DNA of 64,000 bases from Polynucleobacter sp. MWH-UH35A (GTDB lineage: Bacteria > Pseudomonadota > Gammaproteobacteria > Burkholderiales > Burkholderiaceae): the NCBI RefSeq assembly GCF_018687075.1, contig NZ_CP061285.1, positions 1,178,001 to 1,242,000 on the forward strand, written 5' to 3'. A model generated the notes under the pieces. That model saw only the letters and a program-made list of their open reading frames with translations. It was not told the DNA's origin and made no database searches. Positions 1 through 64,000 of the stretch are shown one piece after another. Numbering within the stretch: position 1 is the first letter of the stretch; the number at the start of each line of letters is the position of its first letter. The position numbers and the translations under genes were made by a program.

Positions 1-1286
1 ATGCGAAAGAAGAGTTGCCTAACCATGAAGTATTTGACGAAGTACGTTACTTCGTACCCGGTAATCAAGCTTGTGTATTTGAATGCGATGGCATTCGTTA
101 CGGATTAATTCTGTGTGAGGACGCTTGGCATGCAGGACCTGCTAAGCAAGCACACGCTGCTGGCGCACAAGTACTGCTTGTGCCCAATGCATCCCCGTAT
201 CACTTGAAAAAAGAAGCGCTACGCATTGATGTATTGCGTGGCCATATTGCCCAAACCAGAATGCCGCTGGTCTATGTCAATGCTGTTGGCGGTCAAGATG
301 AATTGGTTTTTGATGGAGGCTCATTTGCTTTAGATAGCAAAGGTGAAGTTGTGATGGCCATGCCCCAGTTTGAAACTGGCTTAGGAATTGTTGCCACCTC
401 TTCATCCGGTGAGCTGGAAATGGGATTAATCACCCCACCCCAGTCGGTTGAGGCACAGGCTTATCAAGCCCTAGTCTTAGGCGTGCGCGATTACGTCACT
501 AAAAATCGCTTTCCTGGCGTCATTATTGGATTATCTGGTGGCGTGGATTCTGCATTGGTACTGGCAATTGCAGTTGATGCCTTAGGCGCTGATAAAGTGC
601 GCGCCGTCATGATGGCCTCACGCTATACCGCTGATATCTCGTGGATCGATGCGCGCGAGATGGCACAAAACCTAGGCGTTCAGTACGATGAAATTCCGAT
701 TAGCGGACCAGTTGATGCCCTAGAAGCTTCTCTAGCCGAGCAATTTAAAGGTTTAAAGGTAGACGCTACTGAAGAAAATATTCAGGCGCGTGTGCGTGGC
801 ACCCTGCTGATGGCCTTGTCAAATAAAACAGGTCGACTCGTATTAACCACTGGTAACAAGAGTGAAATGGCAGTTGGCTACTGCACGCTCTATGGAGATA
901 TGGCCGGTGGCTTTGCAGTCATTAAAGATATTGCCAAGACCTTGGTGTATCGCTTGTGCGCCTATCGAAATAGTATCGAGCCTGTAATTCCGGAACGTAT
1001 TCTGACTCGCGCCCCTTCAGCAGAATTGCGACCCGACCAAAAAGATCAAGATAGCCTGCCTTCTTATGAAGTATTGGATGGCATCGTTGAACGTTACATG
1101 GAACAAAACCAATCCATCGCCCAGATTATTGCCGCAGGCTTTGATGCCGAAAGCGTTGAAAAGGTCACCCGCCTGATCAAGCTCAATGAATACAAACGTC
1201 GTCAGGCGCCCCCTGGGGTCCGAGTCACCACCCGCGCTTTTGGGCGGGATTGGCGCTATCCGATCACATCCCAATTTAGAGCCTAG
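1..1286 (+). CDS. nadE: Glutamine-dependent NAD+ synthetase, 5'-truncated by window edge
   Basis: Last step of NAD synthesis: amidation of nicotinic acid adenine dinucleotide, with ammonia taken from glutamine. The reading frame is open from the left edge (frame starts at base 3), so the true start lies outside the window; about 427 codons are visible of a family length near 540. The visible N-terminal part is the end of the nitrilase-type glutaminase domain, including the nucleophile-cysteine region LILCEDAW. It is followed by the synthetase domain with the PP-loop motif SGGVDS and the TTGNKSEMAVGY segment, both typical of NadE. It ends 72 bp before glnB in the same direction, so the two may share a transcript. 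Identity is secure; only the 5' end is missing. Confidence 0.95.
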   Translation, partial: AKEELPNHEVFDEVRYFVPGNQACVFECDGIRYGLILCEDAWHAGPAKQAHAAGAQVLLVPNASPYHLKKEALRIDVLRGHIAQTRMPLVYVNAVGGQDELVFDGGSFALDSKGEVVMAMPQFETGLGIVATSSSGELEMGLITPPQSVEAQAYQALVLGVRDYVTKNRFPGVIIGLSGGVDSALVLAIAVDALGADKVRAVMMASRYTADISWIDAREMAQNLGVQYDEIPISGPVDALEASLAEQFKGLKVDATEENIQARVRGTLLMALSNKTGRLVLTTGNKSEMAVGYCTLYGDMAGGFAVIKDIAKTLVYRLCAYRNSIEPVIPERILTRAPSAELRPDQKDQDSLPSYEVLDGIVERYMEQNQSIAQIIAAGFDAESVEKVTRLIKLNEYKRRQAPPGVRVTTRAFGRDWRYPITSQFRA

Positions 1287-1358
1287 AACCCCAACATCTG
1301 CCTCATTTTTGGCAAGCGAATGAAGTTCTAGGTATGATTACTGCATTAGGGGGAATAA

Positions 1359-1697
<339 letters not shown>

Positions 1698-1720
1698 CGA
1701 TCGATTAAATGCATTAATTA

Positions 1721-1748
1721 AAACAGCGGCTTAAAAGCCGCTGTTTTT
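1721..1748 (+). terminator. Rho-independent terminator after glnB
   Basis: Hairpin with arms AACAGCGGC and GCCGCTGTT around a TTAAAA-type loop, followed by a T run. It separates glnB from the convergent RodZ-like gene and could work in both directions because the upstream flank is A-rich. Confidence 0.85.
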
Positions 1749-1769
1749 ATTTCAACTATTTTTATCGAA

Positions 1770-2828
1770 TCAACGCAGCTGAGAGTCTGTGGGATTTAAA
1801 GGTGCAACAGGCTGAACGATCTCAGCGGGCTCCAAAATAATAGTCTTGCTTGTTGTATTGCCAGTGCGTACTTTTGCGCCCTGGAAAAATAAATCCACTT
1901 GATTTAATCCACCAGTTAAAACCTTGAATGGTGGCTTGCCATAAACACTCACCCCCACTCCAGGTTCAAGCATCTTATTTTGTGTTTTACCGGTGGCATC
2001 TACAACACAAACAGTTTGTGCAGTTTTAGATTGTAGATAGACGTTATCGCCTGCCTTTTTGGGTGCATCTGGTTTGTAGTTCAGCACGGAGCCATCTGCG
2101 GGCGGGCACTCAGCTGAAACAGCCGCAGCTACAGGCTGGGTAGCAGGCGCAGGTGCAACAGCGGGAGGTGTGTTCGTAGGCTCAGCAGGTGCGCTTGCTG
2201 GCGGAGTTTCTGGCACAACCTCTTGAATAGTGACCACTTCTTCTTTGACTGGCTCAGGGAAAAATAGCGGACGTAAGTTCACCATGGAAAAGATTACTGC
2301 TGCAGCAATCGCTAACAGCAAGATGATTTTCTTTTTTGGACTCACAGGTGCTTTTGACTTCACGCTGTAATCAAGAATACTTTCAGATAATTTTTTGGCA
2401 CTGCTTAGATTTGGCTTGGACTCTGCAACTTTCACTTCTGAGGCCGTTTCTTTTTCTTCTACTTTTTCTTCTGGCACTTCTTTTGAATCTTTTGCTTTAC
2501 CAGGCTTTGCTTTTTTCTCTAATGCAGAGCCTTTTGTCTCCCCCTGCAATTTGTCTTCCACTTCAACTGGTTTAACAGCTTGCGCTACTCCAGAAAAGTC
2601 AAATGCTTCTTCGGGAGTGAGCTTCAGGAGATCAGCAATTTTTTTGGCAGCTGTAAATTTAACTTGAGCACCATAAAAGCTACTACTTTCGCCACTCTCA
2701 ATTTGCTCTATTTGGCGCACTGAGAAACAAGACATCCCAGACAAATCTTTCGTGCTTAAACCAAGACTTTCTCTAGCCTTAGTAAATGCCTCTTTACGAA
2801 TCTCTGGAAGTTTGTCTGGTTTATTCAC
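1770..2828 (-). CDS. RodZ-like HTH membrane protein with C-terminal DUF4115-type domain
   Basis: Predicted single-pass inner-membrane protein of 352 residues. The N-terminal helix-turn-helix of the RodZ/Xre type covers about residues 14-70 (KARESLGLSTKDLSGMS). A Lys/Glu-rich charged linker follows, then one transmembrane segment near residues 168-190 (IILLLAIAAAVIFSMVNL), a Pro/Ala-rich periplasmic linker, and a beta-rich C-terminal domain at about 250-335 with the DUF4115-like stretch GVGVSVYGKPPFKVLTGG. RodZ links the MreB cytoskeleton to the wall-synthesis machinery, but here the usual ispG/hisS neighbours are absent, so a cell-shape role is only inferred. The start is a GTG at 2828 with a weak ribosome site; no better start precedes the HTH. 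A palindrome upstream at 2892-2913 suggests control by the neighbouring response regulator. Confidence 0.7.
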   Translation of the reverse strand: MNKPDKLPEIRKEAFTKARESLGLSTKDLSGMSCFSVRQIEQIESGESSSFYGAQVKFTAAKKIADLLKLTPEEAFDFSGVAQAVKPVEVEDKLQGETKGSALEKKAKPGKAKDSKEVPEEKVEEKETASEVKVAESKPNLSSAKKLSESILDYSVKSKAPVSPKKKIILLLAIAAAVIFSMVNLRPLFFPEPVKEEVVTIQEVVPETPPASAPAEPTNTPPAVAPAPATQPVAAAVSAECPPADGSVLNYKPDAPKKAGDNVYLQSKTAQTVCVVDATGKTQNKMLEPGVGVSVYGKPPFKVLTGGLNQVDLFFQGAKVRTGNTTSKTIILEPAEIVQPVAPLNPTDSQLR

Positions 2829-2891
2829 TACTTAGCATCTGTCTCGTAATTAATTAATAAGAATGATAGTAATACCAAAATGGTTCAAGGG

Positions 2892-2913
2892 TAATTAGCC
2901 GCCAAGCTAATTA
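2892..2913. promoter_or_regulatory. Inverted repeat, candidate operator upstream of the RodZ-like gene
   Basis: Perfect 8-bp arms TAATTAGC and GCTAATTA with a 6-bp spacer CGCCAA. It overlaps the last codon of the response regulator and lies about 65 bp upstream of the GTG of the RodZ-like gene, just upstream of a -35-like TTGAAC (2888-2883, minus strand). A near-identical copy lies upstream of the response regulator gene (3595-3614). Confidence 0.5.
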
Positions 2914-3536
2914 TTCAAAGGGTGGTTTTCAAGGTCAGATTCAAGGTACTTTTTTACTAGAACCTGTAATGAATCCGCATGCATCTTGTCCATTACTCTG
3001 GCCTTATGAACCTTAATCGTGGCATCGGTTGTCCCTAGCTTTACCGCAATATCCTTGTTTAAAAGGCCTTTAACAAGCCATCCACATACTTCACGCTCTC
3101 TTGGGGTCAGACTTTCGTAATCCTTTTTGGCCTCAACATCCAAAGAAACACGTTTGAGTTGGCGACTATCAAAATCAATGGCATCAGCAACTGCCTTTAA
3201 GAGCTCTTCAAGATTAAATGGCTTAAATAAGAAGTCTAGAGCTCCTTTCTTCAGGCCCTGCACGATTTGGTGAGGATGGCTTTGACCGCTAACAAAGATG
3301 ATGGGAGTCTTACGACCGCACTTAAGAAGTCTTTCCTGAAGGTCTAAGCCAGTCATGTCTGGCATTTGCATATCCAGCAAAATGACTGCTGGGGATACGG
3401 GGACAGACTTTTCTAAAAAAGCAGCTGCAGAGGCATAGTCTTCAACCAGATAACCGAGCTCCCGCAGCATTCTCGAAAGAGAAATGCGCATGGATTCATC
3501 ATCATCTATTAGGTAAATATGGCCGACTTTAGTCAT
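2907..3536 (-). CDS. Two-component response regulator, FixJ/NarL type (REC + LuxR HTH)
   Basis: DNA-binding response regulator of about 209 residues. The receiver domain (residues ~1-120) has the acidic pocket YLIDDDES, the phosphoacceptor Asp in VILLDMQMPDMTG (Asp55 from the ATG), the FVSGQ switch Ser and the conserved Lys in LFKPFN. The C-terminal LuxR-type HTH begins at LTPREREV and contains NKDIAVKLGTTDATIKVHKARV. I prefer the ATG at 3536 (MTKVGHIY) over the TTG at 3545, because the REC domain then starts at the usual distance. No histidine kinase is encoded nearby, so it is an orphan in this window. Palindromes that share TTAGC/GCTAA arms lie upstream of this gene and of the next one, which suggests autoregulation. 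Confidence 0.88.
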   Translation of the reverse strand: MTKVGHIYLIDDDESMRISLSRMLRELGYLVEDYASAAAFLEKSVPVSPAVILLDMQMPDMTGLDLQERLLKCGRKTPIIFVSGQSHPHQIVQGLKKGALDFLFKPFNLEELLKAVADAIDFDSRQLKRVSLDVEAKKDYESLTPREREVCGWLVKGLLNKDIAVKLGTTDATIKVHKARVMDKMHADSLQVLVKKYLESDLENHPLNN

Positions 3537-3594
3537 TGAATTCAAAGGAAAAAGTAATGGATGAGCTAATGTACTGCAGGGCTTTTGACTAAGC

Positions 3595-3614
3595 TATTAG
3601 CCATCAAGCTAATA
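3595..3614. promoter_or_regulatory. Inverted repeat, candidate operator upstream of the response regulator
   Basis: Perfect 7-bp arms TATTAGC and GCTAATA with spacer CATCAA, 59 bp upstream of the ATG at 3536. It matches the palindrome at 2892-2913 in arms, spacer length and CAA end of the spacer. An extra GCTAAT half-site occurs at 3565-3570. Confidence 0.5.
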
Positions 3615-3766
3615 TTGAAGCCTAAAATCCTGATTTCCTTAGAATTTTGTATTGCGTTGCAGCATTTTTATGTCTAACCAATGCCCGATGGAGCCAAGGA
3701 CCCCTCAAACCTATCTCACGGCACAATAGAGCCTTTCGACACAAACCTTTTCTGGAGTAAATAAGC

Positions 3767-5458
3767 ATGAAACGCCTTAATGAACGCTCGCGCATGGTCA
3801 CCGAAGGGGTCGCACGCGCACCTAATCGTTCAATGTATTACGCAATGGGTTACGAAGAAAAGGATTTCGTAAAACCAATGGTTGGCGTTGCGAATGGTCA
3901 CTCTACTATCACTCCATGCAATAGTGGTTTGCAAAAATTAGCGGATGCTGCAGTTTCTGCACTTGAAGGCGCTGGTGCAAAAGCACAACTCTTTGGCACG
4001 CCAACTGTATCCGATGGTATTGGCATGGGTACTGAGGGTATGAAATACTCCCTCGTGTCACGCGAAGTTATTGCCGACAGTATTGAAACTTGTGTGAATG
4101 GCTTGTGGCAAGACGGTGTAGTAGTGATTGGTGGTTGCGATAAAAATATGCCAGGCGGCATGATGGCTTTAGCGCGCACTAATGTGCCAGGCATCTATGT
4201 ATACGGCGGCACTATTAAACCAGGGCACTTCAAAGGTAAAGACCTCAATATTGTTTCTGCATTTGAGGCGGTCGGAGAATTTACCTCCGGCAGACTTAGC
4301 GAAGAAGATTTAAAAGGTGTAGAACAACACGCCTGTCCAGGTAGCGGCTCTTGCGGTGGTATGTACACCGCCAACACCATGAGCTCCGCCTTCGAGGCCC
4401 TAGGTATGAGCCTCCCCTACTCCTCAACCATGGCAAACGAAGATGCAGAAAAAGTAGCGAGCGCGCATGATTCTGCTGTTGTATTGGTTGAGGCAATTAA
4501 AAAGAACTTGCGTCCACGCGACATCATTACCAAGAAGTCTATTGAAAACGCTGTGAGCGTCATCATGGCTGTTGGTGGCTCTACCAATGCAGTGCTGCAT
4601 TTCTTGGCCATTACAAGTGCAGCAGAAATTGATTGGACCATTGATGACTTTGAACGTATTCGCAAACGCGTTCCAGTGATCGTTGATATGAAACCATCTG
4701 GCACTTACCTCGCAACTGATTTACATCAGGCTGGCGGTATTCCACAAGTAATGAAGATTTTGCTAGATGGTGGATTGCTCCACGGCGATTGCATGACCAT
4801 CACTGGCAAGACGATTGCTGAAACATTAAAGGATGTGCCATCGGTGCCACGCGCTGATCAAAAAGTGATTCGCACTTTAGACAATCCTTTGTACAAGCAA
4901 GGTCACTTGGCCATTCTGAAAGGCAATATCTCACCAGAGGGTTGCGTTGCGAAGATTACCGGCTTAAAAAACCCATCCATTACCGGTCCAGCACGCGTCT
5001 TTGATTCTGAAGATGACGCTATGGCAGCCATCATGGCGCAGAAAATCAAGGATGGCGACGTAGTAGTCATTCGCTATGAAGGCCCTAAAGGTGGTCCTGG
5101 CATGCGCGAGATGCTCGCCCCAACCTCAGCTCTCGTAGGCCAAGGTTTAGGCGAATCCGTAGGCCTTATTACCGATGGTCGCTTCTCTGGCGGCACATGG
5201 GGCATGGTAGTGGGTCACGTAGCTCCAGAAGCTTATGTCGGCGGCACGATTGCCCTCATCCATGAAGGTGACTCAGTAACGATCGATGCCCATAAATTAC
5301 TCATTCAACTCAACGTGGATGAAGCAGAAATCGCTAAGCGTCGTGCGGCTTGGAAACAACCTAAACCACGCTATACCCGTGGACTACTTGCGAAGTACGC
5401 CAAATTGGCAAGCACCGCGAGTAAAGGTGCAGTTACAGACTTAAACCTGAATGATTAA
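3767..5458 (+). CDS. ilvD: Dihydroxy-acid dehydratase
   Basis: Iron-sulfur dehydratase that converts 2,3-dihydroxy acids to the 2-keto acids of the valine, leucine and isoleucine pathways. The 563-residue length is normal for the short IlvD/Edd form. Cluster ligand motifs are present: CNSG near residue 49, [10 protein letters not shown] near 120-129 and [16 protein letters not shown] near 190. The C-terminal signature [11 protein letters not shown] is intact. The ATG at 3767 has a good ribosome site (TGGAGT) upstream. It is a single-gene unit, closed by a strong terminator. Confidence 0.96.
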
Positions 5459-5474
5459 GATGTTCTAGAAAAAC

Positions 5475-5508
5475 AAAAGCCCCTAGATTTACCTAGGGGC
5501 TTTTTTAT
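5475..5508. terminator. Bidirectional terminator between ilvD and the PCuAC gene
   Basis: Stem AAGCCCCTAG / CTAGGGGCTT around ATTTAC, with T-rich tails on both strands. It serves ilvD (+) and the convergent copper chaperone gene (-). Confidence 0.9.
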
Positions 5509-5537
5509 TACAACAGCATTATTGCTGCAGTAACATC

Positions 5538-6011
5538 TTAGTGCTTCATTGCTCCTGGGTTACCCATCGCATTTACAGGCATTTTCACTTCCACTTCACC
5601 TGCCTTAGCAAACTTAAGCTTTACTGGAACAGTTTCACCGGCAGTTAATGGCGCCTTAATGTTCATAAACATAAGGTGCAAGCCACCTGGCTTGAGCTCC
5701 ACAGCGCCACCAGCAGGCACGGCAATATCTTTTACCTGACGCATCTTCATGACGTTGCCTTCCATTGCCATTTCATGTAACTGCACTTCACCAGCAACCG
5801 GCGAGCTTGCTGATACCAGTTGATCAGCAGCACCTTTATTTTCAATCTTCATAAATCCGCCGGCAGCTTGCTGCCCAGGAACGGTAGCACGGGTATAGGC
5901 ATTTTCAATTTGGACGCTACCAACTTTAGCGTTTTGTGCATTTGCCAAACCACTCAATCCCAAGCCAATTGCCGAGATTAACAATGCCTTCAATAAAGTA
6001 TTACTTTTCAT
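5538..6011 (-). CDS. Periplasmic copper chaperone, PCuAC family (DUF461)
   Basis: Exported copper chaperone of about 157 residues. PCuAC proteins deliver Cu(I) to the CuA/CuB centres of cytochrome oxidase, often together with Sco. The signal peptide ends around GLSGLANAQN. The metal site HxM...MxM...HxM is visible: LHEMAMEGNVMKMRQ, then GGLHLMFMN near residue 115. The ATG at 6011 is chosen over the GTG at 6017 because AGGAGG lies 7 nt before the ATG but only 1 nt before the GTG. The gene stands about 1 kb from the DUF2946/TonB/TlpA cluster, which may make copper handling a theme of this region. Confidence 0.88.
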   Translation of the reverse strand: MKSNTLLKALLISAIGLGLSGLANAQNAKVGSVQIENAYTRATVPGQQAAGGFMKIENKGAADQLVSASSPVAGEVQLHEMAMEGNVMKMRQVKDIAVPAGGAVELKPGGLHLMFMNIKAPLTAGETVPVKLKFAKAGEVEVKMPVNAMGNPGAMKH

Positions 6012-6106
6012 TCTCACTCCTCCTAGTTAAATTCATTCTCATGTCGTTAAATTGTTCATCAAGCAAGCACCTATTGCATTACTGTAATCCCATCCTAGAA
6101 ATGCCA

Positions 6107-6421
6107 TTACTTCGCTGGTTTATCTGAATCTATGAGGGGATATGCATCTGCTACATAGGCGGGACCCTTAGAGAGCATCACGATAAAAGCAGCTATGGCC
6201 AAGGTGAGCACCATACAAACAAAAAATATCTCCGTGCTAATGACCAAAATATCAATCATTCTTTGCGCTTTAGTAGAAAGCAATAACCTTGACAACAAAC
6301 TGGGTAGAGCTAATCCCAAACTACCAAATACGATAATTTGGGGAAGCTCACGTAAGACCTTGCGCTCAAAACCCGGCTCATAGGTTTGATATCCAGGCAA
6401 TTTTCTTAACCAACTTTTCAT
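6107..6421 (-). CDS. Small hypothetical membrane protein
   Basis: I do not recognise this 104-residue protein. It has a short basic, aromatic N-terminus (MKSWLRKLPGYQTYEPGFER), then two hydrophobic segments, about residues 30-48 (IIVFGSLGLALPSLLSRLL) and 58-84 (ILVISTEIFFVCMVLTLAIA), so it is probably a two-helix inner-membrane protein. Its ATG overlaps the stop of the upstream hypothetical gene (ATGA, 6418-6421), which means translational coupling and probably a joint function. About 95 bp separate it from the PCuAC gene downstream in the same direction. Confidence 0.6.
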   Translation of the reverse strand: MKSWLRKLPGYQTYEPGFERKVLRELPQIIVFGSLGLALPSLLSRLLLSTKAQRMIDILVISTEIFFVCMVLTLAIAAFIVMLSKGPAYVADAYPLIDSDKPAK

Positions 6422-7005
6422 GCTGCCAACCTATCGTAATAATTATTGGAGCTGCCACGCTGGAAAATGCCCTTCTTGCTAGCCAGCTCACTCTTTAAAG
6501 CCTCCAGACGCTCCTCTATCATCGCATAAACAGGTCTAAGAGATTTAGCCTGCTCTGACAATAGGCTACCAAGCTCTCTTTTAGAGAAGGCACTCATTCC
6601 TGCTGTACCCATCAAGGCAAAAATGCCGGTTCCCAATTGACGTTTGTACTTTTCAATATCATTGATTTTCTTATGCAGAACGGCCAAATCCTTCAAATGC
6701 GCTCTACCCAGTTTTTGAGGAACATATCCTAAATAGTGTTCATCAAAGCTCTGAATAAAAGCATTATCCGAAGGCAAATCTTTAGGGAGCTTAACCACGA
6801 ATGCCCTTCTCGATGATTGATTGATCCAGATATACCGAATTAACTCAACACAAGAGTAGCGATCAATTGGCTTGCGAGACGGAAACCGATTGTCACAATA
6901 ATGACCCTCTATCTGCTCCGCTGGCAACGATACTTCCTGAGAAACTATAGAAATAATCTGCTTCGCTGTTGCCCCGTTATCGGGACGCTCAATAATGGCG
7001 TACAT
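6418..7005 (-). CDS. Hypothetical cytoplasmic protein coupled to a small membrane protein
   Basis: A 195-residue protein that I cannot assign to a family. There is no signal peptide. The first half is mixed alpha/beta with HYCDNRFPSRKPIDRYSC; the second half (about 105-180) is helical and charged and could form a coiled coil (KKINDIEKYKRQ, IEERLEALKSELASKKG), with a Gly/Ala-rich stretch TGIFALMGTAGMSAF between. I place the start at the ATG at 7005 (MYAIIERP) because GAGGAGG lies 5 nt upstream; an extension to 7032 lacks that. Its stop overlaps the start of the next gene. It does not look like part of the DUF2946 cluster upstream, from which 72 bp separate it. Confidence 0.6.
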   Translation of the reverse strand: MYAIIERPDNGATAKQIISIVSQEVSLPAEQIEGHYCDNRFPSRKPIDRYSCVELIRYIWINQSSRRAFVVKLPKDLPSDNAFIQSFDEHYLGYVPQKLGRAHLKDLAVLHKKINDIEKYKRQLGTGIFALMGTAGMSAFSKRELGSLLSEQAKSLRPVYAMIEERLEALKSELASKKGIFQRGSSNNYYDRLAA

Positions 7006-7077
7006 TAATACCTCCTCATAAATCAACGGCAATTATTTTTGCCAAACGACACAGCAATGCCGTGTCAACACAGTGAT

Positions 7078-7455
7078 TTAGGATTTGGTAGGTGGTGCCC
7101 TAGAAGGAAGCTTGACCCAGGCAGATGGTATCTGCGGGGTTTGATATGCTAATTGCGCTTGCGCCGTATAGCTAAGCGGATCCGCAAAAACAAAAGCGCT
7201 AATGCTTGGTAATAAATAGATTGGCTGCACAACACAGTATGGGCAATGACTACCCATGGCAGCAGATGAAGAAGGCTCATCGTCTCCGATGACCTGAGTC
7301 ATCTTTGTGCCATTAGTGGTACAAATCTCAACTACAAAACCTTGGCCATTACTAGCCAAAGATAAAGCCTGTGAAACAGCAGGCGCAAGCGCACTCAACA
7401 AGATAGCTAAAGCAGCTATCCAGTGTATGAGTTTGCGTACTGCTAAATGTCGCAT
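7078..7455 (-). CDS. DUF2946-type exported CxxC protein (copy 2)
   Basis: Exported or membrane-anchored protein of 125 residues with an N-terminal hydrophobic segment ending near SALAPAVSQA, a single Cys at 45 (VEICTTNG) and a C-terminal thiol pair HCPYC (Cys71, Cys74). The start motif (L)IHWIA...ILLSALAPAVSQA and the EIC...CPYC pattern are shared with the paralogue at 11475-11846, at the other end of the same gene run. DUF2946 genes often sit beside TonB receptors and copper genes, so a periplasmic metal-binding or metal-sensing role is likely but unproven. It is the last gene of the run, 8 nt after the TlpA-like gene. Confidence 0.75.
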   Translation of the reverse strand: MRHLAVRKLIHWIAALAILLSALAPAVSQALSLASNGQGFVVEICTTNGTKMTQVIGDDEPSSSAAMGSHCPYCVVQPIYLLPSISAFVFADPLSYTAQAQLAYQTPQIPSAWVKLPSRAPPTKS

Positions 7456-7463
7456 AGTAAAGC

Positions 7464-7943
7464 TTATGTATTCCCTAAAGATTTTTGAAGTTGACGAAAG
7501 TCAATCAAGCCTGTTTTACGAGTAGTCTTGCCTGTTTTATCAATCATAATGGTTGTAGGTGTTTCACCATGCCACTGTGGATCAATCTCATAACGTAAGC
7601 GCTCATCAAATGGCGCAACTACATAGTAATTATTTGCCCTATCTAAACCTGCTTTATTCAGCATTTTTTTTATGGCATCCTGTGAAACATCGTCGACCTG
7701 AATAAAGACTACTTTTGCAGTTGGATTATTTTTAAGAAACTGGCCCCACTGGGGCATCTCTTTGACGCACGCTGGGCAGGTAACCCCCCAAAAATGGACT
7801 GCCAGTGGCGCACCATTAGCAGCCTTAGTAATAGCCTTCCATTCCCCGAATTGATATGGCTTGAGGGAGATCGTATCTGCTAACGCCAATCCAGAAATAG
7901 ATAGGACTAAGCTTATAAATAGTGTCGACCAAAATTGTTTCAT
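7464..7943 (-). CDS. TlpA/ResA-like periplasmic thioredoxin
   Basis: Membrane-tethered or secreted thiol-disulfide protein of 159 residues. The signal segment is residues 1-22 (ending LALADT). The thioredoxin fold carries the active site WGVTCPACVKE (Cys56, Cys59) and the cis-Pro loop GETPTT. Such proteins reduce periplasmic cysteines, for example in CuA maturation, cytochrome c assembly or metal-site delivery. Its ATG overlaps the TGA of the BNR protein gene (ATGA at 7940-7943), so the two are made together. The natural reading is that it keeps the Cys-rich neighbours (BNR protein, DUF2946 proteins) reduced. Confidence 0.85.
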   Translation of the reverse strand: MKQFWSTLFISLVLSISGLALADTISLKPYQFGEWKAITKAANGAPLAVHFWGVTCPACVKEMPQWGQFLKNNPTAKVVFIQVDDVSQDAIKKMLNKAGLDRANNYYVVAPFDERLRYEIDPQWHGETPTTIMIDKTGKTTRKTGLIDFRQLQKSLGNT

Positions 7944-9199
7944 TGCTTGCGCCCTAGATTTATTAATTGATATCCATCATCGCGCGTTAGCCAAGATAAA
8001 AATACTTCATTACCTGCATTCACCAAAAGAGGGTGATCACTATATCCTGCTGTACTTGACAACATTTTAGGTGAACCCCAAGAATGGCCATCATCCGAAG
8101 ACTCCTTTAGATATATTGATGACTTCATCCCGTCAAATTCTTTCCATACAAGCCAAACTTGTTGTCCCAAGGCAAATAAATAAGGCCTAGCAACATTTGC
8201 TCCCTCCGATCCAATGCGACTTGGCTTTGTATAAGTTACCCCTTGGTTGCTCGAGTTGGCATAGAACACACCGGAGCGTTTGTTACCTTGGGTATACCAA
8301 GCAACATGAAACTTTCCAGACCCAGATACTGCAATAGATGGTCCATGGTGCGGACAAGCGTCAGTCTTCCATTCATCATCCGCAACCTTACGAATAGGCT
8401 CAGCACCTTTGTTGGAGATCACTTGGGAGGCTTGGTCTCTTATACCCCCTGGAAAGATGGCGCGATAGATAATAACTGGCTGATTTTTTGGGTCTAAGGC
8501 AACGCCAATGCGGCAGCACTCGCAACTACTCTCATTCGCAAAACGTTCTACCTGAAATGTCTTACCACCATCTTCAGACAAAGAGTAGGCAATAGCACCG
8601 CCCAAGCGTTTCTCACCACCCTGCTTTGCTGCAGCAACTAGACGTTTATCAATCCATGAGATAAATAAATTGCCGTTCGGCTTTATGAGCACCGATGGAA
8701 AGCGTTGGCTAGAGCCATCATTAACCAAGGATGTCGGCGCTGTAAAAGTAATGCCGCCATCCGTGGATCGGGCGGTATTAATTTGCGCATTCCAATTAGA
8801 GTCCTTGAAAAAGCTATACGCCAAAAAGACGTTATTTTCCTTATCGGCAACAATTTGTGGTCTGGCATCACTGCCTGCATCAAGCGATTTACCGTGTTCG
8901 GCAATCTTGACAGCAGGAGAGAATGTTTTTGCCAAATCCTCAGATTGCGCAACAGAGACAACTCCATTCGCCGTCCATGCTAGGAGCAATGATCCATTTT
9001 GAAGAAAAAATGGGGTTGCAGCGTTTGCGCACTCCAACCCCCCACCCTGACAAACACCGCTCACTTTAGTTGAAGTGGCTCCAGCCATGTGTGAGGAGTG
9101 GTCAATTTGCGCCTGAGCCGAACCAACGCTACCAAGCACACTCATTAGAAGTGCGCCAAGCCAAAGTTGTTGACTCCAGAAGAAAATAGTTTGTTTCAT
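7940..9199 (-). CDS. Exported BNR/sialidase-fold protein with Cys/His clusters
   Basis: Exported 419-residue beta-propeller. The signal peptide ends near GSAQAQ (residue 31). Asp-box (BNR) repeats are visible: STDGGITF (~145), SEDGGKTF (~208), SNQGVTYT and SDDGHSWG. What stands out are thiol/imidazole clusters unusual for a sialidase: HSSHM (34-38), GVCQGGGLEC (Cys50, Cys57), SSCECC (Cys226, 228, 229) and ACPHHGP (Cys282, His284, His285). I do not see the sialidase arginine triad with confidence, and no sialic acid genes lie nearby. The gene starts 2 nt after the TonB receptor stop with no clear ribosome site, so it is probably translationally coupled. I read it as a metal-binding periplasmic propeller rather than a glycosidase. 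Confidence 0.7.
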   Translation of the reverse strand: MKQTIFFWSQQLWLGALLMSVLGSVGSAQAQIDHSSHMAGATSTKVSGVCQGGGLECANAATPFFLQNGSLLLAWTANGVVSVAQSEDLAKTFSPAVKIAEHGKSLDAGSDARPQIVADKENNVFLAYSFFKDSNWNAQINTARSTDGGITFTAPTSLVNDGSSQRFPSVLIKPNGNLFISWIDKRLVAAAKQGGEKRLGGAIAYSLSEDGGKTFQVERFANESSCECCRIGVALDPKNQPVIIYRAIFPGGIRDQASQVISNKGAEPIRKVADDEWKTDACPHHGPSIAVSGSGKFHVAWYTQGNKRSGVFYANSSNQGVTYTKPSRIGSEGANVARPYLFALGQQVWLVWKEFDGMKSSIYLKESSDDGHSWGSPKMLSSTAGYSDHPLLVNAGNEVFLSWLTRDDGYQLINLGRKQ

Positions 9200-9201
9200 T
9201 A

Positions 9202-11391
9202 TTAGAAGATGATACGTGCACCCACAGAAATTGCCTGCGGCATACCGATGACATAGCTAGTATTACTGGAGCCAGTTCCAAAGGTAATATATTGGCGATT
9301 AAACAAATTCACTGCAGAAGCATATATCGTAGTGTTCTTAGTCATCTCATAGTTTGCACGAAGTCCCACTACCGCATAGGAAGCCACAGGCAAGGTATTG
9401 GAAGTGTTTAACCATGAACTGCCTACATAGCGTACTGTAGCGGTCAAACTGGCTTGTGGTACTGGATAGTAAGTTAAGCCACCACCAAGAATATTTTGCG
9501 GAACACCGCCCACTTGCTTATTAATTGGGTCACTTGTTGCGCTCATCGTTAGCTTAGTGCTAGTAAAAGCATAGTTAGCATCGGTAGCCCACTTGGAGTT
9601 AATGTCATGGTGAAACTGAAACTCGATACCTTGACTCAAAAGATTCTGGTTATTAGTGTAGTAGCTAATGTTGGTGGAATTACAAATACCAACATTTCCA
9701 GTGCCAGCTAAAGGGTTGCCGGTAGCACCGCAGAGACTTTTTGCCAAAGCTACATCGCTAGAACTTCTACTAGAGAGGCTATAAGTCGCGACTGCATTTT
9801 GAATATAGTTATTAAACGCCGTTAACTGTGCAAATCCGCCCTTCCAGCGATAGTCTGTACCAACCTCATAACCCGTCATCGTTTCAGGAGTGAGGTTTGG
9901 GTTAGCAAAACTGTAGCCACTCGATGACCCGTAAGAGCGCAGCGTGTTGTTCATACCTGGGGCATGAAAAGCCTGATAGGCAGCAGAACGAATATCCCAA
10001 TCCTTATTCATCTTATACAGCAAGCCTAAAGTCGGGCTAAATTGCGTCTTGCTTTGATTTGGAATATTTTGATACGCAGGATTAGCGCCGTTTGGGCCTG
10101 CATTGTAATTGGTTGGCGTCTGACTATTCCATTGATCCACACGCGCCGCCAAAGTAGTTTCTAAAGGAAAAGATTCCGCTTTGGATTTGAGCTGCCCCAT
10201 CAAACCATAAAACGTTTGCTGACCCTGAGCATAGTTCACTGCTGCTGAGGTGCCATTGTTATTTAAGTTATTGGTTAAATTAGATCCAGCAATATTGCGC
10301 GCGTCAACTCCGACTACATACTGATCAATCAACCCCGTCGTTTCTTGAGTATATTGAGCAGAGGCGCCGACAGTACTGTAGGGATCTTTGTAATTGGCAT
10401 TGATGTAAGGCGTATTTGCTGGGATATTATTTGATCTAGTTGTCGTCGTAGAGCCATTCTGCTTATTAAAGCCTGTGTTCTCGTAGAAGAAATTCACATC
10501 AACTTTTGACTTGTCATCTAAGCGCGTAGTAGTGCCACCAGCCAAATCCGTTTCTTGCATGATGTTGGTCGCAAAAGCGTAACCAGATGAGAGATCTGAC
10601 ATGGTGTGATAGCCAACACGGAAGAAACCGCTCGTATCTTGGGTCGCCTTGAAATAGCCCTGCATTCTCACGTTGGAGTTATGTGAGGCAGCATCTCCCT
10701 GGCCATTTTTAATGCTCGTTGGTGATGCCGGGGATATCGTCGCTATATTTTGATAGCCATCGGTATTGAAATAATCTGCCGAGAAACGTAACTGAAGATT
10801 CTCAGAAGCAATCAAATCTTTGGATGCTGCAACATTACCAGTACCAAATGCACCATAGCTAGCAGATGCCTCTTGCTGACTATTGACTGGAGTTTTGGTC
10901 TTGATGTTAATCACACCACCCATGCCATAGTTGCCCCACAAGCTAGAAACACCACCGCGAATAAATTCTACCGAATCAATCGAGGACATCGGAACTAAGT
11001 TCCACTGTACCGTGCCATAAAACGCATCATTGGCAGGTACGCCATCAATCAAAACCAAAGTTCTAGCATTTCCCAAACCGCGAACGTTAATACTCTGCCC
11101 TGTTGGATCCTTTTGGTAGTAAGGCTGATCATTAAGGATGACGCCAGGCACATTCTTTAAAATTTGGTCAACAGTTTGATCCGGCGCTACCTCTAATGCC
11201 TCTTTTGTGAGAACCGTGGTGTTTAACGGAATTTCATCTAGCGGCGTCCCAGAACGGGTTGCGGTTACCGTAACACTTTTGAGCTTCTGATCATAATCAG
11301 GCGGTGGCGCAATTTGCGCCTGCGCATTAATTAATACCGATCCAAATAGCATACCCACGCATGCGCTAATTTTTTTCTGCTTGAACAACAT
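9202..11391 (-). CDS. TonB-dependent outer-membrane receptor
   Basis: About 729 residues. The signal peptide ends near LINAQAQ; a TonB-box-like segment (KSVTVTATRS) follows. The plug domain has LVLIDGVPANDAFYG and FIRGGVSSLWGNYGMGGVINIKT. A long beta-barrel follows and ends in the classic terminal phenylalanine (SVGARIIF). The ATG at 11391 (MLFKQKK) is preferred over the GTG at 11403, because GGAG lies 6 nt upstream of the ATG. The substrate is not evident from the sequence. The neighbours (two CPYC-bearing DUF2946 proteins, a thioredoxin and the Cys/His-rich propeller, with PCuAC nearby) point to a metal such as copper rather than a siderophore or sugar. Confidence 0.88.
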   Translation of the reverse strand: MLFKQKKISACVGMLFGSVLINAQAQIAPPPDYDQKLKSVTVTATRSGTPLDEIPLNTTVLTKEALEVAPDQTVDQILKNVPGVILNDQPYYQKDPTGQSINVRGLGNARTLVLIDGVPANDAFYGTVQWNLVPMSSIDSVEFIRGGVSSLWGNYGMGGVINIKTKTPVNSQQEASASYGAFGTGNVAASKDLIASENLQLRFSADYFNTDGYQNIATISPASPTSIKNGQGDAASHNSNVRMQGYFKATQDTSGFFRVGYHTMSDLSSGYAFATNIMQETDLAGGTTTRLDDKSKVDVNFFYENTGFNKQNGSTTTTRSNNIPANTPYINANYKDPYSTVGASAQYTQETTGLIDQYVVGVDARNIAGSNLTNNLNNNGTSAAVNYAQGQQTFYGLMGQLKSKAESFPLETTLAARVDQWNSQTPTNYNAGPNGANPAYQNIPNQSKTQFSPTLGLLYKMNKDWDIRSAAYQAFHAPGMNNTLRSYGSSSGYSFANPNLTPETMTGYEVGTDYRWKGGFAQLTAFNNYIQNAVATYSLSSRSSSDVALAKSLCGATGNPLAGTGNVGICNSTNISYYTNNQNLLSQGIEFQFHHDINSKWATDANYAFTSTKLTMSATSDPINKQVGGVPQNILGGGLTYYPVPQASLTATVRYVGSSWLNTSNTLPVASYAVVGLRANYEMTKNTTIYASAVNLFNRQYITFGTGSSNTSYVIGMPQAISVGARIIF

Positions 11392-11474
11392 TTTCCACTC
11401 CACTGTTTATTACGGCAACGCTTTGAAAGATTCGTTGCTAACTACATAGCTAAACGCTATGCCCTAATTTTTAA

Positions 11475-11846
11475 TTAGGCTTGTGTAGGAGGAGCTGCTG
11501 AGGGAGGGGTTACCCAAACAGCAAGAGGTTTGGGTGATTGATAGAAGAGCTTCGGAAGCAACGCAAAGGTATTTGGCGCTTCGAAAGTGAGATTGGTATT
11601 GAATGCTGGTGTGATAGTGTTTTGCGCTACACAATACGGGCAAGGTTTTGCTTGATCAGCAACTTCTTGATCATCTGTTTGCACGTCTAAGGTAATTTTT
11701 GCTCCGCTCGTAGAGCAAATCTCCATCGCAAAACCTTGGCCATGCTTCGCAAGCGAGACCGCTTGCGAAACTGCTGGCGCAAGCGCACTCATCGCAATGG
11801 CTGCAGTTGCAATCCAGTGAATGAGGCGGTTTTTATGGAAATTCAT
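11475..11846 (-). CDS. DUF2946-type exported CxxC protein (copy 1)
   Basis: A 123-residue protein with an N-terminal hydrophobic segment (LIHWIATAAIAMSALAPAVSQA), Cys44 (MEICSTSG) and a C-terminal PCPYC pair (Cys69, Cys72). It is clearly paralogous to the protein at 7078-7455; they share the leader and the EIC/CPYC arrangement but differ in the C-terminal tail. It is the first gene of the minus-strand run, 83 bp before the TonB receptor start, and probably sets the promoter for the locus. A short hairpin (CCTAATT/AATTAGG, 11463-11479) overlaps its stop. Confidence 0.75.
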   Translation of the reverse strand: MNFHKNRLIHWIATAAIAMSALAPAVSQAVSLAKHGQGFAMEICSTSGAKITLDVQTDDQEVADQAKPCPYCVAQNTITPAFNTNLTFEAPNTFALLPKLFYQSPKPLAVWVTPPSAAPPTQA

Positions 11847-11885
11847 GATGGAGGGATTTTATCGGAATTTCTGAGACTCAAATGC

Positions 11886-11911
11886 AAAAAGGAGGCTTTC
11901 GCCCCCTTTTC
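11886..11911. terminator. Terminator after tctA
   Basis: Read on the minus strand: stem AAGGGGGC / GCCTCCTT with a GAAA loop, followed by a T run. It closes the tct operon before the DUF2946/TonB run. Confidence 0.8.
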
Positions 11912-11942
11912 ACTTAGAAATCGCTATTTCTAGCATATCTCT

Positions 11943-13439
11943 TTATGCCGCTGCCTTTTTCTTGCCTACGAACTTGCCAATCAATGGCCAGAAGAGGAGG
12001 AGCAAAGCTACTGAAGTGATGCCTGCTACTAAGTAGTTTGAGAAGAATACGTCCAAACTGCCTTGTGAAATCAGCATGGACTGACGGAATGAATCCTCTG
12101 CGCGATCACCCAACACCAAAGCCAAGACCATTGGCGCCATTGGGTAATCCAGCTTCTTGAATACATAACCCAATACACCAAAGCCCAACATCAACCAAAC
12201 GTCAAATGTGGCGTTGTGAACTGTGTATGCACCCACCGCACAAATCACAATGATGACTGGAGCAATAATGGAGAACGGAATTCTCAAAATGGAGGCAAAG
12301 AGTGGTACGCAAGTTAATACCACAAACAAGCCTGCCAAGTTACCCAAGTACATACTAGCGATCAAGCCCCACACAAAGTCTGGTTTCTCAACGAAGAGCA
12401 ATGGGCCTGGTTGTAAACCCCAGATCAACAAACCGCCAAGCAATACTGCTGCAGTTGGTGAACCAGGAATACCTAAAGACAACATTGGCAGAAGTGCTGA
12501 TGTACCAGCTGCGTGAGCTGCGGTTTCTGGAGCAACAATACCTTCCATCTTGCCGGTGCCAAACTTATCGCCATCCTTGGATACGCGTTTAGCAACGCCG
12601 TAAGCCATGAAAGAGGCTGGTGTAGCGCCGCCAGGAGTAATACCCATCCAGCAACCAATCAAGCAGCTGCGTAATGAAGTAGCCCAGTACTTAGGCAATT
12701 CTTTCCAGGTTTCCAAAACGACTTTGCCGCGAATCTTTGCAGCAGCACCTTGGAAGGCTAGCCCCTCTTCCATTGAGAGGAGGATCTCGCCGATACCAAA
12801 CAAACCAATCACCGCAATCAAGAAGTCAAAACCTCGCATCAGTTCAGGATGACCGAATGTCAAGCGCAATTGACCTGTCACAGTGTCCATACCAACAGTT
12901 GCTAGAGCAAAGCCCAACATCATGGCAGAAATGGTTTTGAATGGTGAACCCTTATTCATACCGACAAAGCTACAGAAGGTCAGCAAATAGACGGAGAAAA
13001 ATTCTGGGGGTCCAAACTGCAAAGCAAACTTAGCAACCAATGGAGCCAAGAAGGTAATCATTACGATCGCAAAGAAAGCGCCTACAAATGAAGATGTAAA
13101 TGCGGCTGTCAATGCTTCGCCAGCTTTACCATTACGAGCCATTGGATAACCATCAAAGGTTGTTGCCACAGACCACGGTTCGCCAGGGATGTTAAACAGG
13201 ACCGATGTAATCGCCCCACCAAATAATGCGCCCCAGTAAATACAGGACAGCATAATGATCGCGGATGTCGGCGGCATGGTGAACGTCAATGGCAACAGGA
13301 TCGCAATGCCGTTTGCACCGCCCAAACCTGGCAACACGCCAATAATCACACCGAGCGTTACACCAACCAACATTAACAGCAAGTTAAAGGGTGTCATTGC
13401 AACGGCAAAGCCGTTGAATAGAGCGCTAATTTCTTCCAA
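11943..13439 (-). CDS. tctA: Tripartite tricarboxylate transporter, large permease TctA
   Basis: Inner-membrane permease of 498 residues with about 12 transmembrane segments. It couples carboxylate import to an ion gradient together with TctB and the periplasmic protein TctC. Family hallmarks include the N-terminal GVLPGLGGANGIAILLPLTF, the duplicated GITPGGATPASFMAYGVAKR, and TSALLPMLSLGIPGSPTAAVLLGGLLIWGL. It is the last gene of tctC-tctB-tctA, 41 bp after tctB. The substrate is not readable from the permease; citrate, tartrate or aromatic acids are all known for the family. Confidence 0.93.
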   Translation of the reverse strand: MEEISALFNGFAVAMTPFNLLLMLVGVTLGVIIGVLPGLGGANGIAILLPLTFTMPPTSAIIMLSCIYWGALFGGAITSVLFNIPGEPWSVATTFDGYPMARNGKAGEALTAAFTSSFVGAFFAIVMITFLAPLVAKFALQFGPPEFFSVYLLTFCSFVGMNKGSPFKTISAMMLGFALATVGMDTVTGQLRLTFGHPELMRGFDFLIAVIGLFGIGEILLSMEEGLAFQGAAAKIRGKVVLETWKELPKYWATSLRSCLIGCWMGITPGGATPASFMAYGVAKRVSKDGDKFGTGKMEGIVAPETAAHAAGTSALLPMLSLGIPGSPTAAVLLGGLLIWGLQPGPLLFVEKPDFVWGLIASMYLGNLAGLFVVLTCVPLFASILRIPFSIIAPVIIVICAVGAYTVHNATFDVWLMLGFGVLGYVFKKLDYPMAPMVLALVLGDRAEDSFRQSMLISQGSLDVFFSNYLVAGITSVALLLLFWPLIGKFVGKKKAAA

Positions 13440-13480
13440 CTTGAACTCCTTATTTAATCTTTTTTAATAGTTATTGTTTT

Positions 13481-14008
13481 TTATTGCACACCCAAGAACT
13501 CGAGCGGGTTAAACCATGAGCCGTGTGGCAATGGAACTTGAAACCAGAACTCGAACATGAGGTACAGGGCTACGCTCACCCCAACTGCAACTGTGATTGC
13601 TTTCCACAAAGGATATTTCCCGAGCCACACCATGAAGATGGCAATGTAGAAGACTGAGGAAACATAAATACCAATTAACTGTACGCCCAACACAAATACC
13701 ACTGCAGGCAACAAGACGGCCATAACTTGATTAAATGGCTCTTTCTCCACAAAAGATTCGGTCTTTTTATTCTTATTAACAATCGCTGCCTGATAAAGCG
13801 TTACAGCACTCGAGAGCATCATGATCAAGCTAATGTAGAAAGGGAAATAGCCAGCCTCCGGACCATCGCTACCCCAACTAGCGCCTAATTTAATACTTCC
13901 CACCATCACTGTTAAACCAATCGCAAGAAATACGATCGCTGTAACAATATCCATTGCTCTAGTACTAATAACCGAGTCTTGTTTTGCGTTGTTTGTATGT
14001 TCAGACAT
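13481..14008 (-). CDS. tctB: Tripartite tricarboxylate transporter, small permease TctB
   Basis: A 175-residue membrane protein with four predicted transmembrane helices, the usual TctB size. The first helix is IVTAIVFLAIGLTVMVGSIKLG, followed by GPEAGYFPFYISLIMMLSS, which matches the conserved GPxxGxFP start of the family. It sits between tctC and tctA, as expected. A hairpin between tctC and this gene probably lowers its expression relative to the binding protein. Confidence 0.9.
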   Translation of the reverse strand: MSEHTNNAKQDSVISTRAMDIVTAIVFLAIGLTVMVGSIKLGASWGSDGPEAGYFPFYISLIMMLSSAVTLYQAAIVNKNKKTESFVEKEPFNQVMAVLLPAVVFVLGVQLIGIYVSSVFYIAIFMVWLGKYPLWKAITVAVGVSVALYLMFEFWFQVPLPHGSWFNPLEFLGVQ

Positions 14009-14043
14009 TTTTTGTTTTTAATAAATTTGTTGATGCACTTACT

Positions 14044-14080
14044 TAAAAAATAGGACCCCCAATTGGAGGCCCTATTTAAT
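14044..14080 (-). terminator. Intercistronic hairpin between tctC and tctB
   Basis: Read on the minus strand: AATAGG-GCCTCC, loop AATT, GGGGGTCCTATT, then a T run. It lies just after tctC. It may act as a partial terminator and/or 3' stabiliser that gives excess binding protein over permease. Confidence 0.65.
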
Positions 14081-14090
14081 TTCTCTTTGA

Positions 14091-15095
14091 TTACTTAGCC
14101 AAGAAGCCAGCCTCACCCATCAACTGCTTGTGCAAAGCTTCGTTCAAAGTGAGCCAGTTTCTAAACTCTTTACCAGTCATGAATGTCTGATTAAATGCAC
14201 CGTCAGCCATAAATTTCTTCCACTCAGGAGTAGCGCGTACCTTCTTAAATAAATCAACATAGAAGTCAACTTGCTCTTGAGTTACACCTGGCGCCATAAA
14301 GATCCCGCGCAACATAACGTAGTCAGTAGGAACGCCTGCTTCCTTACAGGTTGGTACGTCATACCAAGATTGAGTGTCGGTTATTTTTTCTTTGTATGGC
14401 ATACGTGTGTCATCAAATACACACAAAGCACGCAACTTACCAGCACGCCATTGAGCAACTGCTTCAATTGGATTGTTCACAGAAGAGTCAACGTGATTAC
14501 CAACCAATTGAACCGCTACGTCGCCGCCCCCTTTGAATGGGATGTAAGTGAACTTAGCGCCTGTTGCTTTTTCGATCGCTACAGTAATGATCTGGTCTTC
14601 AGACTTAGAACCAGTACCGCCCATTTTGAATTTACCTGGACCAGCTGCTTTAGCTGCATCGATATATTCTTTAGCAGTCTTGTATGGTTTTTCAGCGTTA
14701 TCCCATAAAACAAATTGGTCAAGCGCCAACATGGCTACCGGGGTAATGTCTTGCCAGTTAAATGGCACGCCAGTTGCCAATGGAGTGGTAAACAAATTAG
14801 AGAGCGTAATCACAATCTTATTTGGATCGCCCTTAGCCTCTTTCATTGCCAAGAAACCCTCAGCACCCGCACCCGCACCTTTGTTCACAGGAATAATTGC
14901 CTGCTTCATCAAATTATTTTTGGTAATGATCCCTTGGATCATGCGCGCCATTTGGTCAGCACCGCCACCAGGACCAGCAGGAATAATGAATTCAACTGGC
15001 TTGTTTGGTTCCCATGCTGCAAACGCAGGTGAAACGCCAACTACACCGAGGGCCAAAGCGGTAGATAACAACGCCCCTTTTAACTTCATCTTCAT
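14091..15095 (-). CDS. tctC: Bug/TctC-family periplasmic solute-binding protein
   Basis: Periplasmic carboxylate-binding protein of 334 residues. The signal peptide ends near SPAFAAW. The mature start WEPNKPVEFIIPAGPGGGADQMAR is the canonical Bug motif that contacts the ligand carboxylate. The ATG at 15095 (MKMKLKG) has GGAG nine nt upstream; a TTG at 15110 would overlap that site. It is the first gene of the tct operon. The roughly 290 bp upstream, up to the tRNA gene, hold its promoter and a 10-bp palindrome TGATATATCA (15244-15253) that could be an operator. The ligand is unknown. Confidence 0.92.
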   Translation of the reverse strand: MKMKLKGALLSTALALGVVGVSPAFAAWEPNKPVEFIIPAGPGGGADQMARMIQGIITKNNLMKQAIIPVNKGAGAGAEGFLAMKEAKGDPNKIVITLSNLFTTPLATGVPFNWQDITPVAMLALDQFVLWDNAEKPYKTAKEYIDAAKAAGPGKFKMGGTGSKSEDQIITVAIEKATGAKFTYIPFKGGGDVAVQLVGNHVDSSVNNPIEAVAQWRAGKLRALCVFDDTRMPYKEKITDTQSWYDVPTCKEAGVPTDYVMLRGIFMAPGVTQEQVDFYVDLFKKVRATPEWKKFMADGAFNQTFMTGKEFRNWLTLNEALHKQLMGEAGFLAK

Positions 15096-15385
15096 AAAGT
15101 ATGTCTCCAAAATGGTTTACCAATTTAAATTTGGCTTATCTAATGTGAGATCGATTTTTAAACAAGATGGACTCGTAGAACTTGACTGCCATCAATAATT
15201 TCAAAATCGTTACACATAGGCCTCTGAAATCTAGTAGAAACCCTGATATATCAAGCCAAAGACCGTTGCTAGTGTACTTACAAATGAAAGTAAAAACTGC
15301 ATTTTTTGCACGAATAATGAACGTTTTGAAATTCATTACTGAGCAATTCCAGTCTAGGGTTTTCCCTTAATTTAGAGGAATTGGT

Positions 15386-15461
15386 TGGTGCCGCTTGCCG
15401 GAATCGAACTGGCGACCTTTTCATTACGAATGAACTGCTCTACCAACTGAGCTAAAGCGGC
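15386..15461 (-). tRNA. tRNA-Thr (anticodon CGT)
   Basis: A 76-nt cloverleaf read on the minus strand. Acceptor arms are GCCGCTT / AAGCGGC with the 3' ACCA encoded in DNA. The D arm is GCTC-AGTTGGTA-GAGC, the anticodon loop TTCGTAA (anticodon CGT) and the T loop TTCGATT. The 27-43 G-A mismatch also occurs in E. coli thrW, which the gene closely resembles. The T stem has one A-C mismatch. It lies 16 nt after the DUF1854 gene, with no terminator between, so it could be processed from that transcript. Confidence 0.95.
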
Positions 15462-15477
15462 ATATCCGTTATAAATT

Positions 15478-15957
15478 CTAGCGGAATCGATCCAATAGTT
15501 TTTTGCTGACTTTATCGAGCTGAGTTGAGTCCTTGATCAAGAACTGCAAACCATTCGAGTCAGCAATCAGCAATGTGTTGCCTGCAATTCTACGAATATC
15601 TTCTTCGCCCTTTAGGCGAATTCGAGTTGGACCGCGATCGGTTTCAATATCCCAAATGCTTGGGGTAGCAAAGGTAGACACTTTCGTAATTTTTTCAATC
15701 ACTGGCATGAACTCACGCTCAGCCAACTCTTCTTCAATCAATCCTAATTCTGCTTCAGGGATTGCAGCCATGTTTGGGAACCAGAAAAGCTCTTTGCCAG
15801 ATTGATTCATGATGCCAATACCAGCGCCAGGCGCAGTGATTGGAAAGGCGCGCACAGGATGAACACCAACATGACGCTCGCCTTTGCTATCTACAAACAC
15901 AAGGCGCCCCAATGCATCGCGCTCGAGTTGATGAGTGGATTGATTGATTTGCGTCAT
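15478..15957 (-). CDS. DUF1854 protein of cyanophycin loci
   Basis: A 159-residue soluble protein of the DUF1854 family, which repeatedly occurs beside cphA genes and a dedicated ABC transporter in betaproteobacteria. Visible family features include LGRLVFVDSKGERHVGVHPVRAFP near the start and WDIETDRGPTRIRLKGEEDIRR in the second half. Its biochemical role is not known. Its ATG overlaps the TGA of the ABC transporter gene (15954-15957), so the two are translationally coupled. I infer an accessory role to the transporter. Confidence 0.85.
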   Translation of the reverse strand: MTQINQSTHQLERDALGRLVFVDSKGERHVGVHPVRAFPITAPGAGIGIMNQSGKELFWFPNMAAIPEAELGLIEEELAEREFMPVIEKITKVSTFATPSIWDIETDRGPTRIRLKGEEDIRRIAGNTLLIADSNGLQFLIKDSTQLDKVSKKLLDRFR

Positions 15958-18299
15958 ACCCCACCCCCTATTTTCTTGGCTACTTCTTGTAGCTGCTCTT
16001 CTTGCTGCTCTCTTTGCTCTTCTTCTAGGCTTTCCCCAATAGCACCGCCCTCAACCAATTCAGCTGCATGACGAAGCTGAGCCTGGTAAAGGGTGTAGTA
16101 AGCGCCTTGGGCCTCCATGAGCTGGTCATGCGAGCCAATTTCTACAATTTCACCTTTATCCAAAACGACTAAGCGATCTGCTTTTCTTAGAGTGGATAAG
16201 CGGTGGGCAATCGCAATCGTGGTGCGCCCCTTAACTAAGTTATCCAAGGCGCGCTGAATTTCTTTTTCGGTTGTTGTATCAACCGAGGATGTTGCTTCGT
16301 CCAAAATGAGAATGCTTGGGTTAATGAGTAATGCACGCGCAATAGATATGCGCTGACGCTCACCACCGGATAGAGACTGACCGCGCTCACCAACCAAAGA
16401 GTCATAACCTAAAGGTAAGCGAAGAATAAATTCATGGGCATGAGCTGCACGGGCAGCCTCAATAATTTCTTCACGAGTAGCATCAGGCTTACCGTAAGCA
16501 ATATTTTCAGCAATCGTGCCAAAAAATAGGAATGGCTCTTGTAATACCAGGCCAATACGTTTGCGATAGTCGGAAATAGCGATACTGCGAATGTCGCGCC
16601 CATCCAGCGAGATAGCACCAGAGCTCACGTCATAAAAACGGCAAATCAAGTTCACTAAGGTGCTCTTACCAGATCCGCTATGCCCTACCAAACCAATCAT
16701 TTCGCCCGGGGCAATGTCTAAATCAATGCCCTTGGAGACTGCACGGTTGCCGTAACGGAAACCCACGCCTCGCAAGGAGATGCGGCCCTTAACCTCACCC
16801 AATGGTGCTGGATTAATAGGTTCTGGAACACTGGAAACATGATCGAGGATGTCAAAAATACGTTTGGCACCCGCAGCCGCTTTTTGCGTATGCGAAACAA
16901 TGCGGCTCATCGAATCTAAGCGGATGTAGAAACGTCCGATGTATGCCAAGAAAGCAATCAAGACACCCACGGTAACTTTCTGATGCGCTACTTGCCAAAT
17001 ACCAAAACCCCATACCACTAGCAAACCTGTTTCTGTCAGTAGCGTTACTGTAGGCGAGAACAAGCCCCAAACACGATTGACACGATCATTGATTTGCAAA
17101 TTGTGTTTATTGGAATCGACAAAGCGTTTGAGTTCACGATCTTCTTGTGCGAATGCTTTAACAACACGAATACCTGGAATGGTGTCGGCAAGAATATTGG
17201 TCACTTCAGACCAAATACGATCAATCTTCTCAAAACCAAAACGCAAACGATCGCGCACTACGTGAATCATCCAAACGATAAATGGCAGCGGGGCCAGCGT
17301 AACCAAGGCTAGTAGCGGATCGATAGACACCAGAATCGCAGCCGTCATCGTAATCATCAAGACATCAGTTGCAAAATCAAGGGCATACAAAGACAAGAAA
17401 ACGCAGATACGGTCAGTCTCTGCGCCAATGCGGGCAATCAAGTCACCTGTACGTTTGCCGCCAAAATATTCCAAAGAAAGTTTGAGTAGATGCTCAAACG
17501 TAGTGTTGCGTAAATCCGCACCAATGCGCTCACTTACGAGCGCAAGCAGATAGGTCTTCCACCAACCCAAACCCCATGCAACCAGTGCAGCACCAAACAA
17601 AGCCAACAGATACATGCTGGCCAAATGAAAATCAATCGGATTGCCACGTTCATATGGAATCAATACATGATCCATTAACGGCATCGTGAGATACGGAGGA
17701 ATTAATGTTGCCCCTGTTGACAAAAGCGTCAACACAAAACCAAGCAGCAATTGTTTTTTATAAGGACGCGCAAAACGCCAAAGCTTAAATAAAGTCCAAG
17801 TAGATGGCGGAGCGTCATCTTCTGGATCGCATGTTGGACAATTCTCAGAATTTGCTGGTTTAGGGCTCAAGCAAACCGGACAGACCTGTTTGTCGTACTC
17901 ACTAACCTCGCCATTACGAATTTCCTCACCACGGGTAAGTTGCCTAAAACTGGACTGCAAGCGAAGCACTTGGGGGTTCACTGCCAAAGTGAAGTTCCAA
18001 GACTTGAGTAACTTATCGGCTGTTTCCAGCCTTAAATGCCCTACCCCGGCATGATCGCCATGGACTAAATGGGCACCCTGACCCAATTCCCAGGATTCAA
18101 ATGCCTTGCCATCCGTCCAAACCAGTCCTTCATGACTAAGCAAAAGGAGGCTTTTTTCAAAGCGCAAATCCGCATCCAAATCAAGCTCAACCCAGGCTAG
18201 TAAAGCCTCAGGGCTCTTTACAGGGGATGCGTGATTGGCTAAAACAGCCTCCCAGCCGCTTGGCAGCACGGGGGCAAAAGGTAGGATTTGTGGCTTCAT
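15954..18299 (-). CDS. ABC exporter-type transporter associated with cyanophycin metabolism
   Basis: A 781-residue half-transporter. Residues 1-160 form an unusual cytoplasmic N-terminal domain that ends in a zinc ribbon: Cys140-x2-Cys143 and Cys154-x2-Cys157. The six-helix exporter domain covers about 170-460, and the ATPase domain lies at the C-terminus with Walker A GHSGSGKST, signature LSGGERQRISIAR, Walker B ILILDEATSSVD and switch IAIAHRLST. Homologues sit next to cyanophycin synthetases, as here, where it is divergent from cphA' across about 206 bp. Whether it moves arginine, beta-Asp-Arg dipeptides or something else is unknown. The C-terminus is Glu/Gln-rich. Confidence 0.88.
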   Translation of the reverse strand: MKPQILPFAPVLPSGWEAVLANHASPVKSPEALLAWVELDLDADLRFEKSLLLLSHEGLVWTDGKAFESWELGQGAHLVHGDHAGVGHLRLETADKLLKSWNFTLAVNPQVLRLQSSFRQLTRGEEIRNGEVSEYDKQVCPVCLSPKPANSENCPTCDPEDDAPPSTWTLFKLWRFARPYKKQLLLGFVLTLLSTGATLIPPYLTMPLMDHVLIPYERGNPIDFHLASMYLLALFGAALVAWGLGWWKTYLLALVSERIGADLRNTTFEHLLKLSLEYFGGKRTGDLIARIGAETDRICVFLSLYALDFATDVLMITMTAAILVSIDPLLALVTLAPLPFIVWMIHVVRDRLRFGFEKIDRIWSEVTNILADTIPGIRVVKAFAQEDRELKRFVDSNKHNLQINDRVNRVWGLFSPTVTLLTETGLLVVWGFGIWQVAHQKVTVGVLIAFLAYIGRFYIRLDSMSRIVSHTQKAAAGAKRIFDILDHVSSVPEPINPAPLGEVKGRISLRGVGFRYGNRAVSKGIDLDIAPGEMIGLVGHSGSGKSTLVNLICRFYDVSSGAISLDGRDIRSIAISDYRKRIGLVLQEPFLFFGTIAENIAYGKPDATREEIIEAARAAHAHEFILRLPLGYDSLVGERGQSLSGGERQRISIARALLINPSILILDEATSSVDTTTEKEIQRALDNLVKGRTTIAIAHRLSTLRKADRLVVLDKGEIVEIGSHDQLMEAQGAYYTLYQAQLRHAAELVEGGAIGESLEEEQREQQEEQLQEVAKKIGGGV

Positions 18300-18505
18300 T
18301 GACCTTAAAAGTATAGTGGAGCTGAATTATTTAGATTTATTGCTCCTGTCAACTTTAGGGGGCCAAAAGCCGTTAAATTATCCAACTAGGCCTTTTTATG
18401 TATTTTTGCTAATTTTGTGAGTTTTTCAATAACTACTAGAAACAGAGAGACTGTCTGACGCGTCAACGCCAAAATTCTGGCGCCGGCCATCGCAACACTG
18501 CATAT

Positions 18506-20698
18506 ATGCCCCAATTATTAGATAAATCCATCGAGATTCTGAGCGTGAAGCATCTCCGTGGCCCCAATATGTGGACCTACCATCCGGTTATCGAGGTTTG
18601 GGTCGATATTGGCGATTTAGAGGACTACCCCTCAAACCTCATTCCTGGCTTTTATGAACGTTTAGTCAAGGCACTCCCCAGTCTTGTTGAGCATCGTTGT
18701 AGTTATGGCGAAACTGGCGGCTTCTTAAAGCGCGTTGAAGAAGGCACTTGGCCTGCTCACATCATGGAGCATCTCACGCTTGAACTACAAAATTTAGCGG
18801 GAATACCAGGTGGGTTTGGTAAGGCACGAGACGGCGATCGTCGTGGCGTTTATAAAGTGATGGTTAGCGCAATTAACGAAGAAGTCACACTAACCGCCCT
18901 CAAATATGCGCGTGATTTATATCTGGCTTTAGCGCAAGACAATACTGATTGCATTGCTCTAGTACAAACCATCATCGAGAATTTACGTGACCTTGGCGAC
19001 GATCTTCTGTTAGGTCCAAGTACGGCATGCATAGTGAATGCTGCAGAAGAGCGCGGCATTCCATCGATTCGTTTGTCTGAAGGCAATTTAGTACAACTGG
19101 GTTATGGCGCCAAGCAACGCCGCATCTGGACAGCAGAGACTGATCAAACGAGCGCCATTGCTGAAACAATTTCTAGAGATAAAGATTTAACGAAAAGCCT
19201 GCTGCGTAGCGCTGGCGTACCCACCCCTGAAGGTCGTACTGTAACGAGTCCAGACGATGCCTGGGAAGCTGCTCAAGATATTGGCTTACCAGTCGTTGTA
19301 AAGCCGATCGACGGCAACCACGGTCGCGGTGTTTTTATCAACCTGTATACCCAACAAGAAATTGAAGCTGCTTATGCAGTTGCGATTGATGAAGGTAGCG
19401 AAGTTTTAGTTGAGCGACATATTGTTGGTGATGAACATCGCTTGCTCGTAGTTGGCAATAAAGTCGTTGCTGCTGCAAAAGGGGAAACGGTTTGGGTTAC
19501 TGGTGATGGCAAACACAGCATTCATGAATTAATTCAAATTCAGATTAATTCCGATCCACGTCGCGGTACAGCTGAAGAGCACCCGCTTAATCCAGTACGT
19601 ATTGACTCAGCAGTTGAGCTTGAACTGGCGCGCCAACAATTAACTGGGGATAGCGTTCCTGCTGTCGACCAAAAAGTATTGATTCAAAGCAACGGTAATG
19701 TGGCATTTGATGTTACGGACTTAGTTCATCCTGATGTTGCCAGCCAAGTAGCCCTCGCCGCTCGCGTCGTAGGTCTTGAAATTGCCGGTGTTGATTTGGT
19801 GGCACAAGATATTGGCAAGCCACTTGCCGAGCAAAACGCCGCCATTGTTGAGGTTAATGCTGGCCCAGGCTTGTTGATGCATTTAAAACCCGCCAGTGGC
19901 AAACCTCAGCCTGTAGGCAAAGAGATTGCAAACCACCTCTTCCCCCCTGGAACAGATTTCCGTATTCCGGTAGTGGGTGTTTGTGGCGAACGCGGCAAGA
20001 CTTCAGTATCTGAAATGATTGCCCACTTCTTGCGCTTAACCAATGTGTATGTTGGTCTATCTAGCAGCAAAGGATTATTTTTCGGCAACCGCGCCATTCC
20101 AAACTCGAATGCATCGAATTGGGAAAATGCGCGGCGCACCCTCCTCAACCGCGCTGTAGAGGCTGTTGTGATTGAAAATAATCACTTATCAATGTTGATT
20201 GAAGGTTTGGCCTACGATCGTTGCCAGGTTGGCGTAGTGCTCAATGTTGATCCGAAGGCCAACTTCCCGCAGTATGCAATTTATGACGAAGATCAAGTCT
20301 TTAGCATTGTTCGCACCCAGGTAGACGTTGTTCTGCCTACAGGCGTAGCTGTTCTCAATGCTGATGATGCTATGTGCGTTCAGATGGCGGAGCTGTGTGA
20401 TGGTGAGGTGATCTTCTTTAGCGAGAATCCAGATTCTGAGATCGTCAAGACCCATTTACTCAATGGCGGTCGTGCAGTTGCAATTGGTAAACAACAAATT
20501 ACCCTAAAGTCTGGCAAGCTCGATCAGAAATCCATTCCCGTGCCACGCCACTCAGAAGCGAATAGCACCACCCCATGGAAGACGATGAATTTGGGCGCCG
20601 CGATAGCAGCAGCTTGGGCCCTAGATATTCCGTTTAACGTTATCGAAGCAGGTGCAGAAACATTTGTGCCTGATGCCACTATTACTGCAGGGGCTTAA
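18506..20698 (+). CDS. Cyanophycin synthetase-like protein CphA' (C-terminally short paralogue)
   Basis: A 730-residue paralogue of the cyanophycin synthetase encoded next. The N-terminal domain starts IEILSVKHLRGPNMW. The ATP-grasp domain (about 190-470) has VVKPIDGNHGRGVFIN and EVNAGPGLLMHLKPASGKPQPVG. The Mur-ligase-like domain begins with P-loop GVCGERGKTS, where the synthetase has GTNGKTT, and the protein stops before the C-terminal Mur subdomain (no counterpart of ADYGHNPDAM). In betaproteobacteria such CphA' proteins pair with CphA and may tune polymer initiation or chain length. The ribosome site is weak. It is the first gene of the operon and abuts cphA. Confidence 0.88.
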   Translation: MPQLLDKSIEILSVKHLRGPNMWTYHPVIEVWVDIGDLEDYPSNLIPGFYERLVKALPSLVEHRCSYGETGGFLKRVEEGTWPAHIMEHLTLELQNLAGIPGGFGKARDGDRRGVYKVMVSAINEEVTLTALKYARDLYLALAQDNTDCIALVQTIIENLRDLGDDLLLGPSTACIVNAAEERGIPSIRLSEGNLVQLGYGAKQRRIWTAETDQTSAIAETISRDKDLTKSLLRSAGVPTPEGRTVTSPDDAWEAAQDIGLPVVVKPIDGNHGRGVFINLYTQQEIEAAYAVAIDEGSEVLVERHIVGDEHRLLVVGNKVVAAAKGETVWVTGDGKHSIHELIQIQINSDPRRGTAEEHPLNPVRIDSAVELELARQQLTGDSVPAVDQKVLIQSNGNVAFDVTDLVHPDVASQVALAARVVGLEIAGVDLVAQDIGKPLAEQNAAIVEVNAGPGLLMHLKPASGKPQPVGKEIANHLFPPGTDFRIPVVGVCGERGKTSVSEMIAHFLRLTNVYVGLSSSKGLFFGNRAIPNSNASNWENARRTLLNRAVEAVVIENNHLSMLIEGLAYDRCQVGVVLNVDPKANFPQYAIYDEDQVFSIVRTQVDVVLPTGVAVLNADDAMCVQMAELCDGEVIFFSENPDSEIVKTHLLNGGRAVAIGKQQITLKSGKLDQKSIPVPRHSEANSTTPWKTMNLGAAIAAAWALDIPFNVIEAGAETFVPDATITAGA

Positions 20699-23269
20699 TT
20701 GGAAATCACCCGTATCCGTATGTTACGCGGCCCAAATTTATGGAGCCGCCACACCGCTTTAGAAGCTATTGTTTCCTGTGATGAGTCGGAGCGCTCCATC
20801 GATTCCATCCCTCAATTTGAAATCAAGATTCGTGAACGCTTTCCACAACTAGGCAGCATGCGCCGTGGCGGTCATAATGAGGTGCTTTCGCTTGCTCATG
20901 CTTTAGAGCACGCCGCACTGGGACTTCAAGCGCAAGCAGGCTGCCCTGTAACCTTTAGTCGCACCGTACAAACCGTTGATACTGGCGTTTATCAAGTTGT
21001 TGTTGAATACACTGAAGAAGTTGTGGGCCGCATGGCTTTTGACTTTGCCTTTGCCTTAATACAAGCAACGCTAAATGACGCACCATTTGATCTGGCTGCC
21101 GCCCTCTCTGAATTAGAAGCGCTTTATGAAGATGTCCGCCTTGGACCAAGTACTGGTTCTATTGTTGATGCAGCCATTCAACGCAACATCCCTTTTCGCC
21201 GTATGACTGAAGGCAGTATGGTTCAGTTTGGTTGGGGTAGCAAACAAAAGCGGATTCAAGCAGCAGAGACTAGCGATACCAGTGCAATTGCTGAAGCCAT
21301 TGCCCAAGACAAAGAGCTCACCAAAAATCTACTCGCTGCTGCTGGCGTATCTGTACCCATTGGTGAAGTAGTCACCACCGCTGACGATGCTTGGCGTGCG
21401 GCTCAAAAAATCGGTGGCCCGATTGTGCTCAAACCTAAGGATGGCAATCAAGGTAAAGGTGTTGTTGCCAATATTCAAACTGAAGAAGAAGTTCGTGCTG
21501 GCTTTATCGTGACGCAAGCCTTTGGCCGCGAAACCATTGTTGAGCGCTATCTTCCAGGCGCAGACTATCGCTTGCTGGTTGTAGGCAATCGCCTTTCCGC
21601 AGCAGCGCGCCGCGAACCTGCTCAGGTAGTTGGCGACGGCACTCATACCGTTACTGAACTGGTCGAAATAGAAAATAAAAACCCATTGCGTGGCGATGGT
21701 CATGCTACTGCCCTAACCAAGATTCGCTTTGACGATATTGCACTAGCTCATCTTGCGGGTAATGGCCTCACTCCAGAATATGTGCCAAAGACTGGTGAAC
21801 GTGTATTGCTGCGTAACAATGCCAACCTCAGTACTGGTGGCACTGCTACCGATGTGACGGACGATGTTCACCCAGATGTCGCAGCTAGCGCTGTTGCAGC
21901 CGCCCAAATGATTGGTCTAGATATTGCTGGCGTAGATATCCTATGCGAATCAATCTATAAGCCTTTAGAGCAACAAGGTGGTGGCATTGTGGAAGTCAAT
22001 GCTGCGCCGGGTTTACGGATGCACTTAAAGCCTTCTTATGGCAAAGGTCGTCCTGTTGGTGAAGACATTATTAATATGATGTTCCCTCTAGGTGAAGACG
22101 GGCGCATTCCAGTGGTTGCTGTCACTGGTACAAACGGCAAAACTACTACGGTTCGCCTTATCTCTCATCTGCTCAATCAAACTGGCCTACGTGTTGGCAT
22201 GACCGGTACTGATGGTGTTTATATCAATAACCGCCTCATTGACACCGGTGATTGCAGTGGGCCTAAGAGTGCCCGCAATGTATTGATGCATCCAGATGTT
22301 GACGCCGCCGTTCTTGAAACTGCACGCGGTGGCTTACTGCGTGAGGGCTTAGGTTTTGATCGCTGTGAGGTTGCAGTCGTGACCAATATTGGTGAAGGTG
22401 ATCACCTGGGACTAAATTACATTACCAGCGTTGAAGATTTAGCAGTTCTCAAGCGCGTTATTGTGCAAAACGTAGCCCCTACTGGTGCAGCCGTCTTAAA
22501 TGCTGCCGATCCCATGGTTGCAAAGATGGGTGACAAATGCTCTGGTCGAGTGATTTTCTTTGCGCAAAATCAACATCACCCAGTCATTACCGCACACCGC
22601 GCTAAAAATAAGAAAGTGATTTTCTTTGATGGCACCTACATTGTTGCCTCTAAGGGTTCACGCGTGATGTATCGCTTCCCTGTAAGTGAAATACCATTGA
22701 CGCAAAATGGTGTACTCGGGTTCCAAATTGAAAATGCCATGGCCGCCATTGGTGCAGCTTGGGCGTTAGGCTTAGATGCTGAAAAGATTGCACGCGGTCT
22801 GCACAGCTTTGAAAGCGATCCAAATTCAGTACCAGGTCGCTTTAACCAGTTCCAACATAATGGCGCTACGGTGATTGCTGATTACGGCCACAACCCTGAT
22901 GCGATGCGCGCACTCGCAAGCGCAGTCGAGGCCATGAAACCCAAGAAAAGCCATGTCGTGATTAGCGGCGCCGGCGATCGTCGTGATGAAGACATTCGCG
23001 ATCTCACTCGTATTCTTGGAAATGCTTTTGATAATGTCATCCTTTATCAAGATGCCTGCCAACGCGGACGTGAAGATGGCGAGGTATTACGCCTGCTACA
23101 AGAAGGTTTAGTTGGCGCCACCAAGGCAAAGCAAGTTCAAGAGATCCACGGTGAATTCAAAGCGATTGATACTGCATTAGATGGACTTTCTGCTGGTGAT
23201 ATTTGCCTGATCCTCATCGATCAAGTAGAAGAGTCACTTGCCTACCTTAAAGAAAAGGTCAAGCCATAA
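20699..23269 (+). CDS. cphA: Cyanophycin synthetase
   Basis: Makes multi-L-arginyl-poly-L-aspartate, a nitrogen, carbon and energy reserve, from Asp and Arg with ATP. The 856 residues contain an N domain (EITRIRMLRGPNLWS), an ATP-grasp domain with VLKPKDGNQGKGVV (~243), and a Mur-ligase-like domain with VTGTNGKTTTVRLI (~475) and ADYGHNPDAMRAL (~727) in the C-terminal lobe, so both ligase centres look intact. Translation appears to begin at a TTG (20699) directly after the TAA of cphA'. This start is supported by the conserved N-terminus and implies coupling to the upstream gene. A strong terminator follows. No cyanophycinase is in the window. Confidence 0.95.
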   Translation: MEITRIRMLRGPNLWSRHTALEAIVSCDESERSIDSIPQFEIKIRERFPQLGSMRRGGHNEVLSLAHALEHAALGLQAQAGCPVTFSRTVQTVDTGVYQVVVEYTEEVVGRMAFDFAFALIQATLNDAPFDLAAALSELEALYEDVRLGPSTGSIVDAAIQRNIPFRRMTEGSMVQFGWGSKQKRIQAAETSDTSAIAEAIAQDKELTKNLLAAAGVSVPIGEVVTTADDAWRAAQKIGGPIVLKPKDGNQGKGVVANIQTEEEVRAGFIVTQAFGRETIVERYLPGADYRLLVVGNRLSAAARREPAQVVGDGTHTVTELVEIENKNPLRGDGHATALTKIRFDDIALAHLAGNGLTPEYVPKTGERVLLRNNANLSTGGTATDVTDDVHPDVAASAVAAAQMIGLDIAGVDILCESIYKPLEQQGGGIVEVNAAPGLRMHLKPSYGKGRPVGEDIINMMFPLGEDGRIPVVAVTGTNGKTTTVRLISHLLNQTGLRVGMTGTDGVYINNRLIDTGDCSGPKSARNVLMHPDVDAAVLETARGGLLREGLGFDRCEVAVVTNIGEGDHLGLNYITSVEDLAVLKRVIVQNVAPTGAAVLNAADPMVAKMGDKCSGRVIFFAQNQHHPVITAHRAKNKKVIFFDGTYIVASKGSRVMYRFPVSEIPLTQNGVLGFQIENAMAAIGAAWALGLDAEKIARGLHSFESDPNSVPGRFNQFQHNGATVIADYGHNPDAMRALASAVEAMKPKKSHVVISGAGDRRDEDIRDLTRILGNAFDNVILYQDACQRGREDGEVLRLLQEGLVGATKAKQVQEIHGEFKAIDTALDGLSAGDICLILIDQVEESLAYLKEKVKP

Positions 23270-23310
23270 GGGCTTTTCAACCTATCCGTCAGCGGCAATT
23301 TCTGAATAAT

Positions 23311-23345
23311 AAAAAAACCCAATCAAACGATTGGGTTTTTTTATT
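23311..23345. terminator. Bidirectional terminator between cphA and fbp
   Basis: Stem AAAACCCAATC / GATTGGGTTTT with loop AAAC and long A and T tracts on both sides. It serves cphA (+) and the convergent fbp (-). Confidence 0.9.
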
Positions 23346-23362
23346 TACAGCAGCCGATCTGA

Positions 23363-24361
23363 TTATGAGTGGTAGTGCACAATGCGATCAATTTCTTCTT
23401 TAGAACCAAGCATTACTGAAACACGCTCGTGGAGATCGGTGGGTTGCAAATCCATAATGAGATCTGTGCCATTGGTCGACGCACCACCGGCTTGCTCTAC
23501 CAAGAAACTCATTGGGTTCGCTTCGTACATTAAGCGCAACTTACCGGGCTTGTGTGGTTCACGTTGATCCCATGGGTACATAAATACGCCACCACGGGAT
23601 AGAACACGATGCACATCAGCCACCATGGAGGCAATCCAACGCATGTTGAAATCCTTATCGCGCGTGCCACTCACACCGGCAAGACACTCCTCAACATAAC
23701 GACGCACTGGGTCGGCCCAGTGACGCATATTGGACATATTGATCGCAAACTCCTTAGTTGAGTGTGAGATCTTTACCGCTTCCTTAATCAGCAAGAAATC
23801 ACCAGTGACTTTATTCAGAGTAAACATCACCACGCCATCACCCAAGGTCAATGCCATTGTGGTTTGTGGGCCATAGACTACATAACCAGCGGCAACTTGA
23901 TGACGTCCCGATAACAAGAAATCAGAATTCTGCAAAGGCGCATTGGGATCTTGCTTTTTGAGAACAGAAAAAATAGTTCCAATGGAAACGTTCACGTCAA
24001 TATTGGATGAGCCATCAAGTGGATCAAACAAAAGCAAGTAGTCTCCCGTGCCTTGAACTGGAACTGGCAACTCCATCTCTTCAGAGGCTAAACCAGCAAG
24101 TGATTTACAACCTTTAACGCCATCGATCAATAAATCATTTGCAATGATGTCGAGCTTTTGCTGAACCTCGCCTTGTACGTTGCCAGTGCCTGCAGAACCC
24201 AATAAACCAATCAAAGCGCCCTGCGCTACTTCATGACTCAGAGTTGAGCAGGTATTAACCACTGCAGTCAGCAATTCTTGCAACCCCGCAGGGATGGGAG
24301 CACCCGCTGGCTTAGCGGAGGTCAAATATTGCTTGAAATTGATATGGGTACTTGAGGACAA
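23363..24361 (-). CDS. fbp: Fructose-1,6-bisphosphatase class I
   Basis: Gluconeogenic hydrolysis of fructose 1,6-bisphosphate to fructose 6-phosphate. The 332-residue length fits class I. Metal and substrate motifs are present: [21 protein letters not shown] (the DPLDGSSN signature), [17 protein letters not shown] near residue 50, and [20 protein letters not shown] near the C-terminus. It is a stand-alone gene that converges with cphA across a shared terminator. Confidence 0.96.
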
Positions 24362-24477
24362 AGGTGTTTCTCCAAAGCTCTATAGAAATTAGGGTCTATT
24401 TTGCCCTTTTCTGAATATCATGCTGAAAATACGGTCATATCTTAAATAAATGGTTCTTTTTGCGGTAAAGCCCTCTG

Positions 24478-24515
24478 ATTTTGATGTTATTTTAGATGTT
24501 ATACTGCATCAAAAT
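24478..24515. promoter_or_regulatory. vapBC promoter with flanking inverted repeat
   Basis: Perfect 9-bp arms ATTTTGATG (24478-24486) and CATCAAAAT (24507-24515), 20 bp apart, enclose a -10-like TATACT (24500-24505). The placement fits an operator bound by the VapBC complex for autorepression. The AGGAAT ribosome site follows at 24521. Confidence 0.55.
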
Positions 24516-24530
24516 TGATGAGGAATAACT

Positions 24531-24740
24531 ATGAGAACCACTGTCACCATAGATGATGACCTTTACCAGAGGGGTTTGGATCTTGCTGATCCCGAGATGG
24601 ATAAAGCAGACCTCTTCAGGGAGGCTATTAATGTATTCATACGAGTTCAAGTGGCTAAGAGATTAGCGGCGTTGGGTGGAAAAGCTCCGCAGATGAAAAG
24701 CATTCCTCGTCGCAAACCAAAGAGTGGTCAGCAATCATGA
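24531..24740 (+). CDS. vapB: VapB-type antitoxin
   Basis: A 69-residue antitoxin. The N-terminal ribbon-helix-helix segment ([20 protein letters not shown]) binds DNA, and the basic C-terminal tail ([13 protein letters not shown]) would wrap the toxin. Its stop codon region overlaps the toxin start (ATGA, 24737-24740), the usual antitoxin-first order. The pair is probably autoregulated from the palindromic promoter upstream. Confidence 0.88.
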
Positions 24741-25120
24741 CCATGGTTTTAGTCGATACATCCGTTTGGGTGGCACACTTTAGAAAATCAAATGCATCCT
24801 TTGAATCGCTTTTAATAAACGACCAAATTCTTTGCCATCCCTTGGTTTTAATAGAAATAGCATGCGGCTCACCGCCTGCCCCACGCTCTAAAACCCTAAG
24901 CTATATTAAAAAATTACAGCAAGCGAAGGTGGCTACTCCAGCCGAAACGTTGGACTTTGTTGAAAAGCATCAACTCCAAGAATCTGGATGTGGCGCAATA
25001 GATGTTTCACTTCTTGCATCAACTCTGCTTTCAGAAAATGCCCAACTCTGGACTTTCGACAAGAACCTAGAAAAACTTGCTGTTCGCTTGGGTATTTCGT
25101 ATAGCAATAAGCTCCACTAA
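24737..25120 (+). CDS. vapC: VapC-type PIN-domain ribonuclease toxin
   Basis: A 127-residue PIN-domain toxin; VapC enzymes cleave specific tRNAs or rRNA. The acidic metal-binding residues are all present: Asp7 (LVDTSVW), Glu40 (VLIEIACG), Asp89 ([10 protein letters not shown]) and Asp108 (LWTFDKNL). It looks catalytically intact. It ends 4 nt from the convergent pepN stop, with no room for a hairpin terminator. Confidence 0.9.
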
Positions 25121-25124
25121 TTTC

Positions 25125-27734
25125 TTAGTTACCCAGCGCCTTGCCAATCACTTCCCTCACATCTGGGGAGAGTGTTTGACACGCTGAAACCCGCTCTAGC
25201 GCGGCCTTCATACGATCTTGGTAGGGCTGGGCAAATAGGCGCCAACGATCCAAGGCTCTTGCAAGGCGTGCGGCTACTTGGGGGTTAATCGGATCTAAGG
25301 CCAGCACACTGTCCGCCCAAAACTCATAGCCACTGCCATCCGCCTGATGAAAGCTAGCTGGATTGTTAGCACAGAATGAATGAATGACACTGCGTACTCG
25401 GTTGGGATTGTTTAACTTAAACGCTGGATGCTCACGTAGTTTCTTTACCTCAGTCAGCGTAGAGTCAAGACCATCCACTGGAGGACGGCTCGATTGCAGG
25501 CCAAACCACTTATCAATGACGAGTGCGTCATTTGCAAAGCGATTGTAAAAATCAATCAAGCAATCTTTTGCCTGCTTTGCACCATGCACTACCAATGCAG
25601 ATAGGGCTGCATAGCGATCAGTCATGTTATCTGCGATCTGATACTGATGGGCAGCCATAGGAGCCCATACTGCTGGAGCAGCTTCAAGCAACATGGTTAA
25701 TGCCAAGTTCTTGAGGGCACGCTTACCTGAGTCCACCCCATCTGACTTAAACGGTCCAGGTGTTTGCATTTGCTGATACAAAGCAGCCCACTCCAACTGG
25801 AGTTGTTTGGCAATCTCTCTACGGAAAGCACGGCGTGCGGTAAAAATCTGCTGCGGATCAACACTTGTGCATTGCTCATACAAGTAGGATTCTGCAGGTA
25901 GGGTTAGGGCCAGATCCTTGAAGGCTGGGTCTAAGTTGGGATCCAGCAAGACAGTGCGATACGCCTCAATGAGCTTGGCATCAGGCAGACGATTATTCAG
26001 AATCATTTGCATCGCCAGCTTTTGTCCAGCCTCCCAGCGATTGAAGGCATCATCATCGCTAGAAAATAGCGTCAAAAGATCTGCTTCAGACTGCTCAAAG
26101 TCTAAATTAATCGGGGCTGAAAAATTGCGGTTTATCGATAGCACTGGGCGCTCTGCAACATTGTCAAAGGTCCATGCCTGAGTCTCTTGCGTCAGTTCTA
26201 GCAATTGCTCTTTTTGGTCATTCGCTTTTGTAATTAAGCGCATATTCAATGGAATATGAAAAGGCTTTTTCTCGGACTGGCCAGGACTTGGTGCGCAACT
26301 TTGCGTCAGTGTGAGTTGGTACTGTTTATTGGCAACATCGTAATGCTCTTGTACCTTAACCCTTGGAGTACCTGCTTGGCTATACCAATTCTTAAACTGA
26401 GTGAGGTCTTTGCCGTTAGCATCAGCCATAGCCATCAAGAAGTCATCGCAAGTTACTGCTTGTCCATCATGGCGCTTAAAGTACAGATCCATGCCCTCAC
26501 GGAAACCCTCCTTACCTAGCAGGGTCTGGTACATCCTTACTACCTCAGAACCCTTCTCATAGACTGTGACGGTATAGAAGTTATTAATCTCTTGGTACTC
26601 ATCTGGACGAATGGGGTGAGCCATCGGACCCGCATCTTCTGGAAATTGCAGTTGACGCAATAATCTGACATCTTCAATTCGCTTGACTGCCCTGCCAGAC
26701 TCGTTGCCCATTTGATCAGCAGAAAACTCTTGATCTCTAAATACGGTCAAGCCTTCTTTCAGTGACAACTGAAACCAATCCTGACATGTGACGCGATTAC
26801 CAGTCCAGTTATGGAAGTATTCATGTGCAACCACACTTTCAATATTGGCAAAGTCAGCATCAGTAGCAGTTTCTGGTTGTGCAAGCACAAACTTGGTATT
26901 GAAAATATTCAATCCCTTGTTCTCCATGGCGCCCATATTGAAATCACTCACTGCGACGATCATGAAACGCTCAAGATCTAACTCCAGCCCAAAGCGCTTC
27001 TCATCCCAATGAATAGAAGCAATCAGAGAGTCCATGGCATGACGAGTCTTTTTCAGATCATGTGGCTCAACCCAGATCTGCAATAGCTTCTTAGCGCCAC
27101 TGCTAGTGGTAATAGTCTCTTCAATACACTGCAGCTTACCGGCCACCAAGGCAAACAAGTAGGATGGCTTCGGAAATGGGTCTTCCCAAGTGGCGCTGTG
27201 CCAACCGTTAGGCAGCTTCTCTGTATTGAGTAAGTTACCGTTAGACAACAAGACTGGGCACTCTGTTTCACGAGCACGCAATGTCACACGATAGCGCGCC
27301 ATGACATCAGGGCGATCCAGGAAATAGGTAATCTTTCGAAAACCTTCCGCCTCGCATTGCGTAAAGAAATTGCCATTTGAGACGTACAGACCCATCAAGG
27401 TAGTGTTTTTTTCGGGAACACAAACGCAAATAATCTCTACGACAAATTTTTCCCTGCCTTCGTTTGGCAATGAATGAATGGAAAGTGTCTCTGGAGTTAA
27501 TTCAAAGTGACGATGGGCCTCACCATTAATCCGCAAGCTGACGAACTCAAGCTCATTTCCTACTAATACCAGGGGGGCACCTGCTTCAAAGCTTTTGCCT
27601 GGCAAAACTTCAATGCGACTTTTAACAATAGTGCGCGCTGGGTCTAGAGCAATATCTAACTCAACGTGATCGAAGGTATAAACAGGGGGGCGGTATTCGA
27701 GCCGACGGAAGCTCTGGGGGAGATCAGTTTTCAT
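25125..27734 (-). CDS. pepN: Aminopeptidase N (M1 metallopeptidase)
   Basis: Cytoplasmic zinc aminopeptidase that trims N-terminal residues of peptides. The 869-residue length matches E. coli PepN (870). The exopeptidase motif GAMENKG is at about 268-274. The zinc site HEYFHNWTGNR begins at His304, with the distal Glu expected in LKEGLTVFRDQEF. The helical C-terminal domain is complete. It is a single gene; the gene upstream (GDT1-like) runs in the same direction about 69 bp away. Confidence 0.96.
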   Translation of the reverse strand: MKTDLPQSFRRLEYRPPVYTFDHVELDIALDPARTIVKSRIEVLPGKSFEAGAPLVLVGNELEFVSLRINGEAHRHFELTPETLSIHSLPNEGREKFVVEIICVCVPEKNTTLMGLYVSNGNFFTQCEAEGFRKITYFLDRPDVMARYRVTLRARETECPVLLSNGNLLNTEKLPNGWHSATWEDPFPKPSYLFALVAGKLQCIEETITTSSGAKKLLQIWVEPHDLKKTRHAMDSLIASIHWDEKRFGLELDLERFMIVAVSDFNMGAMENKGLNIFNTKFVLAQPETATDADFANIESVVAHEYFHNWTGNRVTCQDWFQLSLKEGLTVFRDQEFSADQMGNESGRAVKRIEDVRLLRQLQFPEDAGPMAHPIRPDEYQEINNFYTVTVYEKGSEVVRMYQTLLGKEGFREGMDLYFKRHDGQAVTCDDFLMAMADANGKDLTQFKNWYSQAGTPRVKVQEHYDVANKQYQLTLTQSCAPSPGQSEKKPFHIPLNMRLITKANDQKEQLLELTQETQAWTFDNVAERPVLSINRNFSAPINLDFEQSEADLLTLFSSDDDAFNRWEAGQKLAMQMILNNRLPDAKLIEAYRTVLLDPNLDPAFKDLALTLPAESYLYEQCTSVDPQQIFTARRAFRREIAKQLQLEWAALYQQMQTPGPFKSDGVDSGKRALKNLALTMLLEAAPAVWAPMAAHQYQIADNMTDRYAALSALVVHGAKQAKDCLIDFYNRFANDALVIDKWFGLQSSRPPVDGLDSTLTEVKKLREHPAFKLNNPNRVRSVIHSFCANNPASFHQADGSGYEFWADSVLALDPINPQVAARLARALDRWRLFAQPYQDRMKAALERVSACQTLSPDVREVIGKALGN

Positions 27735-27782
27735 AGGCCTATTTTAAGTCTAGGCTGACTGAGTGGTGTGCCGCCTGATCGA

Positions 27783-27811
27783 GCCCTAAGTCAAGCCCTA
27801 AGTCAAGCCCA
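27783..27811. repeat. 12-bp tandem duplication over the stop of the GDT1-type gene
   Basis: Two direct copies of CCCTAAGTCAAG followed by a third partial copy (CCC). On the minus strand each full copy carries the TGA, so the stop codon context of the 27803-28378 gene has been duplicated downstream. Confidence 0.7.
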
Positions 27812-28378
27812 AATCAGGGTAGCCAAGCCAATAGCAATAAAAGTAACAGCGGCTACTGCGTGAACCCACTTTATCGGCATGCGTTTCGTGAACTTCTGGC
27901 CTATCCAGACTGCAGGAGCATTAGCCAACATCATCCCCAAGGTGGTGCCAATCGTTACCGAGACTACATCTTCATAACGAGCCCCCAAAGCAATAGTGGC
28001 AATTTGCGTCTTATCACCCATCTCAGCCAAAAAGAATAGGCCTGTTGTTAGCAAAAATACTTGCAGGGCTTTATCAGCCACCTTCGATCCAGCGGCATCA
28101 TCAATATGATCTGGCACCAACAGCCACAAACCAATCCCCAAGAAACTCAATCCTAAAATCCAGCGCATGACATCAGGCGACACCAAGGTAGTTAACCAAT
28201 GGCCTAGCAAAGCAGCGCAAGCATGATTAGCAATCGTGGCAATAAAGATGCCAGCAATAATTGCCATGGCTTGTTTTGGGTAACGCGCTGCAAGCATCAG
28301 CGAAAGTAATTGAGTTTTGTCCCCCATCTCTGCCAAAGCAACAACTCCAGCAGAGAGGGTTAAGGCAGAAAAATCCAT
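27803..28378 (-). CDS. GDT1/TMEM165 (UPF0016) family cation transporter
   Basis: A 191-residue inner-membrane protein with six predicted helices in two homologous halves. Each half carries the family motif: AEMGDKTQLLSLML (residues 16-29) and AEMGDKTQIATIAL in the second half. Family members export Mn2+ or exchange Ca2+ for H+. The sequence gives no further substrate clue, and I did not find a yybP-ykoY manganese riboswitch upstream. It lies 89 bp downstream of ald in the same direction. Confidence 0.9.
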   Translation of the reverse strand: MDFSALTLSAGVVALAEMGDKTQLLSLMLAARYPKQAMAIIAGIFIATIANHACAALLGHWLTTLVSPDVMRWILGLSFLGIGLWLLVPDHIDDAAGSKVADKALQVFLLTTGLFFLAEMGDKTQIATIALGARYEDVVSVTIGTTLGMMLANAPAVWIGQKFTKRMPIKWVHAVAAVTFIAIGLATLIWA

Positions 28379-28467
28379 AAATGAAATCAGTCCAGTCGGT
28401 TTTACGTATGCACCTCATTTTAAATCTGAAGCTCGTCCAGACCTACCCATTTATGAACGCCCCTGCT

Positions 28468-29586
28468 TTATGCCACCAACAATTCCTCTGCAGAGGCATA
28501 CTTCAGGCCTTGTGCCACCGCAACTGGCATTGATGTCAATACTCCTTTGTGCACGCTCAAACCATTGCGCAAATGCTGATCAATTGAGAGTGCATTGAAC
28601 ACCCCGCGGTTTGCCAAGGCCTCTACAAATGGATAGGTTGCATTTGTTAAAGCAAAAGTAGATGTTCGGGCTACCGCACCCGGCATATTAGCTACGCAAT
28701 AATGAATCACGCCATCCACTACAAATGTCGGATCTGCATGAGTGGTGGGTTTAGAGGTTGCAAAACAGCCGCCCTGATCAATAGCCACATCTACCACGAC
28801 CGAACCAGGTTTCATTTTTTTAATCATGTCATTTGATACCAACTTAGGTGCAGCAGCCCCTGGTAGTAATACCGCACCAATCACAACATCAGCCTCACAT
28901 ATCTCTTGCTCAATAAGCAAACTATCTGAGTAGAACGTTCTCACCCGATTGCCATAGAACATATCGATCTGACGTAAGCGTTCAATATCACGATCAAAAA
29001 TGCATACATCTGCGCCCATACCAACGGCCATTTGCAATGCATTACGACCCACAACACCGCCTCCCAAGATCACAATCTTTGCTGGAGAGACACCAGGCAC
29101 TCCAGCCATCAGTACACCTAGACCGCCATTGGTTTTCTCAAGGTGGGATGCAGCTGCTTGAATAGACATGCGCCCCGCCACTTCACTCATAGGCGCCAAT
29201 AAAGGTAAAGCGCCATTCATGGCGGTGACAGTTTCATAGGCAATGCACGTTGCGCCAGATTGCAGCAATGCTTTGGTTTGCTTAGGGTCTGGTGCTAAGT
29301 GTAAGTATGTGAACAGAATTTGATTCTCTTTCAACATGGCACACTCCTGCGCCTGAGGTTCTTTGACTTTCACAATCATGTCTGCCCGCTGAAACACCTC
29401 TGCCGCACTATTAATTAAATTAGCGCCAGCAAGTCGATAAGTCTCATCACTCAAACCAATTTGCTCACCAGCACCACGCTGTATGAGCACAGAATGCCCC
29501 TGCTTACACAGTCCACTAACATTGCCAGGTGTCAAGCCAACCCGAAACTCATTATTTTTAACTTCTTGAGGTACACCAATAATCAT
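28468..29586 (-). CDS. ald: Alanine dehydrogenase
   Basis: NAD-dependent interconversion of L-alanine and pyruvate plus ammonia. The 372-residue length is exact for the family. Key residues are in place: catalytic Lys in IVKVKEPQ, His in YLHLAPD, the NAD-binding turn LGGGVVGRNAL, and Asp in VVDVAIDQGG. The gene follows a ProY-like amino acid permease by 54 bp in the same direction, which suggests a small import and catabolism unit for alanine or a related amino acid. Confidence 0.95.
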   Translation of the reverse strand: MIIGVPQEVKNNEFRVGLTPGNVSGLCKQGHSVLIQRGAGEQIGLSDETYRLAGANLINSAAEVFQRADMIVKVKEPQAQECAMLKENQILFTYLHLAPDPKQTKALLQSGATCIAYETVTAMNGALPLLAPMSEVAGRMSIQAAASHLEKTNGGLGVLMAGVPGVSPAKIVILGGGVVGRNALQMAVGMGADVCIFDRDIERLRQIDMFYGNRVRTFYSDSLLIEQEICEADVVIGAVLLPGAAAPKLVSNDMIKKMKPGSVVVDVAIDQGGCFATSKPTTHADPTFVVDGVIHYCVANMPGAVARTSTFALTNATYPFVEALANRGVFNALSIDQHLRNGLSVHKGVLTSMPVAVAQGLKYASAEELLVA

Positions 29587-29640
29587 TGCTATCTCCTGTT
29601 ATTTAAAATTACGCTTACTCTTCATTGCCCTTCATTACTC

Positions 29641-31017
29641 TTACTCACTCTTGCTTGCTGTTTTGCGATGCAAGCCCACGCCATAGAACATCGCCAGATA
29701 CACACCCAACAAACACGGACCCACTATTAAGGCGATCCGGGCATCCTCATGAAATCCCATCAACACCACTACTAAACCAATAAATGCCAAAGCAAACCAC
29801 GAGGAATAAGGCCACCAAGGAGCGCGATAAGCCAATTGAGCTACTTGGGCTTTAGATAAGGAGCGTCTGAATTTAATCTGCGTGATTAAGATAGCGATCC
29901 AAACCATCAAACCAATAAAGGTCACTGCGGCCATCATGTATTGAAAGGCTTTATCAGGGACAAAGTAGTTCAATACCACGCCTGACATACAAACGCCAAC
30001 CGTAGTCATTACTGCCCGATGAGGAACGCCATACCTTGAAAGCTTTGAGAAGGATCTCGGGGCATAACCGTTAGACGACAGAGAGTACAAGAGGCGTCCG
30101 CCACTAAAGATGCCTGCATTACAGGATGAGAGCGCCGCAGTGATCACAACAAAGTTAATCAAGCCCGCCGCTTCTCGCAGCCCTAATCGCTCAAACATCA
30201 CAACGAATGGACTACCCTGCTGACCCACTTGATTCCACGGGAAGATTGCCAAAATAACCAGAATGGCACCCATGTAAAAAATCAGAATGCGCCATGCCAG
30301 AGAATCGATTGCCATCGGAATAGTTTTTTGTGGGTTCTCAGCCTCACCCGCAGAAAGACCAATCATTTCAATTCCAACATAAGCGAACAACACCATCTGC
30401 AGTGACAGCAACATGCCACTGATGCCATTAGGAAAGAATCCACCGTGCTGCCACAAGTTACTGAGGCCGATTGGCTGCCAATTATTGGTAAAGCCAAATA
30501 AGATGACTGAACCACCAAGCGCAATCATGGCAACAATGGCCACCACCTTGATGAGCGCAAACCAAAATTCAAACTCACCAAATACTTTGACAGCAATCAG
30601 ATTAATTAAGCCCATCATCACAATCGATGAAAGTGCCCAGACCCACTGAGGTGTTTCCGGAAACCAAATGCCCATATAGATGCCAACGGCCGTCACTTCC
30701 GCAATTCCTACTACGATCCAATAGGTCCAATAACCCCAGCCCACCATATAGCCAGCCAGGGGACCAACATAACTGTTGGCATATGCCGCAAAAGAGCCGG
30801 CTACAGGCTCATGTACTGCCATTTCACCTAATGTGCGCAGAACGATAAAGGCAACCAAGCCCGCAAGTAAGTAACCCAAAAGAATTGATGGGCCAGCAAT
30901 TTGAATTGCGCTTGCCGAACCAAGAAATAATCCAACGCCTATCGTTGAGCCTAAAGCCATCAAACGAATATGGCGTACTTTGAGGTGGCGTTTTAAGCCA
31001 GTGTGTTCAGTCTGCAA
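29641..31017 (-). CDS. Amino acid permease, APC superfamily (ProY-like)
   Basis: A 458-residue permease with 12 predicted transmembrane helices. It begins HLKVRHIRLMALGSTIGVGLF, the classic AAT-family signature, and the body closely resembles E. coli ProY (for example LWQHGGFFPNGISGMLLSLQM and FPWNQVGQQGSPFV). Position before ald suggests that alanine, glycine or serine could be the physiological substrate, while similarity suggests proline; I cannot decide. The 245 bp upstream contain its promoter, but I see no clear operator. Confidence 0.88.
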   Translation of the reverse strand: MQTEHTGLKRHLKVRHIRLMALGSTIGVGLFLGSASAIQIAGPSILLGYLLAGLVAFIVLRTLGEMAVHEPVAGSFAAYANSYVGPLAGYMVGWGYWTYWIVVGIAEVTAVGIYMGIWFPETPQWVWALSSIVMMGLINLIAVKVFGEFEFWFALIKVVAIVAMIALGGSVILFGFTNNWQPIGLSNLWQHGGFFPNGISGMLLSLQMVLFAYVGIEMIGLSAGEAENPQKTIPMAIDSLAWRILIFYMGAILVILAIFPWNQVGQQGSPFVVMFERLGLREAAGLINFVVITAALSSCNAGIFSGGRLLYSLSSNGYAPRSFSKLSRYGVPHRAVMTTVGVCMSGVVLNYFVPDKAFQYMMAAVTFIGLMVWIAILITQIKFRRSLSKAQVAQLAYRAPWWPYSSWFALAFIGLVVVLMGFHEDARIALIVGPCLLGVYLAMFYGVGLHRKTASKSE

Positions 31018-31262
31018 GAGAGACCTCCTTTCGATTTGCTGTTAGCGATTTACCAACGCAGCAGAGTCTAGGGAGGACTGAGGATGAGCACTAGAGGCTG
31101 AAAATTACTAAAGTGACTAATTGAATAAATATGTTTTGGTAAAAATAGAAATGTCTTTTAAATCAATGCGAGACTTGAAATAAATTATTTATGACGGCAA
31201 AAGAATCAGTAATTTCCTACAGGGAATCCCCTTAAGGATTTACGGTACTTTTTAAGAAAAAC

Positions 31263-32024
31263 TTATTGCGCGGAAATGAGATTCAGAATTTCTGCAGCGG
31301 CAGCTAAGCCGCAAGCAGCAGTCACCATCACAGTAGAGCCATAGCCGGAGCAGGCCAGTCCACCACTAGAAGCCCCAGCGCGTGGCTCATGCGAGTAGAC
31401 CGCACGAATGCCGATTTTCTTTTTCAGGTTTCGAGAAAATCCATGATCTTGCCGCAACCCCTGTCGCACCTTAGCCAGTAATGCATCTTGCTCCGTACGT
31501 GAGAGATCATCACAGCGCACTGAGGTTGGATCAGATTTTCCACCGGCAGCGCCACACATCACTAAGGAGCGATGATTTTTCACAGCCCAAACGGATAAAG
31601 CAATTTTAGTTTGCACGGAATCCGTCGCATCCAATACCAAGGCATTTTCTGGAATGAGTTGATCTAAATTTTCGGGCTCCAGAAATTCATCACAGGAAGT
31701 CAGCTTGATCTCTGGATTAATTTGCAAAATACGTTGCGTCATCGCCTCTACTTTTGCCTTGCCGTACTGACCCTCCAAAGCATGTAACTGCCGATTGGTA
31801 TTGCTCTCAGCAATATGGTCAAAATCAATCAAGACAAGATGCCCAATGCCAGTGCGTGCCAATGCTTCTGCCGCCCAAGATCCAACCCCTCCCAGGCCAG
31901 CCACCACCACTGTTGCATTCAGAAAGCGCTCACGTAGCTCCGCCCCGTAGAGTCTTGAAACCCCACCAAAACGACGATTCTCTATGCTGTCTTCTGCCCT
32001 GTCTTCTGCCTTGTCTTCTGCCAT
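31263..32024 (-). CDS. tcdA: tRNA threonylcarbamoyladenosine dehydratase (ThiF/E1-like)
   Basis: Cyclises t6A37 to ct6A37 in ANN-decoding tRNAs. The 253 residues have the E1-like fold: ATP loop [42 protein letters not shown], and the dehydratase signature YSHEPRAG near the C-terminus. The extreme N-terminus is odd: three AED(K/R/S) tetrapeptides encoded by a 12-bp tandem repeat precede the conserved [11 protein letters not shown]. The start (32024) lies only 22 bp from the divergent pdxH start, so the two promoters must lie inside each other's coding regions. Confidence 0.92.
31988..32023. repeat. 12-bp x3 tandem repeat at the tcdA start
   Basis: Three head-to-tail units of TGTCTTCTGCCN. On the minus strand they encode AED(K/R/S) in TcdA; on the plus strand they form the 5' leader of pdxH. 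The unit length is a multiple of three, so copy-number change would keep the tcdA frame. Confidence 0.85.
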
Positions 32025-32046
32025 AGCTTCTCTTTATACTGAAAAA

Positions 32047-32682
32047 ATGGACTCCATTGCTCAACTCCGCAAAAACTATACCCTTGGTCAGCTATCAGAG
32101 ACCGAGGTTCCACATGACCCTCTACAGCTATTTCAGCTCTGGTTTGAACAGGCCATGAAGGCAGAGTGTCCGGAACCCAACTCCATGACCCTAGCAACAG
32201 CGGACCAAGCTGGCAATCCATCAGCTCGTATTGTCTTACTAAAAGGTGCCGATCAAAATGGCTTTACCTTTTTTACCAACTACGAGAGCCAAAAAGGTCG
32301 TGACTTAGCAATACGCCCTCAGGCAGCGCTACTCTTTCATTGGCATGAATTAGAGCGTCAGGTCCGCATTCAAGGCGTTGTCGAGAAGGTTAGCCCTAGC
32401 GAGAGTGATGAGTACTTCCATTCCCGTCCGGCCGCCTCCAGAATTGGTGCCTGGGCCTCGCCCCAGAGCGCCGCCATTCCAAATCGCGAATTCCTAGAAG
32501 AAGCAGAAAAACGCTTCAAAGCAGAATTTGGTGACAAACCCCCTCGCCCAGAGCATTGGGGTGGATACCGCTTATATCCTACGGAAATTGAATTTTGGCA
32601 GGGTCGCCCCTCTAGACTGCATGATCGAATGCACTACAAGCGAGAAGAAAACCAGTGGCGAATAAATCGCCTTGCCCCTTAA
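32047..32682 (+). CDS. pdxH: Pyridoxamine 5'-phosphate oxidase
   Basis: FMN-dependent oxidation of pyridoxine or pyridoxamine 5'-phosphate to PLP. From the ATG at 32047 the protein has 211 residues and starts [14 protein letters not shown], aligning with E. coli PdxH; an upstream ATG at 31984 would only add the Ser/Ala repeat. FMN and substrate motifs include [40 protein letters not shown] and the C-terminal [10 protein letters not shown] plus INRLAP. The Shine-Dalgarno is poor. It converges with msrA (8 bp between stops). Confidence 0.95.
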
Positions 32683-32690
32683 GATTTTTC

Positions 32691-33263
32691 TTAAGAATAC
32701 TGGGGTGCGATGAGCGATTTAAATTTCGCTCTGAATTTCGCTAGCTTAGGCGCAACCACTGCCATGCAATATCCTTGATTAGGGTGTTGCTGAAAATAAT
32801 TCTGGTGATAGTCTTCTGCGGGATAAATTGTTGGCGCAACATCGATCTGCGTCACCACAGGATTAGAGTAGATTTTTGAATCTTCCAACTCCCCCACTAC
32901 CTCATGTGCAATCTTGGATTGCTCTTCACTATGTGTAAAGATCACAGAGCGATATTGTGCGCCGTGGTCATTGCCTTGATAGTTCAAAGTAGTTGGATCG
33001 TGAATGACAAAAAAGATTTCTAATAAATCCCTGAATGAAACCACCTGCGGATTAAATAAGATGTCGACAATTTCCGCATGACCAGATACACCAGTACAGA
33101 CAGTTTCATAAGTTGGGTTCGGCCTTGCGCCTCCCGCATACCCAGAAACCACTGACTGAATACCAGTAATTTGCTGATAAACCGCCTCAAGGCACCAAAA
33201 ACAGCCTCCGCCTAGGGTGGCCCGCTCTAAAAAGGGTTCGTTTTTATCTAAATTTGCTTCCAT
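32691..33263 (-). CDS. msrA: Peptide-methionine (S)-S-oxide reductase MsrA
   Basis: Repairs S-epimer methionine sulfoxide in proteins. The 190 residues include the active site GGGCFWCLEAVYQ with catalytic Cys21, and the conserved GHAEIVDILFNP and YPAEDYHQNYF segments. Resolving cysteines are less obvious than in E. coli MsrA. It is divergent from the aldehyde dehydrogenase gene across 49 bp. No msrB is nearby. Confidence 0.95.
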   Translation of the reverse strand: MEANLDKNEPFLERATLGGGCFWCLEAVYQQITGIQSVVSGYAGGARPNPTYETVCTGVSGHAEIVDILFNPQVVSFRDLLEIFFVIHDPTTLNYQGNDHGAQYRSVIFTHSEEQSKIAHEVVGELEDSKIYSNPVVTQIDVAPTIYPAEDYHQNYFQQHPNQGYCMAVVAPKLAKFRAKFKSLIAPQYS

Positions 33264-33312
33264 GGCTTTATCCTAATACCTTATTCAAAAGCCTGCCAAC
33301 CAATAATCCACT

Positions 33313-34710
33313 ATGAATCGCTTCACCATCCAACTCGACGAAATCAAAGCAGCCTTCGCAGCCGAACCCAATCCTACGATTGAAGTGCGGTTGGATCGCA
33401 TTGCTCGCATCGAAAAAATGATCGAGGTTAATGAAGACAAAATATGTAAGGCCCTTGAGGCAGATTTTGGTGTACGCCATCCGGTAGAGACAAGACTTGC
33501 GGAATGCCAAATGATTTATCAGGCATGCAAACATACCCGCAAGCATCTTAAGGAGTGGATGAAACCCGAACAAAGAGACGTCCCCTTCCATATGGGTGAT
33601 TCACAAGCTTGGGTTGAAAGTCAGCCACTAGGTGTAGTTGGTATTTTGAGTCCATGGAATTATCCAGTGCAGTTAGCACTCATTCCTGCGATTGCTGCTT
33701 TTGCGGCAGGCAATCGGGTGTGGCTCAAGCCTTCTGAACGCAGCTCACGCACTTCAGGATTTATTGCCAACCTGATTCAAGAATATTTCCACCCCACAGA
33801 ATTTTGCGTTACCACCGGTGGCCCCGATGTTGCAGAACAATTCGCCGCCCTGCCTTTTGATCACCTCTTCTTTACTGGCTCAGGAAATATCGGCAAAAAA
33901 GTGATGCGCGCTGCCGCAGAAAACTTGACCCCGGTAACTCTAGAGCTCGGTGGCACCACACCAGTCATTATTGATTCCAGCGCAAAACTCAAGGATGCTG
34001 CTGCCTCAATTATTTATGGCAAATTGCTTAACGGAGGGCAAACATGTATTGCGCCCGATTACGTATTGCTCGAGCCAAATATTCAAGAAACAATTATTCA
34101 AGAGTTGCAAGCTGCGGCTCAGACGCAATTTAGCAAGCCCGAAGAATTCACCGGCCCGATTGATGAACGGCAACTGGAATATTGGCAACACTTAATCAGT
34201 GATGCAGTCGATCGTGGCGCAAAAGTCATCCCCCTGCTCAATAATCCTGGAGCTGGAGCAAGGCCATTCGAGCCGATTGTGCTCACAAACGTTTCACCAG
34301 AAGCACGAGTACTGCATGAAGAAATCTTTGGGCCCATCTTGCCGATTGTGACGATTGCCGATACCGCTGCAGCAATTGAGTATGTAAACAATAAACCGAA
34401 CCCCCTCGCTTTGTACTGGTTTGGCAAAGACAAGCAAAACCTAAAACGCGTTTTAAGTGAAACTCGCTCTGGCGGCGTTACTGTCAATGACACCCTTTTG
34501 CATATCACGATTGAGGATCTGCCTTTTGGTGGTGTTGGGGCAAGCGGTATGGGGAGCTATCACGGTAAAGCTGGCTTTGATACCTTTAGCCATCAAAAGT
34601 CGATTTTGGAAGTGCGCGGCTTCTTTGGTTTGAATCTCTTTAAAGGGACCAAAACAGCGCGCCCTCCTTACGGAAAAATGACCGAATGGTTATTGCACTA
34701 TTTGAAGTAA
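33313..34710 (+). CDS. Aldehyde dehydrogenase, coniferyl-aldehyde dehydrogenase type
   Basis: NAD(P)-dependent oxidation of an aldehyde to the acid. The 465 residues fit the short coniferyl/fatty aldehyde class rather than the roughly 490-residue forms. Motifs: SPWNYPVQLALIPAI (cofactor), FTGSGNIGKKVM, the catalytic Glu in VTLELGGTTP, and Cys245 in GGQTCIAPDY. The C-terminus is hydrophobic and basic (FFGLNLFKGTKTARPP). The real substrate is unknown; for a freshwater bacterium, lignin-derived aromatic aldehydes are plausible. Convergent with the LysE-type gene, 4 bp apart. Confidence 0.9.
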   Translation: MNRFTIQLDEIKAAFAAEPNPTIEVRLDRIARIEKMIEVNEDKICKALEADFGVRHPVETRLAECQMIYQACKHTRKHLKEWMKPEQRDVPFHMGDSQAWVESQPLGVVGILSPWNYPVQLALIPAIAAFAAGNRVWLKPSERSSRTSGFIANLIQEYFHPTEFCVTTGGPDVAEQFAALPFDHLFFTGSGNIGKKVMRAAAENLTPVTLELGGTTPVIIDSSAKLKDAAASIIYGKLLNGGQTCIAPDYVLLEPNIQETIIQELQAAAQTQFSKPEEFTGPIDERQLEYWQHLISDAVDRGAKVIPLLNNPGAGARPFEPIVLTNVSPEARVLHEEIFGPILPIVTIADTAAAIEYVNNKPNPLALYWFGKDKQNLKRVLSETRSGGVTVNDTLLHITIEDLPFGGVGASGMGSYHGKAGFDTFSHQKSILEVRGFFGLNLFKGTKTARPPYGKMTEWLLHYLK

Positions 34711-34714
34711 CACC

Positions 34715-35392
34715 TCAAATTAGCAGCAAACGAATTGCAAACCCGATAAACAAAATGCCGGCCAATAACCAAAGTGCCGCGGCTAAGCGTGGGCGAGCCT
34801 GAAAGAATTTCAGAGAGGCCTGCCCTACACCGATCAGACACGCCAAATAGCTCATACTCATCACCTGCAGCACAATAGCAAGATAAAAGAAGGTATGTAA
34901 GGGTCGGACAAAATCAGGTCGAATAAATTGCGAAAAGAAAGCGATAAAGAAAAAAATTGCTTTGGGATTAGTTAACGAGAGCGTCAATGCAGCCACTAGT
35001 GGATGCAATTGCATCAAACGCATTTGTATCTCATACGCTTCAGAGTCTGCACCCAATTTCCAGCGTTGCAGTCCGCTACGCAAAAGCCCATAACCCATCC
35101 AAGCTAAGTACACAGCTCCGAATGTACGCACAAGACTAAAGAGAATGGGTGAAGAAATCAGAATAGATGCAGCTCCCAAAACAACAGCCATCATTAACAC
35201 TGAGTCACCGATAAAGATTCCAAGCGCACCCCATGCACCAGAGCGCCAACCCTTTTGAATGGCAATTGTTAAGACATAAAGGGAGTTTGGGCCAGGCAAC
35301 AAAATAATGAATAAGGTCCCAAGTAGGTAACTTGAGAAATCGACTATTCCTGCATTCGCTGGTGATAAGAGACTATATGAGAGCCATTCCAT
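34715..35392 (-). CDS. LysE/RhtB-family amino acid exporter (LeuE-like)
   Basis: A 225-residue inner-membrane exporter with six predicted helices. The N-terminal signature LGTLFIILLPGPNSLYVL and GALGIFIGDSVLMMAVVLG match the LeuE branch of the family; LSLTNPKAIFFFIAFFSQF is the second conserved block. Such proteins export leucine, threonine, homoserine or analogues and protect against amino acid overload. No regulator lies next to it. Confidence 0.9.
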   Translation of the reverse strand: MEWLSYSLLSPANAGIVDFSSYLLGTLFIILLPGPNSLYVLTIAIQKGWRSGAWGALGIFIGDSVLMMAVVLGAASILISSPILFSLVRTFGAVYLAWMGYGLLRSGLQRWKLGADSEAYEIQMRLMQLHPLVAALTLSLTNPKAIFFFIAFFSQFIRPDFVRPLHTFFYLAIVLQVMSMSYLACLIGVGQASLKFFQARPRLAAALWLLAGILFIGFAIRLLLI

Positions 35393-35557
35393 ATCCTTAT
35401 CATAATTAATTCGGGAAAACCCTTGTAATTACTTGCTCAAACTGTCATAATGAGGGGCTTTTTTAAGCAATTTGATTCATCGCCCCCCAGCTCTATTTCA
35501 GCGTACCGTTTAGAAGTCATAAACACCGAAGTTCATAATACGCGCTGCCGCTTGTCT

Positions 35558-35635
35558 GATGGTCGATGCCTTTGACCATCGCACCTTATAAAAACTATGG
35601 GTGCAACATACGGAGACATCCCTAAAAGGGGATGT
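35558..35635 (+). promoter_or_regulatory. Structured 5' leader of the DEAD-box helicase gene
   Basis: Three consecutive hairpins: GATGGTC/GACCATC (35558-35580), GCACC/GGTGC (35581-35604) and ACATCCC/GGGATGT (35616-35635). The last one buries the AAGGGG ribosome site and the first ATG (35632). The whole intergenic stretch 35393-35631 is otherwise gene-free. A long, structured leader is common for cold-induced RNA helicases. Confidence 0.5.
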
Positions 35636-35643
35636 GTAATAGC

Positions 35644-37173
35644 ATGACTTTTTCTAAAGAAACTAAACATGAGCCAAAAGACGCAAGTCGCGGCTCAAAG
35701 AGCGCTGGTAATGAATTCCAGAATTTCGCCCTCGCGGCATCACTCCTTAAAAACGTTGCTGAACTGGGTTTTACCCAAGCTACCAATGTACAGGCACAGG
35801 TTATTCCTGCAGCCTTATCTGGTGGTGACTTATTGGTCAGCAGCCAAACCGGTAGCGGTAAAACCGCAGCCTTTTTATTACCTTTAATTAACCAACTCAT
35901 CGAAGACAACCCGAATAACTCACCTGTACCAGGTCGCGCACAACCTAAAGTGCTAGTGCTCTGCCCTACCCGTGAATTAGCACAACAGGTTGCTGCAGAT
36001 GCGGTGAACTTAGTGCGTGGCATGAAGGGCATTCGTATTGCTACTGTGATGGGTGGCATGCCTTACGGCAAGCAAATCCAGGCACTAAAAGGTGCTTTGT
36101 TAGTGGTTGCAACTCCAGGTCGCTTACTAGACTTGTGTGATAGCAAAGCGATTCGCTTAGACGACGTAAAGCAACTCGTTATCGACGAAGCTGATCGCAT
36201 GCTCGACATGGGATTTGCGGATGATCTCGAGGCAATTGATAAGCGTTGCGCAGGCCGTAACCAAACTTTGATGTTCTCCGCAACTTTCGCGCCAAAGATT
36301 ATGTCTTTAGCAAACGAGTTGACTACAGATGCCAAGCGTATTGAACTTGCTCACGCAGGTGAAAAGCACGCCAACATTGAACAGAAGTTGCATTGGGCTG
36401 ACAGCATGTCACACAAGCATAAGTTGCTTGAGCACATTTTGGCTGATGCTGATTTGGATCAAGCAGTTGTGTTTGCGAGCACTCAAGTTGAGAGCGAAAA
36501 AATTGCTGACACATTACGTGCTAACGGCTACGAAGCTACTGCTCTTCACGGTGCAATGCCTCAAGCTGTGCGCATGCGTCGTCTCGAGTCCTTACGCAAA
36601 GGTCACACCAAGATTTTGGTTGCAACTGACGTAGCAGCTCGCGGTATTGATGTGCCACGCATCAGTCACGTGATTAACTTTGGCTTGCCAATGAAACCGG
36701 AAGACTATACGCATCGTATCGGCCGTACTGGTCGTGCAGGTCGTAATGGTGTTGCTATCACTTTGGTCGAGCATCGTGATCGCGCGAAGATCCGTAATAT
36801 CGAACGCTTCACACAGCAAGATATTGTCGCTTCAGTCATTTCCGGTCTTGAGCCACAAGCCAAGCCTAGCTTTGGCGGTGGCAATCGCTCTGGTGGCGGA
36901 CGTTCAGGCGGTGGTGGTCGTTCAGGCGGCGGCTTCGGCGGCAATCGCTCAGGCGGTGGTGGCGGTCGTTACGGCTCAGGCGCTCGTTCGGAATCTCGCT
37001 TTGGCGGTGGTGGCTCAGGCGGCAATGCTGGCGGCGGTCGCTCAGGCGACTCACGCCCAGCGCGCTCCGCTGATTCACGTCCATCACGCTTTGGTGATTC
37101 GCGTCCAGCGGGTGGCCCACGTTTTGCCAAACCTAAGTCTGGCGGTCAACGTCGCAACTTTAGCGGTAGCTAA
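35644..37173 (+). CDS. rhlE: ATP-dependent RNA helicase, DEAD-box, RhlE-like
   Basis: RNA-remodelling helicase of about 509 residues. Motifs in order: Q motif (FTQATNVQAQVIPAAL), Walker A SQTGSGKT, PTRELAQQ, VATPGR, VIDEADRM, SAT, then domain 2 with LVATDVAARGIDVP and HRIGRTGRAGR. The last ~110 residues are a Gly/Arg/Ser-rich low-complexity tail (GGGRSGGGG repeats, then DSRPARSADSRPSR), typical of RNA-binding RhlE/DeaD-type helicases. The ATG at 35644 is favoured because the one at 35632 abuts its own ribosome site; the difference is four residues. ubiC follows after 2 nt. Confidence 0.92.
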   Translation: MTFSKETKHEPKDASRGSKSAGNEFQNFALAASLLKNVAELGFTQATNVQAQVIPAALSGGDLLVSSQTGSGKTAAFLLPLINQLIEDNPNNSPVPGRAQPKVLVLCPTRELAQQVAADAVNLVRGMKGIRIATVMGGMPYGKQIQALKGALLVVATPGRLLDLCDSKAIRLDDVKQLVIDEADRMLDMGFADDLEAIDKRCAGRNQTLMFSATFAPKIMSLANELTTDAKRIELAHAGEKHANIEQKLHWADSMSHKHKLLEHILADADLDQAVVFASTQVESEKIADTLRANGYEATALHGAMPQAVRMRRLESLRKGHTKILVATDVAARGIDVPRISHVINFGLPMKPEDYTHRIGRTGRAGRNGVAITLVEHRDRAKIRNIERFTQQDIVASVISGLEPQAKPSFGGGNRSGGGRSGGGGRSGGGFGGNRSGGGGGRYGSGARSESRFGGGGSGGNAGGGRSGDSRPARSADSRPSRFGDSRPAGGPRFAKPKSGGQRRNFSGS

Positions 37174-37175
37174 AA

Positions 37176-37748
37176 ATGATTCACCGTAATCGCCTCCGTT
37201 CTGCATGGAATCGAGTCGGTTCCGGTGAAATCCATCGGGCGCCCCGCAAATGGCAAGCTTGGTTAAGCGATACCGGATCTCTCACTCAAAAAATTGAAAA
37301 GGCGATTGGGCAAAAGCTAGAAGTTCAGGTTTTGCGTGACTGCCCTCAATCACTCAATAGCGACGAAAGTCGCTATTTTCATTTCAAGATCAGGCGCTGT
37401 AGAGTGCGTGAGGTACTGCTTTGCTCTAATGGTGTGCCTTTGGTAATGGCGCACAGCGTCATCCCCACCTTTAGTTCCAGCGGTAGTAATCACGCCATTT
37501 TGCGTTTAGGTTCCAAACCCTTAGGAGCGGTGTTATTCAGTAAAACCCGCAAGCATTCCAAAGCAAAGCCACCGCGGGACATTGCCCGCCTCGATAAAGG
37601 CAGTGAACTATGGAAAAAATGCTCTAAAAACTTTGCAGGTTTATGCTCGCCTTTGTGGGCGCGACGCACTCTCTATCGCTTAAAGGGTCATCCTATCTTG
37701 GTGATTGAAATCTTCTTACCTGCCCTATTAGAGGCTGCAAAGTTCTAG
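37176..37748 (+). CDS. ubiC: Chorismate--pyruvate lyase
   Basis: First ubiquinone-specific step, chorismate to 4-hydroxybenzoate. The 190-residue protein shows the family pattern: WLSDTGSLTQKIEKAI, RCRVREVLLCSNGVPLVMAHSVIP, LGSKPLGAVLFSK, and the C-terminal WARRTLYRLKGHPILVIEIFLPAL. Family identity rests on this pattern rather than on strong identity. It begins 2 nt after the helicase stop, so it is probably cotranscribed. No ubiA follows; the next gene is convergent hemD. Confidence 0.85.
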   Translation: MIHRNRLRSAWNRVGSGEIHRAPRKWQAWLSDTGSLTQKIEKAIGQKLEVQVLRDCPQSLNSDESRYFHFKIRRCRVREVLLCSNGVPLVMAHSVIPTFSSSGSNHAILRLGSKPLGAVLFSKTRKHSKAKPPRDIARLDKGSELWKKCSKNFAGLCSPLWARRTLYRLKGHPILVIEIFLPALLEAAKF

Positions 37749-37764
37749 TTACTTGCTTTGACTT

Positions 37765-38589
37765 TTAGATTGTCAACCAAGCTAAGGTTGATTTCACCAA
37801 GGCTTCATCGCCTGGTTCGCTAGTAAAGACTTCTCCAAACCCAATCATCTCTGCCGCATCCGCAATATTGTGATGTGGGCAAAGTGCACTGGCACTATTG
37901 AGGTTGTACGTAAATTGATCTTTTATCACCTCACCAAGATAGCGCACGGCTTCTGATGAGGTCAGCAACCATAGCGATTTACTCAAATCCATTTCTCGCA
38001 CAAGTTGCCAAGCTGGATTATCAATATCTAAGGGCACTCGACTATATGTAGAAATGGTCTCTACAGTAGCGCCCGCCTTGAGCAATGTTTCTGCAAGCCA
38101 ATCGCGGCCACCCTCACCTTTAAAGATCACTACTTTTTTATTGCGCCAATTCCACTGCAAAGCTTGGAGCTCTTGCCACAAACCCTCAGAGTCCCACTGC
38201 TCATTATTTTTAGGAATGATGATGGGGGTGGGATTGTCTTCTGAGCCAATGCCGTGATTCTTTAGAGCTAAATGACTACTACCGCCCATCACACCAATTG
38301 GAATAATCTTTTTAGAAAAGTCTTGCCAATCTCGCTCCAATAAACGCATCACACTCTCGATGGCGTTCGGGCTGACAAAGATCGCCAGATCCGCATTACT
38401 CAAAGACGTGGCGATATGATCCGCTAAATGTTCATCTGACTTGGGAACGATAGTTAGTAAAGGCAAGGACAGTATTTCTGGGAGGGTGCGCTTACCAACA
38501 CCACTTGCCTCAATGGCCCGAGTGAGCACTTCAATCAGCTGGCGCGCCTGACCGCTTGGTCTGGTAACGACAATAGTTTTAGTGCTCAT
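37765..38589 (-). CDS. hemD: Uroporphyrinogen-III synthase
   Basis: Cyclises hydroxymethylbilane with D-ring inversion in heme and siroheme synthesis. 274 residues with the weakly conserved family pattern: TIVVTRPSGQARQLIEVL, FVSPNAIESVMRLL, VVIFKGEGGRDWLAETLLKAGA (the best-conserved block) and WLLTSSEAVRYLGEVI. It follows hemC by 14 nt in the same direction, which makes the assignment firm. Confidence 0.93.
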   Translation of the reverse strand: MSTKTIVVTRPSGQARQLIEVLTRAIEASGVGKRTLPEILSLPLLTIVPKSDEHLADHIATSLSNADLAIFVSPNAIESVMRLLERDWQDFSKKIIPIGVMGGSSHLALKNHGIGSEDNPTPIIIPKNNEQWDSEGLWQELQALQWNWRNKKVVIFKGEGGRDWLAETLLKAGATVETISTYSRVPLDIDNPAWQLVREMDLSKSLWLLTSSEAVRYLGEVIKDQFTYNLNSASALCPHHNIADAAEMIGFGEVFTSEPGDEALVKSTLAWLTI

Positions 38590-38603
38590 CGCTACAAATA
38601 CTT

Positions 38604-39581
38604 TTATTTAGAAATCTTGGGGATCAAATCTGCCGCGCCCTGAGACAGCAAGTCTTTTGCTACAACAAGTCCCAAAGCTTCAGCGTCTGCCACAGATTGC
38701 ACTACCCCAATTCCATTCGCCAAACAAATGGCTTTGCCATCAACGCTTGCCACAAAAGATCGAATGCTCATTTGGTTCTGATCCCATATAGCATGAGCAG
38801 CAAGGGGTACTTCGCATGATCCACCTAGTTGACGTGACACCATACGCTCAGCAGATACTGCGAATAAAGTAGGTAAGTCATTTAGTGGAGCAAGCCATTG
38901 CTTGATATTGGGATGCTTGCTTAAAGTTTCGATACCAAGAGCACCCTGACCTGCAGCTGGCGTGTAAGGATCGTAAGGCAAGAAGGCGCGAATACGTGAC
39001 TCCAAGCCTAAGCGCTTTAAACCAGCGGCCGCCAAGATGATGGCCTGATACTCGCCTTTGTCTAACTTACCCATGCGGGTATCTAAATTACCGCGCAATG
39101 GTTGAATGATGAGATGAGGAAACTTAGCGCGCAAAACGGACTCGCGGCGCAGACTGGATGTACCTACTATTGCGCCGCTAGGAAGCTCTTCAAGGTTGGC
39201 GTAATTATTGGAAACAAAAGCATCACGTGCATCCTCCCTAGCCATCACGCATGAAAGGTCAAATCCCTCAGGCATCACCATAGGAACATCCTTCAGGGAG
39301 TGAACTGCCAGGTCAGCACGACCGTCTTCGAGAGCGGTTTCCAACTCCTTCACAAAAAGGCCCTTACCACCCACTTTAGAGAGAGCCCTGTCCAAAATCT
39401 GATCCCCACGGGTAGTCATCCCCAAAATCTGGACATCGCAGCCTGGATAGAGCTTTTTGAGGCAATCTCGGACATGCTCAGCCTGCCACATAGCCAGGCG
39501 ACTTTCACGGGAAGCAATGACTAGGCGCTTGGGGGCGGCCGGAAAAGCGGATGAGGGGGTGGAATTCAGGGTTTGGGACAT
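38604..39581 (-). CDS. hemC: Hydroxymethylbilane synthase (porphobilinogen deaminase)
   Basis: Polymerises four porphobilinogens into hydroxymethylbilane. About 325 residues from the ATG at 39581 ([10 protein letters not shown]). Conserved blocks: [56 protein letters not shown], and the dipyrromethane cofactor cysteine in [13 protein letters not shown]. An extension to 39656 has no family counterpart and would run into the argH start region. Divergent from argH, 43 bp between starts. Confidence 0.95.
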
Positions 39582-39624
39582 AACATTTAAAATAATCAAA
39601 GACCTACACCAATATACTGTGTTT

Positions 39625-41043
39625 ATGAGCTCATCAAATAATTCCTTAGCCAACAAAGCCCAAGCTTGGTCGGCCCGTTTTGCAGAACCCGTTGACGAAC
39701 TTGTTCAGCGTTATACCGCTTCTATTGGCTTTGATCAACGCTTTGCGATGGTTGATATTGCCGGCTCATTAGCCCATGCCGAAATGCTAGCCAATCAAAA
39801 GATCATTAGCACCCAAGATTTGGCTGATATTCAGAAGGGAATGGCTCAAATTAAGAGCGAAATCGAGTCTGGTCAATTTAATTGGCAACTGGCCCTCGAA
39901 GATGTGCACCTCAATATTGAAGCCCGTCTCACTGAATTAGTAGGCGACGCTGGCAAACGTTTACATACTGGACGCTCACGCAATGACCAAGTGGCGACTG
40001 ATTTGCGGCTTTGGTTGCGTGCTAGCGTGGACGACATTGCGGTCACACTCAAATCTTTACGTGTGGCACTTTTAGATTTGGCAGAGAAGTATGCATCGAC
40101 GATCATGCCTGGCCATACGCATTTGCAAGTAGCGCAACCGATTACTTTTGGCCACCACTTAATGGCCTATTACGAAATGTTTAGCCGTGACGCAAGTCGC
40201 TTAACTGACTTGCGCGCCCGCTTTAATCACTTGCCTTTAGGTGCCGCTGCATTAGCAGGAACTACTTACCCAATCGATCGCGAGCAAGTCGCCAAGGCGC
40301 TTGGGTTTGATGGCATCTGCAATAACTCCTTGGACGCAGTATCTGATCGTGACTTTGCGATTGAGTTCTGCGCCTTTGCATCGATTTTGATGATGCACAT
40401 ATCGCGCCTTTCTGAAGAGCTCATCCTTTGGTTGAGCCCACGCTTTGGCTTTATTGATCTACCAGACCGCTTTTGCACTGGAAGCTCAATCATGCCGCAA
40501 AAGAAGAATCCCGATGTCCCAGAATTAGCTCGTGGTAAGACGGGTCGCGTTTATGGCGACTTGATTTCTTTACTGACGCTCATGAAGGGTCAGCCCCTCG
40601 CATACAACAAAGATAATCAAGAGGACAAAGAGCCTTTATTTGATGCGGTAGATACCGTACAAGATACTTTGCGTATTTTTGCCGACATGGTTCCACACAT
40701 TGAAGTTAAAGCCGAAGTGATGAAGAAAGCTGCCGAAGAAGGTTTTGCAACAGCAACCGACTTGGCTGACTATTTAGTTAAAAAAGGTCTGGCATTTCGT
40801 GACGCACATGAAGCAGTAGCGCATGCCGTTAAAGCCTGTGTTGGCAGAAACTGCATGCTGACTGACTTAAGTCTTTCTGAATTGCGTTTTGCCTGCGGTT
40901 TAGATAGTCGACCCGAACTGATCGGCGACGATGTGTTTGCGCTACTGACTGTTGATGGCTCCGTCCAATCTCGCCAACATGCTGGCGGTACTGCGCCAGC
41001 CCAGGTAATTGCCGCTGTTAAACGGGGTCGCGCAGACCTCTAA
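39625..41043 (+). CDS. argH: Argininosuccinate lyase
   Basis: Last step of arginine synthesis. About 472 residues from the ATG at 39625 ([15 protein letters not shown]); the longer open frame upstream overlaps hemC and is not coding. Motifs: [33 protein letters not shown], and the signature [16 protein letters not shown]. Genes for a TRAP transporter follow 5 nt downstream. Arginine is also a building block for the cyanophycin made by cphA in this window. Confidence 0.96.
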
Positions 41044-41048
41044 AGTGC

Positions 41049-41600
41049 ATGGGGTTTTGGTCCAAACTCTCTGCAGGCATTGATCGTGTAAATCAGCTTC
41101 TGGGTAAGGCAGCCAGCATCATGATTTTGCTGTCCTGCGTTGTATCTGCGCTAAATGCCCTGCTGCGCTATGGCCTAGACGTCAGCAACAACTGGCCATT
41201 GGAACTTCAGTGGTACCTCTTTGCAGCTGCGGTCATGCTAGGCGCATCCTACACTTTGAGGCGCAATGAGCATGTGCGAGTCGATTTAATTTACTCTCAG
41301 CTTTCTGATCGTGGCCGTTTGTGGGTAGACCTTTTTGGCTTCATTCTTTTTTTGATGCCGGCCTGTCTTCTGTTCGCATGGCTCTCATGGACTACGCTCT
41401 TTTATCCATCTTGGTTGGTGATGGAGCATTCATTGAATTCTGGCGGTCTCGCACGCTACCCTATTAAATTTGTTGTTCCATTTGGTTTCTTCATGCTCAG
41501 CCTGCAAGGAGTTTCAGAAATCATCAAGCGTATCGGCGCCCTTAGAGGCGAGATTACCTTACCAGCTGAAGACCTTCATTACGAAAAGCCCATGCAATGA
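41049..41600 (+). CDS. dctQ: TRAP transporter small permease (DctQ)
   Basis: A 183-residue inner-membrane protein with four predicted helices, beginning after a short amphipathic N-terminus. The conserved DctQ region includes NNWPLELQWYLFAAAVMLGASYTLRRNEHVRVDLIY. It pairs with DctM, whose ATG overlaps its stop (41597-41600). It starts 5 nt after argH, an unusual partner. No periplasmic DctP or TAXI binding protein is found next to it. Confidence 0.9.
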   Translation: MGFWSKLSAGIDRVNQLLGKAASIMILLSCVVSALNALLRYGLDVSNNWPLELQWYLFAAAVMLGASYTLRRNEHVRVDLIYSQLSDRGRLWVDLFGFILFLMPACLLFAWLSWTTLFYPSWLVMEHSLNSGGLARYPIKFVVPFGFFMLSLQGVSEIIKRIGALRGEITLPAEDLHYEKPMQ

Positions 41601-43126
41601 TTCCATTGGAGTGGATGCCGCCCCTCATGTTTGGTGGACTGATTGTCTTTATGCTGATTGGCTTTCCGGTCGCATTCTCGTTGATGGCAGCAGGATTATT
41701 TTTCTCCCTGATTGCAATTAGTGAAGGCTTTTTTGGTATCGCATTCTTGCAGGCCATTCCGCAACGCATCTTTGGTAGCGTGCTGGCCAACGATCTACTG
41801 CTGGCTATTCCCTTCTTTACCTTTATGGGTGCCATCTTGGAGCGCTGTGGTCTTGCCGAAGAGATGCTGGACTCGATGGGGCAACTTTTTGGACGTATTC
41901 GGGGCGGCCTCGGTTACTCCGTCATCATCGTTGGTTTTATATTGGGCGCCATTACTGGCACAGTAGCTGCTCAGGTGATTGCTATGGCGATGATCTCCTT
42001 ACCAGTGATGATGCGTTACGGCTACAACATGCGCTACGCCACCGGCGTTCTAGCCGCCTCAGGAACCATTACTCAACTGGTACCGCCATCCTTAGTACTC
42101 ATTGTTTTAGCAGATCAACTCAAGACGCAAAGCGGCAGCGCCGATGTCGGCAGCATGTACCTTGGGGCGTGGGGTCCATCGCTTTTACAAATTGCCCTAT
42201 TTGCTCTTTACACCTTCTTCCTAAGTCGTGTTCGCCCCGATTATTTGCCGCCAGTGCCAGAAAGCGACCTAACACTCAAGGGATGGGCGCTGTGGAAAAA
42301 GTGTCTACTGGGAATCATCCCTTCTGCCGTTCTGATCTTCTTGGTTCTAGGCACCATCATGACTGGCATTGCCACACCCACAGAGTCTGGTGCCATGGGT
42401 GCAATGGGTGCACTTTTATTGGCGTGGCTACGTAGAGCTAGCATTCCGAACCTCAAAGGCCTAGTACAAGAGGCTTATCAGAACACCATGCGGATTACTG
42501 CGATGGTAGTTTTCATTCTGATTGGCTCTACCTGCTTCTCGGTGGCATTCCAAGGCGTGGATGGCGGCTTTTGGGTTGAAGAGCTGTTTTCTAATTTACC
42601 TGGTGGCTGGATTGGCTTTTTGATTGTTGTGAACTTATTTGTTTTTTTCTTAGCCTTCTTCTTAGACTTCTTTGAGATCGCCTTCATCGCTGTACCCATG
42701 CTGGCACCAGTAGCAGTGAAGCTACTTTCACCAGTGTTGCTCGAGTCCATGAATGGCAATCCTCAAGCAGCAGCAAGTGCTGCACTGGTTTGGTTCGGTG
42801 TCATGCTCTGTGTAAACATGCAAACCTCCTTTATGCATCCGCCATTTGGTTTTGCCCTTTTCTACCTCAGGGGCGTGGCACCCAAAGAGGTGAAGAGCAG
42901 TGATATCTATTGGGGAGCCTTGCCCTGGGTTGGCCTGCAATTAATCATGGTTGTTTTGGTGATCGCCTTCCCGTCGCTAGTAACAACTCTTCTGGATAAG
43001 CCTGCTGCTGTGATTCAGAGCCAGGACTTTAACTTCACTGGCGAAGAAAATAAACCAGATGCCCCAGCCTCTAAAGTGGATGAGGATGCTCCGGTGACCT
43101 TTCAACTGGATAAGCCGGTTAAATAA
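41597..43126 (+). CDS. dctM: TRAP transporter large permease (DctM)
   Basis: A 509-residue permease with about 12 helices, which drives import of carboxylates (dicarboxylates, keto acids, sialic acid and others) with a Na+ gradient. Blocks typical of DctM: GGLIVFMLIGFPVAFSLMAAG, IPFFTFMGAILERCGLAEEML, GAITGTVAAQVIAMAMISLP, ASGTITQLVPPSLVLIVLADQL and GIATPTESGAMGAMGALLLA. It has a long soluble C-terminal tail (FNFTGEENKPDAPASKVDEDAP). The substrate cannot be inferred without the binding protein. Confidence 0.92.
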   Translation: MIPLEWMPPLMFGGLIVFMLIGFPVAFSLMAAGLFFSLIAISEGFFGIAFLQAIPQRIFGSVLANDLLLAIPFFTFMGAILERCGLAEEMLDSMGQLFGRIRGGLGYSVIIVGFILGAITGTVAAQVIAMAMISLPVMMRYGYNMRYATGVLAASGTITQLVPPSLVLIVLADQLKTQSGSADVGSMYLGAWGPSLLQIALFALYTFFLSRVRPDYLPPVPESDLTLKGWALWKKCLLGIIPSAVLIFLVLGTIMTGIATPTESGAMGAMGALLLAWLRRASIPNLKGLVQEAYQNTMRITAMVVFILIGSTCFSVAFQGVDGGFWVEELFSNLPGGWIGFLIVVNLFVFFLAFFLDFFEIAFIAVPMLAPVAVKLLSPVLLESMNGNPQAAASAALVWFGVMLCVNMQTSFMHPPFGFALFYLRGVAPKEVKSSDIYWGALPWVGLQLIMVVLVIAFPSLVTTLLDKPAAVIQSQDFNFTGEENKPDAPASKVDEDAPVTFQLDKPVK

Positions 43127-43138
43127 GCAGCCACATAG

Positions 43139-43402
43139 CTATTCATAGTGATATCGACAAGCAATTATTACAAGCTGGTCTTTTTCAATTGCATACACTA
43201 GCCGATGTGCATCATCGATTCTTCTTGACCAAAATCCTGACAGACTCTCCCTAAGCTCCTCTGGTTTCCCAATACCATCCTGTGGATTTCTTAAGGCATC
43301 TTTAATTAAAGAGTTAATACGCTTTAAGGTTTTTTTGTCCTGCCCCTGCCAATACACATAGTCAGACCATGCTGCATTTGTCCACACCAGCCTACTTAGC
43401 AT
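43139..43402 (-). CDS. yoeB: YoeB-type toxin (RelE-superfamily mRNA endonuclease)
   Basis: An 87-residue ribosome-dependent mRNase. Sequence is very close to the Txe/YoeB family: AWSDYVYWQGQDKKTLKRINSLIKDALR, GIGKPEELRESLSGFWSRRIDDAHRLVYAI and the C-terminal IIACRYHYE, with the catalytic Glu/Arg/His/Tyr set in the second half and tail. Its start overlaps the antitoxin stop by 11 nt. Confidence 0.93.
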   Translation of the reverse strand: MLSRLVWTNAAWSDYVYWQGQDKKTLKRINSLIKDALRNPQDGIGKPEELRESLSGFWSRRIDDAHRLVYAIEKDQLVIIACRYHYE

Positions 43403-43652
43403 CCACCAAGGCCTTTGCTTTGATGTGCCCTTTGCGATATTGCGCCAAAGATTTCTCCAGATGTTTAACGTTAGCGGGAGATTTTAATAAGTGGAGTGTT
43501 TCCATCATGCTGTTATAGGTATTCAAAGACATCACTACAGCATCTTCTGCATCTCTGCGCGAGATAACAGCAATGTCACAATCTGCCACTACCTGATCAA
43601 TTACTTGCTTAAATTGATTTCTTGCGTCAGAAAAATTAATGATCCTCATCAT
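43392..43652 (-). CDS. yefM: YefM-type antitoxin (Phd/YefM family)
   Basis: About 86 residues; the DNA-binding N-terminus MRIINFSDARNQFKQVIDQV and the central VVMSLNTYNSMMETLHLLKSPANVKHLEKSL match YefM. The upstream open frame is not coding; the ATG at 43652 or the next codon, ATG at 43649 (MRIINF), are the plausible starts behind GGGGG. A TGTACA hexamer lies at the predicted promoter, as in E. coli yefM operators. Confidence 0.92.
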   Translation of the reverse strand: MMRIINFSDARNQFKQVIDQVVADCDIAVISRRDAEDAVVMSLNTYNSMMETLHLLKSPANVKHLEKSLAQYRKGHIKAKALVDAK

Positions 43653-43663
43653 GCCCCCAAACC

Positions 43664-43669
43664 TGTACA
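43664..43669. promoter_or_regulatory. Candidate YefM operator core
   Basis: Palindromic hexamer TGTACA, 12 nt upstream of yefM and next to a -10-like TATATT. E. coli YefM-YoeB recognises palindromes with exactly this core. Only one perfect copy is seen. Confidence 0.45.
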
Positions 43670-43712
43670 ATATATTAGACAAGTATAGAGAGTCTTCTTG
43701 CTCTGCGCAAGT

Positions 43713-43738
43713 AAAAAACCCCGCAAATGCGGGGTTTT
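43713..43738. terminator. Terminator between yefM promoter region and the decarboxylase gene
   Basis: Stem AAAACCCCGC / GCGGGGTTTT with an AAAT loop and T tracts on both strands. Mainly it would end the decarboxylase transcript read on the minus strand. Confidence 0.85.
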
Positions 43739-43758
43739 AAATATCAAGCTTGTTTCGA

Positions 43759-46026
43759 TCAAAGAGTGATATCACGCTCTTGCCTTACGCAGTCTACGTA
43801 GTATTCACTCTTGCCATCGACATTGGCTTTAACCAATCCGTGGATATCCGATTCAAACCCAGGGAACCTCTCATTGAAGTCTCTAGCAAAGTAGAGGTAG
43901 TCAATGATGCGTTTATTGAAGCGCTCGCCAGGAATCAGCAAAGGAATGCCTGGAGGATATGGTGTTACCAACATTGCCGTTACGCGCCCCTCGAGTTGGT
44001 CAAGTGGTACACGATCAACTTGTTTGTGCGCCATCTTTGCCCATGCCTCTGAAGGCATCATGGCTGGAACCATGTCTGAGGTATACATCTCAGTGGTCAT
44101 GCGCGCTACATCACGACTCTTATAGAACTCATGAATTTGTTGACAGATATCTTTTAAGCCTACGCGCTCATAGCGTGGGTGTTTGGCAACAAACTCAGGT
44201 AGCACTTTCCACAAAGGTGCATTTTTATCAAAGTGGTCTTTGAACTGCTGCAACTCAGTGACAAGCGTATTCCAACGACCTTTGGTAATGCCGATTGTGA
44301 ACATAATGAAGAAAGAGTACAGACCGCACTTCTCTACAATAACTCCGTGCTCAGCAAGATACTTTGTCACAATGCTCGCTGGAATGCCCATCGAACCAAA
44401 GTTACCCTCAATATCTAAACCAGGCGTGACTACTGTTGCCTTAATAGGATCGAGCATGTTGAAGTCTTTGGCTAACTTACCAAAGTCATGCCAAGCAGCG
44501 GAAGGCTCTAAGACCCAATCGGAGCGCTCACCAATACCCTCTTCTGCTAAATGATCTGGGCCCCAGACCTTAAACCACCAGTCAGCTCCAAACTTATCAT
44601 CTACTTCACGCATCGCGCGGCGGAAGTCCATTGCCTCGGCAATAGACTCTTCAACTAGGGTAGTACCGCCAGGAGATTCCATCATGGCCGCCGAGACGTC
44701 GCATGACGCAATAATTGCGTACTGAGGACTAGTCGAGGTGTGCATCAAGTAAGCCTCATTGAAACAATCACGATCTAGCTTTGCATCTTCTGCATCCTGC
44801 ACCAACACCTGGGATGCCTGCGATAAACCCGCAAGCAGCTTATGTGTTGACTGTGTTGCGAACATTAAACTTTTCTTGGTGCGCTTGCGATCCGCTCCGA
44901 TGGCATGCATATCCTTGTAGAAAGGATGGAAGGCAGCGTGTGGCAACCATGCTTCATCAAAATGCAGAGAGTCGACTTTGCCATCCAGCATCTCTTTGAT
45001 CATTTCAACGTTGTAAACGATGCCGTCATAAGTGCTTTGCGTCAAAGTCATCACACGGGGTACTACATTCTTATCCTTAATGAATGGATTGGCATCAATC
45101 TTCTTCTGAATGTTCTTCCACCCAAACTCTTCTTTCGGAATCGGACCGATGATGCCTAAGTGATTACGGGTAGGCATTAAGAAGATGGGGATCGCACCCA
45201 TCATGGTGATGGAATGAATAACTGACTTATGGCAATTGCGGTCTACCAATACCACGTCGCCAGGGGCAACAGTGGAATGCCAAACAATTTTGTTTGAAGT
45301 CGATGTGCCGTTGGTCACAAAGAACATATGATCTGCGTTAAAGATCCGCGCCGCATTGCGCTCACTCTGCAACACTGGACCAGTATGGTCCAAAAGCTGA
45401 CCTAATTCTTCTACCGCATTACACACGTCAGCACGCAGCATGTTTTCACCAAAGAACTGATGGAACATACGCCCTACTGGGCTCTTTAGGAATGCAACGC
45501 CGCCCGAGTGACCGGGGCAATGCCAAGAATACGAACCTTCAGAGGCGTAGTTAGTTAACGCACGGAAGAATGGTGGCGCCAGAGAATCCAAATACACCTT
45601 TGCTTCACGAATAATGTGACGCGCAACAAACTCAGGTGTATCTTCATTCATATGAATAAAGCCGTGTAACTCACGCAAGATGTCATTCGGCATATGACGT
45701 GAGGTGCGAGTCTCGCCATACAAGAAGATTGGAATATCTTCATTACGCTTACGTACTTCGGTAATAAAAGCACGTAGGTTATTTAAAGCTGGAAGATCAT
45801 GATCTTCAGAATCGGAGTCGAATTCTTCATCATCGATCGAAACGATGAAAGTGGATGCACGAGAAGCTTGTTGAGCAAATGAAGTCAGATCACCATAGCT
45901 GGTTAAGCCAATAACCTCCATACCCTCATTCTCAATCGCCTCGGCGAGGTCGCGAATTCCTGATCCGGAAATATTCTCGGAACGGAAGTCCTCATCAATA
46001 ATGATGATTGGGAAACGAAATTTCAT
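43759..46026 (-). CDS. PLP-dependent basic amino acid decarboxylase (AdiA-like arginine/lysine/ornithine type)
   Basis: Fold-type I decarboxylase of 755 residues, the length of E. coli AdiA. It contains the N-terminal wing domain (FPIIIIDEDFRSENISGSG), the PLP domain with HCPGHSGG, TNGTSTSNKIVWHS, LHFDEAWLPHAAFHP and the Schiff-base lysine in STHKLLAGLSQASQ (~395), and the C-terminal domain with VTPYPPGIPLLIPGE. The HKLLA context fits arginine or lysine rather than ornithine (HKQQA) enzymes, so agmatine or cadaverine is the likely product. The ATG at 46026 has GGGGAG upstream and overlaps the TGA of the Kir channel gene, so expression is coupled. Confidence 0.88.
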   Translation of the reverse strand: MKFRFPIIIIDEDFRSENISGSGIRDLAEAIENEGMEVIGLTSYGDLTSFAQQASRASTFIVSIDDEEFDSDSEDHDLPALNNLRAFITEVRKRNEDIPIFLYGETRTSRHMPNDILRELHGFIHMNEDTPEFVARHIIREAKVYLDSLAPPFFRALTNYASEGSYSWHCPGHSGGVAFLKSPVGRMFHQFFGENMLRADVCNAVEELGQLLDHTGPVLQSERNAARIFNADHMFFVTNGTSTSNKIVWHSTVAPGDVVLVDRNCHKSVIHSITMMGAIPIFLMPTRNHLGIIGPIPKEEFGWKNIQKKIDANPFIKDKNVVPRVMTLTQSTYDGIVYNVEMIKEMLDGKVDSLHFDEAWLPHAAFHPFYKDMHAIGADRKRTKKSLMFATQSTHKLLAGLSQASQVLVQDAEDAKLDRDCFNEAYLMHTSTSPQYAIIASCDVSAAMMESPGGTTLVEESIAEAMDFRRAMREVDDKFGADWWFKVWGPDHLAEEGIGERSDWVLEPSAAWHDFGKLAKDFNMLDPIKATVVTPGLDIEGNFGSMGIPASIVTKYLAEHGVIVEKCGLYSFFIMFTIGITKGRWNTLVTELQQFKDHFDKNAPLWKVLPEFVAKHPRYERVGLKDICQQIHEFYKSRDVARMTTEMYTSDMVPAMMPSEAWAKMAHKQVDRVPLDQLEGRVTAMLVTPYPPGIPLLIPGERFNKRIIDYLYFARDFNERFPGFESDIHGLVKANVDGKSEYYVDCVRQERDITL

Positions 46027-46937
46027 AAATACTCCCCTACTAACTTGTCCGATGTATTCGGAACCCACTTATCAAAATTAGTGAGATCAATAACTCGATC
46101 CCCATCTGGTAATGCTGTGACTATATCGATGAATGTTGCATTTTGCTGCACATCCCTAGGCAAGTACACATGGCGCGCATACACTTGGTTTGCTAAGCTT
46201 TCGTGATAGCCCGTAAAGGTAATCAGTAAATGCCATTGACGCTCAATAGCCGTTTTACCCAAATAGTCCTTTAGGGTGCTTGTCTCATCCACGCTATGCA
46301 TTGCAGTCCAAGTTAATGAGAACACTGGACTCTCAGAGCGATGTAACTGCAACTCAACTGAGCGGCGATAGCGCTCACCTTCACTGGTCATGCTCTCGGC
46401 AATCAACCACAAACGTAATTGCGCCTCCACAATGTGCGAGCTCCGATCATTAGCAACCCGAAACTTAAATGTTTTTACGCCATCATGGCTTCCAACCACA
46501 GCCACTTTAGAAAAGCGTACGCCAGCAGTGGGCCTAGTAAAGCGTGCAAAAGCTAAACCTGTTGTCAGAGCAGAGTAAACAATTCCAAAGAAGGCTTCAA
46601 AAGTCACAATGGCATTTGGCCAACTACCCACTGGCGTCATGCGACCGTAGCCGATTGTTGCCATAGTCTGTACGCTAAAGAAAAAGACGTCTAGCAAGGA
46701 ATCAGGACGGGCATGGGTAATAGCGCCTTCGCCACAAGCCAAATACGCTACTGCAAACAAAAGGTTAGTACCTAGATAAACTAAAACAACCAGCAGTAAG
46801 AAGCTGGTCCAACTTGTACCAAGCAGCCAGTGATAAAAATCATTTTCTGGTCGCGCCATTTCAGAGCGCGAAAGTGTGGCGCGATATTCGTCTAAGTTAA
46901 TCCGTGCGGGACGGCGATTAAATAAAAATTTACGCAC
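46023..46937 (-). CDS. KirBac-type inward-rectifier potassium channel
   Basis: A 304-residue channel. An N-terminal slide helix is followed by TM1 (SFLLLVVLVYLGTNLLFAVAY, ~45-65), a pore helix and selectivity filter TIGYG at 94-98, TM2 (IVTFEAFFGIVYSALTTGLAFA) and a C-terminal immunoglobulin-like cytoplasmic domain from ~135 (VRFSKVAVVGSHDGVKTFKFRVAN), the full KirBac layout. It starts 12 nt after dcd and its stop overlaps the decarboxylase start (ATGA). The pairing with an enzyme that makes polyamine-type cations is notable, because such cations block Kir pores. Confidence 0.93.
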   Translation of the reverse strand: MRKFLFNRRPARINLDEYRATLSRSEMARPENDFYHWLLGTSWTSFLLLVVLVYLGTNLLFAVAYLACGEGAITHARPDSLLDVFFFSVQTMATIGYGRMTPVGSWPNAIVTFEAFFGIVYSALTTGLAFARFTRPTAGVRFSKVAVVGSHDGVKTFKFRVANDRSSHIVEAQLRLWLIAESMTSEGERYRRSVELQLHRSESPVFSLTWTAMHSVDETSTLKDYLGKTAIERQWHLLITFTGYHESLANQVYARHVYLPRDVQQNATFIDIVTALPDGDRVIDLTNFDKWVPNTSDKLVGEYL

Positions 46938-46949
46938 TGCCGTTACGGC

Positions 46950-47516
46950 TTAGGTCTTAGGCAGGGTAACGCCCCGCTGACCCTGGTATTTACCGCCACG
47001 ATCTTTGTAAGACGTACCACATACCTCATCGCTCTCAAAGAAGAGCACTTGAGCGCAACCTTCACCTGCGTATATCTTGGCAGGTAATGGAGTGGTGTTT
47101 GAGAACTCTAGCGTGACATAACCTTCCCATTCTGGCTCGAATGGAGTCACGTTTACGATGATGCCGCAACGTGCATAGGTGCTCTTGCCTACGCAAACAG
47201 TTAATACACTGCGTGGAATCTTGAAGTACTCCACTGTTCTTGCTAGTGCAAATGAATTTGGTGGAATGATGCAAACATCGCCCTTGAAATCAACGAATGA
47301 TTGTTCATCGAAATTCTTCGGATCAACGATGGTGCTATTGATGTTGGTGAAGATCTTGAATTCGTCCGCACAACGAATGTCATAGCCATAGCTTGATGTG
47401 CCATAGCTGACGATTTTGTTGCCGGCGGCGTCTTGGCGAACTTGCCCAGGTTCAAATGGGCTGATCATGCCTTGCTCGCCCATGCGGCGGATCCAGTGGT
47501 CAGATTTAATAGTCAT
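46950..47516 (-). CDS. dcd: dCTP deaminase
   Basis: Deaminates dCTP to dUTP for thymidylate supply. 188 residues starting [23 protein letters not shown]. Trimer and active-site blocks: [60 protein letters not shown] and the Glu-containing [20 protein letters not shown]. The C-terminal lid [14 protein letters not shown] is present. It lies between fdhD (40 bp) and the Kir gene (12 bp). Confidence 0.96.
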
Positions 47517-47556
47517 GGCCGAATTGTAAAACCTTCGCCCTTACCTGCCCATGAAT

Positions 47557-48399
47557 TTATTGGGGTTTTTGGGTAAAAACGACCCTCTCGGGAGCGTTAT
47601 AGATCTCGAAGTGTTTACCAGAGCAGCGGGAGAGGATAGTCAGATTGGTCTTGCGTGCCAACTCGAGGCCCATCAAAGTGATCCCTGACCGAGTCAATAG
47701 GAAAGGAATGCCCATCTGAGCACCTTTGATGACCATCTCGGAGGTCAGGCGCCCAGTAGTAAAGAAAATGAGATCCCTCCCGGGTTTATTGGCCAACCAC
47801 ATCAAGCCAGAAATCGAATCAACCGCATTATGACGACCAACGTCTTCAATGAAATGCAGAAGACGTACACCTTCATTGCCGTCTCGCTCAAAAACGGCGC
47901 AGGCATGGACCGATCCAGACTTCTTGTAAATCGTGTCATGGATCCGGATTGAGTCAATCAAAGCAACTATTGCCTCCTGGGGCAAGGTTGGGCCTTCGGG
48001 AAGCTGGATCTCAGACATCTCTTCAATCAAGCCGCCAAACATCGTGCCCTGACCGCAACCTGTCGTCACGACCCGCTTACTCGTTAGAGCATCTATATCG
48101 ACCGTGCTTCGGCGGGTTTTCACCGCAGCTGAATCTGTCTCCCAGTCCACCTGGATACTTTCGATATCGTCCGGTGACTCCACTAGGCGCTGATTACGCA
48201 AATAGCCCAGAACCAAGGCCTCCGGGGCGCTACCCAAGGTCATCAGCGTCACCACTTCACGCTTATCTAGGTAGATAGTTAAAGGACGCTCACCAGGAAT
48301 ATGCGTCTTTTTGAGACGCCCCATTTCATCCATAACCTCAACCTCATGCACAACAGGCACGGAAGCACAGGTCATCTGAATAGTGGGTTTTGCTGCCAT
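47557..48399 (-). CDS. fdhD: Formate dehydrogenase accessory sulfurtransferase FdhD
   Basis: Transfers sulfur from IscS to the molybdenum cofactor of formate dehydrogenase. 280 residues. The cysteine loop is VVTTGCGQGTMFGG, with a single Cys where E. coli has CxxC; GSVHACAVFERDG, VEDVGRHNAVDSI, FFTTGRLTSEMVIK and LTRSGITLMGLELARKTNLT are conserved family blocks. No formate dehydrogenase is in the window, but formate is a product of the oxalyl-CoA pathway encoded at 54-59 kb. Confidence 0.93.
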   Translation of the reverse strand: MAAKPTIQMTCASVPVVHEVEVMDEMGRLKKTHIPGERPLTIYLDKREVVTLMTLGSAPEALVLGYLRNQRLVESPDDIESIQVDWETDSAAVKTRRSTVDIDALTSKRVVTTGCGQGTMFGGLIEEMSEIQLPEGPTLPQEAIVALIDSIRIHDTIYKKSGSVHACAVFERDGNEGVRLLHFIEDVGRHNAVDSISGLMWLANKPGRDLIFFTTGRLTSEMVIKGAQMGIPFLLTRSGITLMGLELARKTNLTILSRCSGKHFEIYNAPERVVFTQKPQ

Positions 48400-48560
48400 A
48401 AATACACTCTCGGGGTCGAACTCAAAGGAAGTTTATCGGGGTTTATAAAGACTTCATGGAGCTTTACTTTAACCGCAGACTAAAATCAGTGCATAAGCCA
48501 GCATAATTGGGTGCTGTACCGTATTTAGCTGTTTAACCCCCTAAATTAAGTCCGCATTAC

Positions 48561-50231
48561 ATGAGCAGTTCTCAACGCCGCCTTCTTGTTACCTCCGCCC
48601 TACCGTACGCCAATGGTCAGATCCATATCGGCCATCTCGTGGAGTATGTTCAGACCGATATTTGGGTTCGCTTTCAGCGCATGCGTGGTCACGAAGTGCA
48701 TTACGTTGGCGCTGATGACACACACGGCACCCCAATTATGTTGCGTGCTGAAAAAGAAGGTCTCACCCCAAAAGAATTGATCGCCAATGTTTGGAAAGAG
48801 CATAAGCGTGACTTTGATAACTTTCTTATTTCTTTTGACAACTACTACACAACCGATAGTCCGGAGAATAAAAAATTATCACAAGATATTTACATCAAGC
48901 TACGTGATGCTGGCCTGATTGAGAAGCGTGCAATTGAGCAAGCCTACGATCCAGTGAAAGAAATGTTTTTACCGGATCGCTTTATCAAAGGCGAGTGTCC
49001 GAAGTGTGGCGCTAAAGATCAATATGGCGACAACTGTGAAAAATGTGGCGCAACGTATTCCCCTACTGATCTAAAAAATCCTTTTTCAGTAGTCAGCGGT
49101 GCAACACCAATTAAAAAAGTTTCTGATCATTACTTCTTTAAATTGTCCGATCCCCGCTGCGAGGAATTTTTACGTGAGTGGACTCAAGTAAAAACACCAT
49201 TGCAGCCCGAGGCTCGCAATAAGATGAAAGAATGGGTTGGCCAGCCAGGGGAAAGCAAGCTAGGTGACTGGGATATCTCCCGCGATGCCCCATATTTCGG
49301 CTTTGAAATTCCCGATGCGCCTGGTAAATACTTCTATGTCTGGCTTGATGCCCCTATCGGCTATTACGCCAGCTTCCTTAACTATTGCCAGGCTAATGGC
49401 CTTGATTTTGAAGAGTGGGTCAAGCCTGATACGAGTACTGAGCAATACCATTTCATCGGCAAAGATATTTTGTATTTCCATACTCTCTTCTGGCCAGCAA
49501 CGTTACAGTTTTCAGGTTATCGCACACCGACTAATGTATTTGCTCATGGCTTTTTAACCGTTGACGGTGAGAAGATGAGTAAGTCACGCGGCACCTTGAT
49601 TTCTGCCAACAGCGTGATTGAGTGTGGCTTTAATCCCGAATGGTTCCGTTATTACTTTGCAACCAAACTAAACGACAGTATGGAAGATTTAGATTTGAAT
49701 CTCCAAGACTTTGTTGCGAGGGTTAATAGCGACCTTTTAGGTAAGTACATTAATATCGCAAGTCGTAGCGCCGGCTTCTTAGTCAAACGTTTTGGTGGAA
49801 TTGTTTCTGACGAAGCAATGAATAATCCTTTGCTAAAAGACATTGCCGCAGCAAGCGAGAAAATTGCTGAACTCTATGAGGGGCGCGAATACGCAAAAGC
49901 ACTGCGCACGGTGATGGAACTTGCTGATAAGGTAAATGGCTTTGTGGATGAGAACAAACCTTGGGAAATCGCCAAAGATCCAGCACGTGAAGCGGATTTG
50001 CAGCGAGTTTGCAGCATAACCCTGGAAGCTTTCCGAATGCTCAGCCTCTATATGAAGCCAGTCATTCCTCAGGTAGCTGCAGGGGTTGAGGAATTCCTAT
50101 CCTTGGCACCCCTGACTTGGGCAGACATTAATACCCCGCTTTCCAGCAAAAACCCGATCAAGACCTATAAACACCTCATGACCCGCGTGGAAGCCCCACA
50201 AATTGAGGCTTTGCTAGCGGCAAACTTGTAA
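48561..50231 (+). CDS. metG: Methionyl-tRNA synthetase (form without C-terminal tRNA-binding domain)
   Basis: Charges tRNA-Met. 556 residues: Rossmann fold with HIGH motif ([11 protein letters not shown]), zinc knuckle [20 protein letters not shown] near 145, KMSKS loop ([10 protein letters not shown]) and the helical anticodon domain. It ends at about residue 556, where the long bacterial form (about 680) carries an EMAP-like dimerisation and tRNA-binding domain; nothing downstream encodes one. E. coli MetG cut at about 550 is active, so the enzyme should work as a monomer. Confidence 0.95.
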
Positions 50232-50334
50232 AAATAGCCCTAAAAAGCACCTATAATGAGGGTTGTAGTCCCCAGGTAACTTTTCGAATTAATTTTATAA
50301 GTTATTGAATTTATTGAGTATTTTAGGAAATGCC

Positions 50335-50515
50335 ATGGCAAGATATCAATCCGAATTCACCCAGTTCTTAAATGAACTCAAGGCCGAGCGTCCATACCTC
50401 GAAGCTGAACAGCAAGCAGGTCGCGCCCTACTTTGGGACAAAGAGCCATTGAGCGTAGAAGACCAACGCCGCGCTAAAGCTGCAAAACTCAAACAACGCG
50501 CTTACGTGTATTCGA

Positions 50516-50523
<8 letters not shown>
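50335..50523 (+). CDS. DUF3460 family small protein
   Basis: A 62-residue charged helical protein (MARYQSEFTQFLNELKAERP ... AKAAKLKQRAYVYSND). DUF3460 proteins are confined mostly to betaproteobacteria and sit between metG and scpA, as here; no function is known. The ATG at 50335 follows AGGAAA; the upstream extension is not family-like. Its end overlaps scpA by 8 nt. Confidence 0.85.
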
Positions 50524-52781
<2,258 letters not shown>

Positions 52782-52782
52782 A

Positions 52783-53283
52783 TCAGCTCTTTTTGTAGAA
52801 GAATTTTGTGAAAGCAAAATACGATAGCGCTACACAAATAGCAAACACTAAGCTGCTGACAGCCATTTCCATATTTCCAGACAAAATATGCCCGCTAGCA
52901 CAACCGTCCGCAATACGGGCTCCCAAAATTAAAATAAATCCACCCAAAAAGGAATAAGCCAATCTTTTTATACTCGATTTACCTTGGTACCTTCCCCAAA
53001 GTGCTGGGACGCAATGCATCTTAAATTTCTTAGTCCAGATCGCAATACACAAAGAGCCGATAAATCCCCCAAGTAGAAACCACATCTCCCAGGAGCCAGC
53101 TTTATCGATCGATTTAAAGTAGATTGAATTCTGCAGGTCAAATAAAAGTCCTGCAATATAGGGGTAAGAAGTGGATGCGCCAATCGGTCTATTCGAAACA
53201 AAGATATTGGTAATTGCCACATTCAGCAATCCAATGGCGCCACCAATCCATAGGGCGCGCTTCGTAGAACCAATGAACTTCAT
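52783..53283 (-). CDS. YeeE/YedE-family membrane protein, first half (PmpA-like)
   Basis: A 166-residue membrane protein with about four helices. The signature GARIADGCASGHILSGNMEMA contains the CxSGH motif of the family. Together with the gene 52248-52781 it forms a split two-gene YeeE/YedE pair (PmpA/PmpB type). It begins 4 nt after the stop of the formyltransferase gene, so it may be part of the same transcript as the oxalate block. Confidence 0.82.
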   Translation of the reverse strand: MKFIGSTKRALWIGGAIGLLNVAITNIFVSNRPIGASTSYPYIAGLLFDLQNSIYFKSIDKAGSWEMWFLLGGFIGSLCIAIWTKKFKMHCVPALWGRYQGKSSIKRLAYSFLGGFILILGARIADGCASGHILSGNMEMAVSSLVFAICVALSYFAFTKFFYKKS

Positions 53284-53287
53284 AAAC

Positions 53288-54220
53288 CTAAAGGGTCAAG
53301 AACTGCCCGACTTCTAGCTTCAGTTCTTTAGCCAATTCAGCACCAGTGACTTTGCCTGCAGCGCCTTTCGCTTTCAGGACCTCAATCTGTCCACCGTGAC
53401 AAGTAACGAAAAAAGAGTCCAAAGTAATTTGGGTCACTTCACCAGGCTTACCTTTGACGGCGCCAAATGTAGCTGCTACGTGCTTGTGGCAATCGTAGAT
53501 CTGAATCTTTTGTTCACCGAACTTCGTCCAAGCACCTGGAGCAGGATTGCATGCACGAATCACGTTATAAATCTGACTGATGTGGGTTGCCCAATGAATC
53601 TGCGCAGCATTCGCATCAAACCAACCTTCGTAATTCGCTTGCGATTCATCCTGAACTAATTCTTGATGCTTTCCTGAGACCACAAGATCAGCAGCCTCTA
53701 GTAACGCTTTTACGCCAATTGGAAAAAGATGATCAAAGTAAATTTTTCCCAATGTGTCGTTAGGTCCAATAGCGACTTCTTTCTGCAAAATCACTTCCCC
53801 TTCATCCAACCCATCAGATGGGCGGAAGATGGTTAATCCTGTTTTCTCTTCTCCCAATGCAATCGCCCAGTTAATGGCGCTAGGACCACGATATTTGGGC
53901 AGTAACGATGGGTGATATTGAATAGTGCCGTGCTTCGGAATCTTGACCAGCTCTTGCGGCACAAACTGTATGACATAAGCCATTACACAGATGTCTGCAT
54001 TCGCATCAATCATGGCTTGAGCAGCCTCTGGGTCCTTTAAGGAGGCAAATTGCAAGGGACTTAAGCCCCTTGCTAGCGCCGCTTCTTTTAGAACCTCGGG
54101 TTTGCTAGATTTGGGATTATCAGGTGGGCAGAAGACGGCAACCACTTCATCACCGCGATCCAAAAAAGCCTCTAATGCGGCTTTACCAAAATCTGCACTC
54201 CCAATCAAAGCAACCCGCAT
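53288..54220 (-). CDS. Formyltransferase-family protein (methionyl-tRNA formyltransferase / 10-formyl-THF hydrolase fold)
   Basis: A 310-residue protein with the full N-terminal formyl-THF domain: IGSADFGKAALEAFLDRG, YVIQFVPQELVKIPKHG, then the catalytic stretch YHPSLLPKYRGPSAINWAI and FRPSDGLDEGEVILQKEV (Asn is replaced locally, but the HPSLLP His and the downstream Asp are present). A C-terminal Fmt-like domain follows. HPSLLPxxRGPSAINW resembles the hydrolase domain of 10-formyl-THF dehydrogenase more than Fmt proper. It is 1 nt downstream of a formyl-CoA transferase gene, so a role in formyl-group handling is likely. The true fmt is expected elsewhere. Confidence 0.8.
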   Translation of the reverse strand: MRVALIGSADFGKAALEAFLDRGDEVVAVFCPPDNPKSSKPEVLKEAALARGLSPLQFASLKDPEAAQAMIDANADICVMAYVIQFVPQELVKIPKHGTIQYHPSLLPKYRGPSAINWAIALGEEKTGLTIFRPSDGLDEGEVILQKEVAIGPNDTLGKIYFDHLFPIGVKALLEAADLVVSGKHQELVQDESQANYEGWFDANAAQIHWATHISQIYNVIRACNPAPGAWTKFGEQKIQIYDCHKHVAATFGAVKGKPGEVTQITLDSFFVTCHGGQIEVLKAKGAAGKVTGAELAKELKLEVGQFLTL

Positions 54221-54221
54221 C

Positions 54222-55469
54222 TTAGATCACCTTATCGTGACGCAGAGAAATCAAATCATCAGTGGTGTAACCCAACTCATGCAGAATCTCATCGGTGTGC
54301 TCACCAAGCAATGGTGAACGCGTCACATCGGTTGGACTATCAGACATCTTGATTGGGTTACCAACAGTGAGGTACTTGCCACGAATTGGGTGATCCACTT
54401 CAACTACTGTACCAGTCGCACGCAAAGCAGGCTCTTCTGCAATTTCTTTCATCGACAAAATCGGACCGCATGGAATATCGTATTGATTAAGAATATCCAT
54501 TACTTCAAATTTGGTCATGGTCATCGTCCACTTTTCGATCTCACCAAAAATTTCCATGAGGTGTGGCAAGCGGGCCATTGGTGAAGCAAAACGCACATCG
54601 GTAATCCAGTCTTCGCGACCAATTACCTTACAAATCGCCTCCCAAACTGGAGCCTGGACGATCACATACATGTAGGCGTTTGGATCAGTTTCCCAGCCTT
54701 TACATTTCACAATCCAGCCCGGCTGACCGCCGCCAGAGGCATTGCCAGCGCGGGGTACAGAGTCACCGAACTCACCGTTGGGGAACTGCGGATACTCTTG
54801 CATCAAGCCAACACGCTCTAAACGCTGTTGGTCACGCAACTTGACACGGCACAAGTTCAATACAGCGTCTTGCATTGCGGCCAATACTTTTTGGCCACGG
54901 CCAGAATGAGTACGTTGATACAAAGCGGTAACGATACCTAGCGCCAAATGCAAGCCAGTTCCGCTATCACCGATTTGTGCGCCCGTCACCATTGGAGGAC
55001 CATCATCAAAACCCGTAGTCGATGCAGAGCCACCTGCGCATTGCGCTACGTTCTCATACACTTTGCAATCTTCGTATGGGCCAGGACCAAAACCTTTTAC
55101 AGAGGCCATGATCATCATTGGATTGAGTTCTTGAATGCGCTCCCAAGAAAATCCCATGCGATCAAGTGCACCTGGAGCGAAGTTCTCCACTAAAACGTCA
55201 CATTCTTTAATGAGCCGCTCAAGAATCTCTTTACCCTTTTGGGTTTTGGTATTTACAGTAATGGAACGCTTGTTGTGGTTCAACATCGTGAAGTACAAGC
55301 TATCTGCATCGGGAATATCACGCAACTGACCGCGTGTTGCATCACCTTCGCCAGATTTTTCTACTTTGATAACGTCTGCACCAAACCAAGCTAGTAACTG
55401 AGTACAGGTTGGGCCTGATTGAACGTGCGTAAAGTCGAGGATTTTGACCCCTTCTAGTGCTTTTGCCAT
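54222..55469 (-). CDS. Formyl-CoA:oxalate CoA-transferase paralogue (class III CoA-transferase)
   Basis: A 415-residue class III CoA-transferase, very close to E. coli Frc along its whole length. The catalytic aspartate is Asp168 ([14 protein letters not shown]). Compared with the neighbour at 56140-57390, it has Ser in the glycine-rich loop ([11 protein letters not shown], not [11 protein letters not shown]) and FDDGPP for FWDGPP, so its acyl acceptor could differ. It is cotranscribed with the formyltransferase gene (1 nt gap). Confidence 0.88.
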
Positions 55470-55609
55470 GATTTAAGTCCTAATAAGAATGAAAATTTTG
55501 AATTAAGGCAATTTTACCAGTGGGAAATAGGGGAAATTGAGGCATGCCCGTTTTTTGGGCACAGATCTCATCCAGGCCTATATTGACGCCACCATCAGGC
55601 TATCTGCGA

Positions 55610-56038
55610 TTAAGCCTGAGAGCCTTCAAGGTCAGAGAGACGCTTTTTGAGAGCCCGTTCTTCTGCAAAGCGAGCCGTTTCATCCCGAATGATCGCAACC
55701 ACCCCATTTGCCTTCCCAGATTGGTCAAACAGCATTCCAACGGTAAAAGCGATCGAAAGTGTTTCACCATTTTGATGTTTTGCTGGCACTTTCAATAAAG
55801 ATGTGCCGTAACGTGTCGTACCCGTTTCCATAGAATGGCGATAACCTTCATTATGTTTTTGGCGTTGGCGCTCAGGCACAATGAGATTTAACGTTTGACC
55901 CAAAGCCTCGTCTTCTGAGTATCCAAAAATGCGCGTGGCCGCAGGATTCCAGAGCACGATCTTTTCATTGGCGTCGGCCACAACAATTGCATCGCCCACG
56001 CACTCTACTAATTGGTGTAAATCAATGTTTGCATTCAT
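55610..56038 (-). CDS. PAS-domain protein
   Basis: A 142-residue protein made of one PAS domain (residues ~8-125: VGDAIVVADANEKIVLWNPAATRIFGYSEDEALGQTLN) and a short helical tail (FAEERALKKRLSDLEG). There is no kinase, GGDEF or HTH output domain, so it must act through a partner. A terminator upstream (56071-56098) isolates it from the frc gene; it probably has its own promoter. The ligand is unknown, and heme or flavin binding cannot be told from sequence. Its location suggests a sensor in oxalate metabolism. Confidence 0.85.
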   Translation of the reverse strand: MNANIDLHQLVECVGDAIVVADANEKIVLWNPAATRIFGYSEDEALGQTLNLIVPERQRQKHNEGYRHSMETGTTRYGTSLLKVPAKHQNGETLSIAFTVGMLFDQSGKANGVVAIIRDETARFAEERALKKRLSDLEGSQA

Positions 56039-56070
56039 ATGATTAGTCTATCGAGTTTTTTATAAATAAA

Positions 56071-56098
56071 AAAGGCGCCCACTAGGAGCGCCTCAAAA
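56071..56098 (-). terminator. Terminator after the oxc-frc operon
   Basis: Read on the minus strand: AGGCGC / GCGCCT stem with an inner TCCTAGTGG loop and a downstream T run. It ends the oxc-frc transcript. Confidence 0.8.
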
Positions 56099-56139
56099 AT
56101 AACTACAAGAAACCGTAGTTAAACAGGTTCTTATTTTTA

Positions 56140-57390
56140 TTAAACCGCTTTTGCTGCGTGCAACTTAGCAATATCGTCAGCGTTGTAGCCAAGATCAGCC
56201 AACACTTCATCAGTGTGCTCACCTAAAACTGGTGATGGCTTGACTTCGATCTCCAAATCAGAGAACTTGATTGGGCTACCGATTGTCAAATACTTACCAC
56301 GCACTTTGTGGTCAACTTCAACGATAGAACCACTCTTACGCAGGTCTGGAGAAGCAGCTAATTCCTTCATTGAGAGAACTGGAGCGCATGGAATATCGAA
56401 CTTACGGAGAATATCCACAGCTTCGTACTTAGTCTTGTCTTTGAGCCAATCTTCGATGGTTGCGAAGATGTCAAAAATCTTGTCTTGGCGAGCTTCAGCA
56501 GTCATGTAGGCTGGATCAGTTGCCCACTCTGGCTTGCCCAAAGCTTTGGTAATTGGCTCCCAAGCGTGACCTTGAATAGTGAAGTAAATGTATGCATTTG
56601 GATCTGTTTCCCAGCCCTTACACTTCAACACCCAGCCTGGCTGACCACCACCACCGGCATTACCACCACGTGGAACGACATCAGAGAATGAACCGTGTGG
56701 GTACTGTGGATACTCTTCCAAGTAACCAACTTTGTCTAAACGCTGCTGGTCACGCAACTTCACGCGGCACAAATTCAATACAGCGTCTTGCATTGAGCAA
56801 GATACTTTTTGACCACGGCCAGTTTTTTCACGTTGCATCAATGCTGTCAAAATACCGATTGCCAAGTGCATACCAGTATTAGAGTCGCCTAAAGCAGCAG
56901 CAGAAACTGTAGGAGGACCATCCCAGAAACCAGTTGTAGAAGCAGCGCCACCAGCACATTGAGCAACGTTTTCATACACTTTTAAGTCTTCATATGAGTG
57001 ACCATCGCTAAAGCCTTTTACAGAAGCCATAATCATTTTTGGATTCAATTCCTGGATGCGCTTCCATGAGAAGCCCATACGATCCAAAGCACCTGGGCCA
57101 AAGTTTTCAACCATGACGTCAGAAGTTTTGATCATCTTCTCCAAAACTTCCTTACCTTCTTGAGTCTTCGTATCGAGAGTCAAAGAACGCTTGTTGCCGT
57201 TCAACATTGTGAAATACAAAGCATCGGCACCTGGAATGTCACGTAATTGGCTACGTGTCACGTCACCAGCACCTGGACGCTCAACTTTAATAACATCAGC
57301 ACCATACCAAGCCAACAGTTGAGTACATGCAGGACCTGCTTGTACGTGTGTGAAGTCAATAATGCGAATTCCGTCTAATGGTTTAGTCAT
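56140..57390 (-). CDS. frc: Formyl-CoA:oxalate CoA-transferase
   Basis: Moves CoA from formyl-CoA to oxalate, giving oxalyl-CoA and formate. 416 residues, as E. coli Frc, with catalytic Asp169 in [14 protein letters not shown], Gln17 (HVQAGP), the glycine loop [11 protein letters not shown] and the C-terminal [14 protein letters not shown]. It lies 71 bp downstream of oxc in the same direction and shares its promoter; together they form the complete oxalate-decarboxylating cycle. An intact glycine loop makes this, not the paralogue at 54222, the likely canonical Frc. Confidence 0.94.
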
Positions 57391-57461
57391 GTTTGTTTCT
57401 CCTTAAATGTTTCTTATTTGCTGCTTAATTTAGTCTAAAAATGTTAACTTTTTGTTACCGC

Positions 57462-59171
57462 TTATTTTTTGCCAGCCGCTGTGGATGGATTTAAATTTGT
57501 TAAACGTCCACTTTCAGTACCTGCAGTTTCATCAATAACGGCATTGATGAGGGCAGGCTTACCGGCAGCAATCGCTTCTGTTAAGGCTGCTTCTAATTCT
57601 GCTGGAGTAGTGACGTAATAACCCACACCACCAAACGCCTCAATCATCTTGTCGTAACGAGCATCCTTAACGAACACTGTAGGCGCTACATCAGCACCAC
57701 CAGTTGGGTTTACATCGGTGCCGCGATACACGCCATTGTTATTAAATACAACGGTAGTAATAGGAAGCTTGTAACGACAAACTGTTTCGAGCTCCATACC
57801 GCTAAAGCCAAATGCGCTATCACCCTCTACAGCAACAGTTGGTAGACCACTCGTAACGGCAGCACCAATTGCATAGCCCATACCGATACCCATGATGCCC
57901 CACGTACCAGAGTCAAAACGCTTACGCGGCTTATACATATCAACGATTGCACGGCAATAGTCGAGTGTGTTTGCACCTTCGTTTACCAAGTTCACATCTG
58001 GGTTCTTCTTGATCACATCACGAATTACACGCAACGCGCCATGGAAGTTCATTGGGTTTGCTTCTTTAGCCAATGTCTCTGCCATCTTGGCTGTGTTCTT
58101 GTCTTTCTTCTCAGTGATTGCTGCAATCCACTCAGCGCTTGGATTTGGAACAACAGAAATACCTTTTAAGAGTTCGCCAACGCATGAACCGATGTCACCA
58201 ATCAATGGCGCAGCGATTTGTACGTTGCTATCCACTTCGTTTGCTTGAATATCGATTTGGATAAATTTCTTAGGCTCTTTGCCCCAAGTCTTACCCTTAC
58301 CGTGTGCCAATAACCAGTTCAATCGCGCACCAACCAACAACACTGCATCAGCCTCAGCCAACACAAATGAACGCGCTGCAGATGCAGACTGTGGATGGTT
58401 ATCTGGCAACAAACCTTTGGCCATCGACATTGGCAAATAAGGGATCCCTGATTTTTCGATCAAGTCACGAATTTCTTTATCCGCTTGAGCGTAAGCAGCA
58501 CCCTTACCCAGGAGAATTAATGGACGCTTAGCACCTTTTAGTACATCTAATGCGCGAGCAACGGCATCAGCTGCTGGGATTTGACGAGGAACGGGGTCGA
58601 TCACTTTGAAGATAGACTTCTTAGCTTCTTCAACCGGCATGGTTTGCGAGAGCAACTGGGCTGGCAAGTCCAAATACACACCGCCTGGACGACCAGAAAC
58701 TGCAGCACGAATTGCGCGTGCGAAACCGATACCAATGTCTTCGATGTGATTGATACGATAAGCCGCTTTGCAATAAGGCTTAGCTGCGTTCAGCTGATCC
58801 ATCTCTTCATAGTCACCCTGCTGCAAGTCCACGATTTCGCGTTCGCTTGAACCAGAGATCAAAATCATTGGGAAGCAGTTCACGGTTGCATTAGCAAGCG
58901 CCGTCAAACCATTTAAGAATCCAGGAGCAGAAACAGTCATACAAATGCCAGGCTTTTGCGTCATGTAACCCGCAATCGCAGCAGCGTTACCCGCATGTTG
59001 CTCGTGACGGAAACCAATAAAGCGCATACCTTCCGCTTGGGCCAAACGACATAAGTCAGTAATCGGAATACCAACTAAGCCGAAAATCGTATTCAGATCA
59101 TTTGCCTTTAAGGCGTCAATGACGAGATGGAATCCATCAGTTAATTGGGTGTTTTGGTTATCTGTTGTCAT
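57462..59171 (-). CDS. oxc: Oxalyl-CoA decarboxylase
   Basis: Thiamine-diphosphate enzyme that converts oxalyl-CoA to formyl-CoA and CO2. 569 residues. The ThDP/Mg motif is [37 protein letters not shown]; the catalytic Glu region is [16 protein letters not shown] and [18 protein letters not shown]. The family signature [14 protein letters not shown] and [22 protein letters not shown] are present. Predicted promoter: -10 TAATAT and an FNR-type palindrome at -41.5, so it is probably activated by the Crp/Fnr regulator encoded just upstream. Confidence 0.95.
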
Positions 59172-59292
59172 AGAAATTTTTATAAGAATTGCAAGTTGGC
59201 CCTATAGGCTAACGCAATTTAGCTTTCGCTAACGTCTCCAATGTAGTTATTAATCGCACAACGGGTTTTGTATCCCGCTTAGGCTGAAGTGA

Positions 59293-59334
59293 ATATTAGG
59301 CTTGGGGAAGGGGTTCATCATTGACTTCGGTCAA
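59293..59334 (-). promoter_or_regulatory. oxc promoter: FNR/CRP-type box and -10
   Basis: Perfect palindrome TTGAC-TTCG-GTCAA at 59321-59334 (FNR consensus TTGAT-N4-ATCAA). A -10 hexamer TAATAT lies at 59298-59293 on the minus strand, predicting +1 at about 59286, which puts the box centre at -41.5, the class II activator position. The 208-bp intergenic stretch 59172-59379 contains nothing else that I can identify. Confidence 0.6.
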
Positions 59335-59379
59335 TTTCCCTCTAAATCCTGTAATTACTGGGTACCGGGCAGTTATAGC

Positions 59380-59997
59380 CTAGACAAAGAGCTCTTTATG
59401 CTTGGTTTTGAGGCGACTCAAGGTCTCTGGAGAGAGGTTCAGATAAGCAGCCAGCTCCTTTTTGGGGAGAAGCTCAAATAAATCCTCGTACTTACGCAAA
59501 AAGCGCTCCACCCTGCCCGGGGCATCCAACATATGCAGGGTAATGGTATGAGCCATGATTTCACTCATGAGGCGCATCACTTCAAACTCGAAGCTCTCCT
59601 TCAGAAGCTTGTGCTGCTCTAAGAACTCTGCCCACTTTTTTAGAGGCATGCGAGCAACGCGGGCCTTTGTAACACAGGCAATACTGTAAGGAGCGGCGGT
59701 CTTTAGGCGCCAAGCAGCATAGCTAGTTTCAATATCTTTTTCGATGGCAAAACGCAAAATCATCTCTTTTGCATCCGCACTAGAAACAATGCGCTTGAGG
59801 ATTCCATCTAGAACAAAGTACTGCTCCATTTGATGATCACCTTGGTGGAGCAATATTTCAGATTTTTTGAGGTCAGAAATCTCTAAATGGCGCTCCAAAT
59901 CAGCCATTGCCGCAGGATCTAAGCTTTTTAAGACCGAGTTTTGACTTAACTGTAGGCGAATCAGGTTTTTTTCGGGGTGCTTATCTAATACGGTCAT
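59380..59997 (-). CDS. Crp/Fnr-family transcriptional regulator
   Basis: A 205-residue regulator. The effector domain (about 20-130) has the cyclic-nucleotide-binding-like fold LKKSEILLHQGDHQMEQYFVLDG, a long dimer helix follows, and the C-terminal HTH is KKELAAYLNLSPETLSRLKTKH. There is no N-terminal cysteine cluster, so it is not an iron-sulfur FNR; the ligand is unknown. The recognition helix SPETLSRLK contains the ExxSR pattern used by FNR-type proteins to read TTGA half-sites. It sits directly upstream of oxc, in whose promoter such a site occurs. Confidence 0.88.
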   Translation of the reverse strand: MTVLDKHPEKNLIRLQLSQNSVLKSLDPAAMADLERHLEISDLKKSEILLHQGDHQMEQYFVLDGILKRIVSSADAKEMILRFAIEKDIETSYAAWRLKTAAPYSIACVTKARVARMPLKKWAEFLEQHKLLKESFEFEVMRLMSEIMAHTITLHMLDAPGRVERFLRKYEDLFELLPKKELAAYLNLSPETLSRLKTKHKELFV

Positions 59998-60089
59998 TAA
60001 TGCTTGCTCCTAGACCTCGTATTGTAGGCTTTTTTGCCTTTTTAAGCGGGGATTTAGGGTCTAAACCCCATCAAATCAGCTAGAATGGC

Positions 60090-60285
60090 GGTGTCGTGGT
60101 GCTTTATTGCGGTGCAATAAAGTTAAACGGGAAACACTAAACGTGTGCTGCCCCCGCAACGGTAGGTAAATGCGCTCTTTTTTGCTTTTTAGAGCGTCAG
60201 GAATCTGACAAAGCCACTGTGCGCGTCAATCGCATGGGAAGGCCAGATTTTGATATTTACTAGCCCGGATACCGGCCAAGACAGG
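60090..60285 (+). ncRNA. Cobalamin (AdoCbl) riboswitch
   Basis: Conserved elements in order: AAACGGGAAAC (60124-60134) and CCCCGCAACGGTA (60153-60165), CAGGAATCTGACA with GCCACTGT (60213-60220), GGGAAGG (60236-60242), and the B12 box AGCCCGGATACCGGCC (60262-60277). It precedes a TonB receptor gene, the typical target. The full gap 59998-60426 holds this aptamer and its expression platform. Confidence 0.93.
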
Positions 60286-60380
60286 TGGAATTTTGCGGAC
60301 GGGGATCTTCGCGCGCCAATAAAGCGCTACCTGCGCCCAATTGACGCCTGAACTCCTGCACGGGAAATTCTGTTCGACCC

Positions 60381-60400
60381 AGCTAACGGGGAAGTTAGCT
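60381..60400 (+). promoter_or_regulatory. Hairpin in the riboswitch expression platform
   Basis: Perfect 7-bp stem AGCTAAC / GTTAGCT with loop GGGGAA, 26 nt before the ATG of the receptor gene. There is no T run, so control of translation or antitermination is more likely than simple termination. Confidence 0.4.
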
Positions 60401-60426
60401 AGGCAATCGATAACAGAAAGTTTTTA

Positions 60427-62571
60427 ATGAAACCGCAGTTCAGTAAGAAAAAAGTTGCCCTACTCTGTAGCGTTGTATTTTCACTTGGTAGCGCCCATCA
60501 GGCGCTTGCGCAAAACTCTCAATCAACAGTCATTGTTTCGGGCTCACGCTTTGAAGAAAATTTGAATGAGGTTCCGGCTAATGTGCAAATCATTACTCGC
60601 GAAGAAATTGCAGAATCTACCTCTAGCAATATTCCAGACATCCTGTCTCAGATTGGCGGCTTAAATGTTAGAAATACTGCTGGGGGGCAATTAAACCTTG
60701 GCGCAACAATTGATATGGGCGGTTATGGCGTCACCTCCAATAGCGCAACACTCGTATTGGTTGATGGTCAAAAGATAAACCCAATAGATTCTTCCTCGGT
60801 CTCCTGGGAATCCATTCCACTCGATTCAATCAACCGCATTGAAATTCTTCATGGTGGCGCCAGCGTTCAATACGGTAATGGCGCAGTTGGGGGTGTTATC
60901 AACATCATTACCAACGGCGGCAAAAAAAGCCTAAATCAAGCCTCTGTAACTTACGGCAGCTTTAATACACTTGTAAATAACGCCATCTTTAGAAATACCT
61001 TTAACCAAACTACAGTTCAGTTAAGCGCAAATACCTCCAACTCAAATGGCTGGAGACAAAACTCCGCAGCGAATGCTTACGCATTTGATGCAAAGGTAAC
61101 GCAAGCATTGGGCGGCACAGACAATGTTTATACAGATGTTTTTTATAGTTACTCTAATCAACAAAATCCGGGGGGAGTAGTTGGCCAGGTTGGAGAAGGT
61201 AATCCTCAGTCAGCTAAGTTCAACAATATTGGATCTGGCACTGGGGCAAACAATACTGGTGTTCGTGCAGGACTGGCAAAAGCATTAGGCGAAAAATTCA
61301 ACTTAGAGATTGATGGTTTCTATAGCAATAAAACCACCTTCTTCAATCAACCCTTTTACTCCACTGAAGCAGCTGGGATTGGCGATCCTTCCATCGGCAA
61401 CTATCAATACATAAGCCCTTCATTCACAAAATTTCAGGGCTGGCAAGGTAACTTCTCTCCACGGATTAAAGGAGACTTTGGTTCGTTTGGAACCAGTATC
61501 TTGGGTTATGAATTTAATAAAGCAAGTCAATCATCAAGCAATAGCTTTAGCCCTGTAATGAATCAAACAGCAACCAACATTTATGGACCTGGTAGCGTGA
61601 ATGGCAGTGTTGCAGCACTTCCATTGCAAGCAGGAGCAACAGCAAGCCTTTACAACCAGTCGGTCTACTTTATCCAAAAGCTTCCTATTACCAACGGAAT
61701 TGAGTTGAATGGTGGCTATCGATATCAAACGCAAAGCGCCACTTCCAGCGGCACAGATATCTGGAGTGGAGCAGCGAATGACAGTCAAACCTATACAGCC
61801 AATGCAGGTGATGTCGCTCTGAACTTTAAGTACCTTCCTGGCCAAAGGGTTTATATCAAATGGAATCAGTCTTACCGCCTCCCCAATATTGATGAATTCT
61901 GGGGTTGGTCCAAGAATGGCGGAGGCTCGACATTTGGCGGAATCCTGAGACCGCAAACTGCGCAAACCTATGAGCTTGGTGGCAATTGGCAGGTATTGAA
62001 AAGCAACCTAACAGCCTCGATCTTTACATCGGTTTCTCAAAACGAAATCATGTACAACCCAGCCACTTATATCAATTCAAATTCACCTTACAACATTAAT
62101 CGTAACGGCGTTGTATTTAATGGGCTAACCGCATTAACACCTCAGCTATCAGTTGGCGCCGGAGCAACGGTACAACATGCTTTTTATGCAAGTGGGCCAT
62201 ACCAAAATCAAGCCATTCCCCAAGTTCCCAATGTATTACTCAATGCAAGAGCGAGTTATTCATTTATGGGTAATTGGTCAATTGGTGGGGTTATCAATTA
62301 TGTTGGTAGTCAACACTACGATGCCTCGCCCGTGTACTACAACTCTTTAGCAACCATGCCCTCATATACCGTGGCGGACATTTATGCGAATTACAAGTTC
62401 AGCAACTGGGAAGCGCGTGTAACCATTAAAAACGTAGGCAACTCCTCATACTCTACCTATGGAGGCTACGGATTTGTAACAGGGCCTAATAGCAATAACG
62501 CCAACAACTACTTCTATTACCCGAACGACCCCAGATCGGTCTTTGTCAGCGCCAAATACACCTTTAACTGA
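60427..62571 (+). CDS. btuB: TonB-dependent cobalamin receptor (BtuB-like)
   Basis: Outer-membrane receptor of 714 residues. The signal peptide ends SAHQALAQN; a TonB-box-like STVIVSGSR follows. The plug has NVQIITREEIAESTSSNIPDIL, LVLVDGQKINPIDSSSVSWE, and IEILHGGASVQYGNGAVGGVINIIT. The barrel ends in a terminal aromatic-rich strand (SVFVSAKYTFN). The cobalamin riboswitch in its leader is the main evidence for B12 or a related corrinoid as substrate. No btuFCD genes are adjacent. Confidence 0.9.
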   Translation: MKPQFSKKKVALLCSVVFSLGSAHQALAQNSQSTVIVSGSRFEENLNEVPANVQIITREEIAESTSSNIPDILSQIGGLNVRNTAGGQLNLGATIDMGGYGVTSNSATLVLVDGQKINPIDSSSVSWESIPLDSINRIEILHGGASVQYGNGAVGGVINIITNGGKKSLNQASVTYGSFNTLVNNAIFRNTFNQTTVQLSANTSNSNGWRQNSAANAYAFDAKVTQALGGTDNVYTDVFYSYSNQQNPGGVVGQVGEGNPQSAKFNNIGSGTGANNTGVRAGLAKALGEKFNLEIDGFYSNKTTFFNQPFYSTEAAGIGDPSIGNYQYISPSFTKFQGWQGNFSPRIKGDFGSFGTSILGYEFNKASQSSSNSFSPVMNQTATNIYGPGSVNGSVAALPLQAGATASLYNQSVYFIQKLPITNGIELNGGYRYQTQSATSSGTDIWSGAANDSQTYTANAGDVALNFKYLPGQRVYIKWNQSYRLPNIDEFWGWSKNGGGSTFGGILRPQTAQTYELGGNWQVLKSNLTASIFTSVSQNEIMYNPATYINSNSPYNINRNGVVFNGLTALTPQLSVGAGATVQHAFYASGPYQNQAIPQVPNVLLNARASYSFMGNWSIGGVINYVGSQHYDASPVYYNSLATMPSYTVADIYANYKFSNWEARVTIKNVGNSSYSTYGGYGFVTGPNSNNANNYFYYPNDPRSVFVSAKYTFN

Positions 62572-62644
62572 TGGATTTAATACTCCATTTGCCTATGCTC
62601 TAAATAGAGGTGGGTCTATCTGGCAGGTCATAATACGATCCCAA

Positions 62645-62662
62645 CCAGCAAATCCCTGCTGG
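62645..62662 (+). terminator. Possible weak terminator after the receptor gene
   Basis: Stem CCAGCA / TGCTGG with loop AATCCC, followed only by a short CTTTG stretch. It may slow rather than stop transcription into the next gene. Confidence 0.4.
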
Positions 62663-62687
62663 CTTTGCCTGAGGCTACAATGCCAAT

Positions 62688-62975
62688 ATGAGTGAATTAA
62701 ACCCACTTCCCCAAAGCGATAGCCCAGCTGACCTAGGCTCACTTAGCGCCTCGATAGCGCGCGTGGCCGAAAAACTCGCCATCATTAGCGAGGCAGTCAA
62801 AAACTTAAATCAAAATCGAGCACAACTTGAGGGCAAGATTGATGACGCCCATAAACGTGTTCAACGTATTTTGAGTCGCCTGCCAGATCAAAGCGATGGT
62901 CGCCAACTCAATCTACTTGGCGAAGTTATTCCACCCAATACTTCAGAGGATGATAATGAGCCAACAACGCATTGA
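62688..62975 (+). CDS. Small coiled-coil protein upstream of zapA
   Basis: A 95-residue protein. The centre (about 18-65: LSASIARVAEKLAIISEAVKNLNQNRAQLEGKIDDAHKRVQRIL) is a regular heptad coiled coil; both ends are disordered and acidic. A small coiled-coil gene in front of zapA is common in proteobacteria, and a ZapB-like or ZapA-linked role in cell division is a guess from position. It overlaps zapA by 20 nt. Confidence 0.7.
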   Translation: MSELNPLPQSDSPADLGSLSASIARVAEKLAIISEAVKNLNQNRAQLEGKIDDAHKRVQRILSRLPDQSDGRQLNLLGEVIPPNTSEDDNEPTTH

Positions 62976-63309
62976 AGTCAGTCTTGCTGGCCAAAAAATC
63001 ACACTAGCAACCAGTGCTGAGCATGAGCCATTGCTCCGCGCAGCATGTGTCTTAGTAGATGAACAAATTCAACTTGCTATCAGTGGTGGCAACCGCAGCA
63101 TTGAACGTGCCAGTATGATGGCGGCCCTGAAAATTGCAGGCGACCTTATTACGCTACAAAAAAAACAATCTCAGCAAGGCTCCTCCTCTAATGTGAGCTC
63201 CGATGAAGTCGCTCGCTTACAAAGTGAGATTCGCGCCCTAGAGGATCAAGTGGATGCCTTGATGCAAACCCTTTCCCTGCCTGGTTCGCCAAGGCCAATA
63301 GTTCCTTGA
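62956..63309 (+). CDS. zapA: Cell division protein ZapA
   Basis: Cross-links FtsZ protofilaments at midcell. About 117 residues from the ATG at 62956 (MSQQRIEVSLAGQKITLATS), preceded by AGAGG at good spacing. The N-terminal globular part and LVDEQIQLAISGGNRSIERASMMAALKIAGDLI match ZapA; the C-terminus is a coiled coil (RLQSEIRALEDQVDALMQTL). The 6S RNA gene follows directly, as in E. coli and most betaproteobacteria. Confidence 0.92.
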   Translation: MSQQRIEVSLAGQKITLATSAEHEPLLRAACVLVDEQIQLAISGGNRSIERASMMAALKIAGDLITLQKKQSQQGSSSNVSSDEVARLQSEIRALEDQVDALMQTLSLPGSPRPIVP

Positions 63310-63314
63310 ACCGA

Positions 63315-63485
63315 TGCGCAAGCATCCGGAACGATCTTTACCTTGTGGGCGTGAGCGTTTTGCCAGTTCACAGTGCCAACTTAGACTTGGTCACTCCCTG
63401 AACCTCTTAATGCACCCGAAGCAGAGTAGCCGTTCCACCTTGAACCTTAGGGTTCAGGATGACGGCCTAGCGGCTAAGGCGGGGA
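63315..63485 (+). ncRNA. ssrS: 6S RNA
   Basis: Located directly after zapA, the conserved site of ssrS. The 3' part contains ACCTTGAACC...GGGTTCAGGATGACGG, the conserved hairpin region of 6S RNA, followed by CTAGCGGC, the closing-stem side. The central part should form the open-promoter mimic that binds the sigma-70 holoenzyme. The ends are approximate; 5'-terminal pairing with TAAGG near 63475 suggests a mature start between 63315 and 63340. The 61-codon frame inside it is spurious. Confidence 0.85.
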
Positions 63486-63489
63486 ATTC

Positions 63490-64000
63490 ATGTTATTGAG
63501 TGATATCGCCATGCTGATGCTGTGTGGCAGCATCTCTGGATTTTTAGCTGGTTTATTAGGAATTGGTGGCGGCATGATTTTGGTGCCATTCATGATCTTA
63601 GTTTTTAATCATCAAGGATTTAGCCAAGAAGTCATTGTGCATATGGCAATTGCCACTGGCATGGCAACTATCTTATTCACCACCACCTCTGCAATCTGGG
63701 CGCATCACAAGCATGGCTCTATCGATTGGAAGTTAGTTGCATCACTCAGCCCAGGCCTGGTAATCGGCAGCTTGATTGGTGGCAGCGAAATTTTTGAAGC
63801 TCTAAATACTTCCTGGCTCTCCTTGTTCTTTGCCATCTTCATTGTCTACACATCTATTCAGATGCTGCTGAATAAAAAACCAAAGCCTGGCAGAGAATTA
63901 CCAGGTCCCTTGGGTCTATTTGGGTTTGGCTCATTTGCTGGTGCACTGGCAAGTCTTGTGGGCGCTGGCGGCGCCTTCATCACTGTACCCTTCATGCTCT
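63490..64000 (+). CDS. TauE/SafE-family sulfite/organosulfonate exporter-type permease, 3'-truncated
   Basis: The reading frame is open from ATG 63490 to the right edge (170 codons), so the C-terminus is missing. It begins MLLSDIAMLMLCGSISGFLAGLLGIGGGMILVPFMI, the TauE/SafE (DUF81) signature with GLLGIGGG, and the mirrored GALASLVGAGGAFITVPFML occurs near the edge. The substrate is unknown. It starts a few bases after the 6S RNA 3' end and may be expressed by read-through. Confidence 0.88.
   Translation, partial: MLLSDIAMLMLCGSISGFLAGLLGIGGGMILVPFMILVFNHQGFSQEVIVHMAIATGMATILFTTTSAIWAHHKHGSIDWKLVASLSPGLVIGSLIGGSEIFEALNTSWLSLFFAIFIVYTSIQMLLNKKPKPGRELPGPLGLFGFGSFAGALASLVGAGGAFITVPFML

Follow-up and report, generated by a model that had tools for sequence, protein, structure and literature searches.

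Organization of the locus

How copper is imported across the bacterial outer membrane and handed over in the periplasm is still poorly known, and the question raised by this locus of the freshwater bacterium Polynucleobacter sp. MWH-UH35A is whether its TonB-dependent receptor and the neighbouring genes serve that purpose, and how they would be controlled. In the 64,000-nt stretch of DNA analysed here (the window), five ORFs lie on the minus strand with gaps of 83, 2, -4 and 8 nt when the receptor is read from ATG 11391 (the ORF list starts it upstream, at GTG 11403). These are cruR1 (11475..11846), a DUF2946 upstream ORF with a CPYC sensor motif, a 44-residue spacer and an Arg-less end VTPPSAAPPTQA; a TonB-dependent outer-membrane receptor (9202..11391); an exported propeller protein with BNR/Asp-box repeats, a member of the CECCR-CPHHG family (7940..9199); a TlpA-like periplasmic thioredoxin with a CPAC motif (7464..7943), which scores 24.7 bits with Redoxin (cut-off 26.6) and falls below the cut-offs of the ResA/DsbE profiles; and cruR2 (7078..7455), a second DUF2946 upstream ORF, which ends canonically in LPSRAPPTKS. 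Positions and gaps, read back from the sequence, agree with a preliminary description that took the five genes for one unit with DUF2946 proteins at its two ends; both DUF2946 genes are there, but the second heads the next module. The locus consists of two stacked modules, cruR1-TonB receptor-propeller-TlpA and then, on the same strand, cruR2-two unassigned genes-PCuAC.

The unassigned genes, neither with a Pfam match, encode a protein of 195 aa counted from its ATG (6418..7005) and a small protein of 104 aa (6107..6421) with two hydrophobic stretches as judged by eye. The former has 41 database relatives, the single one with an organism name being from Polynucleobacter, and a DUF2946 copy directly precedes the same gene in 7 other genomes of the genus. 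The PCuAC periplasmic copper chaperone (5538..6017; Pfam 3e-41) is separated from the last DUF2946 gene by about 1.06 kb, close to the 1 kb first reported, and the genome has two COX1 genes.

The receptor and its probable link to copper

The window receptor carries TonB plug and barrel domains (Pfam), and none of its His or Cys residues is invariant among 115 receptors, a set drawn from several collections in which a gene may recur. The OprC type was considered and rejected: TIGR01778, the model for OprC/NosA-type copper receptors, is absent from the 20 families matched at E values up to 0.1. CrtA receptors are characterised by a conserved His358 and by conserved residues of a citrate site. 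In this family a PepSY_TM gene adjoins in over 75% of loci (PMC12914433), whereas the next gene here is the propeller.

Across the genus, a PCuAC gene was found in 73 of the 82 stretches surveyed (83 were fetched; L047, with a weak DUF2946 match containing a stop, was omitted). One type of receptor cassette lies near the DUF2946 genes in 71 of 81 genomes, two types in 3 and none of the five in 7, a count that would miss a cassette elsewhere because only the neighbourhoods of DUF2946 genes were covered (one or two per genome, under identity thresholds). Six of the 81 genomes have another receptor within the cruR-to-PCuAC operon (cassette F), which in the one genome tested passes TIGR01778 with 614 bits. 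Family knowledge and comparative genomics make a tie to copper the best reading of the locus.

A propeller protein with conserved Cys and His residues

The propeller matches BNR_2 over the cut-off (3.9e-11) and glycosyl hydrolase 43 below threshold, and Asp-box-like sites, as in sialidases, occur at residues 86, 145, 208, 316 and 367. All the Cys and His positions first described (Cys50/57, Cys226/228/229, Cys282/His284/His285 and HSSHM) are present, with CECCR (residues 226-230, 8510..8524) and CPHHG (residues 282-286, 8342..8356) re-read from the DNA. The CECC/CPHHG/His set is conserved beyond chance: Cys226, Cys228, Cys229, Cys282 and His298 are invariant in all 98 family sequences, His284 is present in 97 and His285 in 93. 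Cys50/57, by contrast, are not a family-wide feature and occur in 44 of 44 near relatives and just 11 of 54 far ones. The 98 are the distinct strings among 104 sequences; comparison of locus lists showed 14 of the 54 far strings to be second reads of genes already present, so that the set represents about 84 genes.

A sialidase reading was tried and set aside. The sialidase catalytic set consists of an Arg triad, Tyr/Glu and Asp; in the propeller family Arg230, Arg246 and Arg254 are invariant and Arg186 is present in 96 of 98 sequences. The sialic-acid gene NanE, sought in the genome as sialidase context, gave one weak match (21.5 bits, cut-off 27), and a PDB sequence search with the propeller returned no significant relative (best E 1.8). 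Our literature search for this propeller in a copper context found no report.

In a neighbourhood survey of the kind that the preliminary description proposed, the CECC/CPHHGP propeller co-occurs with TonB receptors, TlpA and CruR-like ORFs. Of 80 surveyed loci, 78 have the propeller ORF annotated. In 71 of these the gene immediately before it is a TonB receptor and in 58 the one immediately after it is TlpA; PCuAC lies no more than four genes away in 53, and a CruR-like ORF upstream in 41. Among 150 locus entries that contain a propeller ORF, which mix collections so that genes may recur, a receptor-size ORF is directly upstream in 121 and a CxxC ORF directly downstream in 118; another count gives 118 with the window included and 114 at one per locus name. 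The propeller with its receptor and TlpA partners occurs far outside the genus, and GTDB species genomes hold at least 586 related loci.

From these sequence patterns we infer that the propeller functions in copper uptake and carries the metal. Invariant residues are not confined to Cys and His, however, and include Trp182, Asp184, Arg230, Arg246, Arg254, Trp277 and Trp301; along with the sub-threshold glycosyl hydrolase 43 match and the lack of an invariant His or Cys in the receptors, they would suit an enzyme that, for example, hydrolyses or releases a copper ligand, or a protein with non-copper cargo whose CECC/CPHHG is a fold-holding disulfide or a zinc site. Against such roles stand the co-occurrence with CruR-like ORFs and PCuAC and the four invariant Cys beside a thioredoxin-like gene, and we regard them as somewhat unlikely. 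The locus puts forward a periplasmic protein as candidate partner of copper TonB receptors, one that is widespread and in which the residues to target by mutation are few.

The DUF2946 genes as CruR-like upstream ORFs

Both DUF2946 copies pass the family model (PF11162; 1e-11 and 2.3e-17, 46.0 and 64.3 bits, cut-off 23.7). This is the family of CruR, copper-responsive upstream ORFs of Bordetella (PMC9426467), for which arrest, copper sensing by CXXC and an effect on the receptor gene are reported (PMC9426467; arrest in vitro in PMC12992588). By analogy, the two genes are probably copper-responsive upstream ORFs and not carriers. The preliminary view of a copper import and hand-over set is therefore partly supported, on family knowledge and comparative genomics: the tie to copper (CruR family, PCuAC, receptor operons) stands, whereas the DUF2946 proteins leave the import chain, since their Bordetella relative is a regulatory upstream ORF, a role with which the codons, RNA and gene positions seen here agree. 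What had been observed of the locus is confirmed.

As in CruR, whose CXXC precedes the C-terminal motif by about 45 residues, CPYC is followed at a spacing of 44, which recurs in 92 of 93 upstream ORFs of our set. That set was chosen by a pattern requiring PP near the end, so that PP is invariant by construction, but it made no such demand on the Arg place, Pro -3, Trp -6 or the exact spacing; the head DUF2946 of L097, which ends early after CP, falls outside the pattern. cruR1 is the first gene of a putative copper operon to which the cruR2 module is joined. With regard to the RAPP arrest motif, cruR2 ends in SRAPP and cruR1 in SAAPP, so we refer to cruR1 as CruR-like, an Arg-less variant. 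Most head CruRs of the genus likewise lack the arrest Arg and have PPSAAPP in place of LPSRAPP. In the Arg-less copies (n=72), conservation is at least 95% at 15 of the 23 residues between -19 and +3, against 0 of 43 in the two stretches -100 to -90 and -80 to -49 (residues -89 to -81 were skipped), and several synonymous codons are used at invariant residues.

The natural AAPP of cruR1 is the form produced by R139A in Bordetella CruR, a change that abolished arrest in vitro; R139A+A140S abolished expression of the next gene in vivo. We nevertheless infer by analogy that both upstream ORFs arrest and respond to copper here, the Arg-less one included. The genus-wide clade, keeping sensor, spacing and RNA fold with the Arg essential in Bordetella replaced, is a natural test of the arrest-peptide rule.

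Predicted pairing of the last codons with the next Shine-Dalgarno sequence

The last codons of each upstream ORF can, by predicted base pairing, pair with the Shine-Dalgarno sequence (SD) of the next gene around conserved hairpins. In leader RNA 1 (11398..11491, minus strand), the last codons of cruR1 contain an anti-SD (11481-11491) that can pair with the receptor SD (11398-11403), enclosing hairpins P2 at the stop codon (11463-11479), P3 (11444-11462) and P4 (11415-11438); in leader RNA 2 (7003..7125, minus strand), the 3' end and stop codon of cruR2 are predicted to pair with the SD of the gene that follows, with two hairpins enclosed. An SD was detectable for 91 of the 93 upstream ORFs, and 86 leaders (69 Arg-less, 17 with Arg or Gln) were left after length limits and removal of duplicates. 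Pairing probability between SD and the 3' end of the upstream ORF exceeded 0.5 in 79 of 86 leaders (63/69 Arg-less, 16/17 Arg or Gln) versus 38 of 282 other gene pairs of the same loci, a control incompletely matched because its starts are longest-ORF starts and those of the leaders were chosen by best SD; one kind of control pair, NadE-PII, exceeded 0.5 in 19 of 57. In an additional set of 40 leaders the figure was 20, or 17 of 36 once genus members (L052, L053, L109) and a repeat (L251, on the contig of L053) were dropped, with starts chosen automatically (for L109 the automatic start gave 0.00, a different one 0.88).

Pro codons are rich in CC, which by itself explains much of the anti-SD, and the synonymous-codon null for Arg-less leaders already reaches 0.60 (highest of 30 replicates 0.66); their observed mean is 0.77, and Arg or Gln leaders reach 0.84 versus a null of 0.54 (highest 0.72). 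Covariation gave 56 double-change cells versus 18.9 +- 3.6 after shuffling and 19 to 44 after sliding, with a score of 0.155 versus at most 0.058 when slid, although the shuffles, like the duplex permutation, leave relatedness in place. The SD helix has double changes in five pairs, and in lineages with other SD sequences the last codons match those SDs. Set A1 comprised 68 of the 69 Arg-less leaders, L146 being too short. Model R1, built from Arg-less leaders alone, matched just the two leaders in the genome, that of cruR2 lying outside its training set (E=1.8e-12). A search of 5000-13500 against Rfam gave no match above the gathering score and two weak ones. A hairpin within the arrest codons suggested by RNAalifold was set aside because codon -8 varies while its partner is unchanged.

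With the footprint of a stalled ribosome blocked, predicted mean SD accessibility rises only from 0.18 to 0.46 over the 86 leaders, with a gain above 0.3 in 37, and from 0.14 to 0.30 in the cruR2 leader. SD hiding is predicted to be weak in the leader of cruR1 itself, with an accessibility of 0.63 without a ribosome (0.25 in a shorter fold) and a duplex of -7.9 versus a mean of -12.3 kcal/mol.

In Bordetella, the mechanism published for bp2923-bfrG relies on Rho termination (PMC9426467). A Rho-dependent switch here, with hairpins that stabilise the RNA or shape the pause site, would agree with the weak SD hiding in the cruR1 leader and with the excess of C over G in the 3' half of cruR1 (C/G 2.2 to 3.5 in 70-nt windows). 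The intergenic region is 83 nt as against 162 nt in Bordetella, and codon choice above the synonymous null, the double changes in the SD helix and the tracking of other SD sequences by the last codons all argue for pairing, so that we consider Rho control in place of SD sequestration unlikely. "Shine" appears nowhere in the main text of PMC9426467 or PMC12992588, and literature on CruR with Shine-Dalgarno was represented by PMC9973294 (CutF) and PMC10987492 (Sec/YidC arrest peptides).

The absence of Arg from cruR1, with PP at -3/-2, recalls Rhodobacter CutF, whose Pro-rich end has no RAPP and in which copper prolongs the stall and opens the SD stem-loop (PMC9973294, PMC8456105); by the same logic copper would lengthen the pause on cruR1 and turn the receptor on. 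The CXXC, the 44-residue spacing and the gene context are those of CruR, however, CutF having CXXXC, and a receptor and PCuAC would be useful to a starved cell and not to one with excess copper; this inversion therefore seems improbable. That the DUF2946 proteins are exported copper chaperones of a hand-over chain, as their leader-like N-termini and CPYC might suggest and as was first proposed for CutF (PMC8456105), is very improbable, given that a frameshift removing the export signal left expression and regulation unchanged in Bordetella, where the authors consider mature CruR short-lived (PMC9426467), and that constraint falls on the C-terminal tunnel stretch, the CXXC and the SD-pairing nucleotides and not on the middle of the protein.

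Proposed mechanism

We consider it probable that this is a copper-starvation-induced locus for outer-membrane copper uptake and delivery, with two stacked regulatory modules and the cruRs as sensors. In the first module, the TonB receptor would move a copper complex into the periplasm, where the Cys/His propeller may accept or strip the copper and the TlpA thioredoxin hold its cysteines reduced; in the second, PCuAC would hand Cu(I) to cytochrome oxidase. Each cruR would be a disposable sensor. Under low copper the ribosome would pause at the C-terminal xAPP codons and cover the last codons of the upstream ORF, which otherwise pair with the next SD, and we propose that the next gene is therefore translated; copper bound to the nascent CPYC would end the pause, the ribosome would depart and the SD would be hidden again. 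Gene order, conservation, base-pairing potential, pairing codon bias and covariation are the observations behind this scheme.

A more far-reaching version, offered only tentatively, has one operon with two arrest peptides (Arg-less PPSAAPP and canonical LPSRAPP), each sensing copper for its own module. Both would rely on one and the same RNA fold, with the anti-SD supplied by the final codons of the peptide itself, and having two thresholds would let import start ahead of delivery. The propeller, kept reduced by its own thioredoxin, would represent a novel class of periplasmic protein that carries copper or strips it from its ligand. The propeller signature, the Arg-less head CruRs and the last-codon SD pairing look new, and pairing by the final codons would be a simple mechanism that may extend to other DUF2946 leaders.

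Comparison with known systems

The propeller shares Asp-box repeats and BNR_2 with bacterial sialidases and differs from them by its family signature, CECCR-CPHHG-His298. A receptor of the OprC/NosA type stands in other cruR-PCuAC operons of the genus (cassette F), whereas the window receptor gave no TIGR01778 match. The pcuABCDE operon of Bradyrhizobium has a TonB receptor and PCuAC and is not known to include propeller or TlpA genes. It has these two components and copper starvation in common with our locus, and some Bradyrhizobium have the order CruR-type ORF, receptor, propeller, TlpA, PCuAC; PMC12617631 refers to this copper-starvation operon and its receptor PcuB.

As described in PMC9973294 and PMC8456105, CutF-CutO of Rhodobacter capsulatus shares an exported upstream ORF, a Cys motif, a Pro-rich end and an RNA structure over the next SD, but has CXXXC and controls a multicopper oxidase, its stall being prolonged by copper; the predicted anti-SD here, unlike that of CutF-CutO, is formed by the upstream ORF's own last codons. 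CruR-bfrG/crtA-crpH of Bordetella pertussis (PMC9426467, PMC12914433, PMC13038864) shares the DUF2946 upstream ORF at its head followed by a TonB receptor, the CXXC, the PP near the C-terminus and the link to heme-copper oxidases. As far as those sources describe it, it has a PepSY_TM partner where we find propeller and TlpA, RAPP where cruR1 has SAAPP, a Rho model, and one upstream ORF where the Polynucleobacter locus has two in series.

Organization of the locus

The window belongs to a genome of 1.96 Mb in a single contig, which has two COX1 genes and, according to a genome search, only two DUF2946 genes, both located in the window; among relatives that bear a name, Polynucleobacter is the closest. 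Roy et al. (2022, PMC9426467) showed that the DUF2946 protein CruR of Bordetella pertussis is an upstream ORF (uORF) whose CXXC motif senses copper, and by analogy we take the DUF2946 proteins of the window to be regulators. The receptor encoded behind CruR imports copper chelates and serves respiratory oxidases (PMC12914433).

Reading the ORFs of the window confirmed the order, strand and gaps of the five genes in the preliminary description, all on the minus strand: cruR1 (11475..11846), the TonB receptor gene (9202..11391), a gene for an exported BNR/Asp-box protein, hereafter the propeller (7940..9199), a TlpA-like gene (7464..7943) and cruR2 (7078..7455). These are followed on the same strand by two ORFs of unknown function, of 195 (6418..7005) and 104 amino acids (6107..6421), and by a PCuAC gene (5538..6017). 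The proposal that cruR2 is the tail of one five-gene unit had to be abandoned, given that a further cruR lies directly 5' of the 195-aa gene in seven genomes besides that of the window (L032, L033, L096, L097, L099, L100 and L103), and cruR2 is instead the head of the next module. In a further locus (L095) cruR precedes relatives of both genes of unknown function, their order swapped. A two-module layout in which the DUF2946 genes act as uORFs is likely, as is a role of the locus in copper acquisition. Both Pfam-less ORFs (6107-7005 in the window; L032, L095, L096, L099 and L103) sit behind cruR2-type uORFs, and a DUF2244 membrane protein lies between them and PCuAC in five loci (family tested in L032).

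Exchangeable receptor cassettes in the genus

Via DUF2946 matches, 96 stretches were fetched, 83 of them from genus genomes, and gene order was read in 82 of these. Both ilvD and a TctA or MFS transporter gene were present in 65 of the 82, which thus share a slot in which cruR is accompanied by a receptor cassette that can be exchanged and, usually, by PCuAC; 73 of the 82 stretches have a PCuAC gene. Among 81 genomes, including that of the window, cassette A (receptor-propeller-TlpA) was found in 44, C in 10, F and D in 6 each, B in 5, B with C in 2, A with D in 1, and none of these in 7. Because the cassettes are nearly mutually exclusive in genus genomes, this distribution suggests that they share one job, which we infer to be copper from cassette F: its receptor in L036, the one examined, scored 614 bits against the NCBIfam copper-receptor model TIGR01778 and so passes the cut-off of 472, whereas the cassette B receptor reached 117 bits and falls below it.

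In cassette F (L036, L045, L046, L093) a Crp-like regulator lies between cruR and the copper-type receptor, which would make two layers of control. In cassette D (L034, L041, L044, L055, L057, L129, L144) the TonB receptor behind cruR is replaced by a protein of ~350 aa that has the sequence CSSCGC close to its N terminus and, in the one tested (L034), no Pfam match; a TlpA gene is on the opposite strand. In both cassette B and cassette C (L032:11043-11408 and 14434-14874) the TonB receptor gene is followed by one for a small DsrE-family protein, possibly a sulfur or copper partner in the propeller's stead. The cassette has apparently decayed in two genomes, with receptor and propeller ORFs fragmented in L110, and the receptor fragmented and the head cruR shortened in L097.

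The propeller family

Of the 8000 candidates scored in a family search, 3110 were relatives with E up to 1e-10. With the limit set at 1e-20, the propeller occurred in 15 of 398 genomes sampled from the phylum and in 40 of the 300 sampled from the order, counts that include genus members and the genome of the window itself. In a conservation set of 98 sequences (44 near, 54 far; ~84 genes), Cys226, 228, 229 and 282, Arg230, 246 and 254, Trp182, 277 and 301, Asp184 and His298 are invariant, His284 is present in 97, His285 in 93 and His34 in 82, while Cys50 and Cys57 are confined to the near group and 11 of the 54 far strings. The motifs CECCR (residues 226-230) and CPHHG (282-286) each come a similar number of residues after one of two consecutive Asp-boxes (one at 208 and, judged by eye, a degenerate box near 262), so the two could lie opposite one another close to the propeller axis.

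The gene order of cassette A is kept far from the genus: among 78 annotated loci, a named collection that includes genus members, the propeller gene is immediately preceded by the receptor gene in 71 and immediately followed by TlpA in 58; PCuAC is no more than four genes away in 53, and 41 have a CruR-like ORF. The taxa include Bradyrhizobium, Rhodopseudomonas, Alcaligenaceae MAGs and Jezberella. The propeller is a plausible candidate copper carrier; a description of this family in a copper setting was not found in the limited library and searches used. In several Bradyrhizobium (L260-L296) the propeller and TlpA genes are flanked by the receptor and PCuAC genes of an apparent pcu operon, judged by its gene content.

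A conserved leader RNA behind cruR

Hairpins were seen behind both cruR copies of the window and many others. Alignment of 68 leaders of uORFs lacking the Arg of the C-terminal RAPP (Arg-less, as cruR1, which ends in SAAPP; cruR2 ends in SRAPP) yielded four helices, P1 to P4, of which P1 pairs the last cruR codons with the Shine-Dalgarno sequence (SD) of the next gene and P2 encloses the stop codon. Paired bases fill 89.7% of the cells in this alignment, both partners have changed in 15 of the 29 pairs, and 56 double-change cells were observed versus 18.9 +- 3.6 in shuffles; slid controls gave 7 to 13 double-change pairs, 19 to 44 double-change cells and a score of at most 0.058 versus the observed 0.155. 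P1 is the weakest helix (80.9% of cells pair), in part owing to lineages that pair in a different register (GCUCCAC with GUGGAG).

Pairing of the SD with the uORF 3' end at P>0.5 was found in 79 of 86 leaders versus 38 of 282 other gene pairs of the same loci, a comparison not fully matched in that leaders have best-SD starts and control pairs longest-ORF starts; this pairing also exceeds a synonymous-codon null. A further leader set gave 20 of 40, or 17 of 36 after removal of genus members and one repeat. The RNA can still be recognised with a different receptor behind it, the alignment containing leaders from cassette types A, B, C and D, and it therefore belongs to cruR. In Arg-type leaders the plan is kept with other sequences: the last codons carry CUCGC opposite the SD GCGAGU in cassette F, and UUCUCC opposite GGAGAA in L143.

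A covariance model of the Arg-less leaders, which includes the arrest codons so that part of its signal is protein conservation, was run against the complete genome and found the cruR1 leader (a training member) and the cruR2 leader (E=1.8e-12, outside training), with no further match at E up to 1 among the 150 of 501 first-look candidates scored. Across 61 genus genomes it matched at E up to 0.01 in 45; the strong matches are at DUF2946 places, the weak near-threshold ones not all.

A proposed SD switch

The anti-SD, i.e. the last-codon bases that pair with the SD, falls within codons P(+2) to Q(+5) (11481-11491 in the cruR1 leader), and a ribosome whose P site holds P(+2) would cover ~15 nt further, so that, when paused there, it would cover the 5' strand of P1. 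With the footprint bases blocked, predicted SD accessibility rises from 0.18 to 0.46 on average over 86 leaders, from 0.14 to 0.30 for cruR2 and from 0.63 to 0.92 for cruR1, whose SD is mostly free even before blocking, and falls to 0.19 for cruR1 with the ribosome at the stop codon. These folds speak for an SD switch, but not strongly; comparison across the genus supports this putative switch, the case being weak in cruR1 itself and the predicted pairing stronger in cruR2. A C-over-G stretch is present in cruR1, and Rho termination may act alongside the switch.

Arg-less uORFs and comparison with Bordetella CruR

In 93 uORFs the Arg place is occupied by Ala (68), Arg (19), Thr (3), Gln (2) or Val (1), and in a midpoint-rooted tree the 72 copies with Ala, Thr or Val make up a single clade that contains exactly 72 leaves (support 0.854). 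Pro occupies position -3 in every one of these 72 and in none of the 19 Arg copies, 14 of which have Leu there. Among the 120 closest of 1066 database proteins, 118 have Ala at the Arg place, one has Gly and one has a different end.

Conservation in the Arg-less uORFs is highest between positions -19 and +3, a stretch expected to lie inside the ribosome tunnel, with 15 of 23 residues at least 95% conserved, versus 4 of 9 around the CXXC, 4 of 20 between and 0 of the 43 counted upstream, and several synonymous codons are used within it. In B. pertussis the C-terminal RAPP is required for expression of the next genes (Roy et al. 2022, PMC9426467), and CruR arrest, demonstrated in vitro, is abolished in R139A, according to a later report (PMC12992588). 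Because the -19 to +3 stretch is the most conserved while its synonymous codons vary, selection acts on the Arg-less peptide even though it lacks the residue that Bordetella CruR requires; either PPSAAPP would be another arrest sequence, or the regulatory logic would differ from that of Bordetella CruR.
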